Assembly (NCBI GenBank): GCA_016937155.1
Contig: JAFGWM010000030.1
Span: 1-41,608, forward strand
Length of the DNA stretch: 41,608 nucleotides
Reading direction: 5' to 3'
DNA from: Deltaproteobacteria bacterium
GTDB taxonomy: Bacteria; Myxococcota_A; Polyangia; HGW-17
In this document: positions 1-41,608 of the stretch, piece by piece
Position numbering within the stretch: position 1 is the stretch's first letter
Layout: every line of letters begins with the position of its first letter
Translations under genes and position numbers: made by a program
The notes under the pieces: model-generated
The model's database searches: none
What the model was told of the DNA's origin: nothing
The model's input: only the letters and a program-made list of their open reading frames with translations

Positions 1-496
1 CTGGGAGAAAAAAATTAACCTGGGAGAAAAAAATTAACCTGGGAGAAAAAAATTAACCTGGGAGAAAAAAATTAACCTGGGAGAAAAGAACAAACCTGGG
101 GGAAAAAATTAACCTAGGAGAAAAGAACAAACCTGGGAGAAAAGAACAAACCTTAGGAAAAAAATTAACCTGGGAGAAAAAATTAACCTGGGAGAAAAGA
201 ACAAACCTGGGAGAAAAAATTAACCTGGGAGAAAAGAACAAACCTGGGGGAAAAAATTAACCTGGGAGAACAGAACAAACCTGGGGAAAAAATTAACCTA
301 GAGGGGGAAAATTAACCTGGGGAAAAAAATTAACCTGGGAGAAAAGAACAAACCTGGGAGAAAAAATTAACCTAGAGGGGGAAAATTAACCTGGGGGAAA
401 AATTAACCTAGAGGGGGAAAATTAACCTGGGAGAAAAAATTAACCTGGGAGAAAAAATTAACCTAGGGGAAAAATTAACCTGGGAAGGGGAAATTA
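1..496. repeat. Degenerate minisatellite, 27 units of 17-19 bp
   Basis: Twenty-seven head-to-tail units can be laid out with no unique spacers, the first lacking its first base at the window edge. All begin CCT and most end ATTAA. Three classes are visible: A, CCTGGGAGAAAAAAATTAA and one- or two-base shorter forms; B, CCTGGGAGAAAAGAACAAA (units at 76, 113, 132, 187, 224, 261, 334); and C, CCTAGAGGGGGAAAATTAA (units at 297, 371, 407). A and B often alternate, making a 37-bp dimer (169-205, 206-242, 243-279). Unit length is not a multiple of three and the minus strand has a TAA in each A or C unit, so the array is not coding. The last degenerate unit (479-496) contains the stop codon of the peptidase gene. 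It continues beyond the left edge. Function unknown. Confidence 0.95.
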
Positions 497-2731
497 TTTT
501 ATATTTAGTTCGTTTAGCAACCTGGTTCCCTTAATGTGATTTTTCAGAAGGAAAAGAGCAAAGCGGATATCAAAACAGATACTTCTCTGATCTTTTCTAT
601 AGATGTAGTCACTAACGATGCTTTCAGGTGTTCCATCAAAAAGAAGACCGATGAGTTCTCCCTGTCCGTTTAAAACTGCACTTCCTGAATTCCCTCCTGT
701 AGTGTCCAGTTTTGTGGTGAAATTCAGAGGTATATCTTTTATATGTTTATCAAATAAAGGACTTTTCTCAAAAGACCGGGTACCAAGAGCTCTTATTGCC
801 GGGGAGAGATTAAATGGTTGTTTCCCTTTAAACTTCGCAATCATGCCCTTGAATGATGTTAGGTACTGATGCTTTTTGCCAGTTGAACTTTCAGTATAGT
901 TATCAACCAGACCGAAACTTAATCTCATGGTGAAATTCGCGTCATAATAAGATGGTTTTATAAAATTCATCACATAATTTTGTTTGAGCACCATGGGTAA
1001 TTTTTTAAAGAAATCAGAGTTCTTCTTTTTAAGTCGAATCATTTCTTCATCTATAATTATTCCCATTTCCACCAAGGGATCCTTTATTTTTCTCAATTTT
1101 CCCGATGGAAGATTAAAGTATTTCATTCGTGTGGAAAGAGTACGTTTCAATTCTCTCTCAAGTCTTGTCCATGAAAAAATTGCTGTTTTCGAAAACAGAA
1201 TATGAACCAGTTGTCTGATTTTATCATTTGTGAAGTCCTTAACAGTGCTGAATCTGTAGTAATCCTCAAATGTCATTGCACGGTTTTTCGCTTCTCTCTT
1301 CATTTCATTGATATATCTGATTCTAAGCTTTTCAAGAGATTTTAATACTGAATCATTTGGAAATTTTTTACCAAGTTCAACAAGGAGATAATAAATAATT
1401 TCAGATTCAACTTTCCTGCTGGACGTCAGATCTGTAGATTGTAAAACATTTTTTAGCCTGTACAGATTACGATCCTTAAAAAGGTCATCGGATCTGTCGA
1501 CAGACTTCATTTTTTTCAATCGATCCCATCTGGAAAGTATAAAACTGGTTTTTACTGAGGAAGTAATCCTTGAAAATAGAGAATAAATCAGAAACTGCTC
1601 ATACCATTTATCGGAATTTGTATAAATTGTATCCATTGAGGAAAGAATTGAATGAAGTTCCTTAATATTTTTTCCTGCATTTTTTTTCAAATTTTTTTCA
1701 AATGAAATTTTGGTTGAAATAAGGTTGATTTTTTTAAGGTTTTTGGTGAGATCACCATAATATTTAACTGCATTGTTCAGTCCTGCTTTAAGGCCTTCAT
1801 ATGGGCTTGTGTCAAGTTTACTGTTTTCAAGAATTTTTAATATCGAGCCATAATATTTGAGTCTGGCTGGAACAGCCCTGGATGTCATGAATGTAAGCTC
1901 TTTTGATGTACTGAATCGATCTGTTCTGCCGGGAAAACCAAGAACCATTGTGAATGAGTTCATAGAAATTCCTTTTTCAGAAATCTTTAAGAATTTCTCC
2001 GGTTTGTATGGAACATTTTTTATTGAGTAGTCGGTCGTTTTGCCATCTGGGGAAACCCATGCTCTTAAAAATGTGAAATCAGCAGTATGTCTGGGAAACC
2101 TCCAGTTATCAATATCTCCTCCGAATTTTCCCAGATTCAGTGATGGGGCATATACAAGTCTCACATCCTTGATATTTATATAAGTGGTCATAAAGAATTT
2201 ATGACCGTTCTGAAAGGAGTCAATTTCGCAGTAAAACTGCTTTTTTGTGCACTTATCAGCCAGAAGTTCAGTATTCTTTGCTATTATTTTGCTTTTTTCA
2301 CTAAGGGAACTTTTCTTTTTAATTCCTTTTGTGACCTGAGATGTGACATCGGTTATTTCACTCACCACTAAAAGATCATAGCCTGGACATGGAATTTCCA
2401 GTGTTTTGTCTTTTGCATAATAACCTTTTTTGAGTATACCACGGTGTTTCTTTGTAGCATTGAGTGTTGCAAGGCATCGGTATGCGACATGATGATTGGT
2501 GATCAAAAGCCCCTGCGGTGAGATGAAAGAGCCACTTCCGCCCCTCGCAACCTTTATAATTGCTTTTTTTAAATTATCTATTTTTGAAGGGTTCATTAAA
2601 AGGCCATCTTTTCTCATCCTCTGTGAGATATTTTTCGGGATTTCAGATGTAAGAAACATCCCTTCAGTTGAAAAAGTACCGGGTGAGTAGAGCATTATCA
2701 GTACAATAGTAGAAAAAAATGTGCGTTTCAT
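494..2731 (-). CDS. Exported S46-family dipeptidyl peptidase (DPP7/DPP11-like)
   Basis: Likely a periplasmic serine exopeptidase that removes N-terminal dipeptides from peptides. The 745 residues fit the family, which runs a little over 700. A signal peptide (about 1-22) is followed by a chymotrypsin-like fold: LITNHHVAY supplies the catalytic His (His81), the GGDIDNWRFPRHTADF block near residue 205 is the family's conserved Asp-containing segment, and TTGGNSGSAVLN supplies Ser682. The middle third is helical and Lys-rich, as in the helical cap of S46 enzymes. After the Ser, LLFDGTPES has Gly where, from memory, acidic-specific DPP11 has Arg, so DPP7-like preference for hydrophobic residues is the better guess. 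It is the last gene of a kinase-cyclase-peptidase operon: an AAAGGAA ribosome site overlaps the upstream stop codon, with a 16-bp gap. Its own stop codon lies inside the terminal unit of the repeat array. Confidence 0.9.
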   Translation of the reverse strand: MKRTFFSTIVLIMLYSPGTFSTEGMFLTSEIPKNISQRMRKDGLLMNPSKIDNLKKAIIKVARGGSGSFISPQGLLITNHHVAYRCLATLNATKKHRGILKKGYYAKDKTLEIPCPGYDLLVVSEITDVTSQVTKGIKKKSSLSEKSKIIAKNTELLADKCTKKQFYCEIDSFQNGHKFFMTTYINIKDVRLVYAPSLNLGKFGGDIDNWRFPRHTADFTFLRAWVSPDGKTTDYSIKNVPYKPEKFLKISEKGISMNSFTMVLGFPGRTDRFSTSKELTFMTSRAVPARLKYYGSILKILENSKLDTSPYEGLKAGLNNAVKYYGDLTKNLKKINLISTKISFEKNLKKNAGKNIKELHSILSSMDTIYTNSDKWYEQFLIYSLFSRITSSVKTSFILSRWDRLKKMKSVDRSDDLFKDRNLYRLKNVLQSTDLTSSRKVESEIIYYLLVELGKKFPNDSVLKSLEKLRIRYINEMKREAKNRAMTFEDYYRFSTVKDFTNDKIRQLVHILFSKTAIFSWTRLERELKRTLSTRMKYFNLPSGKLRKIKDPLVEMGIIIDEEMIRLKKKNSDFFKKLPMVLKQNYVMNFIKPSYYDANFTMRLSFGLVDNYTESSTGKKHQYLTSFKGMIAKFKGKQPFNLSPAIRALGTRSFEKSPLFDKHIKDIPLNFTTKLDTTGGNSGSAVLNGQGELIGLLFDGTPESIVSDYIYRKDQRSICFDIRFALFLLKNHIKGTRLLNELNIK

Positions 2732-2747
2732 CAGCAGAAACTTCCTT

Positions 2748-4595
2748 TCATTGGCTATTCAGCAGGTAAACAGGATATGTGCCAAAGTCTTTTGCATATC
2801 TAACCTTTCCTGTATATCTGAAATTAAAATTATGTATACCCAGTGCTGCACAGATAGCAGCAAATCCTTCTGTAACATAAACTTTGCCTGGAGGAGTTAC
2901 AGGTTCAAGTCTGGCAGTATGAATAACATGGGCACCTGTATAGTTAACCATGCCAGTTACAGGGTTTATTAGACGGTGTACAGGTCCACAGTGTATTCCT
3001 ACCCGAAGTTGAAGTCTGTCAGGCAATCCCCACTTACTCCATGTGGTTTTTTCAACTGAACTTTGTAATTTAAGAGCAAAGTCACCTGCAGACCCAACAT
3101 TGTCAAATACTATATAGATGGAATCCCCCCAGGTATTTATCCATAAGGGGGAGGGAAAATCATTCAGGATATCCGAGATGTTTCCAAGAAAAATATTCAT
3201 AAAAACAGGAATCTGGTCTTCAGTCAGTTTGGAAAATCCGCTGGCATCAGCAAAAACCATTGATGCCAGTATCTGATGAGATTTGGAATTTGTTCTTATT
3301 GAAGTATTTTCAACCGGATCAGTGTTTATCTGATGAGTAATTATCTCACATCTATTATCAGGAAGTGATTTTTTTACGGCGTCCCAGGACTCCCTGATGG
3401 TTCTAACCAGAGACTGCTCAGTTTCAGATTCTGAATGAATAAGAAACAGAGTGAGATTGCCTCCTAACCTTATGGTTTTCATGAGTGCAAGCCCTGTGGT
3501 GTACTGGTATGTATAATCAAGAAGCGTAGGATTTGAAAGGTCATCACCAGCCATGGATGAAACAACATTATGATGATTTCTGAGCAGGCTGGTTAAATCC
3601 GTTGCAAAATCAGTATTTTTTTTACTTTGATGTTTAATAAAAATTTCCTTTGAACATGGCAAAACTGCAGTCACCTGAATTGAGCTCTTGTCTATAAGTT
3701 GCTGAAATGAATGTTCCAGTTGAGAAAATACAGTGGAAAAAGCAACAATCGGTTTCTTTTTATCCAGAAGATTCTTAATGGTGGTCAGGGTGTCTTCTGA
3801 CAAATGCTGTCCCGTAGTGGATGCAAAAACAAGAGTATTTCCCGCGGGAATTGCATTAGTGATGGCCACGCAACCAGGAAATACTCGTATGATTTCTCTA
3901 AGAAGCTGTCTTTCTTTTCTCAATTTTGCAGGGAAAAGTGAATTTTTTAATGTCCAGTTCTGATATTGATTCAGGCTTGAAACGGGATCAATTATTGCTC
4001 TCAGATGAATATCAGTTATTTCAGGCTCAGGTTGAGAATTGATGTATTCAAAAGGGGGACATGTTCCAGTGATAATGGAATTCATCAAAAGTATAAATGA
4101 ATTCAGTTCGCTGAATATATTATCTTTTTTTATATTCCTTAAAAAGGTGTTCAAAAGCTCAAGGTCATTGGGGGATGCGCTCATAAGCCATAGATCCCTC
4201 AGAAGTTTACCTGTATATAAATTTAAAATCGATGAGTCAGTTTCTTTTAAGTCATCTGCTATTTTCCGACATGATTTGATATCGCCTATACACAGGCAGG
4301 CTCCTGCCCAGCAGATACTGATTATTAAATCCAGAGTTGACAGCTTGGAATATCCTAATACCGGATCGTAAATTTCCAGATTTTCAGAACTGTTGTACCA
4401 GGGCCTCAGCCATTCCCACAGAATGAGTGGTTCATCCAGATTTATGCACAGCGAACTTATTTCCAGAATTAAAAAGGGATCAATGAGCCAGTCATCGAAA
4501 ACCGTGTTGTCAAAAAGGTCCTGAATATCAGTGACTGAGGGATAATTTCTCAGATTGTTTATGGATGCTTCCAGATCCTGTTGGCTGATTGCCAT
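2748..4595 (-). CDS. Class III nucleotide cyclase-like protein with altered active site
   Basis: A 615-residue soluble protein with no signal peptide or membrane segment. The C-terminal 170 residues are a cyclase homology domain: FADASGFS and WGDS carry the two metal-binding Asp residues, RVGIHCGPV is the usual central strand, and HVIHTARLEPVTPPG is the catalytic-loop region. Two expected residues are missing: the purine-contacting Lys before GD is Asn (INTWGD), and the catalytic Asn of VNxAxR is Ile, while the Arg remains. The protein may therefore be weak, altered or a ligand sensor. The first 430 residues are not recognised; they have two alpha/beta-looking stretches (about 240-300 and 340-420). 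It lies 6 bp after the kinase gene and 16 bp before the S46 peptidase gene, so the three are probably co-transcribed. The N-terminal part is the least certain. Confidence 0.75.
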   Translation of the reverse strand: MAISQQDLEASINNLRNYPSVTDIQDLFDNTVFDDWLIDPFLILEISSLCINLDEPLILWEWLRPWYNSSENLEIYDPVLGYSKLSTLDLIISICWAGACLCIGDIKSCRKIADDLKETDSSILNLYTGKLLRDLWLMSASPNDLELLNTFLRNIKKDNIFSELNSFILLMNSIITGTCPPFEYINSQPEPEITDIHLRAIIDPVSSLNQYQNWTLKNSLFPAKLRKERQLLREIIRVFPGCVAITNAIPAGNTLVFASTTGQHLSEDTLTTIKNLLDKKKPIVAFSTVFSQLEHSFQQLIDKSSIQVTAVLPCSKEIFIKHQSKKNTDFATDLTSLLRNHHNVVSSMAGDDLSNPTLLDYTYQYTTGLALMKTIRLGGNLTLFLIHSESETEQSLVRTIRESWDAVKKSLPDNRCEIITHQINTDPVENTSIRTNSKSHQILASMVFADASGFSKLTEDQIPVFMNIFLGNISDILNDFPSPLWINTWGDSIYIVFDNVGSAGDFALKLQSSVEKTTWSKWGLPDRLQLRVGIHCGPVHRLINPVTGMVNYTGAHVIHTARLEPVTPPGKVYVTEGFAAICAALGIHNFNFRYTGKVRYAKDFGTYPVYLLNSQ

Positions 4596-4601
4596 TTGAT
4601 A

Positions 4602-6527
4602 TTACCTGGAAAAAGTATGTGTAAAAGACTGATTTAAAAGAGAACTTTCAGGAAAACGAATTGCTCTGACAGTTGAACTGATACAACTGTCAAATTTACT
4701 GTTTCCCTTTACTCCAGACTGCATGAACGTTTTAATATTTCCATTACAGTTGATACTGAAACTTATCTTTAACCTGCCTGAAACACCATTTGAAGTAAAG
4801 CACTTCGATATTTGTACTGAACGCTTTTCGAGAATAGCACTGATCTTGGTTTTATCCACCGCACTGAGTCCCTTTTTACAGCAGCATTCATGGCTGTAAT
4901 TCTTCAGCATACACCATACCTTTGTACATTCTTCATTGGCTTTTTGTGTTTTATCGTTATTAACAGGCGCAACGACTTCTTTACCCACTGTGTTCATTGA
5001 GCCAACAGCCATTGTGTTAGGTTTTAATTCAGTTGGATTCTTTACAGTATTGTTTCCGCTATCTTTTACTCCAGCATCCTGAACAGTGGTCATACCATTG
5101 GGTTTGGAGATCGCTGTGTCTTTTTTCTTCTGGAGTTTTTCCAGAGAACTTTTCTCTGCCCCGGTATTTCCAACCTTCGGGAAATCTTCCTTTTGAAAAA
5201 AGAGCATCCATACTCCAAATCCTATTGCAAAAACCAGAATCACCAGAAGAATACCTGTAATAATTTTTTCAGAAGTGGAAGATTTTGACTCCTCCAGATA
5301 CTTTTCTGACTTCTCCTGTTCCAGTTTTGAATTTTTTTCTGCAATTTTTTTGAAGTAGTCCATCTGGGCTTCATGTGGGTCGTCTATTCTCACTGCTGGA
5401 AAGTTGCCCGTATGATCTTTTTTGGGTTCCAGTGAAATTTTTATAATATCCTGAATTGCCAGTTCGGGTGCAGGTTTCTTGCCTTCCTCAAGGTATTTCT
5501 GTCTATCCTGGCGAATCTGCTCACTGTATAGTTCCTCTTCTATTTCTCCGGAACCAGAATGAATGTTCCCATAGCTGGAGTCATACCCCATGTTGAGCTC
5601 ATACCATGGAACATCTGTGATATCTTCAGGTTCATCAAGTTGAGTCACTGCGTACATGGGATCCTGTGCAACCGCCTCCTGAAATTCATAAAAGAACTCC
5701 AGTGCTGACTGGTGTCTGTCTTCGGGTTTTTTCGACAGGCTTTTAGCCACAACTCTCGATATACCCTCAGGAATATCATCCCGGTGTGCACTGAGCGGCT
5801 GCGGTATATCGTTGACGAGTTTCATCAGAAGATCAGGGATGTTATTACCTGAAATAGGAAGTGTTCCTGAGAACATCTGGTAAACTATAACTCCAAGGCT
5901 GTATACATCCGAGGCTGTACCAATTTTGTCCACCTGTCCTCTGGCCTGTTCTGGGGCCATATAGGCAGGTGTCCCCATTACTGCTCCTGATTTTGTCTTC
6001 ATTGCTGTAGCCTGTTTTGATTCCATCAGTTTGGCTACACCAAAATCAAGAATTTTCGCCCTTAAGCCGGTTTTATCACGAAAAACCATAATGTTTTCAG
6101 GTTTTAAATCTCTGTGAATGACACCTTCATCATGGGCAGCACTGAGGCCACCAACGAGTTGAGTCAGGATCACTTCAACCTGACGCAGATCCAGTTGTCC
6201 TTTTAACTCTAAAACCGCACTGAGTTCTTTCCCCTGAACATATTCCATTGTGCAATAAAATCTATTGTCAGGAAGTTGTCCAAAATCAAATATCTCAATA
6301 ATATTAGGATGATTTATCCTATTAGCAGCCCTTGCTTCTTCAATGAAACGATGAATAATTGCTTCATCCTGACTGAAGGCATGATTGAGGATTTTGATTG
6401 CCACCTTTCGGCCAATAGTTGGATGCACGCATAGATAGACACTCCCATATGAACCAGTGCCCAGTTCTTTTTGTACAACGAAACTTCCTATCTGTTTCCC
6501 GATAATGGGATCTTCCTCAGATTGCAT
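4602..6527 (-). CDS. Transmembrane Ser/Thr kinase with AgmX/PglI-like periplasmic tail
   Basis: Hanks-type kinase, 641 residues. Kinase domain about 14-285: glycine loop GTGSYGSV, Lys45 (VAIK), HRDLKPEN with Asp140, DFG with Asp161 and GTPAYMAPEQ, so it should be active. An acidic and charged linker follows, then one membrane helix (about 421-444). The extracytoplasmic tail has a Thr/Asn/Lys-rich stretch and a final Cys-rich domain of about 95 residues (a CCC cluster, then KCF, CNG and SCI) resembling the TonB-like AgmX/PglI C-terminal domain of myxobacteria. The kinase faces the cytoplasm and the tail the periplasm, so the tail is probably the sensor or anchor. First gene of the operon. No Shine-Dalgarno sequence precedes the ATG, and a promoter-like pair lies so close that the mRNA may be leaderless. 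The tail assignment is by pattern only. Confidence 0.88.
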   Translation of the reverse strand: MQSEEDPIIGKQIGSFVVQKELGTGSYGSVYLCVHPTIGRKVAIKILNHAFSQDEAIIHRFIEEARAANRINHPNIIEIFDFGQLPDNRFYCTMEYVQGKELSAVLELKGQLDLRQVEVILTQLVGGLSAAHDEGVIHRDLKPENIMVFRDKTGLRAKILDFGVAKLMESKQATAMKTKSGAVMGTPAYMAPEQARGQVDKIGTASDVYSLGVIVYQMFSGTLPISGNNIPDLLMKLVNDIPQPLSAHRDDIPEGISRVVAKSLSKKPEDRHQSALEFFYEFQEAVAQDPMYAVTQLDEPEDITDVPWYELNMGYDSSYGNIHSGSGEIEEELYSEQIRQDRQKYLEEGKKPAPELAIQDIIKISLEPKKDHTGNFPAVRIDDPHEAQMDYFKKIAEKNSKLEQEKSEKYLEESKSSTSEKIITGILLVILVFAIGFGVWMLFFQKEDFPKVGNTGAEKSSLEKLQKKKDTAISKPNGMTTVQDAGVKDSGNNTVKNPTELKPNTMAVGSMNTVGKEVVAPVNNDKTQKANEECTKVWCMLKNYSHECCCKKGLSAVDKTKISAILEKRSVQISKCFTSNGVSGRLKISFSINCNGNIKTFMQSGVKGNSKFDSCISSTVRAIRFPESSLLNQSFTHTFSR

Positions 6528-6533
6528 TGCTTA

Positions 6534-6562
6534 TCTATATAATACCCATGACGTCTTATCAA
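6534..6562 (-). promoter_or_regulatory. Candidate promoter for the kinase operon, leaderless
   Basis: On the minus strand TTGATA (6557-6562) and TATAGA (6534-6539) are 17 bp apart. The -10 hexamer ends only six bases before the ATG at 6527, so transcription would begin at or next to the A of the start codon. No ribosome site is visible there, which agrees with a leaderless message. A GACGTC palindrome (6550-6555) lies in the spacer. Confidence 0.38.
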
Positions 6563-6764
6563 ACATTTTTTTCTCCAAAGATAAAGACTTCTGAATGAAG
6601 TGTTGATTTTTGCGTAATGTCACATATATTTGCCTTTATGTACTGTGTAAAATTTAACATATAAAGTTAGATTTGATGATTTTTCGTTTTTTGAAAAAAG
6701 ATTGGTATATCAGACACTCTTTAATGATGGCTTATGGTATTTGGCCATCCGGATAGGACAAGAC

Positions 6765-9653
6765 ATGCAGGTGGATTATAAAAGGGCGATGCTTTTTGTT
6801 TTCATTATTACTGTTCTTATGCTGTTGGGTACGTGTGGAAAAGGAAATGACTCGGATACTACCCGAAGGCCTCCAAGGCTGACTTCACTTCCAGGCATTG
6901 TAATTTCCGAAAACTCAGAGGTTTTCCCTCCGCAAATAGAATCGGATAATGAACCTAAACCAATTCTTTCTAGTCTCCTGAAACCTGTTATAAAAGAGGA
7001 AAATACACTATACACTGAAGTCAGGGGTCACTGTGAGGATCAGAAAACTCCGTCAAGAGTTGTTTTTAATTTTTACAATAAGGTGGTTGGTGCTTCTGAA
7101 ATTGGAAAATATAATAAAAAGTTGAAGATTAAATTTGACCCTGAGATAAAAGGGGAATTCAAGTGGACAAGAAGTAATGAACTACGGTTTGTACCGCATG
7201 AGAAATTCAAAAATATTCAGTCTAAAGTATACATTTCAGATACTGTAACAGGAACAAGTGGGGACACACTTAAATTATTTTTTAGGGACACGCTTAAAAT
7301 AGACGAGCAATGTTCCATCGGTACCAAGGTTCTTGGTTGGAAAATTAATCCTGAGAAACCCCAGGTAGTTGCATTTACCGAATGTGAAGGGAATTATTAC
7401 TACAACAGTAAACCAGACGGATTTCGCCATATGCCCTGGCCTAAAAATGGTAAATGTGTCGCATTTGATCAGACTGTTTCCATTGAAAAAGTGAAAAAAG
7501 TACTGAAAATGAAGGTTTCCATTGCAGGAAAGGATATATCAGTGGTTCCCTTGATTCTAAAGGAAAAGGCAGAGATGCCTTCTCTCCGGGGTAAGTATTT
7601 CAGGATTACCACGAAAGATCCCCTTCCTCCAAATGCAGTTGTCAGTATTGACTTCATAAAGGATGTTCTTCAGCAGAAACAAACCGATAAAAAATATTCT
7701 GAAAAATGGAATTCTGTTTATGAAGTCCCGAGAGAGTTGTCCGTTGTAAAGGCTGCATGTTCCAATTCTGATTCATGCACAGTAGAGAAATCTGTTCAAG
7801 GGTATAAACTGAATGGAATTATTGATGGTGTAAAAATAGCTTTTAATAACGAACTTAAGGACTTATATGGTTCGAAGCTGTCTGAACTTATAAAAATAAC
7901 ACCAAAAATAAATGTGACAACAAGAGTTCGTGGAAATACTATTTATATAAAAACTTCAAATTTTAAGCCAGGGATTGATTATTCAATTACAGTTGATAGG
8001 AAACTTCAGGATACATGGGGATATTATTTCGGAAAGAAATTCAGACTTAATATTGTGCTAAAAGAGAAACCTGGAATGATTTATTCCCCACGTGTGGTTA
8101 CTGTTGACAAAAAATCCAGGGCGGGAATAAGAATTGCTTCGAGAAACATAAAGAAAATCAGATTCAGTTGGCTTGAACTTTCATCTGAGCAACTTCCCAA
8201 AGTTGTTGCATTTATCCGGAAATTTACAGATAAATTTCCCGTTTTAAGCAAGCCTCAGGGAGAAAAAGTATATAAACTGCAGTCCATACCTAATAAAGTA
8301 CAGACATATATCTATGATTTTCAGGGTATCAGGGGTATCAAATTTGGAAAAGTTTATCTGGTGAGTGTCTCGGATGCAGATTCTGACAGAAATTTCAAAG
8401 CAGGAAATCTTCTGCTGGTTCAAACAACTGATAAGGGAATTACAACAAAAGTTACAGGTAATGATACCCTTATAATGGTAAGAAGTCTTCAGACAGGGAA
8501 GAACATTTCCGGGGTGAAAGTAAATGTGATTGATATCCACTCAGGAAATGGCAGACTTTTACTGAGTGAAAAAACTTCTCAGTACGGTACTGTTGTAAAG
8601 AAAAACCAGAATCTTCGCAAATATAAGGAATTACTGGTAACTGTTGAGGATGGTACTTCTCTTTCATTCCACCTGCACCGAAGGGTGGAGCATCTCCTGG
8701 ATAAAAACCCTTCCTTCAGTTCAAATGTTGATGATCTTAAAGATGAATTGAGTGGCACACTCATCCTCGAACGAGGTATTTTCAGACCTGGTGAATTTCT
8801 TAATTTTAAAGGTATTATCAGGAAAAGTATCAGTGGTTCACTTAAGGCTGTTTCAGGAGAGGATTTGAAAGTTGTGATTACCGCTCCTGACTCTTCGGAA
8901 ATTTATTCTGCCAGGGTTAAAACAACAGAGTTTGGTTCATTCAGTGTGAAAACCAGAATTCCACTGGATGTCAAACTTGGAAATCACCAGATTACGGTAA
9001 AATCTGGCAAACCAATTGCTTCCACATGGTTTAAAATTGAGGAATTCAGAAAACCCAGATTTGAAGTGAATATTTCCCTTCCAAAGGAGAACGTTGTCGC
9101 TGGGAGTGAAATTACAGGAACCATAGCAGGAAGATATTTTAGCGGTCCGCCGATGAAAGAGCGAACAGCAAGATATTTCAGTAATTGTTCATATACCATT
9201 TATACACCACCAGGTTTTGACGATTACAGTTTTTATTCAAGTGGGACAAGTGCAAGTTGCCTTCATTACATTCCCGGGGTGTATCAGAAAGTTCAACTTG
9301 ATGCAAACGGCTCCACGTCCTTTAAAACTGAAATCCGAAAATCCGATGGTATTAAACCGATATTATTCACTGTAAACGGGGAAGTGAAAGATATTGACAA
9401 CCAGTCAATTGTTTCCAGTAAGAAAATCATAGTTCATCCATCTGAAAACTATATAGGCGTCAAAGTTGACAAATGGGGTTATTCTTCAGGCAGCACAGTC
9501 AGGGTAAACTCAGTGACAGTATCTCCTGATGGAAAAGGTTGTTTCTGCAAAGGGCAGGGTCAGTCTGTCCGTGATGCACACAGTACCTGTCTGGAACTGG
9601 GAAAAAACCAAGTCCGGCAAGAGGTTTGCAAACCTCACATGGAAAACTATTGA
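6765..9653 (+). CDS. Alpha-2-macroglobulin lipoprotein, N-terminal half (frameshifted)
   Basis: First half of a bacterial alpha-2-macroglobulin, an envelope protease trap. The ATG at 6765 is preferred because AGGA sits six bases upstream and the product then opens with a short basic region, a hydrophobic helix and a lipobox-like LGTC (Cys24); an in-frame ATG at 6702 has no such support. Tandem beta-sandwich macroglobulin domains follow; the MG2 signature FRPGEFLNFKG is near residue 672. The reading frame is correct up to about 9531-9538 (VSPDGK). Beyond that the last 38 codons give a Cys-rich sequence unlike the family, ending in a stop at 9651. The natural continuation is in the next frame, so this is one gene broken by a single extra base, or a sequencing error. 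No pbpC, a frequent partner of these genes, is adjacent. Confidence 0.85.
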   Translation: MQVDYKRAMLFVFIITVLMLLGTCGKGNDSDTTRRPPRLTSLPGIVISENSEVFPPQIESDNEPKPILSSLLKPVIKEENTLYTEVRGHCEDQKTPSRVVFNFYNKVVGASEIGKYNKKLKIKFDPEIKGEFKWTRSNELRFVPHEKFKNIQSKVYISDTVTGTSGDTLKLFFRDTLKIDEQCSIGTKVLGWKINPEKPQVVAFTECEGNYYYNSKPDGFRHMPWPKNGKCVAFDQTVSIEKVKKVLKMKVSIAGKDISVVPLILKEKAEMPSLRGKYFRITTKDPLPPNAVVSIDFIKDVLQQKQTDKKYSEKWNSVYEVPRELSVVKAACSNSDSCTVEKSVQGYKLNGIIDGVKIAFNNELKDLYGSKLSELIKITPKINVTTRVRGNTIYIKTSNFKPGIDYSITVDRKLQDTWGYYFGKKFRLNIVLKEKPGMIYSPRVVTVDKKSRAGIRIASRNIKKIRFSWLELSSEQLPKVVAFIRKFTDKFPVLSKPQGEKVYKLQSIPNKVQTYIYDFQGIRGIKFGKVYLVSVSDADSDRNFKAGNLLLVQTTDKGITTKVTGNDTLIMVRSLQTGKNISGVKVNVIDIHSGNGRLLLSEKTSQYGTVVKKNQNLRKYKELLVTVEDGTSLSFHLHRRVEHLLDKNPSFSSNVDDLKDELSGTLILERGIFRPGEFLNFKGIIRKSISGSLKAVSGEDLKVVITAPDSSEIYSARVKTTEFGSFSVKTRIPLDVKLGNHQITVKSGKPIASTWFKIEEFRKPRFEVNISLPKENVVAGSEITGTIAGRYFSGPPMKERTARYFSNCSYTIYTPPGFDDYSFYSSGTSASCLHYIPGVYQKVQLDANGSTSFKTEIRKSDGIKPILFTVNGEVKDIDNQSIVSSKKIIVHPSENYIGVKVDKWGYSSGSTVRVNSVTVSPDGKGCFCKGQGQSVRDAHSTCLELGKNQVRQEVCKPHMENY

Positions 9654-12576
9654 GAAAAAGTGCAGAGTCAGGAGTCTCAGACATGAGCACAGTTGCGCTT
9701 TGAAAAATGTTAAATCAGGAAGTTATTCGGTAAAAGCAAAATACACTGACTCAAAAGGTAATATTGCCGTATCCAGTACAAGTTTTTATGTCTGGGGAGA
9801 CTCAGGTACTCAAAAGCTTGATCCATCTTATTCCATAATGGATATTAGAACATCCAGGCAAAACTGGAGCACTTCAGAGAAACCTGAAATCCTTTTTGAA
9901 AATCCCTGGGACACAGCTACCGCTCTTGTTACAGTTGAATCTGAAGGTCTTCACTACTGGAAGGTGCATGAAGTAAAAAAGGGAATGGTAAAACTGAATG
10001 TTCCACTGACCAATGCCATGATTCCTAATGCTTACGTTGGTGTTCATCTTTCAAGGGGACGAAAAGGCAGACGTCTAGATGGTGCTGGAAACGATCCTCT
10101 TCAGAGTAATTTTAAGTCCGGATGGGTCAAAATAAATATTACTCCCGATGATAAACTGATTGTTGATCTCAAATGGAAAGAACGGGATTATACCCCCGGG
10201 TCAAATCTGGACGCAGAGATTTCTCTCAGAAATAAAAAAGGAGAAGGAGTCAGAGGCGAAGTACTTGTTTTCGCAGTGGATGAGAGTGTCCTTTCTTTAA
10301 CCGGGTATAAGCTGCCCGATGAAACCTCACTTTTCAGAGAGAAAACAAATCCGTCATTTATGACTGATTCCAGAAAATATCTGTCTGGAAGAATAAGCCT
10401 TTTGTATCGAATGAAAATGACACAGGGCGGTGGCGGCGGAGATTTTGACGAAGGGGCAAGTGCCAATTCTTCGATGAGAAAGAATTTTAAAAATCTTGCA
10501 TTCTGGAAAACTGATATTGTTACGTCGGCAGATGGGGCAGCAAAATTCAGTTTCAGACTCCCTGATAACATGACAACCTGGCGGATAATGGCCTTTGCAG
10601 TGGATAAAGGCATGCTTTCCGGAAAATATTCAAAGAAACTGATAGTAAGAAAACCTTTCTATATCAGGGAGGCCATGCCAAGATTTCTGACTCAGGGAGA
10701 TAAGTCCAGGTTTGGAGTGATTGCCAGAAATGATACAAAGGAGGATTTGAGAATTACAGTAAGTGCCCATTCAGATGGAGTAAAAATATCCAAACCTGAA
10801 AAGACAGTTCTTCTAAAAAAGGGACAATCTGTTCCGGTGAAGTTTGATGTGATATCAGATAATCCCGGCGATTTTATGGTGGAATTCAGGAGTGTTGCTT
10901 TGGGCGATACTGTGAGAGAACGGGATAATGTCAGATACAAAATAAAAGTCATGCCTGCAATAGACTGGTATAGATCTGTACAGTATGGGACTTTAAAAAG
11001 TAACACTGAAGTAGCGGTCCGATACCCTGAGGGAACAGTATCCAGTGGCAGCAGTCTCGAACTGGAGGTTTCAGATAGCCCCCTCAGTGGGATGAGTACT
11101 GCTTTTGACTATCTGGTGAAATATCCATACGGATGTGTTGAGCAGACTACTTCTTCTACACTTCCTCTTCTCCTAATGACGGATCTCATTGATGCTTTGG
11201 GAAATAATAAATTCACCAAATCTCAATTGACTGAGATGGCATCAAAAGGAATAGACCGGTTATCCACCATGAGAACATCATCAGGCGGTCTCGGATACTG
11301 GCCGGGAGATAAATCACCGCATCTTTTTGGCAGTTCATGGGCTCTGCACGCTCTTCTTGAAGGGGAGAGCAGGGGAATAACCCTTCCTAAGGGTATAAAA
11401 AATGGTGTTATCACTTATCTTCAAAATGCGGTTGGAAAAGCAACAAATGTGGAAGAGAAGATTTTTGCAGCCTATGCTCTCTCTCTTGCCGGTATTGCAT
11501 ACTCTGGAATTGAAAAATTGTTCAAGGAAAGCTCAAGTTTAAGTTTTTATTCAAAGTTATATTTGCTTAGAATCATTTTAAAAAATAAAGATCTTTATAA
11601 GGAAAGCATTAATCTTCTCAATGTAATTGAATCTGAGATTTCAGAAGATGGGAAAATTAAAAAAGAACGCTCCGAACATGAACTCATTTATTCCAGTGAT
11701 ATTCAGATAATGGCTCTTGCTGTTCAGGCACTTATAGAGGCAAATGGAAATGAAAAGAAAATTGCCGGTCTGGTAAAAAATCTTATTCTCTCTCTGAAGG
11801 ATCCAGGGTATTTATCAACCCAAGGGGCGGCTCATGCACTTATGGCATTGAATATGTATCTCAAACTTCTTGCTCCGGATCCACGGGCTCTTGAAAAAAG
11901 TGTTGTTCAGATTGATGGACGTACTTTGCCAATAAGTAAACGAAAATGGGGAAGCAAACGAATTTACAGTTTTAATCTGAAAAATGACTTAATGGATGGG
12001 AAAGCTCATAAAATCAATATTATTAACCCAGGGAAAAAAGGGTCACTGATTTATACTCTCAGAACAAGATATGCCAAAAAGCTTTTAAAATCCCAAAAAT
12101 CAGAATTGAATAAAGGCATCTATCTATGGAAAATTATTGAAAATGACTCAGGGCAGAAAGTAAACTTTATAAAGGCTGGAGAGAGATTGAGGGTTAGATT
12201 GTATGTCAGCATTCCTAAAGGAATGAAGTACAAATACCTTGCTCTTGAAGACCCTCTGTTTTCCGGTATTGAAGCTGTTAAAACAAATATGAGTGCTCCA
12301 GGATGGGAGGGTGAGTCTTTATCTGGTGTTGCTAACCTTATTTCATCGGATCTTGATAGAGTGAAATACTCTTCAAATTATGTTAATTACCGTGAGTTTA
12401 GGGATGACAGGGTTGTATTTTTTATTAACTCATTGTCGAGTGGTTTCTATGAATTTTCATACATCGCTCAGGCCACCACAACCGGTTCGTACACAGTTCG
12501 TGGCGCCCACATTTCACCAATGTACCAGTCAGAAATTTCTTCCAGAACCTCCCTTGGAAGATTCAGTGTAAAATAA
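9529..12576 (+). CDS. Alpha-2-macroglobulin, C-terminal half with thioester (frameshifted)
   Basis: Continuation of the preceding frame. The ATG at 9529 has no ribosome site and lies inside the macroglobulin sequence, so it is not a real start; family-like sequence begins at KVVSAKGRVSLSV. A Gly/Asp-rich stretch (10427-10470) just before RKNFKNLAFW is in the position of the bait region. PDNMTTWRIMAFAVD is the conserved segment after it. The thioester motif GCVEQ (CVEQ at 11134-11145, Cys1457 of the joined protein) is intact, so the protein should bond covalently to an attacking protease once the bait is cut. The helical thioester domain and a C-terminal receptor-binding-like sandwich follow. 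Joined, the protein has about 1,936 residues, a full-length family size. Its stop overlaps the convergent acetyltransferase gene by 14 bp. Confidence 0.87.
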   Translation: MEKVVSAKGRVSLSVMHTVPVWNWEKTKSGKRFANLTWKTIEKKCRVRSLRHEHSCALKNVKSGSYSVKAKYTDSKGNIAVSSTSFYVWGDSGTQKLDPSYSIMDIRTSRQNWSTSEKPEILFENPWDTATALVTVESEGLHYWKVHEVKKGMVKLNVPLTNAMIPNAYVGVHLSRGRKGRRLDGAGNDPLQSNFKSGWVKINITPDDKLIVDLKWKERDYTPGSNLDAEISLRNKKGEGVRGEVLVFAVDESVLSLTGYKLPDETSLFREKTNPSFMTDSRKYLSGRISLLYRMKMTQGGGGGDFDEGASANSSMRKNFKNLAFWKTDIVTSADGAAKFSFRLPDNMTTWRIMAFAVDKGMLSGKYSKKLIVRKPFYIREAMPRFLTQGDKSRFGVIARNDTKEDLRITVSAHSDGVKISKPEKTVLLKKGQSVPVKFDVISDNPGDFMVEFRSVALGDTVRERDNVRYKIKVMPAIDWYRSVQYGTLKSNTEVAVRYPEGTVSSGSSLELEVSDSPLSGMSTAFDYLVKYPYGCVEQTTSSTLPLLLMTDLIDALGNNKFTKSQLTEMASKGIDRLSTMRTSSGGLGYWPGDKSPHLFGSSWALHALLEGESRGITLPKGIKNGVITYLQNAVGKATNVEEKIFAAYALSLAGIAYSGIEKLFKESSSLSFYSKLYLLRIILKNKDLYKESINLLNVIESEISEDGKIKKERSEHELIYSSDIQIMALAVQALIEANGNEKKIAGLVKNLILSLKDPGYLSTQGAAHALMALNMYLKLLAPDPRALEKSVVQIDGRTLPISKRKWGSKRIYSFNLKNDLMDGKAHKINIINPGKKGSLIYTLRTRYAKKLLKSQKSELNKGIYLWKIIENDSGQKVNFIKAGERLRVRLYVSIPKGMKYKYLALEDPLFSGIEAVKTNMSAPGWEGESLSGVANLISSDLDRVKYSSNYVNYREFRDDRVVFFINSLSSGFYEFSYIAQATTTGSYTVRGAHISPMYQSEISSRTSLGRFSVK
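9531..9538 (+). other. Frameshift site in the macroglobulin gene
   Basis: The run GGAAAAGG is where family-like sequence leaves one frame (ending VSPDGK) and resumes in the +1 frame (VVSAKGRV). Removing one A or one G restores a continuous reading DGKVVSAKG. The junction is clean, with no lost residues, which suggests a recent indel or a base-call error. Confidence 0.85.
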
Positions 12577-12997
12577 TTTCCATTTTGATATGGGGAATAC
12601 GGGCTTCCAAGAATTCTTCAGAACTTTTTAAGAAACCAAATTTTTCATAGAAAGAAATTGCCGCAGTTTGTGCGTGAATAGTTACTTTGTTCATGCCTGC
12701 TTTGTATGCATCATTCATTGCAGCCTTCAGAAGTTCAGAACCTATGTTTGTTCCTCTCCTGTCTTTCAGAACAGCCATTCTTTCGAGTTTTCCCGATGGA
12801 TGAAGCCGACAGCATCCAAGGGGATTTGATGCTATATCTTTTGCAAGGTAGTGCCGGCATACAGAATCTTCACCGTCGAATTCCTCGTCGTATGAAACAT
12901 GCTGCTCCTCACAAAAAACCTTTAATCTAATGTTCATCAGAAACTGACTGTTTTCTTTCCAGTCAACTTCTCTAATTGTAAAAGGGAAAATTTTCAT
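12563..12997 (-). CDS. ElaA-like GNAT acetyltransferase
   Basis: A 144-residue acetyltransferase of the GNAT fold. FCEEQHVSYDEEFDGED near the N-terminus and the terminal ARIPHIKMEI are ElaA-like. ERMAVLKDRRGTNIGSEL carries the acetyl-CoA pyrophosphate loop (RRGTNIG), and AQTAAISFYEKFGF is the family's AQ...FYxxFGF segment. The substrate is unknown. The start at 12997 (MKIFPFTIREVDW) is chosen because the longer reading would begin inside the upstream lipoprotein gene and add residues foreign to the family; no strong ribosome site is visible, but the 19-bp gap suggests co-transcription with that gene. The 3' end overlaps the macroglobulin gene tail to tail by 14 bp. Confidence 0.82.
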   Translation of the reverse strand: MKIFPFTIREVDWKENSQFLMNIRLKVFCEEQHVSYDEEFDGEDSVCRHYLAKDIASNPLGCCRLHPSGKLERMAVLKDRRGTNIGSELLKAAMNDAYKAGMNKVTIHAQTAAISFYEKFGFLKSSEEFLEARIPHIKMEIILH

Positions 12998-13016
12998 TTG
13001 CAAACCGGGGTAGTAT

Positions 13017-14138
13017 CTATGGATAGAAGTAATTATCATGGAATGGTACGAAAAGTTTGGTGCCCTCATCAATCTCAATTATGGCGAATTTTTCGTTTTT
13101 ATAGTATTTCATGTATTTTCTGATTGGTGATGGATTCAGCATTCCAATTGGTTTGGTTTTTACATCCGGGGTTGAATACACAGGAAGCACAGTTCTTGTT
13201 TTGTATTCCATATCAAGTTCAGCTTTGCCAACCCTGTTTTCTTTGGGCATATCTGTCTTGCAGGTGCAATCGCCTTTTATAGAGCTTTTTGCGGCTGATT
13301 TTTCGATCCAACCCATAACTGCAACAGTGGAATCAGCAGACGGTTTAAAGAAAACTTTTGTTCTTCCTTTGTTACCGTATATTTTTTTTGCCACTTTAAT
13401 AATCTGGGCAGTGGATTTGCAAAGTGGAAGTAACACAATACTTTCACCGCCACGGGATCGGGAATAAATATCAAAAAGTGGTGTGGTGTGCGGGAGAGTG
13501 CCATCTGGAAGGTTTTTAGAGAAATTCCATGGGAATGCCACTTTACCCTTGGATTCTTTCATCAGATCTTCTTTTTTTAACCAGCCCTTGAGGTGGCTGG
13601 GTGAACACTTACTGTTCATCTCATAGGAAACCTGAACCCATCCATCTTTAACGCTTTTTACTATAATATCTGCAACATCAGCAAAAAACACTACAGGGAC
13701 GCCCTTGGGTGTATCCCGCAAAGTGGTGCCTGCGGGAAGCTTAACCTGAACCTGAAACATATCCAAGTTTCCTTCAAGCCATATATTATCCTTTTCTACA
13801 CGAACCGGGATGATTACAATATTATTTACTTCTTTAAGAGACCCGGTCTGGAAAATTTTATATGGTGGAGCAATACGGATTTTTTTTGTATCTGAAATTG
13901 CAAGGGAAAGATTTGTTACCTTGGATTTTACCTCACCCAAGGATGCTGTTTTTGATGGAATTAAAGTCCATTCCGGCAATGCCGGTGGAGGGCCTTTTTC
14001 TACTTTAATATCCTTGACATCATCCGCGGTATCCCCGGTATTTACGGGAACCGGATCCTTTTTAGGTGTGGATGTTTTGTTATCAGTGCACCCGGAAAAA
14101 ATTAATGTGATTGTAAATAAAACGGAAATCGTTCTCAT
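13017..14138 (-). CDS. Lipoprotein with bacterial SH3-like domain
   Basis: A 373-residue predicted lipoprotein: basic start, hydrophobic segment, lipobox FSGC (Cys17), then a Lys/Asp/Pro-rich linker. Around residues 150-195, AGTTLRDTPKG...KDGWVQVSYE...GWLKKEDL follows the pattern of bacterial SH3 domains, which often bind peptidoglycan or peptides. The rest is beta-rich; GWIEKSAA near residue 275 could mark a second SH3-like unit. A strong GGGAGG ribosome site precedes the ATG. The 14139-14297 gap has AT-rich -10-like hexamers but no convincing promoter pair. Probably co-transcribed with the acetyltransferase gene. Location: outer membrane or periplasm. No enzymatic motif seen. Confidence 0.72.
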   Translation of the reverse strand: MRTISVLFTITLIFSGCTDNKTSTPKKDPVPVNTGDTADDVKDIKVEKGPPPALPEWTLIPSKTASLGEVKSKVTNLSLAISDTKKIRIAPPYKIFQTGSLKEVNNIVIIPVRVEKDNIWLEGNLDMFQVQVKLPAGTTLRDTPKGVPVVFFADVADIIVKSVKDGWVQVSYEMNSKCSPSHLKGWLKKEDLMKESKGKVAFPWNFSKNLPDGTLPHTTPLFDIYSRSRGGESIVLLPLCKSTAQIIKVAKKIYGNKGRTKVFFKPSADSTVAVMGWIEKSAAKSSIKGDCTCKTDMPKENRVGKAELDMEYKTRTVLPVYSTPDVKTKPIGMLNPSPIRKYMKYYKNEKFAIIEIDEGTKLFVPFHDNYFYP

Positions 14139-14297
14139 ATCTAACCTCCCAATTACCTTGAATATAGTATATGAAAAAATTTATACAACATCAGAACAGG
14201 GTAATTTCTTTTCAATCAGAGAATTTGCAGAGTGTAAAAATATAATAATTCTAATGCATTGTATTGTCTATAGTGAGTGCCTGCAGAATCGTGGAGG

Positions 14298-16727
14298 TCA
14301 TGCCTTTAACTTGAATTTGCCCACAAGTGCAGTCAGTTCTCTTGCGAGACCATTAAGTTCCTGAGAGCTTGATGATGCCTCTTCTGCAGTTGCTGCACTG
14401 GTTTGTGATGCATCATTTATAGTTCCTATATTATTACTGATCATATTCAGTGCCATTGACTGCTCGTTACTTGATGAGGCTATTGCGCTGCTCATCTCAT
14501 CAATTTTAATACTAAATTCAATTAGTTCATCCATTTTATCTCTGATTTCATTTGTAAGAGAAAATCCATTTTCCGATTCTGACATACTGTTTTTGATAAG
14601 AAGTTCTGTTCGCTTTGCAGCTTCCTTACTTCTGTGTGCAAGATTTCTTACTTCTTCAGCTACAACAGCAAATCCTCGTCCGGCTTCACCTGCTCTTGCT
14701 GCTTCAACAGCTGCATTTAGAGCCAGGAGATTTGTCTGAAATGAAATTTCATTAATATCACTGATTATTGCAGTTGACTGTTTTGATGAATTCATTATGT
14801 TTTCCATAGCTACAACAAGATTTTCACTGAGCTTCTGAACATTTTTAGAAAGATGTTCAGAGTCCCTGGTAAGTAGGCCGCTTTTTTTAGTGTTTTCAAG
14901 ATTGCGTTCTGCCATGGAGGTTATTTCAGCTACTGCGGCTCCAATTTCTTCAATGTTGGCAGTGAGATTTGATGTTGAATCAGCCAGCATATCACTGCCT
15001 TCCATAATTTGATTTGAGGCACTGCTGAGTTGAACTGATGCCTGCTGAACTGTAGTAAGCGCATCGCTCAATGCATCTCCTGCCTTATTAATAAATTCCT
15101 TCATTTTTTTATGTTCGCCCTCATATATCCCATTCATCATTGAGCTTAAATCACCCTGAGAAAATTTTTCCAGAACAGCTACTGCTTCGCGAATTGGCAT
15201 AATCACTGCCGTTATGCTTGTATTGATATTTTCTATCATTTTATGGAAATCACCATAATAAACATTGTTGATGGGGTCTGGTGCCTGACCTCTGCTTATT
15301 TTTTCAATGTACGAAGCACTTAAAAGTACTGGCTCAGCAAAGGCATCCACAAGTTTATTGAGATTGTCCACAAGGTTTTTCCATTCACCCTTAAGATCAG
15401 TATCAGCCCTATAATTGAGTTTTCCTTCAGAGATTCTGGATATAAACGTGGAAGTTTCATTTTCAAGGGAATTCAGATTTTCAACCAGTTCGTTTATACT
15501 TCGGCTGATCTCCCCAAGTTCTCCAGGCAGCATTTTCTCAAGTTTTTTAGGGATATCCCCATTGGCAATGCTTATCATATAGGTAGTTGATAATTTAATT
15601 GGTTCCACAAGGGTGTCCACAAGATTATTGGTTGCATCTATTATTTTTCTAAAATCCTTATCAACACTTTTCACATCCCCTCTGACAGAGAGTTTTCCAT
15701 CTCTAATCTGTCCCGTGAGTTTCTGGAAGACGCTCAGGGTATTTCCAGTGATAAAAGTGTAATAAAAGAAAATTATAACACTAAGAAATGCTGTGAAAAG
15801 GCCAAGAATTATCTGGAGAATCCGCAAACCTGAAACCATTGCAATGGTTGAACTTTGATCCTCCCCTCTGACAAAAAGTCCAACTGTTTTTCCGGAGAAA
15901 TCCTTAACGGGAAAAACACCATATCGAATTTTTCCCACGGACCAGGAAGAAAATCCCTCATTATATGCCTCAGAAAGACTTTTAAGTGGTACATCGGGAA
16001 GTGAGAAATCGCCTGTTTTTGAGACAAGTATAAAATCCCCTCTGGCAAAATCAGGGGAATGTATTTTATTTCCAAGCTTACCTGTAAGTTCTCTTGTTAC
16101 CTTGAGAAATGAATTATGCATGAGGAAGGCGCTGGATTTTTTTCCGTTGTCTGAAAGAGTCGATATTATCGAATTCATACTCCTCATGGATTCAACAGTG
16201 CCAAGATGTTTTCCATTTCTATCCCTGATGGGCACTATTCCTCTTATGACGAAACCTGCAACTCCGGCTTCTATTCCTTTTACTGTCTGCCTGATTTCAT
16301 TTGCCTTGAGAACACTGAATCTGAATGAAGAGAGATCATCTCCGAATTTTTGACTCCATTGTCTTAAAAGGCTTCTTGCCGGAGAAAGATGGAAATGAAT
16401 CTTCATTTTTCTACCGAGCTTTTTCTCCATAGTGGAAATCAGGGGGGAAATACGTTTCCGCAACAGATCTGATTTGCTTTTTAAATCTTTTCCTTGTGAA
16501 TAAGTGGATATAACCACCTCCATAGATGCAAAGAATGCAGCTTCATCTGAAGCACTTTGTGTCGTGCTCCGGATCTCTCCGGATATACGGTCTGCAGTTT
16601 CCTTCTGGATGGTGTCCATAGACCTATTCAGAAGACTAAGTTGATGATTTTTAAAATACTCCAGCCCGGAAATAATTAAAATTGTTCCAACTGCCAGAAT
16701 AATACTTATTTTAAATTTTGCACCCAT
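14298..16727 (-). CDS. Methyl-accepting chemotaxis protein, dCache sensor, poly-HAMP
   Basis: An 809-residue transmembrane chemoreceptor. TM1 about 6-24, periplasmic sensor about 30-295, TM2 about 301-325. The sensor has [19 protein letters not shown] and [18 protein letters not shown], the pattern of a dCache_3-type double Cache domain, which binds small molecules. After TM2 five HAMP-like modules repeat every 44-48 residues ([11 protein letters not shown] 341, ISIANGD 385, [11 protein letters not shown] 432, ISRGQAPDP 477, [10 protein letters not shown] 522). The signalling tip (about 655-700) is canonical, with [19 protein letters not shown] and [10 protein letters not shown], so it should engage CheA and CheW. 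No CheR/CheB docking peptide at the C-terminus. No che genes are adjacent. Poly-HAMP chains usually occur in soluble receptors; here they separate the membrane from the tip by about 220 residues. Confidence 0.93.
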
Positions 16728-16908
16728 GGTGTAGCCTCATTTATTTTTGTACACATTAGTTTTCGGATATTCAGATGAATGCTTTAGTCTTAATTAAGAT
16801 TATTCAGAAAATCATGCTTATACAAAATACGAATTCCTGAAGTAAAACTCTTGATTAATATTTCAATTTGATAAAGTATCCCGAATCAGTGAGAGTTCAT
16901 TATCAGTG

Positions 16909-16938
16909 TTGACACAGATTTATTATGACTACGATTAT
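16909..16938 (+). promoter_or_regulatory. Candidate promoter for the DUF1015 gene
   Basis: A perfect TTGACA (16909-16914) is followed after 18 bp by GATTAT (16933-16938, four of six matches to TATAAT). The 5' leader would be about 45 bases. Prediction by eye. Confidence 0.4.
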
Positions 16939-16977
16939 CAGGTACTTGTTTTTATATGACTTAGAGTCGATGACGAA

Positions 16978-16982
16978 AGGAG
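16978..16982 (+). promoter_or_regulatory. Ribosome binding site deciding a TTG start
   Basis: AGGAG lies seven bases before TTG at 16990. No in-frame ATG lies near it, and the conserved N-terminus (ATVHPFRGLRPG) begins right after the TTG, so TTG is the start. Confidence 0.8.
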
Positions 16983-16989
16983 AATTAAA

Positions 16990-18225
16990 TTGGCAACTGT
17001 ACACCCATTCAGAGGTCTCAGACCGGGAAAAGATTATTCAGAAAAGGTTCCTTCTCTCCCTTATGATGTAATGAACAGCGCCGAAGCTAAAAAAATGGCT
17101 GAGGGAAATCCTTATAGTTTTCTAAGGGTTATAAAACCTGAGATAACTCTGGATGAATCAGTTGATTCCTATGATGAACGCGTTTATCAGGCTGGTGCTG
17201 ACAATCTGAGACATCTTGTTGAAGACAGTATTCTCATAAGGGATTCAAAGCCCTGCTTTTATATCTACCGTCAGAAAATGGGAGATCATGTTCAGACTGG
17301 TCTTGTGGCAGGAACAAGTGCTGTGGAATATGATAATGACATCATAAAGAAACATGAGTTTACCAGAGCAGACAAGGAAGAGGACAGAGTAAGGCACGTC
17401 CGGAGTTTAAATGCAAATACAGGAATGGTATTTTTGGCATATAAAAGTGAGCCTGAAGTTGATGCCCTGCTTTTAAATGCAGCAAGTGCCACACCTGATT
17501 ATGATTTCACCAGTGAAGACGGCATATCTCATACCCTTTGGGTTGTTGACGATGAAGAATCTGTAAGAAAGATATCAGATGCATTTAAATCTGTGTCTTA
17601 TCTTTATGTAGCTGATGGACATCACAGAAGTGCCTCAGGGGCAAGAGTCGCATCAGTCAGAAAGAAATCAAATCCCTGCCACAGTGGACATGAGGAATAT
17701 AACTATTTTATGTCCTGTATTTTTCCGCATAATCAACTGAAAATTCTTGATTATAATCGTGTTGTGAAGGATCTCAATGGACTGACTGACGAAGCTTTCA
17801 TGGATGCAGTAAAAAAAGTTTTCACTGTTGAAGAGACTGCAGACGCTGCTCCTAAAGCCAAGAAAAACTTCACCATGTTTTTTAATGGAACATGGTATTC
17901 CTTAGTGGCAAAACCCGGGTCATGGCCAGAATCAGATGTTGTGAAAAGTCTTGATGTAAGTATCCTTCAGGAAAATCTGCTTTCCCCTGTTTTGGGTATT
18001 ATGGATCCCCGTACCGATAAAAGAATTGATTTCGTTGGTGGTATAAGGGGACTGAAAGAACTTGAAAGAAGAGTGAATGAGGGAAATAAAGTGGCATTCG
18101 CACTTTATCCAACTTCAATGGAAGAACTTATGGATATTGCTGATGCTGGAAAAACCATGCCTCCAAAATCCACTTGGTTCGAACCAAAATTGAGAAGTGG
18201 TATGGTAATCCACTCTCTTGACTGA
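16990..18225 (+). CDS. DUF1015 family protein
   Basis: A 411-residue soluble protein of the widespread DUF1015 family (pfam06245), whose biochemical role I do not know. Family marks: the N-terminal HPFRGLRPGKDYSEKVPSLPYDV, the central VADGHHRSASGARVA, whose DGHHR is the family's most conserved motif and probably part of an active or metal site, and a C-terminal GIMDPRTDKRIDFVGG followed by ALYPTSMEELMDIAD and SGMVIHSLD. The length is typical. It starts with TTG, supported by AGGAG seven bases upstream. In other bacteria the family often lies beside serine-biosynthesis genes (serA, serC; from memory), but here the neighbours are two chemoreceptors and no serine genes are in the window. Transcribed alone or with the following receptor, 144 bp downstream. 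Confidence 0.88.
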   Translation: MATVHPFRGLRPGKDYSEKVPSLPYDVMNSAEAKKMAEGNPYSFLRVIKPEITLDESVDSYDERVYQAGADNLRHLVEDSILIRDSKPCFYIYRQKMGDHVQTGLVAGTSAVEYDNDIIKKHEFTRADKEEDRVRHVRSLNANTGMVFLAYKSEPEVDALLLNAASATPDYDFTSEDGISHTLWVVDDEESVRKISDAFKSVSYLYVADGHHRSASGARVASVRKKSNPCHSGHEEYNYFMSCIFPHNQLKILDYNRVVKDLNGLTDEAFMDAVKKVFTVEETADAAPKAKKNFTMFFNGTWYSLVAKPGSWPESDVVKSLDVSILQENLLSPVLGIMDPRTDKRIDFVGGIRGLKELERRVNEGNKVAFALYPTSMEELMDIADAGKTMPPKSTWFEPKLRSGMVIHSLD

Positions 18226-18369
18226 GACTCCATTAATCCCGGATACTCCTAATCAGATAACCAATTCCTGAATTTTAAAAGTCTTTTTAAACTATTGAAA
18301 TATTTTGTCGAAATATTTGAATTGTGGTTCAATAGTTGCGAAATCCAATTTGTAAAAACGAGGTGCATC

Positions 18370-20181
18370 ATGTCCCTTATGGGAAAACTGAGCGTGAGGA
18401 ATAAGGTAATTATTATCGGCAGTGCCTGTGTTATTTCAATGGTTGGAATGTTTATAGGATTTTCAGAATATCAGAAGTCCAGTGTTATTAAAAAAGTAAA
18501 AAAGGATTCCCTGAATCTTCATTCACATGAAAAGTATGAACTGCTGGTACTTTTAGAATCCTTGAAATATCTATATTGCGAAAAAGGATGTGCAATATCT
18601 TCCGATAGAAGAATTGTAAAACGTGGAATTACAATAAGTTCTGATATAAATGATGTTGTCCGCCCCGAAAAAAATAAAATTGTTTTTTACTATGGAAAGT
18701 CTGGAGAAAAACTTAATTCATTTTTTGAACAAAACAGGTTTAGAAGATCTGTGGAGGCATCTGATTCCCGGGATGTAAATTACTTTTATTCTGAAAATAT
18801 GTTTTGTGTTTCAGAAGGCTCCGGCGAAATTTATGCTATCTGTAGGGTTGCTGCTACAAAAAGAATGATTGGCTCTATGGAGCGTGAGAATTCCGATGGT
18901 TTCAGTAGTTTGTTCATTATAGGCTGTATCCTGGCAATATTTGGTTGTGCTACAGCAGTGCTGGTCGGTTTTCTCGTGTCGAATCCTATTAAGAAAGTCT
19001 GTTCAATTCTAGAGGGGGTTGCTTTGGGAAAAGCTGACATTAAAACTCACCTAGAAGTGAAAACAGAGGACGAAATGGGTCGTCTAGCTATTGCCTACAA
19101 TTCATTTATTGATTTTTTAGGAGAAATTGTTGATGAACTGGATTCAGACATGAGGAAAATGGAAAAGCTGGTGGATGTTTTTACAAGTGTATATGAATCA
19201 TTTGAAGGACAGTTCAGTGATACAGTCGGCAGAACAGAAAAAATTTCCACAAATATGGCACTACTAAACTCATCTTTCCGAACAATTGCCGCAGCCGTTG
19301 AAGAAATGACTTATACAACAGGAGAGATGTCGCGAAATACACAGGATATTGATGGAAGTCTGACTGCTCTTAATGAGAGTGATAATGAAATATCGTCCCG
19401 CATACTTGGAATTTCCAGTGCAGTGGAAGAGATGTCATCAACTCTCAGTGAAATAAGTTCAAGTTTCAGCCACGTTGCAGAAAGATCTACTGAAGGTAAG
19501 ATGCATGCAAATAACGCAAGAGATGAAATGGAGAAATTAGTTCTTTTAGCTGATGAGACTTCAAAAATTAATAAGATTGTAGGTAGTATTGCATCTCAGA
19601 CGAATCTACTGGCATTAAATGCCAGAATTGAAGCCGCAGGAGCGGGTGATGCTGGAAAGGGGTTTGCAGTTGTGGCCTCTGAGATAAAGGAACTCGCCAG
19701 ACAGACTTCAGATGCAAGTGTTGAAATCAATATGCAGATAAACCGGATTACTGAATCCATCAGAGATGTGAGGGAGCTTATGCAGAACACTGAAATAATT
19801 ATTTCTGAAGTAAGTAATCAGTCACTGGCTGTCGGGGCTGCGGTAGAGGAGCAGACTGTAACAATAAATGAAATAACGCATAATCTGGGTGTTGCTGCAG
19901 AAGCCGGCAGTGAAGTGAGTTTCAGGTTATCTGAAATTTCTGAAAGTTCAAAAATTGTTTCAACATCCACCAGGGATACAGCTCTGGGTGTAGGGGAAAT
20001 ATCAGGAACTGTCAGTCAGATTTCTGAATCCAGTAATCAGATAAGTGATGAAATAAACAGCATTTCAAAAATGATGGAAAATGGCACAGTGAGCTGTAAT
20101 GAAATGAAAAATTCCATTGATCTCGTTCGTCAGTCCAGCGAAGAGCTGGGATGTCTTATAAAAAGACTTTCAAACCAATGA
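18370..20181 (+). CDS. Methyl-accepting chemotaxis protein with atypical tip
   Basis: A 603-residue chemoreceptor. The ATG at 18370 ([13 protein letters not shown]) is preferred over one 75 bp upstream: GAGGT lies five bases before it and the product then starts with a normal signal anchor. TM1 about 13-31, a small periplasmic domain 32-179 containing four Cys (residues 70, 74, 146, 158), TM2 about 180-202, HAMP about 203-255, then the coiled-coil signalling domain. The tip reads [30 protein letters not shown] when joined across residues 407-436. It has Ser409 where E. coli Tsr has Phe373 and Gly424 where Tsr has Arg388, both trimer-of-dimers contacts. Fold and neighbouring residues are otherwise normal. 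The sensor domain is not recognised. Its stop is seven bases from the stop of the convergent lipoprotein gene. Confidence 0.9.
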
Positions 20182-20188
20182 GAGCCCT

Positions 20189-21619
20189 TTATCTGTCAGC
20201 GCAGCATCTGAAGCCTGTGGAATAATCAAAATGGTAAACATTGTGGGCAGTTGTTGCATAAAGGCATCCTTCGCCATTGATTACAGTATCAACATAATAT
20301 CCACCACGGAAAGTCCCATTGGGATCAGCTGTCCATTCATGAAGATTACCCATTGTGTCATAGTGGCCTGAAGTTGATATACACTGAATATTTGCTCCAG
20401 TTTTATCAACGGTATCATGTTGTTGATTTATACATGGATGATCAAGCTCTGACCATATCCAGGAGTCGGAAGTGCCAAAAAGTTCCACAACCGGGTGGAG
20501 GGATCTTGCATCATTACAAATTCCATCCATCCTTGTATTCCCATAGGGATAAATGGAGTTTGCGGACCCTCTGCAGCCATTGAGCCATTCAGAATCTGTG
20601 CATAATCTCTTCCCGGCATTTTCACATGCTGAACCTGCCTGAATCTGATTTATGTATCCCTGGGGTACAGCGCCAGGAGCGCTGACTGCTTTCATGACCC
20701 CGGTACCAGGATTAAAATAGGGAGAAAACGGAACTTCTCCAGTTTCTGTAATTTCAACAAGATGAGCCTCCCATCTGTCCATGCAGGCTGTGCCGTCTGC
20801 AATTGGTGCCATACCTGATGGACATCCGTCAATACCAGCGGGTGAAGTAATTCCAGAGTTTGGCATTGGAACATCAGTTTCAAGGCACTCACCTTCTTCA
20901 TCGATCATACCCAGTGGAAGGCAAACTGAAACTGAAACGGAAGGATCGTTAAATCTTGACTGTAAAACGCATTCATAACCATCACCACAACCCAGTTCAG
21001 GAAAAAGACTATAATCACAGCGGGTGACACATTTTCCTGAATTACTGTCCAATGGATATTCAACACAAAACGTTATTGGAAAACCCTCCTTGTCAGTGTC
21101 TGGACAATACTGTGTACATTCCAGTGAACACATACCGGAAAAAATTTCATCATCCAGACAGATTGAATCCTCATAACTGCACCCGGAAGCGTCACTGCAT
21201 TCTGAACCAATCCATGTTTCTTCCTGAATACACACATCAATTTCAAAACAATCCGGATCAAGGCAGTCAATTAGAGAGTCCCCATCATCATCAATCATAT
21301 TGGTGCAGAGAACCGGTCCCGTTTCAACAGGAGCAATACAGTCATTGATTCCGTCACAGTCAGTATCGTCACAATCAGTATATCCATCATTATCGTTATC
21401 AATATTGTCAGCACAGTCGGTTTCTTCGGCAGGTGAATTACAAAGTCCGCTGTAAGCATCACAGCCATATGGACATTCAAGTAACCTGCAATCTGCTACA
21501 CACTGGTGACTTTCGGTATTGCAGATGTAGCCGTATTCACATTTTTGAGGACAAGGAGAATCTGTAGATTCACAGCCAGAAATCAAAAATATCAGAAGTA
21601 CAACAAAATACTTTTTCAT
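20189..21619 (-). CDS. Cys-rich lipoprotein with C-terminal FGE/sulfatase-modifying-factor-like domain
   Basis: A 476-residue lipoprotein (LISGC, Cys16). Residues about 20-65 are short EGF-like Cys repeats. Residues 67-140 hold two MopE-type or thrombospondin-type acidic repeats (CADNIDNDNDGYTDCDDTDC and a second with MIDDDGDSLIDCLDPDC), which normally bind calcium. A further Cys-rich stretch follows. From about 265 to the end is the formylglycine-generating-enzyme/sulfatase-modifying-factor fold: CENAGKRLCTDSEW, YPYGN, MGNLHEWTAD, FRGGYY and STGFRCC. In myxobacterial relatives this fold is commonly a surface domain and need not make formylglycine; no sulfatase is nearby. Probably exposed on the outer membrane. 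A plausible minus-strand promoter is at 21639-21666. Confidence 0.85.
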   Translation of the reverse strand: MKKYFVVLLIFLISGCESTDSPCPQKCEYGYICNTESHQCVADCRLLECPYGCDAYSGLCNSPAEETDCADNIDNDNDGYTDCDDTDCDGINDCIAPVETGPVLCTNMIDDDGDSLIDCLDPDCFEIDVCIQEETWIGSECSDASGCSYEDSICLDDEIFSGMCSLECTQYCPDTDKEGFPITFCVEYPLDSNSGKCVTRCDYSLFPELGCGDGYECVLQSRFNDPSVSVSVCLPLGMIDEEGECLETDVPMPNSGITSPAGIDGCPSGMAPIADGTACMDRWEAHLVEITETGEVPFSPYFNPGTGVMKAVSAPGAVPQGYINQIQAGSACENAGKRLCTDSEWLNGCRGSANSIYPYGNTRMDGICNDARSLHPVVELFGTSDSWIWSELDHPCINQQHDTVDKTGANIQCISTSGHYDTMGNLHEWTADPNGTFRGGYYVDTVINGEGCLYATTAHNVYHFDYSTGFRCCADR

Positions 21620-21638
21620 ATCAATAGCTTTCTTAAAT

Positions 21639-21666
21639 GATATATAGTTTAGATGCTTAAAATCAA
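21639..21666 (-). promoter_or_regulatory. Candidate promoter for the FGE-like lipoprotein gene
   Basis: On the minus strand TTGATT (21661-21666) and TATATC (21639-21644) are 16 bp apart, 20 bp before the start codon. Weak-to-moderate match. Confidence 0.3.
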
Positions 21667-21813
21667 GTTTGATTAGGATTTTACACCTGAATTAGTGTTA
21701 ATCAAGCAGCTTAAAAGAAAAATCGCAGGATAAGCAGAGGAAATTTTATAGGAATATCTTCAGTGATAAACTTAATTGACAATTCCACTAGAAGTAATTC
21801 AGTTAGATTTATA

Positions 21814-21841
21814 TTGAAAACCCTTTTCACACTGGTATTAC
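21814..21841 (+). promoter_or_regulatory. Candidate promoter with extended -10
   Basis: TTGAAA (21814-21819), 16-bp spacer, TATTAC (21836-21841) preceded by TGG, an extended -10 pattern. It would drive the small exported protein beginning at 21887. Confidence 0.35.
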
Positions 21842-21886
21842 TAGTATACTCTGAGGTTTATACCTGCTGGAGAGTCGGAATATATT

Positions 21887-22540
21887 ATGATAATTCAATT
21901 TTTTTCAGTTTTTATTTTATTACACAGTTCTGGAATGAATTGCAGGCTGGGTGAAAATGCTCCTTTAACCTCACAGCCAAACTGTGGAATTCCCCGAAGA
22001 CTGAGACTTGAGTTGCCTCAAGGGGGAAGACGTTTTGAATTCAGAAGAAATGATAACCCCGGACTCAATGGTTATTTTGTCAGGAGAAGAGATTCAACTG
22101 GAGCCGTTAAACGTTTTTCTAATCTGGTGAATCTTTATAAGGTTGATATCTTTCTGTGTCCTGAGGATTTTAAAACCTCAAGAACTCTTTTATTTCACCT
22201 TCTCAAGGGTGGTAAAGTAAAAAAAGTTCAGTGTAATCTGGGGGGAAATAAAACAATTTCTGTTCCTGGAAAAACAGTAACCAATGTTGTGTCCCCGGTA
22301 ATGAATGAATCATCCATGGCCGTCACAAAGTTAAAAACATCTGTCCCTGATTCACCTGATACAAAAAAATCTATTATCTCAGGTAATGTTGTCCCTCCGG
22401 AGTATATTCCGGCTAAGAAGGATCCATTTGCCAGATTTTTGGCTTGGCTGGCATTGGGATTCAGTGGATTTCTTGCATTGGTTTTAATTGGTATGCTTGT
22501 CTGGTTCAGTGTTAAATTGAACAGGATCAATAAGTTATAA
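21887..22540 (+). CDS. Exported protein with C-terminal membrane anchor, unrecognised
   Basis: A 217-residue protein that I cannot assign. An N-terminal hydrophobic segment (about 1-15) looks like a signal peptide. Residues 20-115 are basic, beta-like and contain three Cys (33, 77, 100) after the signal region. Residues 120-175 are Ser/Pro/Val-rich and low in complexity, like a wall-spanning spacer. A single membrane helix (about 187-208, FLAWLALGFSGFLALVLIGM) ends the protein with a short basic tail, giving a type I topology: N-terminal domain in the periplasm, tail in the cytoplasm. GGA lies eight bases before the ATG, a weak ribosome site. It overlaps the convergent Cys-rich lipoprotein gene by 14 bp. 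Confidence 0.65.
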   Translation: MIIQFFSVFILLHSSGMNCRLGENAPLTSQPNCGIPRRLRLELPQGGRRFEFRRNDNPGLNGYFVRRRDSTGAVKRFSNLVNLYKVDIFLCPEDFKTSRTLLFHLLKGGKVKKVQCNLGGNKTISVPGKTVTNVVSPVMNESSMAVTKLKTSVPDSPDTKKSIISGNVVPPEYIPAKKDPFARFLAWLALGFSGFLALVLIGMLVWFSVKLNRINKL

Positions 22541-24698
22541 TTTTAATATTTCTAACGTCCATTTTCCCACCCACTGCAATATTCTCATTTGTGTATTTGA
22601 AACCGAATTTAACGCCGGGGTTTCCTGCAAATTCACTGGCGTCCACCATAACCTGAGTCCATGAGGTAATGCTGTTTTCAATTTGCTCCAGTATTATACT
22701 TTGGGTTGCATATGAATCATTGGTTCCGATTACCTGTCCAAGAATTGGAAAAGACTGAAGTTGTGCATAAATTGAAATTCTAATATCAAAAACAATAATT
22801 ACCCCGGAGGCAGAGGAAAGATCCATTTCCGGGGTGGTCAGGACCCGGGAACCAAGTTCCTGCGGGAGGCTGGAAACCGTAACACAGCCATTGGCTACAT
22901 CACAGCTCCATGGAGGAATATTATCCCGTCCCTCATATGGAAACAGCTGTTGAGACCAGTCGCCATCAATACATGTGTTTGTATTCATCTCTTCATCAAA
23001 AACAGTTAAAAAATCAACCACCTCAATATGCACAGACCCTGAAGGCACATCATTTTCCCCTGAACCTGAAGTAATGCATAAGTGGTAGTCTCCAGGAGAA
23101 GTATACAGGAGTTCTGAACTGAATTCAGGACGTATTTCAGGGCATTCAACTAAGTTTCCTCCATTTTTATAATAAATGAGGTTATTTCCCGGCTCGAATA
23201 ACTGAAGTTCCACTTCTTCAGGGCAATTGGAGTCTCCAAGGATATCATATCTGGTGGCAACAATCGACTGGTTTGCTTCCACAGGAATTTTTATACAGTC
23301 TGTATCATCTGCGGGAGTTATGGAATTACAGAAGTAGGATGGAACAGACATAAGGATATCCGCTGTGGTTACTGTGTCATTTATTTCGGTTTCAACAACG
23401 TCGCAGACATTGGCCAGTCCCGATATGGAAAGGCTCAACTCAGAACCATTTCCTGGTCCGGTTTTTTCCACCGAAATAAAATAGGTGCCTTCCTCAAACG
23501 CAGTAAAATCAAGTGAGTTGCCATACTTGTAGGCCAGACATCGCTGGGTGTTATCACAATCAGACTGAACTCTGATTGCTACGTCTATCCCTGATGTTCT
23601 CTCTATTCTGATGGTATCACCGCGGTGAAGATTTATTGAAAGAATTACCTCAGGGGCTCCACCGAATGTTGGGCCGCAAGTACTGTTATCAAATGACATT
23701 TCGTTAGTGTATGAATCGGAGAAATCTTCAATGATTGTGGAAAATGGAAGGGATGTAAGATGATGCACCTGTGAACAGTCATTGCCACTGAATCCACATT
23801 CAGCCACTTCTCCGGAAACGATACATGCCTGCATTTCGATATATGAACACTGCTCGGTTTGTTCCCATACAAAACAGCCCTGTTCATTTTCAATACACGA
23901 CATCACAAAAGCTGAATTTTCAGTACACGATGTTTCCCCCTCTTCGCAAATATTGCAGTCACATACAGAAGAGGAATTATTTTCAGCGCATTGTGTGCCT
24001 GTTGGACAAGCACTCTCCACGAAGTTAAAGCAACCAGCAGGTTCTTCCACACAAATAAGACGGGCGGTCAGATCGTCACTGCATGAGGATTCACCGGTTG
24101 CACAGTCGTTTGCGCAAAAAGCTTCACACTGCATGCTTACTGGAGAACATGTGAAATTTGAAGTGCATTCTTCCTCTGTCATCCATAATAAACAAAAATT
24201 ATCATTTCCAGTGGCTACACTTTTACACAAAAGGATGCTGCTTAGATCCCCTGAGCATTTGCTTTCGCCATCTGTGCACTGATCCATGCAGTTGGCAGAA
24301 CAGTAGGCACCCGATGAATTTTCCTGACACCAGCTGGAAGTGTCAGAACAGTTATCTGAAAGTTGAAGCAAACCACAGTCATTTCCGTCGTTTACACATT
24401 GGAATATTTTATTATCGGTACATATGGCACTTCCAATTTCACATTCACCACAATATTGGGTGCAACCGGATATATCAAACGTACATGTATCAGTGCATGT
24501 TAGGGTGCCACCTGAAAATCCCAACTGAACACAACTGGATTCCACTGTTTTATCACAAGCTTCACCATCTTCTCTTACTCCATTTCCGCAGACGGGACTG
24601 GTATTGTTTGTTGTCGAAATGTTACCCGGACCTGATGAATCAAAGCTGCAGGAAAATAAAAACACAGGTAAAAATACTGTAAGTAATAGGCTTTTCAT
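22527..24698 (-). CDS. Large Cys-rich lipoprotein with PPC-like and jelly-roll domains
   Basis: Start at 24698 (MKSLLLTVFLPVFLFSC): GGAG is seven bases upstream and the product has a proper lipobox (LFSC, Cys17), whereas an upstream ATG at 24740 spoils the signal peptide. 723 residues. Order: a myxobacterial DUF4215-like CGNGVREDGEACD motif (about 37-49), then roughly five short Cys modules of the GExxC type (to about 290), two beta-sandwich domains resembling bacterial pre-peptidase C-terminal domains (about 300-430 and 430-560), and a final jelly-roll-like domain (about 570-720) with a GFKYTNEN strand. No catalytic residues seen; it looks like a surface adhesive or structural protein. The three-prime end overlaps the convergent gene by 14 bp. 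Confidence 0.78.
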   Translation of the reverse strand: MKSLLLTVFLPVFLFSCSFDSSGPGNISTTNNTSPVCGNGVREDGEACDKTVESSCVQLGFSGGTLTCTDTCTFDISGCTQYCGECEIGSAICTDNKIFQCVNDGNDCGLLQLSDNCSDTSSWCQENSSGAYCSANCMDQCTDGESKCSGDLSSILLCKSVATGNDNFCLLWMTEEECTSNFTCSPVSMQCEAFCANDCATGESSCSDDLTARLICVEEPAGCFNFVESACPTGTQCAENNSSSVCDCNICEEGETSCTENSAFVMSCIENEQGCFVWEQTEQCSYIEMQACIVSGEVAECGFSGNDCSQVHHLTSLPFSTIIEDFSDSYTNEMSFDNSTCGPTFGGAPEVILSINLHRGDTIRIERTSGIDVAIRVQSDCDNTQRCLAYKYGNSLDFTAFEEGTYFISVEKTGPGNGSELSLSISGLANVCDVVETEINDTVTTADILMSVPSYFCNSITPADDTDCIKIPVEANQSIVATRYDILGDSNCPEEVELQLFEPGNNLIYYKNGGNLVECPEIRPEFSSELLYTSPGDYHLCITSGSGENDVPSGSVHIEVVDFLTVFDEEMNTNTCIDGDWSQQLFPYEGRDNIPPWSCDVANGCVTVSSLPQELGSRVLTTPEMDLSSASGVIIVFDIRISIYAQLQSFPILGQVIGTNDSYATQSIILEQIENSITSWTQVMVDASEFAGNPGVKFGFKYTNENIAVGGKMDVRNIKIITY

Positions 24699-24811
24699 TG
24701 ATGACTCCAGAGAAAAAATCCTTATTGTATTGAAATACAATTACCGAAAAACAGTATACCGGAATCAGGATAAATTTTCAGTTATAAAAAATGTAAAAAG
24801 ATTTCCAGAGT

Positions 24812-24819
24812 ATTATAAT
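24812..24819. promoter_or_regulatory. Overlapping divergent -10 elements
   Basis: The sequence ATTATAAT contains TATAAT on the plus strand (24814-24819) and on the minus strand (24812-24817). It lies between the divergent lipoprotein (ATG at 24698) and J-domain (ATG at 24924) genes, with leaders of roughly 100 bases each way. No good -35 was found on either side. Confidence 0.3.
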
Positions 24820-24923
24820 TTGAGCATTGTTGGTCGATGAGTTTATCAGTCCTTTGGTTGAATTTTTGTGTCAAAGGGAATAATGTGACTGCATAGGTAT
24901 CCCTGCAAATTATTAGGAACGTC

Positions 24924-25949
24924 ATGAAAACTGTTGATTATTACAAGATATTAGGCATTTCACACAGCGCTTCGAATGAAGAAATTAAATCTGCTTTCAG
25001 GACAAACGTTTCAGAATATCATCCGGATAAAGTTGAACATCTTGGAGAAGAGTTGAAAAAATATGCCCGTATGAGACTTGTTCTGTTGAATGAAGCCCGA
25101 GATATTCTACTTGATGAGAGCACCAGAATCATCTACGACAGAAAACTGCAGGAAATGAAGGCCAGATATCTCGATATTCAATGCAGTCAGTGTCTTGAAA
25201 TTAACAGTATTCCTAAAAAAATAAGCAGGAAAGGAATTTTGAAATGCAGGGCATGTGGTAGCGATCTGGGATTTTTGTCCAATCGAAATGATGATTCCAG
25301 TACAGTTGAGTGGCTGTTAAGTTCCACTTTACTGACACTAAGGAATATAAGCAGCCTTGACCTTGCCAGAATAGGACTGATAGTAAGAAGTTTAAATGTT
25401 GAAATAGAAATAAAACCTGAGGAAAATAGTAATTCGGGTAATCCAAATCTGATATTTATCACCAATAATAAAAAACTATACAGTGGATTAATTGAAGGAA
25501 AATCCGATTCAGAATGGGATTCAAAATTTAATGTGGGATGGATTACTGTTCCAGGAGGACATGACAGGGAACTATCTGTTCGTATTGTCGAAGTTCTTAA
25601 ATCGATTGCACCTGGGGGCAGGATTACTTTATCCATTGAAAAATCAGTAGAAAGAGAGAAATGGGCACACTGGACCAGTATTTTTATTCTGTGCTCACTT
25701 TTTCCCATGGCACCCTGGCAGGCAAATGACTTTCTTAAACGTTTTAACGGTGATTTGCTCCAGTGTTCACGTGGCTTTACTCCTTCAAAAACCTGGCTTG
25801 AAAATCTTAAGATTAACTGGAAAATTTTTCTTGGAGCGCCACAGGTTTCCCGGGAAAGTAATGTATTGAATCCAGGGGACTCAGTGAGTGACTTAAAATC
25901 AATTCAGATTCAATTGGGGAAAATTATCAGAAAGCTGGATGGTAAATAA
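24924..25949 (+). CDS. J-domain protein with zinc ribbon and unknown C-terminal domain
   Basis: A 341-residue protein. Residues 1-75 are a J-domain with the HPD tripeptide (33-35), which stimulates the ATPase of a DnaK partner. Four Cys follow in two pairs (C87/C90 and C108/C111), spaced like a single zinc ribbon. This is not the four-CxxCxGxG zinc domain of true DnaJ, and there is no Gly/Phe region, so it is a specialised co-chaperone rather than DnaJ. Residues 120-341 are not recognised and probably bind the specific client. AGGA is seven bases before the ATG. No dnaK or grpE is adjacent. Next on plus is a TetR gene after a promoter-like sequence, so it is probably transcribed alone. Confidence 0.82.
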   Translation: MKTVDYYKILGISHSASNEEIKSAFRTNVSEYHPDKVEHLGEELKKYARMRLVLLNEARDILLDESTRIIYDRKLQEMKARYLDIQCSQCLEINSIPKKISRKGILKCRACGSDLGFLSNRNDDSSTVEWLLSSTLLTLRNISSLDLARIGLIVRSLNVEIEIKPEENSNSGNPNLIFITNNKKLYSGLIEGKSDSEWDSKFNVGWITVPGGHDRELSVRIVEVLKSIAPGGRITLSIEKSVEREKWAHWTSIFILCSLFPMAPWQANDFLKRFNGDLLQCSRGFTPSKTWLENLKINWKIFLGAPQVSRESNVLNPGDSVSDLKSIQIQLGKIIRKLDGK

Positions 25950-25965
25950 TTTTAATTTATCTGTC

Positions 25966-25993
25966 TTGACATAAAAGATTCCTTTTTTATTGT
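25966..25993 (+). promoter_or_regulatory. Candidate promoter of the TetR-SDR pair
   Basis: Perfect TTGACA (25966-25971), 16-bp spacer, TATTGT (25988-25993, four of six). The transcription start would fall in the palindrome just downstream. Confidence 0.5.
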
Positions 25994-26008
25994 TAACCGA
26001 AACGTTAA
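25993..26008 (+). promoter_or_regulatory. Candidate TetR operator palindrome
   Basis: TTAAC-CGAAAC-GTTAA, perfect five-base arms around a six-base centre, overlapping the end of the -10 hexamer and the presumed start point. The position and size suit autorepression by the TetR protein encoded next. Confidence 0.35.
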
Positions 26009-26035
26009 ATGGGTTTTTACAGAACAGGATTTTAT

Positions 26036-26656
26036 ATGGATAACAGAGAAAAAATTATTTTAAGTGCCATTGAAGTTTTCGGTGAAAGAGGGCTCTATGG
26101 AGCCAGAATGGAAGAGATCGCCAAACGCTGCAAACTCAATAAGGCAATGCTTTACTATTATTTCAATTCCAAGGATAATCTGTTCATGGAAACACTGGTC
26201 TGGATAGTACAGGGGATATTTGGCGAAATGTACACCCGCGAAATTCATGCATTTGAAAACAGCAGTTATACACCGCTGGAAAAAATAAAGGCGTTCATTT
26301 CAATTCAACTGGATACTTTCAGTTCCAGAATTGAGTATGCAAAGTTGTTTAATTTTGCACTGGGTCATGAGCCCGACAGGGTCAGAGAGGCTGTTATCAC
26401 TGCTCTTGACAGGAGGGGTTTGAGAGGTCCGGAATTGATTTATGAAATTTTTGATGAAGGAGTAAAAGACGGTATTTTTCGAAGTTTTGATTATTCCCAT
26501 GCCCTTATCAACATTATTGGAATGACTCTTATCCATGTTATTGCTGTCCCAATAAGTGAAATTATTATTGGAAAAAAAGTTGCTGATGAGCAGAAATTTA
26601 TTGAAGAGAGAAGAACCAGTATTATTGATTTGGTTTTCAAAGGGATACTAGCGTGA
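26036..26656 (+). CDS. TetR/AcrR family transcriptional regulator
   Basis: A 206-residue regulator. Start at 26036 (MDNREKIILSAIEVFGERG) because AGGA lies six bases upstream and TetR proteins begin at this helix; an earlier ATG at 26009 sits on the operator-like palindrome. The N-terminal helix-turn-helix is clear: GARMEEIAKRCKLNKAMLYYYF, residues about 24-46 taken together with the preceding helix. The C-terminal ligand domain is all-helical and variable, so the effector is unknown. The stop overlaps the start of the SDR gene in GTGA (26653-26656), so the two are translationally coupled and the regulator probably senses a substrate or product of that enzyme. Likely autoregulated through 25993-26008. 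Confidence 0.9.
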   Translation: MDNREKIILSAIEVFGERGLYGARMEEIAKRCKLNKAMLYYYFNSKDNLFMETLVWIVQGIFGEMYTREIHAFENSSYTPLEKIKAFISIQLDTFSSRIEYAKLFNFALGHEPDRVREAVITALDRRGLRGPELIYEIFDEGVKDGIFRSFDYSHALINIIGMTLIHVIAVPISEIIIGKKVADEQKFIEERRTSIIDLVFKGILA

Positions 26657-27408
26657 AAAACGAAGACAACTTTCTTGTAATTGTCACTGGTGCTTCAAGA
26701 GGAATAGGCCACTCCATATTAAAGAATTTATCAGAAATGATTCCATTTTCAAATCCTGTGGGTATTGTTAGAGGAACTGAATTTAGTGCTATACTTGGCG
26801 TTCAGTATGAAATCATGGATCTTCGCTTTCCGGAAAATGCTGAAGAAGTAATGGAACGGATATTTTCTTTTATTTCCCCTGCCATTGAGAAGGCAGTGCT
26901 TATAAACTGCGCTGGAGTTCTTACTCCGCTTACCAGAGTTACAGATACTGCTGTAAATGAATTACAGACCACTTTTAATGTAAATTATCATTCTCCGGTT
27001 GCACTAACAGCAGCTTTTTTAAAAAAGACCAGAACTGAGATTTTTAAAGAAAGAACTGTTATTAATATTACCTCAGGCGCGGCAAGGCATCCATATTCAG
27101 GTTGGAATGCTTACTGCTCAACAAAGAGTGCGCTTGACATGTTCACAAGAGTTGCGGCCATGGAAAATGATGATGGAAAAACTGTGATTACAGCGGTTGC
27201 TCCCGGGATCGTCGAGACTCATATGCAACAACAGATAAGGTCATCGGACAGTGCAGTCTTTCCAGAGAAAGAAAAATTTATAAAACTGCATCATAACAAT
27301 ATGTTGAGACATCCCGATGATGTTTCAACTCAAATCCTCACGCTTTTAAGGGATGATGAATTTCAGACAGGGATGATACTTGATCTTCGGGATCTAATTG
27401 CAAACTGA
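26653..27408 (+). CDS. Short-chain dehydrogenase/reductase (sepiapterin/benzil reductase-like)
   Basis: A 251-residue classical SDR starting with GTG that overlaps the TetR stop codon by four bases. Cofactor loop TGASRGIG (12-19), LINCAG at 84-89 in place of NNAG, catalytic Ser141 (INITSGAA), Tyr154 and Lys158 (AYCSTKSA). The segment after the active site, VAPGIVETHMQQQIR, resembles sepiapterin reductase and the Bacillus YueD benzil reductase, suggesting a carbonyl or diketone reductase that uses NADPH. The physiological substrate is unknown. No other enzymes are in this little operon; the pair looks like a self-contained detoxification or metabolite-sensing unit. Confidence 0.88.
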   Translation: MKNEDNFLVIVTGASRGIGHSILKNLSEMIPFSNPVGIVRGTEFSAILGVQYEIMDLRFPENAEEVMERIFSFISPAIEKAVLINCAGVLTPLTRVTDTAVNELQTTFNVNYHSPVALTAAFLKKTRTEIFKERTVINITSGAARHPYSGWNAYCSTKSALDMFTRVAAMENDDGKTVITAVAPGIVETHMQQQIRSSDSAVFPEKEKFIKLHHNNMLRHPDDVSTQILTLLRDDEFQTGMILDLRDLIAN

Positions 27409-27503
27409 ATAATTAATGGACGTATCCTATTTGAAACAGTGAAACTTTCTGGACTTTTGGGATTTGGTGTCGTATTCTCTCCAGACTGACTTCAGGAGGT
27501 AAT

Positions 27504-28202
27504 ATGAGGTTACCATTTTTTCTACTGGTGATAGTTATATCGTTTGTGAACATAAATAGTGCAACAGCTCAGGATAAAACTCTGGATCCGGGCATGTTGC
27601 CGACTGTTGCAGATACAGTCAACGCCTGGGATATGGCTCCGGCTAACTTCATGGCGGAAGGCCGAACCAACATATATCTGGAGAATGTTAAGAAGCCCAT
27701 GCATGCGTGGTTCCTTGCATTCGTCCCGGGAGCATGGGGTCTGGCTGCAACAATGGCAAATAAATATTTCGAGGATCAGGGTTCTGAGGACAAACTGGAT
27801 TACAGTAAGATTTATTTCGCCGCTATTCCAGCATCCTTAGGCTCCATGTATGCAGAAAGATACTGGGAAGCGCTGGGGTTTACGGTTGGTCAGGCTGTGG
27901 GGACTTATTTCATTTTTAACTATTTCAACCTTCCCAGAGCAGAGCGAAACGATAATATTAATACACTCTATATGGGTATTGGTATTTACGCATTTTTCTG
28001 GGTGGTAGATATGATCTATGCTCCTATTATGTCATGGCAGTATAACAAAAAACTTGCAAAACTTTACCTGACAGAGGCTGCCGTTGATCCTGTTTTTGCT
28101 GTTCCAGCACCGCTGAATCTTCCTGAAGAGGGGAAAGCTCTTATTGGTCCGGGGCTGAATGTCCCCACGCCATTTATGATCGGTACTAATTTCAAGTTTT
28201 AA
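27504..28202 (+). CDS. Exported hydrophobic protein, unrecognised
   Basis: A 232-residue protein I cannot name. Signal peptide about 1-22 (cleavage after SATAQ is plausible). The mature part has several moderately hydrophobic Gly/Ala/aromatic stretches (about 68-90, 101-135, 152-177), suggesting an inner-membrane protein or a small outer-membrane protein; the chain ends in Phe (TNFKF), as many outer-membrane barrels do. The ATG has a strong site, AGGAGG, five bases upstream, so it should be well expressed. It stands 95 bp after the SDR gene and 45 bp before the YchF-like gene. No catalytic motif. Confidence 0.7.
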   Translation: MRLPFFLLVIVISFVNINSATAQDKTLDPGMLPTVADTVNAWDMAPANFMAEGRTNIYLENVKKPMHAWFLAFVPGAWGLAATMANKYFEDQGSEDKLDYSKIYFAAIPASLGSMYAERYWEALGFTVGQAVGTYFIFNYFNLPRAERNDNINTLYMGIGIYAFFWVVDMIYAPIMSWQYNKKLAKLYLTEAAVDPVFAVPAPLNLPEEGKALIGPGLNVPTPFMIGTNFKF

Positions 28203-28247
28203 TGTCTTTTACCATACCTGCCAATCCGCAGGAAAACAGGAAATAAA

Positions 28248-29300
28248 ATGAAAATCGGATTATACGGCTATGAAGGAGCAGGGGCTTCGACACTTTTTAA
28301 TGCTCTCACTGGACAGAATGTGGTCACAGGATTTGGCGGTGACAAGGAAAAGGTTCACATAGGGACAGTAAAAGTTCCAGACTCCAGAATCGACAGACTT
28401 ACGGAATTATATTCTCCAAAGAAAACTGTATTTGCAGAGTTGGTATTCAGTGATTTCCCTTCAAAAAGTAAGGATCAGAAAGGAAAAAGCCTGGGTAATA
28501 TAAGTGAGGCTAAATCAGTTGATATTCTTGCTCTTGTTATAAAAGCCTTCAGCGATAAGTATAGTGAAGAGGAAGTTGATGCAGCAAGTGAACTTGAAAT
28601 GCTTCTTACTGAAATGGCTATTCTGGATCTGGAGCAGATCGAAAGATATATTGAAAAACAGTCGAAGGTGGGAAAAAAGGATCCTCAGATAATTAAAATC
28701 ATGGAGAAAATGGTTCCCCATCTGAGTGAAGGGCTGAGTATTCGTACCATGGAACTATCAGAATCTGAAGTATTGGCCATGAGAGGTTTCAGTTTTCTGT
28801 CCTCCAAAAGAGCACTCGCAGCAATAAATGTGAACGAAGATAAAGTGGCTGAAGGAACTGCTGGTGATATTCTTGAGATAGCAGCTAAACATGGCGTAAT
28901 GCCATTTGTGCTGAGTGCAGGTGTTGAGGAGGAAATTACATCCATGGAAACAGAGGATCAGGAGATGTTCCTGGATGATATGGGACTAACGGAGCCGGTT
29001 TCAGGTAGATTTATAAGGGCAGCATACGAATTGAGTGATCTTATTTCATTTTTTACTGTTGGACCTGATGAAGTCAGATCATGGCCAATTGCGCGAAATA
29101 CCAATGCGAGAAAGGCTGCCGGAGCAATTCACAGTGATCTGGAAAAAGGTTTTATTCGTGCAGAAGTGTTCCATTACGATGATATTATTGCCGTAAACGG
29201 TGTTGAAAGTGAACTGAAGAAGCTTGGAAAGCACAGACTTGAAGGCAAGGATTACATAGTTAAGGATGGGGATATCCTTAATATCAGATTTAACGTCTGA
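28248..29300 (+). CDS. YchF-like protein with degenerate GTPase site and intact TGS domain
   Basis: A 350-residue homologue of the Obg-family ATPase YchF, similar in length to YchF (about 363). The fold is evident from STLFNALTG, VKVPDSRIDRL, SPKKT, AAINVNEDK and the C-terminal DUF933/TGS region (KAAGAIHSDLEKGFIRAEV through ILNIRFNV). The nucleotide site is damaged: the P-loop is GYEGAGAST, with Ala13 (codon GCT, 28284-28286) replacing the essential Lys, and the G3 DxAG motif is replaced by FSDFPS. Strong nucleotide hydrolysis is therefore unlikely, while the RNA- or ribosome-binding TGS domain is kept. AGGA precedes the ATG. alaS follows after 20 bp, probably co-transcribed, linking it to translation. 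A YchF with a normal P-loop may be elsewhere in the genome. Confidence 0.85.
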   Translation: MKIGLYGYEGAGASTLFNALTGQNVVTGFGGDKEKVHIGTVKVPDSRIDRLTELYSPKKTVFAELVFSDFPSKSKDQKGKSLGNISEAKSVDILALVIKAFSDKYSEEEVDAASELEMLLTEMAILDLEQIERYIEKQSKVGKKDPQIIKIMEKMVPHLSEGLSIRTMELSESEVLAMRGFSFLSSKRALAAINVNEDKVAEGTAGDILEIAAKHGVMPFVLSAGVEEEITSMETEDQEMFLDDMGLTEPVSGRFIRAAYELSDLISFFTVGPDEVRSWPIARNTNARKAAGAIHSDLEKGFIRAEVFHYDDIIAVNGVESELKKLGKHRLEGKDYIVKDGDILNIRFNV

Positions 29301-29320
29301 TCTTCCATTTAGGAGTTTTC

Positions 29321-31975
29321 ATGACATCAACTGAAATTAGAAATGCATTTTTGGAATTTTTTAAAAATAAGGGGCATACAATTGTTGAAAGTGCTCCCTG
29401 TGTACCGGGTGATGATCCCACAATATTATTTACCAATGCGGGAATGAATCAGTTCAAGGATGTTTTTCTCGGAACCGGGTCAAGGAATTATTCCCGGGCT
29501 TGTGATACTCAGAAATGTATACGTGTTAGTGGCAAACACAATGATCTCGAAGAAGTGGGCCATGATACATATCACCATACTTTTTTTGAAATGCTCGGTA
29601 ACTGGTCTTTTGGTGACTACTTTAAAAAAGAAGCAGTGAGCTGGGCATGGGAATTTCTTACCAAAGTACTCAAACTGGATGAAAGCAAGCTTTATGTAAC
29701 CGTATTTGAAGGTGATTCAAGATTTGATGTCGGTCCGGACGATGAAACAGCTGAACTCTGGAGAGAGAATACCAGTGTTAAAAATGATCACATTCTCTTT
29801 TTCGGTTCGAAGGACAATTTCTGGGAAATGGGAGATACAGGTCCCTGTGGTCCATGCACAGAAATTCATGTGGATAGAGGTCCTGAAAGTTGTGACAGAA
29901 AAGGAATTGAAGGACATGTTTGTGGCGTGAATGGTGATTGTGCAAGATTTATCGAAATATGGAATCTTGTATTTATTCAATACAACCGAATTAATGGTGG
30001 GAAACTTGAAACTCTTCCCCGGAGACATGTTGATACAGGAATGGGTTTTGAAAGACTTGTCTCCGTAATAAATGGTAAACTTTCTAACTATGATACTGAT
30101 TTATTTGCTCCACTTTTTGATGTTCTGACTGAAAAGTGTGGCATTAAATATGGATATGATAAAGAAAAAGACATAGCTTTTCGAGTGATTGCAGATCATT
30201 CCCGCGCACTTGCAATAGCTATTTCCGATGGTGTAATGCCTGGCAACACTGGACGAGGCTATGTATTGAGACGTCTGGTTAGAAGAGCTTTAAGGTATTC
30301 AAGACAGAACCTTGGAATAAATGAACCCCTGCTTTATGATATGGCTGAAAAAACTGCATTGATTTATCGTGAGGTATTTCCTGAAATTACTTCAAGACTT
30401 CAGCATCTTCATCAGGTTCTTGATGCAGAGGAAAATGCATTCATCCGAACTGTTGATCGGGGAATTGAAAAATTCAATTATCTTACTAATGAAAAAAAAT
30501 CCGGTGATGTAATCTCCGGTGTCGATGCCTTTGATCTCTATTCTACATATGGTTTTCCTGAGGATTTAATCAGCCTGATGGCCAGAGAAAGAGGTCTGGT
30601 TATAGATTTAGAATCATGGAACAATGCACGCACTGAGCATGAGCAGGCAAGTGCTGGAGCAAAAAAAGAGTTCAGTTCATTCAATGTGGATGAAATAAGT
30701 GATCTTCCTCCAAGCATATTTACGGGATATCCTCATGTGGATAAATTGAATCGGGATTCCGGAACTGTCACATTTGCAAAACCCCTGCGGCTAATAAAGG
30801 ATAACACCATTTTAATTCTTGATACCACGGTATTTTATGCTGAAAGTGGTGGCCAGACAGGTGATAGTGGCGAAGTTATTGGAGACGGTTTCCGGTTCAG
30901 GGTTGATTATACAAGAAAATTTGGTGACTATATTTTACATGAAGGTGAACTGCTTGAATATAACGGTGAGCTATCACAAAGAGTTTCAGTACAGGTTGAT
31001 GAGAAAAAAAGATTATCCATAATGGCCAATCATACTTCAACACATCTGCTTCATAAAGCTCTACAAATGGTACTTGGAGAGCACGCAACACAGCAGGGTT
31101 CTTTTGTGGATGAAAATAGACTGAGATTTGATTTTACCCACCACCAGAAGGTTACCCTGGATGAAATCAGGCGTATTGAGGAAATAGTTAATGAGTTTAT
31201 AACAGCAAATGTACCGGTTACCAGTGTGATAATGGATATAACGTCCGCCAGGGAAAGTGGGGCTATGGCAATTTTTGGTGAAAAATATGGTGAGCGTGTC
31301 AGGGTTGTCAGTGCTGGTGATTTTTCTCGGGAGCTTTGTGGCGGAACTCACGTGTTTGCTACAGGTGACATTGGTATGTTTTTAATTGAAGAGGAAACTT
31401 CTTTGGCCGCTGGGGTCAGGCGTATTCAGGCTGTTACAGGGAATGAAGTTCTGGCCAGATTTCAACATCAGAGAGAAGAAATCAGCGAAATTTCCAGGAT
31501 GCTGAAAAGTCCGGTCTCTGAAATAAAAGAACGAATTTTAAAACTGCAGGATACAGTTAAAGAGTTACGGGATAAAGAAGAACAATATAAGAGAGCTAGT
31601 ATTACCGGGAGTATCCAGAATATTATAAATGATTCAGAAAAAATCGGAGACGTTTATGTCATTTCGGTTCATCTGGAAAGCACTGACAGAAAGTCAGCAG
31701 CTGAAATTACTGATCTGCTTAGAAGTCGTGGGGAATCAATATGTGGAACAGTGGTCGCTACAAGTGAAGATGATGGTATGGCAATAATTAATTTCGCATC
31801 AAAAAATCTTACACCTGCTGTGCACTGCGGTAATATTCTGAGGAATACATCATCTATTGTAAATGGCAGGGGTGGTGGGCGTCCTGATTTCGCACAGGGT
31901 GGTGGAACTAACACTGAAACCATTCAAGCTTTTCTGGAAAAAAGTCGTGAGTTGTTTATTGAATCACTCAAGTGA
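29321..31975 (+). CDS. alaS: Alanyl-tRNA synthetase
   Basis: Charges tRNA-Ala with alanine in the cytoplasm. 884 residues against 876 in E. coli. The class II core begins at IRNAFLEFFKNKGH with TNAGMNQFKDVFLG and VGHDTYHHTFFEMLGNWSFG, then the GMGFERL segment (motif 3 region). The editing domain has the zinc ligands His571 and His575 (HTSTH) and Cys673 and His677 (CGGTH), matching E. coli spacing, so Ser and Gly mischarging should be proofread. The C-terminal DHHA1 domain with GRGGGRPDFAQGGG is complete. TAGGAG lies six bases before the ATG. It follows the YchF-like gene by 20 bp and probably shares its transcript. No oddities seen. Confidence 0.98.
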   Translation: MTSTEIRNAFLEFFKNKGHTIVESAPCVPGDDPTILFTNAGMNQFKDVFLGTGSRNYSRACDTQKCIRVSGKHNDLEEVGHDTYHHTFFEMLGNWSFGDYFKKEAVSWAWEFLTKVLKLDESKLYVTVFEGDSRFDVGPDDETAELWRENTSVKNDHILFFGSKDNFWEMGDTGPCGPCTEIHVDRGPESCDRKGIEGHVCGVNGDCARFIEIWNLVFIQYNRINGGKLETLPRRHVDTGMGFERLVSVINGKLSNYDTDLFAPLFDVLTEKCGIKYGYDKEKDIAFRVIADHSRALAIAISDGVMPGNTGRGYVLRRLVRRALRYSRQNLGINEPLLYDMAEKTALIYREVFPEITSRLQHLHQVLDAEENAFIRTVDRGIEKFNYLTNEKKSGDVISGVDAFDLYSTYGFPEDLISLMARERGLVIDLESWNNARTEHEQASAGAKKEFSSFNVDEISDLPPSIFTGYPHVDKLNRDSGTVTFAKPLRLIKDNTILILDTTVFYAESGGQTGDSGEVIGDGFRFRVDYTRKFGDYILHEGELLEYNGELSQRVSVQVDEKKRLSIMANHTSTHLLHKALQMVLGEHATQQGSFVDENRLRFDFTHHQKVTLDEIRRIEEIVNEFITANVPVTSVIMDITSARESGAMAIFGEKYGERVRVVSAGDFSRELCGGTHVFATGDIGMFLIEEETSLAAGVRRIQAVTGNEVLARFQHQREEISEISRMLKSPVSEIKERILKLQDTVKELRDKEEQYKRASITGSIQNIINDSEKIGDVYVISVHLESTDRKSAAEITDLLRSRGESICGTVVATSEDDGMAIINFASKNLTPAVHCGNILRNTSSIVNGRGGGRPDFAQGGGTNTETIQAFLEKSRELFIESLK

Positions 31976-32034
31976 AAATAATTTAACTTGAAAAACACCT
32001 TCAAAAATGCAGTATCAATAGAGAATCCTGAAAA

Positions 32035-32040
32035 TATAAT
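32035..32040 (+). promoter_or_regulatory. Candidate -10 of the HtrA operon
   Basis: Perfect TATAAT 48 bp before the ATG of the small membrane protein. The best -35 at 17 bp (GTATCA, 32012-32017) is poor. Confidence 0.3.
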
Positions 32041-32087
32041 TTATTTGGGCTATGGGTTTTAATTTTTTGATAATTTGAGTTTCCGGT

Positions 32088-32387
32088 ATGTTTTCTCTGA
32101 TAAAATGGTTTTTGCTTTTAGTTTTTTTAATTGTAAGTTTTACTGTTCCAATGGGGAACAGAACACTTTTCGGTCATTTTAGTGCCATTTGGAAAAGTGA
32201 AGAGGGTAAAGATCTCAGGGATGGTCTGTGTGAGACTTATGATGATGTCAAGGGTAAAGCCAAAGAGAAATTGGGCAATAACATGCAATGTCCCGGAATT
32301 AAACCCGAAATGAGAAAATCAGATAGAGTGAGCAGGAAAAAGAATAAAAAATCAAAAGTAAGCAAAAAAGGTATGAGGGTTGATTAA
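32088..32387 (+). CDS. Small membrane-anchored basic protein, coupled to HtrA
   Basis: A 99-residue protein without a recognised family. One hydrophobic helix at the N-terminus (about 4-22) is followed by a soluble part with two Cys (48, 68) and a strongly basic tail (RKKNKKSKVSKKG). No signal cleavage site is obvious, so it is probably an anchored protein; the basic end of the chain could contact membrane, nucleic acid or acidic partners. Its TAA (32385-32387) shares an A with the ATG of the HtrA gene, so it is translated in a fixed ratio with that protease and may be its partner or substrate. A ribosome site is not clear before its ATG, which lowers confidence in the exact start. Confidence 0.6.
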   Translation: MFSLIKWFLLLVFLIVSFTVPMGNRTLFGHFSAIWKSEEGKDLRDGLCETYDDVKGKAKEKLGNNMQCPGIKPEMRKSDRVSRKKNKKSKVSKKGMRVD

Positions 32388-33814
32388 TGAAAAAAATTGT
32401 TCTTCTGGCTATACTGATTTCTTTTATCAGTGCAGTTTCAGGAAGTTTATTTACAGCTTTTATTTTTAAAAATATTGAGAATTCATCGTCCGATAAGGGT
32501 AGACATAAAGAGACTCAAGTCAAAGAACCATCAATACATAAAGAAAATCCAAAGATATCTTCAGCTAAGGTGAATATGGATTTTTCCCATCTGGTTGAAA
32601 AATACAAAAACCTTGTTGTTCATATTTCCACATCTTCAGGGAAAGGAAATCCATATCTGCTAAGAAGATATCATGGTTATGGGCCTCAGAACGAGGGAAG
32701 TCTAGGGACCGGAATAATTATCAGTTCCGATGGTCTGATAGTGACTAATTACCATGTCATTAAGGGCGCGAGTAGAATCATGGTGAAACTGGCTGATGGT
32801 AAAACCAAACCTGCTTTTCTTAAAGGAAGGGATGCTAAAACTGATGTGGCTCTGATAAAAATTAAGGCTGACAATCTTCAGGTAGCACCTCTTGGGGACA
32901 GCAGTACAGAACCCATCGGCGCCTGGGTGGTTGCAATAGGAAATCCATTTGGACTTAGCCATACTGTTACTGCTGGAATTATTTCAGGTAAAAACAGAAA
33001 AGATCTTAATATTGGAAAATCAGGATACTGGAATCTTATTCAAACAGATGCTGCAATCAATCCTGGTAACAGTGGTGGCCCATTAATAAATATGAGAGGA
33101 CAGGTTATTGGCATTAACACTCTTGTTGATACCAGAGGTCCTGGAATTGGATATGCAATCCCGATAAATATGGTTAAAAAGGTTATTCCCCATTTGGCCA
33201 AATGGGGACAGGTTGCCAGAAGTTTTCTCGGTGTTACTGTTGCGGCGGTTGATCAGTCAATTGCAAACAGATATCAATTGCCCGGAGGAAAGGGCGCAAT
33301 AGTTGTAAGTCTTACATCAAGAGGTCCTGCTGCCAGAGCGGGGCTGCTAAAAGGTGATATAATCGTTGAATTCAATGGTAAACCAATAGTTGATGATGAG
33401 GATATCAGTTGGGAAGCCTCTATTGCGGGAATTGGTCAAAAAATTACGATGAAGGTGTACCGAGATCATAAATATAAATTATTTGAAGTAACCATGGGTT
33501 CTCATCCCGATAATCCTGCATCTTCTATGAAAAAGTTGTCGGATCAGGAAAAAAAGCCATTTGGAATTCATGTAACTGACTCTAAAGGAGTGGGATTAAG
33601 TACCACGGTGGTTGTCAGCAAAGTTGAACCCGGGAGTATTGGGGCAAAATACGGGATAAAAGAGGGGGATCACATTCTTAATATTGGAAAAAATCAGGTT
33701 AGAAATACAAGAGAATATTTTGAGGAACTTTCGAAGTTGAGCTATGGTCAGAATGTGATGGTGCTTATTGACAGTGCAAAAAGTACAAGTTGGCTAATTA
33801 TGCCATATAAATAG
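32387..33814 (+). CDS. HtrA/Deg-type serine protease with two PDZ domains
   Basis: Periplasmic quality-control protease anchored by an N-terminal hydrophobic segment (about 4-27), so DegS-like in anchoring but DegP-like in having two PDZ domains. 475 residues. Catalytic triad: His123 (VTNYHVI), Asp153 (KTDVALIKI), Ser229 (GNSGGPLIN). PDZ1 about 281-370, starting SFLGVTV, with RGPAARAGLLKGDIIVEFNGK. PDZ2 about 390-470, with EPGSIGAKYGIKEGDHI. A Lys- and Glu-rich linker joins anchor and protease. The start codon overlaps the stop of the small membrane-protein gene by one base. Twelve bases after its stop the next exported protein begins, so three genes form a probable envelope-stress operon. 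Confidence 0.94.
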   Translation: MKKIVLLAILISFISAVSGSLFTAFIFKNIENSSSDKGRHKETQVKEPSIHKENPKISSAKVNMDFSHLVEKYKNLVVHISTSSGKGNPYLLRRYHGYGPQNEGSLGTGIIISSDGLIVTNYHVIKGASRIMVKLADGKTKPAFLKGRDAKTDVALIKIKADNLQVAPLGDSSTEPIGAWVVAIGNPFGLSHTVTAGIISGKNRKDLNIGKSGYWNLIQTDAAINPGNSGGPLINMRGQVIGINTLVDTRGPGIGYAIPINMVKKVIPHLAKWGQVARSFLGVTVAAVDQSIANRYQLPGGKGAIVVSLTSRGPAARAGLLKGDIIVEFNGKPIVDDEDISWEASIAGIGQKITMKVYRDHKYKLFEVTMGSHPDNPASSMKKLSDQEKKPFGIHVTDSKGVGLSTTVVVSKVEPGSIGAKYGIKEGDHILNIGKNQVRNTREYFEELSKLSYGQNVMVLIDSAKSTSWLIMPYK

Positions 33815-33826
33815 AAACGGCAAATC

Positions 33827-34615
33827 ATGTTATATTCCGTTACAAAGTTGATTTTACTTCTTTCCTTTCATACAGGTGCTTTGTCTGACGGAAGCAGTTT
33901 CATCTATGAGAATAAAAACTTAAAAATTACTGACGGTAAAAACAAAATCAGAGCCAGTGTGCCGGTTTCATTTATTCCTTTATGTATGGTTTCCTGTGGT
34001 ACTAAAATTTTCATTTCGGATTCTTCATCCGGTGGCTATCTCTATGATATGAAATTGAAAAATAGAAAGTTCAAACTGAAATTCACAGCAAATTATTGTG
34101 ATTGCCACAAAAATAAAGTCATTTATGGGGGGAAAAATATAAGTGTTATGGTTCTGGATACTGATACCGGGAAGTCCTCCAAATTGTGGGAGCATTCCAG
34201 CTGGGTCAGTGGTGTAGGATATTTGGGGAGCAACCCAGTGAGCTGTTCATGGGATCACTCCTGTGTAACGCTGAGCTCCGGTAATATCAAACGGAAAAAA
34301 TTTCGTTATGCTGTGAACACAATGGCTGTAGGCCATTACGGGCTGATAGTTAATACTGATAATGGAAGATTACATTTGTTTTCAGATGAACTGAAAAGGA
34401 TAACTTTCAAATCTGTGAAAACAGTATTCAGTAAAATCACATCCCACTCAAAAAACGGAAATTTTGGTGCTCTTGATTCAACGGGTAAAGTTTACCTGTA
34501 TAAAATTTCTGCAAAAAACACTATTGAGAAAACAGGTGTATATCAGGATAAAAGTAAAAAAGTAAATGATATACAGTTGAATGACGGGAAAATAAAGTAT
34601 ATTTTCATGCAGTAA
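33827..34615 (+). CDS. Exported beta-propeller-like protein
   Basis: A 262-residue protein with a signal peptide (about 1-20) and a beta-rich mature part. Repeated WD40/quinoprotein-like strands can be picked out: DSSSGGYLYDMKLKN, VMVLDTDTGKSSKLW, NTDNGRLHLFSDEL and ALDSTGKVYLYKI, at intervals of about 55-60 residues. This suggests a five- or six-bladed small propeller or a fragment of one. Four Cys sit at about 54, 58, 89 and 91. Twelve bases after the HtrA stop, so it probably belongs to that operon; propellers of this type in the envelope often scaffold protein complexes (compare BamB), which is inference only. The downstream gene is convergent. Confidence 0.65.
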   Translation: MLYSVTKLILLLSFHTGALSDGSSFIYENKNLKITDGKNKIRASVPVSFIPLCMVSCGTKIFISDSSSGGYLYDMKLKNRKFKLKFTANYCDCHKNKVIYGGKNISVMVLDTDTGKSSKLWEHSSWVSGVGYLGSNPVSCSWDHSCVTLSSGNIKRKKFRYAVNTMAVGHYGLIVNTDNGRLHLFSDELKRITFKSVKTVFSKITSHSKNGNFGALDSTGKVYLYKISAKNTIEKTGVYQDKSKKVNDIQLNDGKIKYIFMQ

Positions 34616-34667
34616 TCCCGCAGCATGGAAAGTTATCTACAATAAACATGCACCATCTCCATGGTAA

Positions 34668-35114
34668 TTAATAATCATCATCTTCCTGAATTATCTGTGC
34701 TCTTTCATCGTTTGCGAGATTTATAATATTGAAGTAATTAAGATCTCCGTAATACACCAGATAATCCACAGCTCTTTTGACTGTTTCAGGTGAAAATCCT
34801 GAGGACGGAATGGAAATCATCAGATATGGAGCCAGATTTTCATCAATACTGAAAAATGTCCACTGCATTTCCCTGTTTGCGTGAAGAAGATATTCGTAAA
34901 GTCTCAGGGCACATTTAGGATTTCGTGGAGATAACCCATAATTTTTAATAGACAGATATATGTTTTCGTCTTCCCAACTTACCGTAATTCTGTATGAATT
35001 GGCATCGCCCTCAATATCAACATTCCAGATGTTTTCTCCCCTGACTGAAAGGGACGTATTATAGTGAGATTTTAAAAACTCATCAAAATCTTCTTTTGTT
35101 TCAAAATTATCCAT
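34668..35114 (-). CDS. YbjN-like / secretion-chaperone-fold protein
   Basis: A 148-residue acidic cytosolic protein. The alternation of helix and strand (ETKEDFDEFLKSHY, then NSYRITVSWEDENIYLSIKNYG, then LRLYEYLLHANREM, then YLMISIPSSGFSPETVKRAVDYLVYY) matches YbjN and the class I type III secretion-chaperone fold, a small alpha/beta sandwich that binds partner proteins. It has no enzymatic motif. The ATG overlaps the stop of the agmatinase-family gene by one base (35114), so it is translationally coupled to it. It is the last gene of the kinase, EF-G, ureohydrolase operon and faces the beta-propeller gene across 52 bp. Family assignment is by pattern, not search. Confidence 0.6.
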   Translation of the reverse strand: MDNFETKEDFDEFLKSHYNTSLSVRGENIWNVDIEGDANSYRITVSWEDENIYLSIKNYGLSPRNPKCALRLYEYLLHANREMQWTFFSIDENLAPYLMISIPSSGFSPETVKRAVDYLVYYGDLNYFNIINLANDERAQIIQEDDDY

Positions 35115-35992
35115 TAGAATTTACCTGATTTATGCAATAGACCAATAAATCTTAGTATTAAGCGTGCTGCCAGAAAATCAGGAGCAACAAGCCCACCAAT
35201 GGGTGCCAGTTCCATGATATCAAAGCCAATTACATTTCGGGATTTCACCAGAAATTCAAGTAGATCAGTAACGTGGTGATATAGAAGCCCGCCGGGTTCA
35301 GGTGTTCCTGTCGCAGGCATTATTGCAGGATCAAACACATCCAGATCAATGGTTACATATACATTATTTCCAAGGGATGAAATTGCTTTTTCCATCCATT
35401 CTTTATCTTTTGATGCGATTATTTCTCTTGCCCATACGATATTGATATTTTTTTGTTTAATAAACAGACTTTCTTCATAACTCAGGCTTCTGATTCCCAC
35501 TTCACTTATGTGTCCCAAATCATGAAGCCTCATTCCAGCGCATGCATGAGAATATGGTGTGCCCTCATATTCATCACGGAGATCGGCGTGGGCATCAAGA
35601 TGCAGAAAGGTGATATCATTGAAATGATTTTTATAAGCCCGGGCACATCCTGCAGTAATACTGTGCTCTCCCCCTAAAGTAATAACAAATTTTCCATCCT
35701 CAAGCTGCTCTTTTACTGCTGCTTCAACAGTTTCTATCATAGCTTCCGGACCCGTCATCACCGGCTCCAGAGGTTCAAGTGTCAGAACTGGAAAATTTCC
35801 CAAATCAACTCCAAGAGTTTCATCAAAAGTTTCCATATTTCTGGAAGCCTCAATTATAGCAGCAGGTCCATGTCTGGAGCCTGCGCGGTAACTTGTTGTA
35901 CTATCATAGGGCACACTTAAAAGCGCCACTTTGGCTCCCTGTGTAATGCCATTACCTAAAAATCCATAGGGTACTGTTGTGGGTTTTGACAT
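35114..35992 (-). CDS. speB: Agmatinase-family ureohydrolase
   Basis: A 292-residue manganese enzyme that most likely splits agmatine to putrescine and urea. Start at 35992 (MSKPTT): AGAGGAA precedes it by four bases; a longer reading would run into the EF-G stop. All six metal ligands are present: His110 (GGEHS), Asp133, His135 and Asp137 (HLDAHADL), and Asp216 and Asp218 (IDLDVFDP). YDSTTSYRAGSRHGP near residue 30 and TGTPEPGG near 229 are typical of agmatinase. Arginase, guanidinobutyrase or formimidoylglutamase cannot be fully excluded from motifs. No arginine decarboxylase is nearby. It lies 10 bp after EF-G and overlaps the YbjN-like gene by one base. Confidence 0.87.
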   Translation of the reverse strand: MSKPTTVPYGFLGNGITQGAKVALLSVPYDSTTSYRAGSRHGPAAIIEASRNMETFDETLGVDLGNFPVLTLEPLEPVMTGPEAMIETVEAAVKEQLEDGKFVITLGGEHSITAGCARAYKNHFNDITFLHLDAHADLRDEYEGTPYSHACAGMRLHDLGHISEVGIRSLSYEESLFIKQKNINIVWAREIIASKDKEWMEKAISSLGNNVYVTIDLDVFDPAIMPATGTPEPGGLLYHHVTDLLEFLVKSRNVIGFDIMELAPIGGLVAPDFLAARLILRFIGLLHKSGKF

Positions 35993-36002
35993 AAAATTCC
36001 TC

Positions 36003-38081
36003 TTAAATATCATCTACAGTTCCATATCGGAGAAAACTCATTGTAAATTGGGCTGCAGCTTTTGTTTTTGAACGGAGCTCAGTTGCATAACCAAACATAT
36101 TTCTTAATGGAACCACTCCATGAACTACTCTTCTGTCACCTCTGAGTTCCATATTTTCAATTCTGCCTTTTCTCTGGCCAATATCACCCATCACATCTCC
36201 CAGATTTGCCTCAGGGGATACAATTTCCAGTTTCATTATCGGTTCAAGTATCTTACAGCCATCAGTAAGAGCAGCTTTTCGGAAAGCTTCCTGAGACGCA
36301 ATAATATAGCCCACTTCAGTTGTTACTCCATCCTTTAACCCAATTTTTGTTACAGTAAGTTTTACATCCTGAACCTGATAACCATTTGCTCCACTTGATT
36401 TAGCTGCTTCCCTGGCACCATTAACTGCGGCATCCAGAAATTTTGATTTATCTGCAAAAGCGATTTTTAGATCATCTGAAACTTCAACACAAAGACCTGA
36501 ACCCCTCGAGCCTGGTTCCACACGGAGCTCAACACTTCCAAAAATAGTTTTTTCCTTACCATCTTCTTCTACAACACGTTCAAAGACTGCAGATGTTGTT
36601 ACAGGTGCATTGAATGTTTCCCGGAAAACAACCTGGGGCTTTCCTGCCTTTGCATTAACGTTATAGTCGGATGTCAGACGATCCATTATTATTTCCAGAT
36701 GTAGTTCACCCATTCCGGAAATAAGTGTTTCACCAGTTTCCTCATCTTCGTGAACTCTGAATGTTGGGTCTTCTTCCATGAGTCTGGAGACAGCAGCCTC
36801 AAGTTTCTCTTTTTCCTCCATGTTACGGGGCTCAACTGCCATTGATATTACGGGCTCGTAAGTATCAATTGGCTCAAGCATGTATTGATCCTGTCCTCTG
36901 CACAGGGTATCTCCGGTTACAACACTTTTCATACCAAGTGCAAGGAAGATATCTCCAGCATATGCTGTTTCAAGACGTTCTTTTTTATTTGCATGAACCT
37001 GAAAAAGTCTTGATAGTTTTTCCTTCCTGTTTTCTCTTACGTTTATCAGATCATCACCCTCAGATACTGATCCACTGTAAACCCTGAAATATACCTGTTT
37101 CCTTGTCCCATCCATACTGACTTTAAAAGCCAGCATAGCGAGTGGTCCTGCAGGATCAGCATTAAGTTGAGTTTTTTCACTGGTTCTTACATTTTCAACC
37201 TCAAAGGGAGGAATATCTGAGGGAGCAGGAAGATACTGATAGACACTATCCATAAGGGGTTGAATACCTGTATTTTTTAGAGCACTTCCGGTGAGTACAG
37301 GAATCAACGCTCCGGATATTGTACCCTCCCTTATGCCCAAACGGATTTCTTCTGGTGACAGTTCCTCGCCTTCCAGGTATTTTTCCATAAGTTCATCATT
37401 CTGTTCAGCTGCAGCTTCAATCAGGACTACTCTTGCTGTGTTGGCTTCCTCAAGAAGCTCCTGAGGAATTTCAGTCGCCTCAGGCATATCCTCTTCATGT
37501 CCTGTCCAGTATAGAGCTTTCATATCAACAAGATCTATGACACCTTTAAAAGTATCTTCAGCACCGATTGGGAGTTGCAGTGGTACAGGATTGCCTCCAA
37601 GTCTGTCTTTTATTTCATTAACAACGGCATTGAAATCCGCGCCCATGCGATCCATCTTGTTTACAAATACTATTCTCGGTACTTTGAATTTTTCAGCCTG
37701 ATGCCAGACGGTTTCAGATTGTGGTTCCACACCACCTTTTGCACAAAAGACAACAATCGTGCCATCAATGACTCGAAGGGAACGTTCCACTTCAATTGTG
37801 AAATCAACATGTCCAGGCGTGTCAATGAGATGGTATTCATATCCAGCCCATGGGAAGGATGTTGCTGCAGCGGTAATTGTGATGCCTCTGTCCTGTTCCT
37901 GAGTCATCCAGTCCATTTGAGCGGCTCCGTCATGGACTTCACCGATTCTGTGTATTTTTCCGGAATAAAACAGAAAACGTTCCGAGACTGTTGTTTTACC
38001 AGCATCAATATGTGCACAAATACCAATATTTCTAATGTGATCCCTCTTCGGGTATTTGGAGTTCTTTGATTTTTTACTCAT
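36003..38081 (-). CDS. fusA: Elongation factor G, paralogue with divergent domain IV
   Basis: A translational GTPase of 692 residues. G domain complete: AHIDAGKTT (23-31), [15 protein letters not shown] (from 87), NKMDR (141-145). Domains II, III and V are EF-G-like ([20 protein letters not shown] when joined minus its first residues; [19 protein letters not shown]). Domain IV lacks both motifs of canonical EF-G: GGRGQYGHV is replaced by [10 protein letters not shown] and the tip segment GSYHDVDSSE by a DGVTTEVGY stretch. It is not in an rpsL-rpsG-tuf cluster but 7 bp after a Ser/Thr kinase and 10 bp before an agmatinase gene. It may be an EF-G2 or 'spd'-type paralogue with an altered job, such as recycling, or the lineage's only translocase. 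AGGA precedes the ATG by five bases. Name fusA used for family only. Confidence 0.93.
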
Positions 38082-38088
38082 TTTAATC

Positions 38089-39669
38089 CTATTTCATGGA
38101 GGAAGCCTGAAAGCGAAGTTTTTCTACAGCAACCCGTAAATGCCCGAGTTTTTCAAACAGTGCTCCGAATTTGATTGAAGAGGCTCTGGGATCCTCTACT
38201 CTGGCTTTCTCAATTGAACTGCTTAACTGAACATAATTTGCACTTATTTCAAGTTCTCGTTCTTCAACAGATTTTTTATAGCTGTCTATTTCCTTGTTCA
38301 GATCAGCAAAAGCGCTTCTTCTGTCATCAATAATTTTCTTTAGTGCGGCACTAAGGGATTCCACCTGGTAAGCTAGATCCCTTAGATATTTTTCATCCAC
38401 CGGAGTTTTTTGTTCTTTGGACTCCACATTCTTGTACTCCTGATCAAGGTCAAGAATTGCATATCGGAGATTTTTCTCTCTTTGTCCCATTTCAAATCTG
38501 ATACGTTCGAAATCCTGTTCACGCAGTGTGATCGCATTTCCAAGGGATGTAATTTCAGACTGATTTTCTATAATGGTGTCAAGAACATGGCTGAAGGAAC
38601 GATCCAGAATTTCTTCCTGCAACAGTCTGAAAGAGAGTTCCTTTAAAACTTCGTGAAGTTCATTTCTCAGGGCCACTACGGATTTGCCACTTGCAAGAAT
38701 AACCTTTACCTCTGCAGCTTCAAAGTCTGATTCATAAGCCTGAGTATCGGAAATAATTGGTATTGGTTTTGAATCACTTGCTTTTTTGGAAGCCAGAGGT
38801 GTCAGCATGCTCCTTACTCTAAGGAGTTCATTCCTGACATCTGAGGCATTTGCATATCGCTGAGACGGATCCTTGGCCAGACACTTCAGTACAATTGCAT
38901 CAAAAAGTTTGGGTATTTTCTGATCCGGCATTTTCTCAGAAGGGGCAGGGGGCTCATCATTAAGGTGAGACTGTAATATTTCAGTGGGATCTTCATCCCA
39001 GAAAGGCGGCATTCCAGTCACAAGCTCAAATGCCAGTACTCCCAGACTGTAAATATCACTTCTTCCGTCCAGAGGTTTGGCACTTGCCTGCTCAGGAGAC
39101 ATATATTCAGGAGTTCCAAAAACCTGACCATGGGCCGTTATTCTGGTGGATGAAAAATTCGGCAAAAGCAGACTTGCAATGCCAAAATCCAGAAGTTTAA
39201 CAACATCACGTTTTCCTCGTTCAGTAGTGAGAAGAACATTTTCAGCTTTTATATCACGATGTACCACACCCATTCTGTGAGCATGATTAAGTCCGTCTGC
39301 AACCTGCATTATAATCGGAACAGCTCTACTCAAAGGGAGTTTCCCCTGACTGTCTAAAAGTGTGTCCAGCCCTTCTCCCTCAAGATATTCCATAACAATA
39401 TAGTAATTTCCTTCGTTTAATCTTCCGAAGTCAGTTATGTACACAATATTGGGATGTACAACCCTGCTTGCAGCAATTGCTTCCCTTCTGAAGCGTTCAA
39501 CAAACTGTTCGTTTTCCATATACTCGGACTTGAGAATTTTAATGGCAAATCTACGGGGCAGAGTTTCATGTTCAGCCAGATAGACACTACCCATACCACC
39601 CTGTCCGATAAAATCAATAATTCTGAATTTATCAGCAATTTTTCTTCCAATGTAAGGATCGTTTTTCAT
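38089..39669 (-). CDS. Soluble Ser/Thr kinase with coiled-coil tail, in operon with EF-G
   Basis: A 526-residue Hanks-type kinase with no membrane segment. The ATG at 39669 (MKNDPYIG) is preferred to a TTG two codons upstream, since AAGG lies 6-8 bases ahead. Kinase domain about 15-290: GQGGMGSV, Lys44 (FAIK), HRDIKAEN with Asp139, DFG with Asp161, [10 protein letters not shown]. Catalytic residues are all present. Residues about 350-526 are charged heptad-like helices, predicted coiled coil, probably for dimerisation or partner binding. It is 7 bp before the EF-G gene, so it is translated from the same mRNA; EF-G is a known target of PrkC in Bacillus. Its closest relative in the window is the next kinase, with the same domain order. 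Candidate -10 at 39711-39716. Confidence 0.93.
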
Positions 39670-39710
39670 CTTCAACCTTCCCCGCGAAAACGATGCGGAA
39701 TAGTATCAGA

Positions 39711-39716
39711 ATTATA
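39711..39716 (-). promoter_or_regulatory. Candidate -10 of the kinase-EF-G operon
   Basis: Perfect TATAAT on the minus strand, giving a leader of about 35 bases to the ATG at 39669. No clear -35 at the right distance. A TCTATAGA palindrome (39744-39751) lies upstream. Confidence 0.35.
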
Positions 39717-39829
39717 TTAGCAATGCACTAAAATTTCCCCCGGTCTATAGATCGGTCATTTCGCAGTTTTAAATATCGGTTTTTTATGCTGACTGAACTT
39801 TTTACAGGGTGCTTTAGCCAAACCCTCTT

Positions 39830-41428
39830 TTAATTGAACTTTCGTGCCTCGTTATAATAAATTTCAAGGGTTTGTAGTTCTTTTTGTACAATCTGATGCA
39901 GATCTCCAGTTTGTCTCATAACAAGAAAATCGTCAGCTATAAACCATGTCAGTTTCTGAAGATATTTTTCTTTCTCTTCCATTAGAATTCTTATGGCTTT
40001 TAAGTTAGCAAGAATAATTCCCTTTTTTGTCTGAAATGAATCTGAGCTGTCTGCAATACTTTTTTCAAGTGCAGTTATCTGGAATGAAATATCATCCAAT
40101 AGAGATTTTCCATCAGGAGGTGCATTTTCCGCATCAAGATAAGGAAATACAAGACACAATTCTCTTGTGCTGATTCCAGGATTTTCCTTTATTTTTTTTC
40201 CCAGAGTTTCCCTGTCATAGCTCAGATCCTGAACTGCGATCCTCAGTTGGGCAACACGTTTCTGAAGCGCACTTTCTTTTTCTGTGAGTTCATCAACAAG
40301 ACTTTCTTCATCACTTCTTATTTGAGAAATTTCGTCCTCGTGAGAACAGATCCTGGCAATCCCTACACTATGAGATGGCGAAAGGTAATTATACTGTCGA
40401 AGGATTTCTGATGCAGATTTTATTTTTTCTCTAAGTCTTTTCTGTATCAGCATTTGAATTTCCCCAGGAGTCAGGGAAGTCCCACTGTCTATTGACATAT
40501 ATTCGCTTGTGGGCAGTCTTCTTTCAAAGCGCAGATCTGCAGGGGCACCATATTTAATCCGGGTTATATGATCCTGAATCTTCCTGAGTTCTACTGAAAG
40601 TTCCATTCCATTTGCAAAACGATCAGCTCCGTTTTTTTCCAGACATTTTAATACGAAATCATCAACTTCCCTGGGAATATCCCCCTCAGGCCAGATTTCT
40701 CTTAGGGATTTGGGCTGTTCATTTTTGTGTGACAGCATTATTGCAACTATATTTGGAGAATCAAAAGGTGGTTCCCCCGTCAGCATTTCGTATGCCATTA
40801 TTCCAAACGAATAGACATCTGTGGTAAGATCCAGTTCACCACCAAGACACTGTTCAGGACTCATATATACCGGAGTACCAAATACTTCACCGGTCATTGT
40901 TATTTTATCCTGAGGATTTCCGCTTTCAACCATTTTTGCAAGGCCGAAATCAAGTATTTTTACAATTTCTCCATCAGGGGTGTTTATACTGATAATATTT
41001 TCAGGTTTTAAATCTCTGTGCATTATTCCAATGGAGTGTGCAGCGGCAAGCCCATCTGCAATCTGAATCATAAATCTGAGTGCTCTGTCTGTGGGCATTG
41101 TTTCTATTTCATCTAAGATATCAACAAGTGTAGGGCCTCTAATGAACTCCATGACAAGATACAGACGTCCGTCTTCCAGTTGTCCGCTGTCAATTATTCC
41201 CACGACATTTCTATGCTGAATATGACTGTTGGATCTGACTTCACGTCTAAACCTGGCAAGCATTTTTTCATTTTTCGCATGCTCGGACTTAAGTACTTTT
41301 ATAGCTACACTGGTACCCATGGGATGGTGTATTCCTCTGAATACAATACCCATGCCACCTTCTCCTATGAATTCAGCTACCTCAAATCTTCCGCCAATAA
41401 TTGTTCCAACCAGATTTTCCTGCTTCAT
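39830..41428 (-). CDS. Soluble Ser/Thr kinase with coiled-coil tail
   Basis: A 532-residue Hanks-type kinase without a membrane segment. Kinase domain about 15-290: GEGGMGIV, Lys44 (VAIK), HRDLKPEN with Asp139, DFG with Asp160, GTPVYMSPEQ, so active. Residues about 325-532 are helical with heptad-like Leu/Ile/Glu spacing (ESLVDELTEKESALQKRVAQ region) and probably form a coiled coil. Same plan and same positions of the catalytic residues as the kinase just downstream, so the two are likely tandem paralogues that have diverged; they are 160 bp apart and the second has its own -10, so they may be separately controlled. AGGAT is six bases before the ATG. Divergent from the gene starting at 41604. 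Confidence 0.93.
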   Translation of the reverse strand: MKQENLVGTIIGGRFEVAEFIGEGGMGIVFRGIHHPMGTSVAIKVLKSEHAKNEKMLARFRREVRSNSHIQHRNVVGIIDSGQLEDGRLYLVMEFIRGPTLVDILDEIETMPTDRALRFMIQIADGLAAAHSIGIMHRDLKPENIISINTPDGEIVKILDFGLAKMVESGNPQDKITMTGEVFGTPVYMSPEQCLGGELDLTTDVYSFGIMAYEMLTGEPPFDSPNIVAIMLSHKNEQPKSLREIWPEGDIPREVDDFVLKCLEKNGADRFANGMELSVELRKIQDHITRIKYGAPADLRFERRLPTSEYMSIDSGTSLTPGEIQMLIQKRLREKIKSASEILRQYNYLSPSHSVGIARICSHEDEISQIRSDEESLVDELTEKESALQKRVAQLRIAVQDLSYDRETLGKKIKENPGISTRELCLVFPYLDAENAPPDGKSLLDDISFQITALEKSIADSSDSFQTKKGIILANLKAIRILMEEKEKYLQKLTWFIADDFLVMRQTGDLHQIVQKELQTLEIYYNEARKFN

Positions 41429-41549
41429 ATTCTATCCTGCAGATTAAAAATTAACTCCAATTAATATAGGGCAATTGAAAGAACAATAGTTGCTGAAGAA
41501 ATAATAATCAAATGGTTTATTTTTCCGGGAAAACAATCGAATAAAAGGG

Positions 41550-41578
41550 GTGAAAAAGGGGGAATAGTTGCATATAAT
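41550..41578 (+). promoter_or_regulatory. Candidate promoter of the right-edge gene
   Basis: GTGAAA (41550-41555), 17-bp spacer, perfect TATAAT (41573-41578), then about 25 bases to the ATG at 41604. On the other strand TATATT (41463-41468) could serve the kinase gene starting at 41428. Confidence 0.45.
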
Positions 41579-41603
41579 GGTGGGCGTACAAAGGAGCAAA
41601 GAA

Positions 41604-41608
41604 ATGGA
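41604..41608 (+). CDS. Start of a gene cut by the window edge
   Basis: Only ATG plus two bases are visible. The case for a real start is the AAGGAG at 41591-41596, seven bases upstream, and a good promoter before it. The product cannot be told. It is divergent from the kinase gene, sharing a 175-bp upstream region. Confidence 0.6.

Follow-up and report, generated by a model that had tools for sequence, protein, structure and literature searches.

A minisatellite at the stop codon of an S46 peptidase gene shares its core with intergenic arrays and with the ends of multi-copy elements

We analyzed a window of 41,608 bp, which is the entire contig C74 of a draft genome of a Deltaproteobacteria bacterium (GCA_016937155.1; 85 contigs, 4.11 Mb) and which opens in a tandem array followed by three genes on the minus strand (Table 1). 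TRF reports a single array here, with a period of 19 (26.3 copies) or 37 (13.2 copies), and the same stretch can be split into 26 AACCT units spaced by 17 to 19 bp; these are tandem direct repeats in the range of about 10 to 60 bp that defines a minisatellite or VNTR. The array is purine-rich on the plus strand. Two unit types, AACCTGGGAGAAAAAATT and AACCTGGGAGAAAAGAACA, alternate over much of its length, and both are built around an invariant AACCT that is usually found as TAACCTGGG or AAACCTGGG. The units next to the contig edge are identical and 19 bp long, and they contain the longest exact repeat, which spans 68 bp and has copies at 1 and 20; toward the flank, units become degenerate. This heterogeneity argues against a pure assembly artefact, and a length change of the slippage type is plausible. 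No open frame spans the array, and we rejected its reading as a coding repeat on that ground. The initial annotation had described an array running from beyond the window edge to the neighboring gene: the array itself is borne out, and the edge is the end of the contig. The window being the whole contig, the array starts at base 1 because assembly broke inside it, and the measured length is therefore a lower bound. The right end of the window (41522-41608) is also a repeat: about 85 bp that adjoin a Ser/Thr kinase gene match the right end of contig C22.

Table 1. Features at the left end of the window
Feature	Position	Strand	Description	Basis
Minisatellite array	1..485	+	18/19-bp units AACCTGGGAGAAAAAATT and AACCTGGGAGAAAAGAACA, often 37-bp dimers	TRF, unit listing, column conservation
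Identical 19-bp units	1..76	+	contig edge, assembly stop point	sequence
Degenerate terminal unit	477..500	+	AACCTGGGAAGGGGAAATTATTTT	sequence vs contig ends
S46 peptidase gene	494..2731	-		Pfam Peptidase_S46, E 1e-141
Nucleotide-cyclase-domain gene	2748..4595	-	upstream of S46	Pfam PF00211; same order in G001
Ser/Thr protein kinase gene	4602..6527	-	upstream of S46	Pfam PF00069; same order in G001

The stop codon of the S46 gene, TAA at 496-494 on the minus strand, is the complement of a TTA at 494-496 that lies within the degenerate edge of the array (gggaaggggAAATTAtttt). The initial annotation was thus right that the array abuts this gene and supplies its stop, and right in the coordinates and geometry; the strand onto which the transcripts would run, called U-rich there, is C/U-rich. 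The predicted protein ends in LLNELNIK and is close in length to its relatives. Its best S46 matches in GTDB share only about 30% identity with it. In the congener G001 the C-terminal residues are slightly different (LLKEMNLTPAKI), a difference too small to claim that the array replaced an original stop. This congener keeps the kinase-cyclase-S46 order and, despite this conserved order, has no array after S46, where a nucleoside phosphorylase-like gene is found. Downstream of S46, G001 has a repeat-like intergenic stretch of another, GC-rich kind (GGGGGCATTGCCCCC...; L066:7960-8520), which suggests that the congener has repeat families of its own.

The closest other copy of the window array is found at the end of contig C52, on the same strand and 97% identical over 107 bp, where it begins 9 nt after the stop codon of a potassium-channel gene. 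C52 and C74 probably flank one array between convergent potassium-channel and S46 genes; the homogeneous interior of this array would be where assembly failed. Synteny does not confirm this junction, as none of the loci retrieved holds both genes and the congener differs after S46. With the same array type ending C52 and related arrays that share the core at many other contig ends, a short-unit array at a stop codon is not the isolated oddity that it had first appeared to be.

To place the array in the context of the genome, we carried out a repeat survey that covered about 1.79 of the 4.11 Mb, including 168 of the 170 contig ends; contig ends sample a genome with bias. Across the genome as a whole, a search for the core returned 151 copies of TAACCTGGG vs 6 for the reversed control, an enrichment of about 25-fold; the corresponding counts are 21 vs 11 in G001 and 29 vs 10 in a second relative, G002, and those of most other relatives stay close to control. 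Of the tandem arrays with a score of at least 100, 21 of 37 non-coding ones carry two or more cores vs 1 of 52 coding ones (Fisher p 1.7e-9). Units that differ widely in length and sequence have the core in common: about 16 contig ends hold a 45/46-bp array family (AACTAACCTGGGTGGGTTGAAAGAGAGGAGGGGAAAGAGGGAAAA), and arrays at C42, C18/C81, C53, C15, C13 and C43 have differing unit bodies around the same core. Alignment of units on anchors placed outside the core, which are conserved by construction, reveals no variation in AACCT across the window units and almost none in a stretch with CTAACC across 54 units of the 46-bp arrays, the other columns varying in both; outside the core the window unit differs from the 46-bp units. 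Core copies inside one array all lie on one strand. Relatives of the array were not found in plasmids, phages or the genomes of relatives, except for one 29-bp match inside a gene of the congener.

The survey also recovered repeats of other kinds. The core is present in coding-gene repeats at C22/C50 and C19/C84. A gene judged by eye to be FliK-like and flagellar, at C22:1-120 and C50:1-130 of this genome (G000; loci L004 and L005), carries coding repeats with AAAATTAACCTGGGAGA (KINLGE), nearly identical to the intergenic unit, and the contigs break there. At the start of contig C16 (1-317), a 33/34-bp array, ATGAGTTCCGGGGTTAGTTTTTGGGGTTAAGAA, contains the core-like GGGGTTAG and was excluded from the core-bearing count. 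The start of C8 and the end of C83 hold a CRISPR-like array whose repeat contains GTTTCAACTCCGTGCCGGTGGCACGGTCATTTAGGG. Putative fragments of IS630-type transposases, judged by eye at C5L, C6L, C27R, C28L, C56R and C62R, represent a second type of multi-copy element that breaks the assembly.

Many contig ends consist of the interior of a multi-copy element that runs into the core and then into unique DNA. Two such groups are of similar size. At about 15 contig ends, we find the C-terminus of a putative transposase (DHDVYFPPGTNQMYETHGVRISQLAIERLKMET) followed by a tail, or that downstream tail, ending in AAAAACTAACC(C/T)GGG; the C-terminal piece is also identified by ETHGVRISQLAIERLKMET. At seven others, the same element interior, with a possible start codon and an upstream AGGA, runs into the 46-bp array, which points outward, and about nine more ends hold the array only. 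Because the copy numbers are similar (about 16 and 15) and the reading direction fits, we infer that the array end and the transposase end probably belong to one element. In both of them the core points outward; no assembled copy joins them, and no complete element with both array and transposase is present among the contigs of this genome. Other repeat families (F1-F3) have the same end motif and no identified gene. The terminal unit of the window array looks by eye like the outer boundaries of dispersed elements, such as TAACCCAGGAGGGTTATTATTTT at the right end of C36. As candidates for the CCTAAC/GTTAG motif, integron attC sites and group II intron ends were set aside, since several families break the consensus.

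The N-terminal domain and middle of the transposase are absent from the assembly, and its motifs are read in relatives only. The 33-residue C-terminus has homologs of 338 and 317 residues in G001 and G002, respectively, that are 41-48% identical. These match the NCBIfam model NF047646, REP-associated tyrosine transposase (RAYT), with E values of 6.6e-12 and 1.3e-5 and scores of 45.5 and 25.1 bits, both below the cut-off of 80; no Pfam match was found at E 0.01. By eye, a candidate His-hydrophobic-His (HUH) motif reads NHYH in the G001 and G002 homologs and NHSH in a copy on contig C7 of this genome. A candidate motif on C7, YTMLNPVKAG, fully fits a tyrosine beside NP(L/V)(R/K)xG, and its counterparts YIAMNPVRAF (G001) and YIFMNPVKAL (G002) are without the final G; read in this way, full-length relatives in C7 and G001 show both NHxH and Y-x-x-x-N-P-V-(K/R). 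Both G001 rayt-like genes that were examined have a related motif, ATAACCCCGGACGGTT, in the first 250 nt or so downstream.

Placement of the core relative to genes is biased. With coding repeats set aside, 14 of 45 core-bearing contig ends have the core no more than 35 nt from a facing stop codon, vs 11.6% expected from random intergenic points (p 4e-4); the count is 11 of 45 (p 0.012) once three cases in which the stop lies inside the element end are removed. The core is equally close to a start codon at 1 of the 45 ends. No enrichment is found downstream of ordinary stop codons (3 of 457 internal stops vs 4 in the control). Ending at a stop codon is thus a recurring property of the core-bearing family and not unique to S46, and because so many core ends lie near a facing stop, the bias is better read as a preference of a mobile repeat family for such sites than as a function at S46. 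It may reflect targeting or selection against insertion elsewhere.

With moderate confidence, we read the window array as a solo member of a family of genome-specific intergenic minisatellites whose core recurs as the terminal motif of multi-copy elements, at least one of them with a RAYT-like transposase gene. The shared core may be summarized as an A-rich stretch followed by (C/T)TAACC(T/C)GGG, a motif that would also end the dispersed elements, and the transposase is proposed to be an IS200/IS605-related HUH/Y1 enzyme. In the pathway that we envisage, the core would be a terminal site recognized by the transposase machinery; ends would land in intergenic DNA, often at stop codons, where they do little harm, with the bias taken from the counts above and targeting a conjecture; and the terminal unit would then be tandemly duplicated by slippage or unequal recombination, possibly aided by single-strand cleavage, as the unit patterns suggest, leaving homogeneous interiors and degenerate edges. 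Transcripts of the S46 operon would enter a C/U-rich tail, predicted by folding to be unstructured and presumably passive for S46. Plain replication slippage from any seed would also yield such an array. More tentatively still, a RAYT-like HUH family may spread non-palindromic direct-repeat arrays, in place of palindromic REPs, by iterating its own terminal site, with a preference for stop codons and the element end supplying the stop. A genome in which many arrays of unrelated units share one core with RAYT-like ends would allow two poorly settled questions to be addressed in one system: the origin of bacterial minisatellites and the way in which RAYT transposases disperse their repeats. Core-bearing repeats also explain why the assembly of this genome breaks at these places.

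An ordinary minisatellite, produced by slippage from a chance purine-rich seed between convergent genes and linked to no mobile element, would account for the homogeneous units at the edge and the degenerate ones at the flank, a pattern typical of slippage or recombination. It would also fit the window contig, on which we see no element interior, and a unit body that differs from that of the 46-bp arrays. However, a single chance seed does not explain the roughly 25-fold excess of TAACCTGGG, nor a core held in common by arrays of unrelated units, 21 of the 37 non-coding ones, and by dispersed element ends, and we regard this origin as unlikely. The invariance of the core columns amid variable unit bodies, and the recurrence of the core in unrelated units and in the coding-gene repeats of C22/C50 and C19/C84, could instead reflect a selected host site for protein binding or recombination, serving chromosome organization, uptake or repair, that elements and minisatellites both carry or target. 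Such a site is harder to reconcile with a core that is strong in only one species, is not enriched near ordinary stop codons and occurs in arrays that cluster at contig ends with multi-copy elements, which makes it improbable.

The initial annotation had also proposed that the array may act as a 3' end, stabilizer or site of strand slippage for the S46 operon, and its position directly after the stop codon on the transcribed strand would suit such a switch. The minus-strand RNA of window 1-560 nevertheless folds worse than 100 of 100 shuffled sequences (z +5.2), the terminal DNA of the array folds no better than shuffles, no terminator-like site and no GC-rich hairpin with a T run, as expected of a Rho-independent terminator, was found in 1-560, and the array matches no Rfam family. 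We rejected a functional 3' end or stabilizer on the RNA fold, the terminator scan and Rfam, and, since G001 keeps the operon order yet has no array behind S46, we consider a regulatory switch of any of these kinds very improbable. Least credible of all are terminators, in which element-end hairpins (TAACCC-NNNN-GGGTTA, then T-rich) would end transcription and arrays would be degenerate terminator clusters: some element ends do fold as 6-bp hairpins and lie at stop codons, but the window array has no such hairpin, and a general host terminator motif was rejected as the core is not found enriched downstream of ordinary genes. Because its RNA is predicted to be unstructured, no terminator or Rfam family was found, and the core does not generally mark 3' ends in this organism, we take the array to be passive for S46, and probably the remains, or else the substrate, of a family of RAYT-like elements.

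Ordinary bacterial VNTRs resemble the window array in their tandem units, homogeneous stretch, degenerate edge and likely variability in length. A common core is not expected of ordinary VNTRs at separate loci, whereas 21 of 37 non-coding arrays here have one. Another close likeness is to RAYT/REP/BIME systems, in which intergenic, high-copy repeats are linked to an IS200/IS605-like transposase gene. In those systems, rayt genes are flanked by REPs, one third of them with BIMEs, REP abundance tracks rayt, and qualifying RAYTs were found in gammaproteobacteria only (PMC2817692). Like REPs and BIMEs, the arrays of this genome adjoin element ends, are confined to one lineage, and combine high copy number (151 vs 6) with an extragenic location (21 of 37 non-coding arrays). 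REPs, however, are palindromes that alternate in orientation within BIMEs, whereas the arrays described here consist of direct repeats; the window units lack palindromic symmetry and give RNA that folds worse than shuffles (z +5.2). The window array works like BIME/REP arrays, yet with units that are neither palindromic nor alternating it is not a REP or BIME. A literature search for IS200 together with minisatellites returned nothing. A similar outcome, short tandem direct repeats tied to small mobile elements, is seen in Porphyromonas gingivalis, where the BrickBuilt minisatellite inside a MITE, and MITE464/PgRS, have direct repeats of 23 or 41 nt and about 10 to 20 copies per genome, at least one of which retains nothing but the repeats; there, different repeats share similar terminal inverted repeats that flank the array and resemble those of P. 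gingivalis IS elements (PMC4596501). Unlike these P. gingivalis repeats, the arrays of this genome have a RAYT-like end motif, repeat their core in every unit and are placed preferentially at stop codons.
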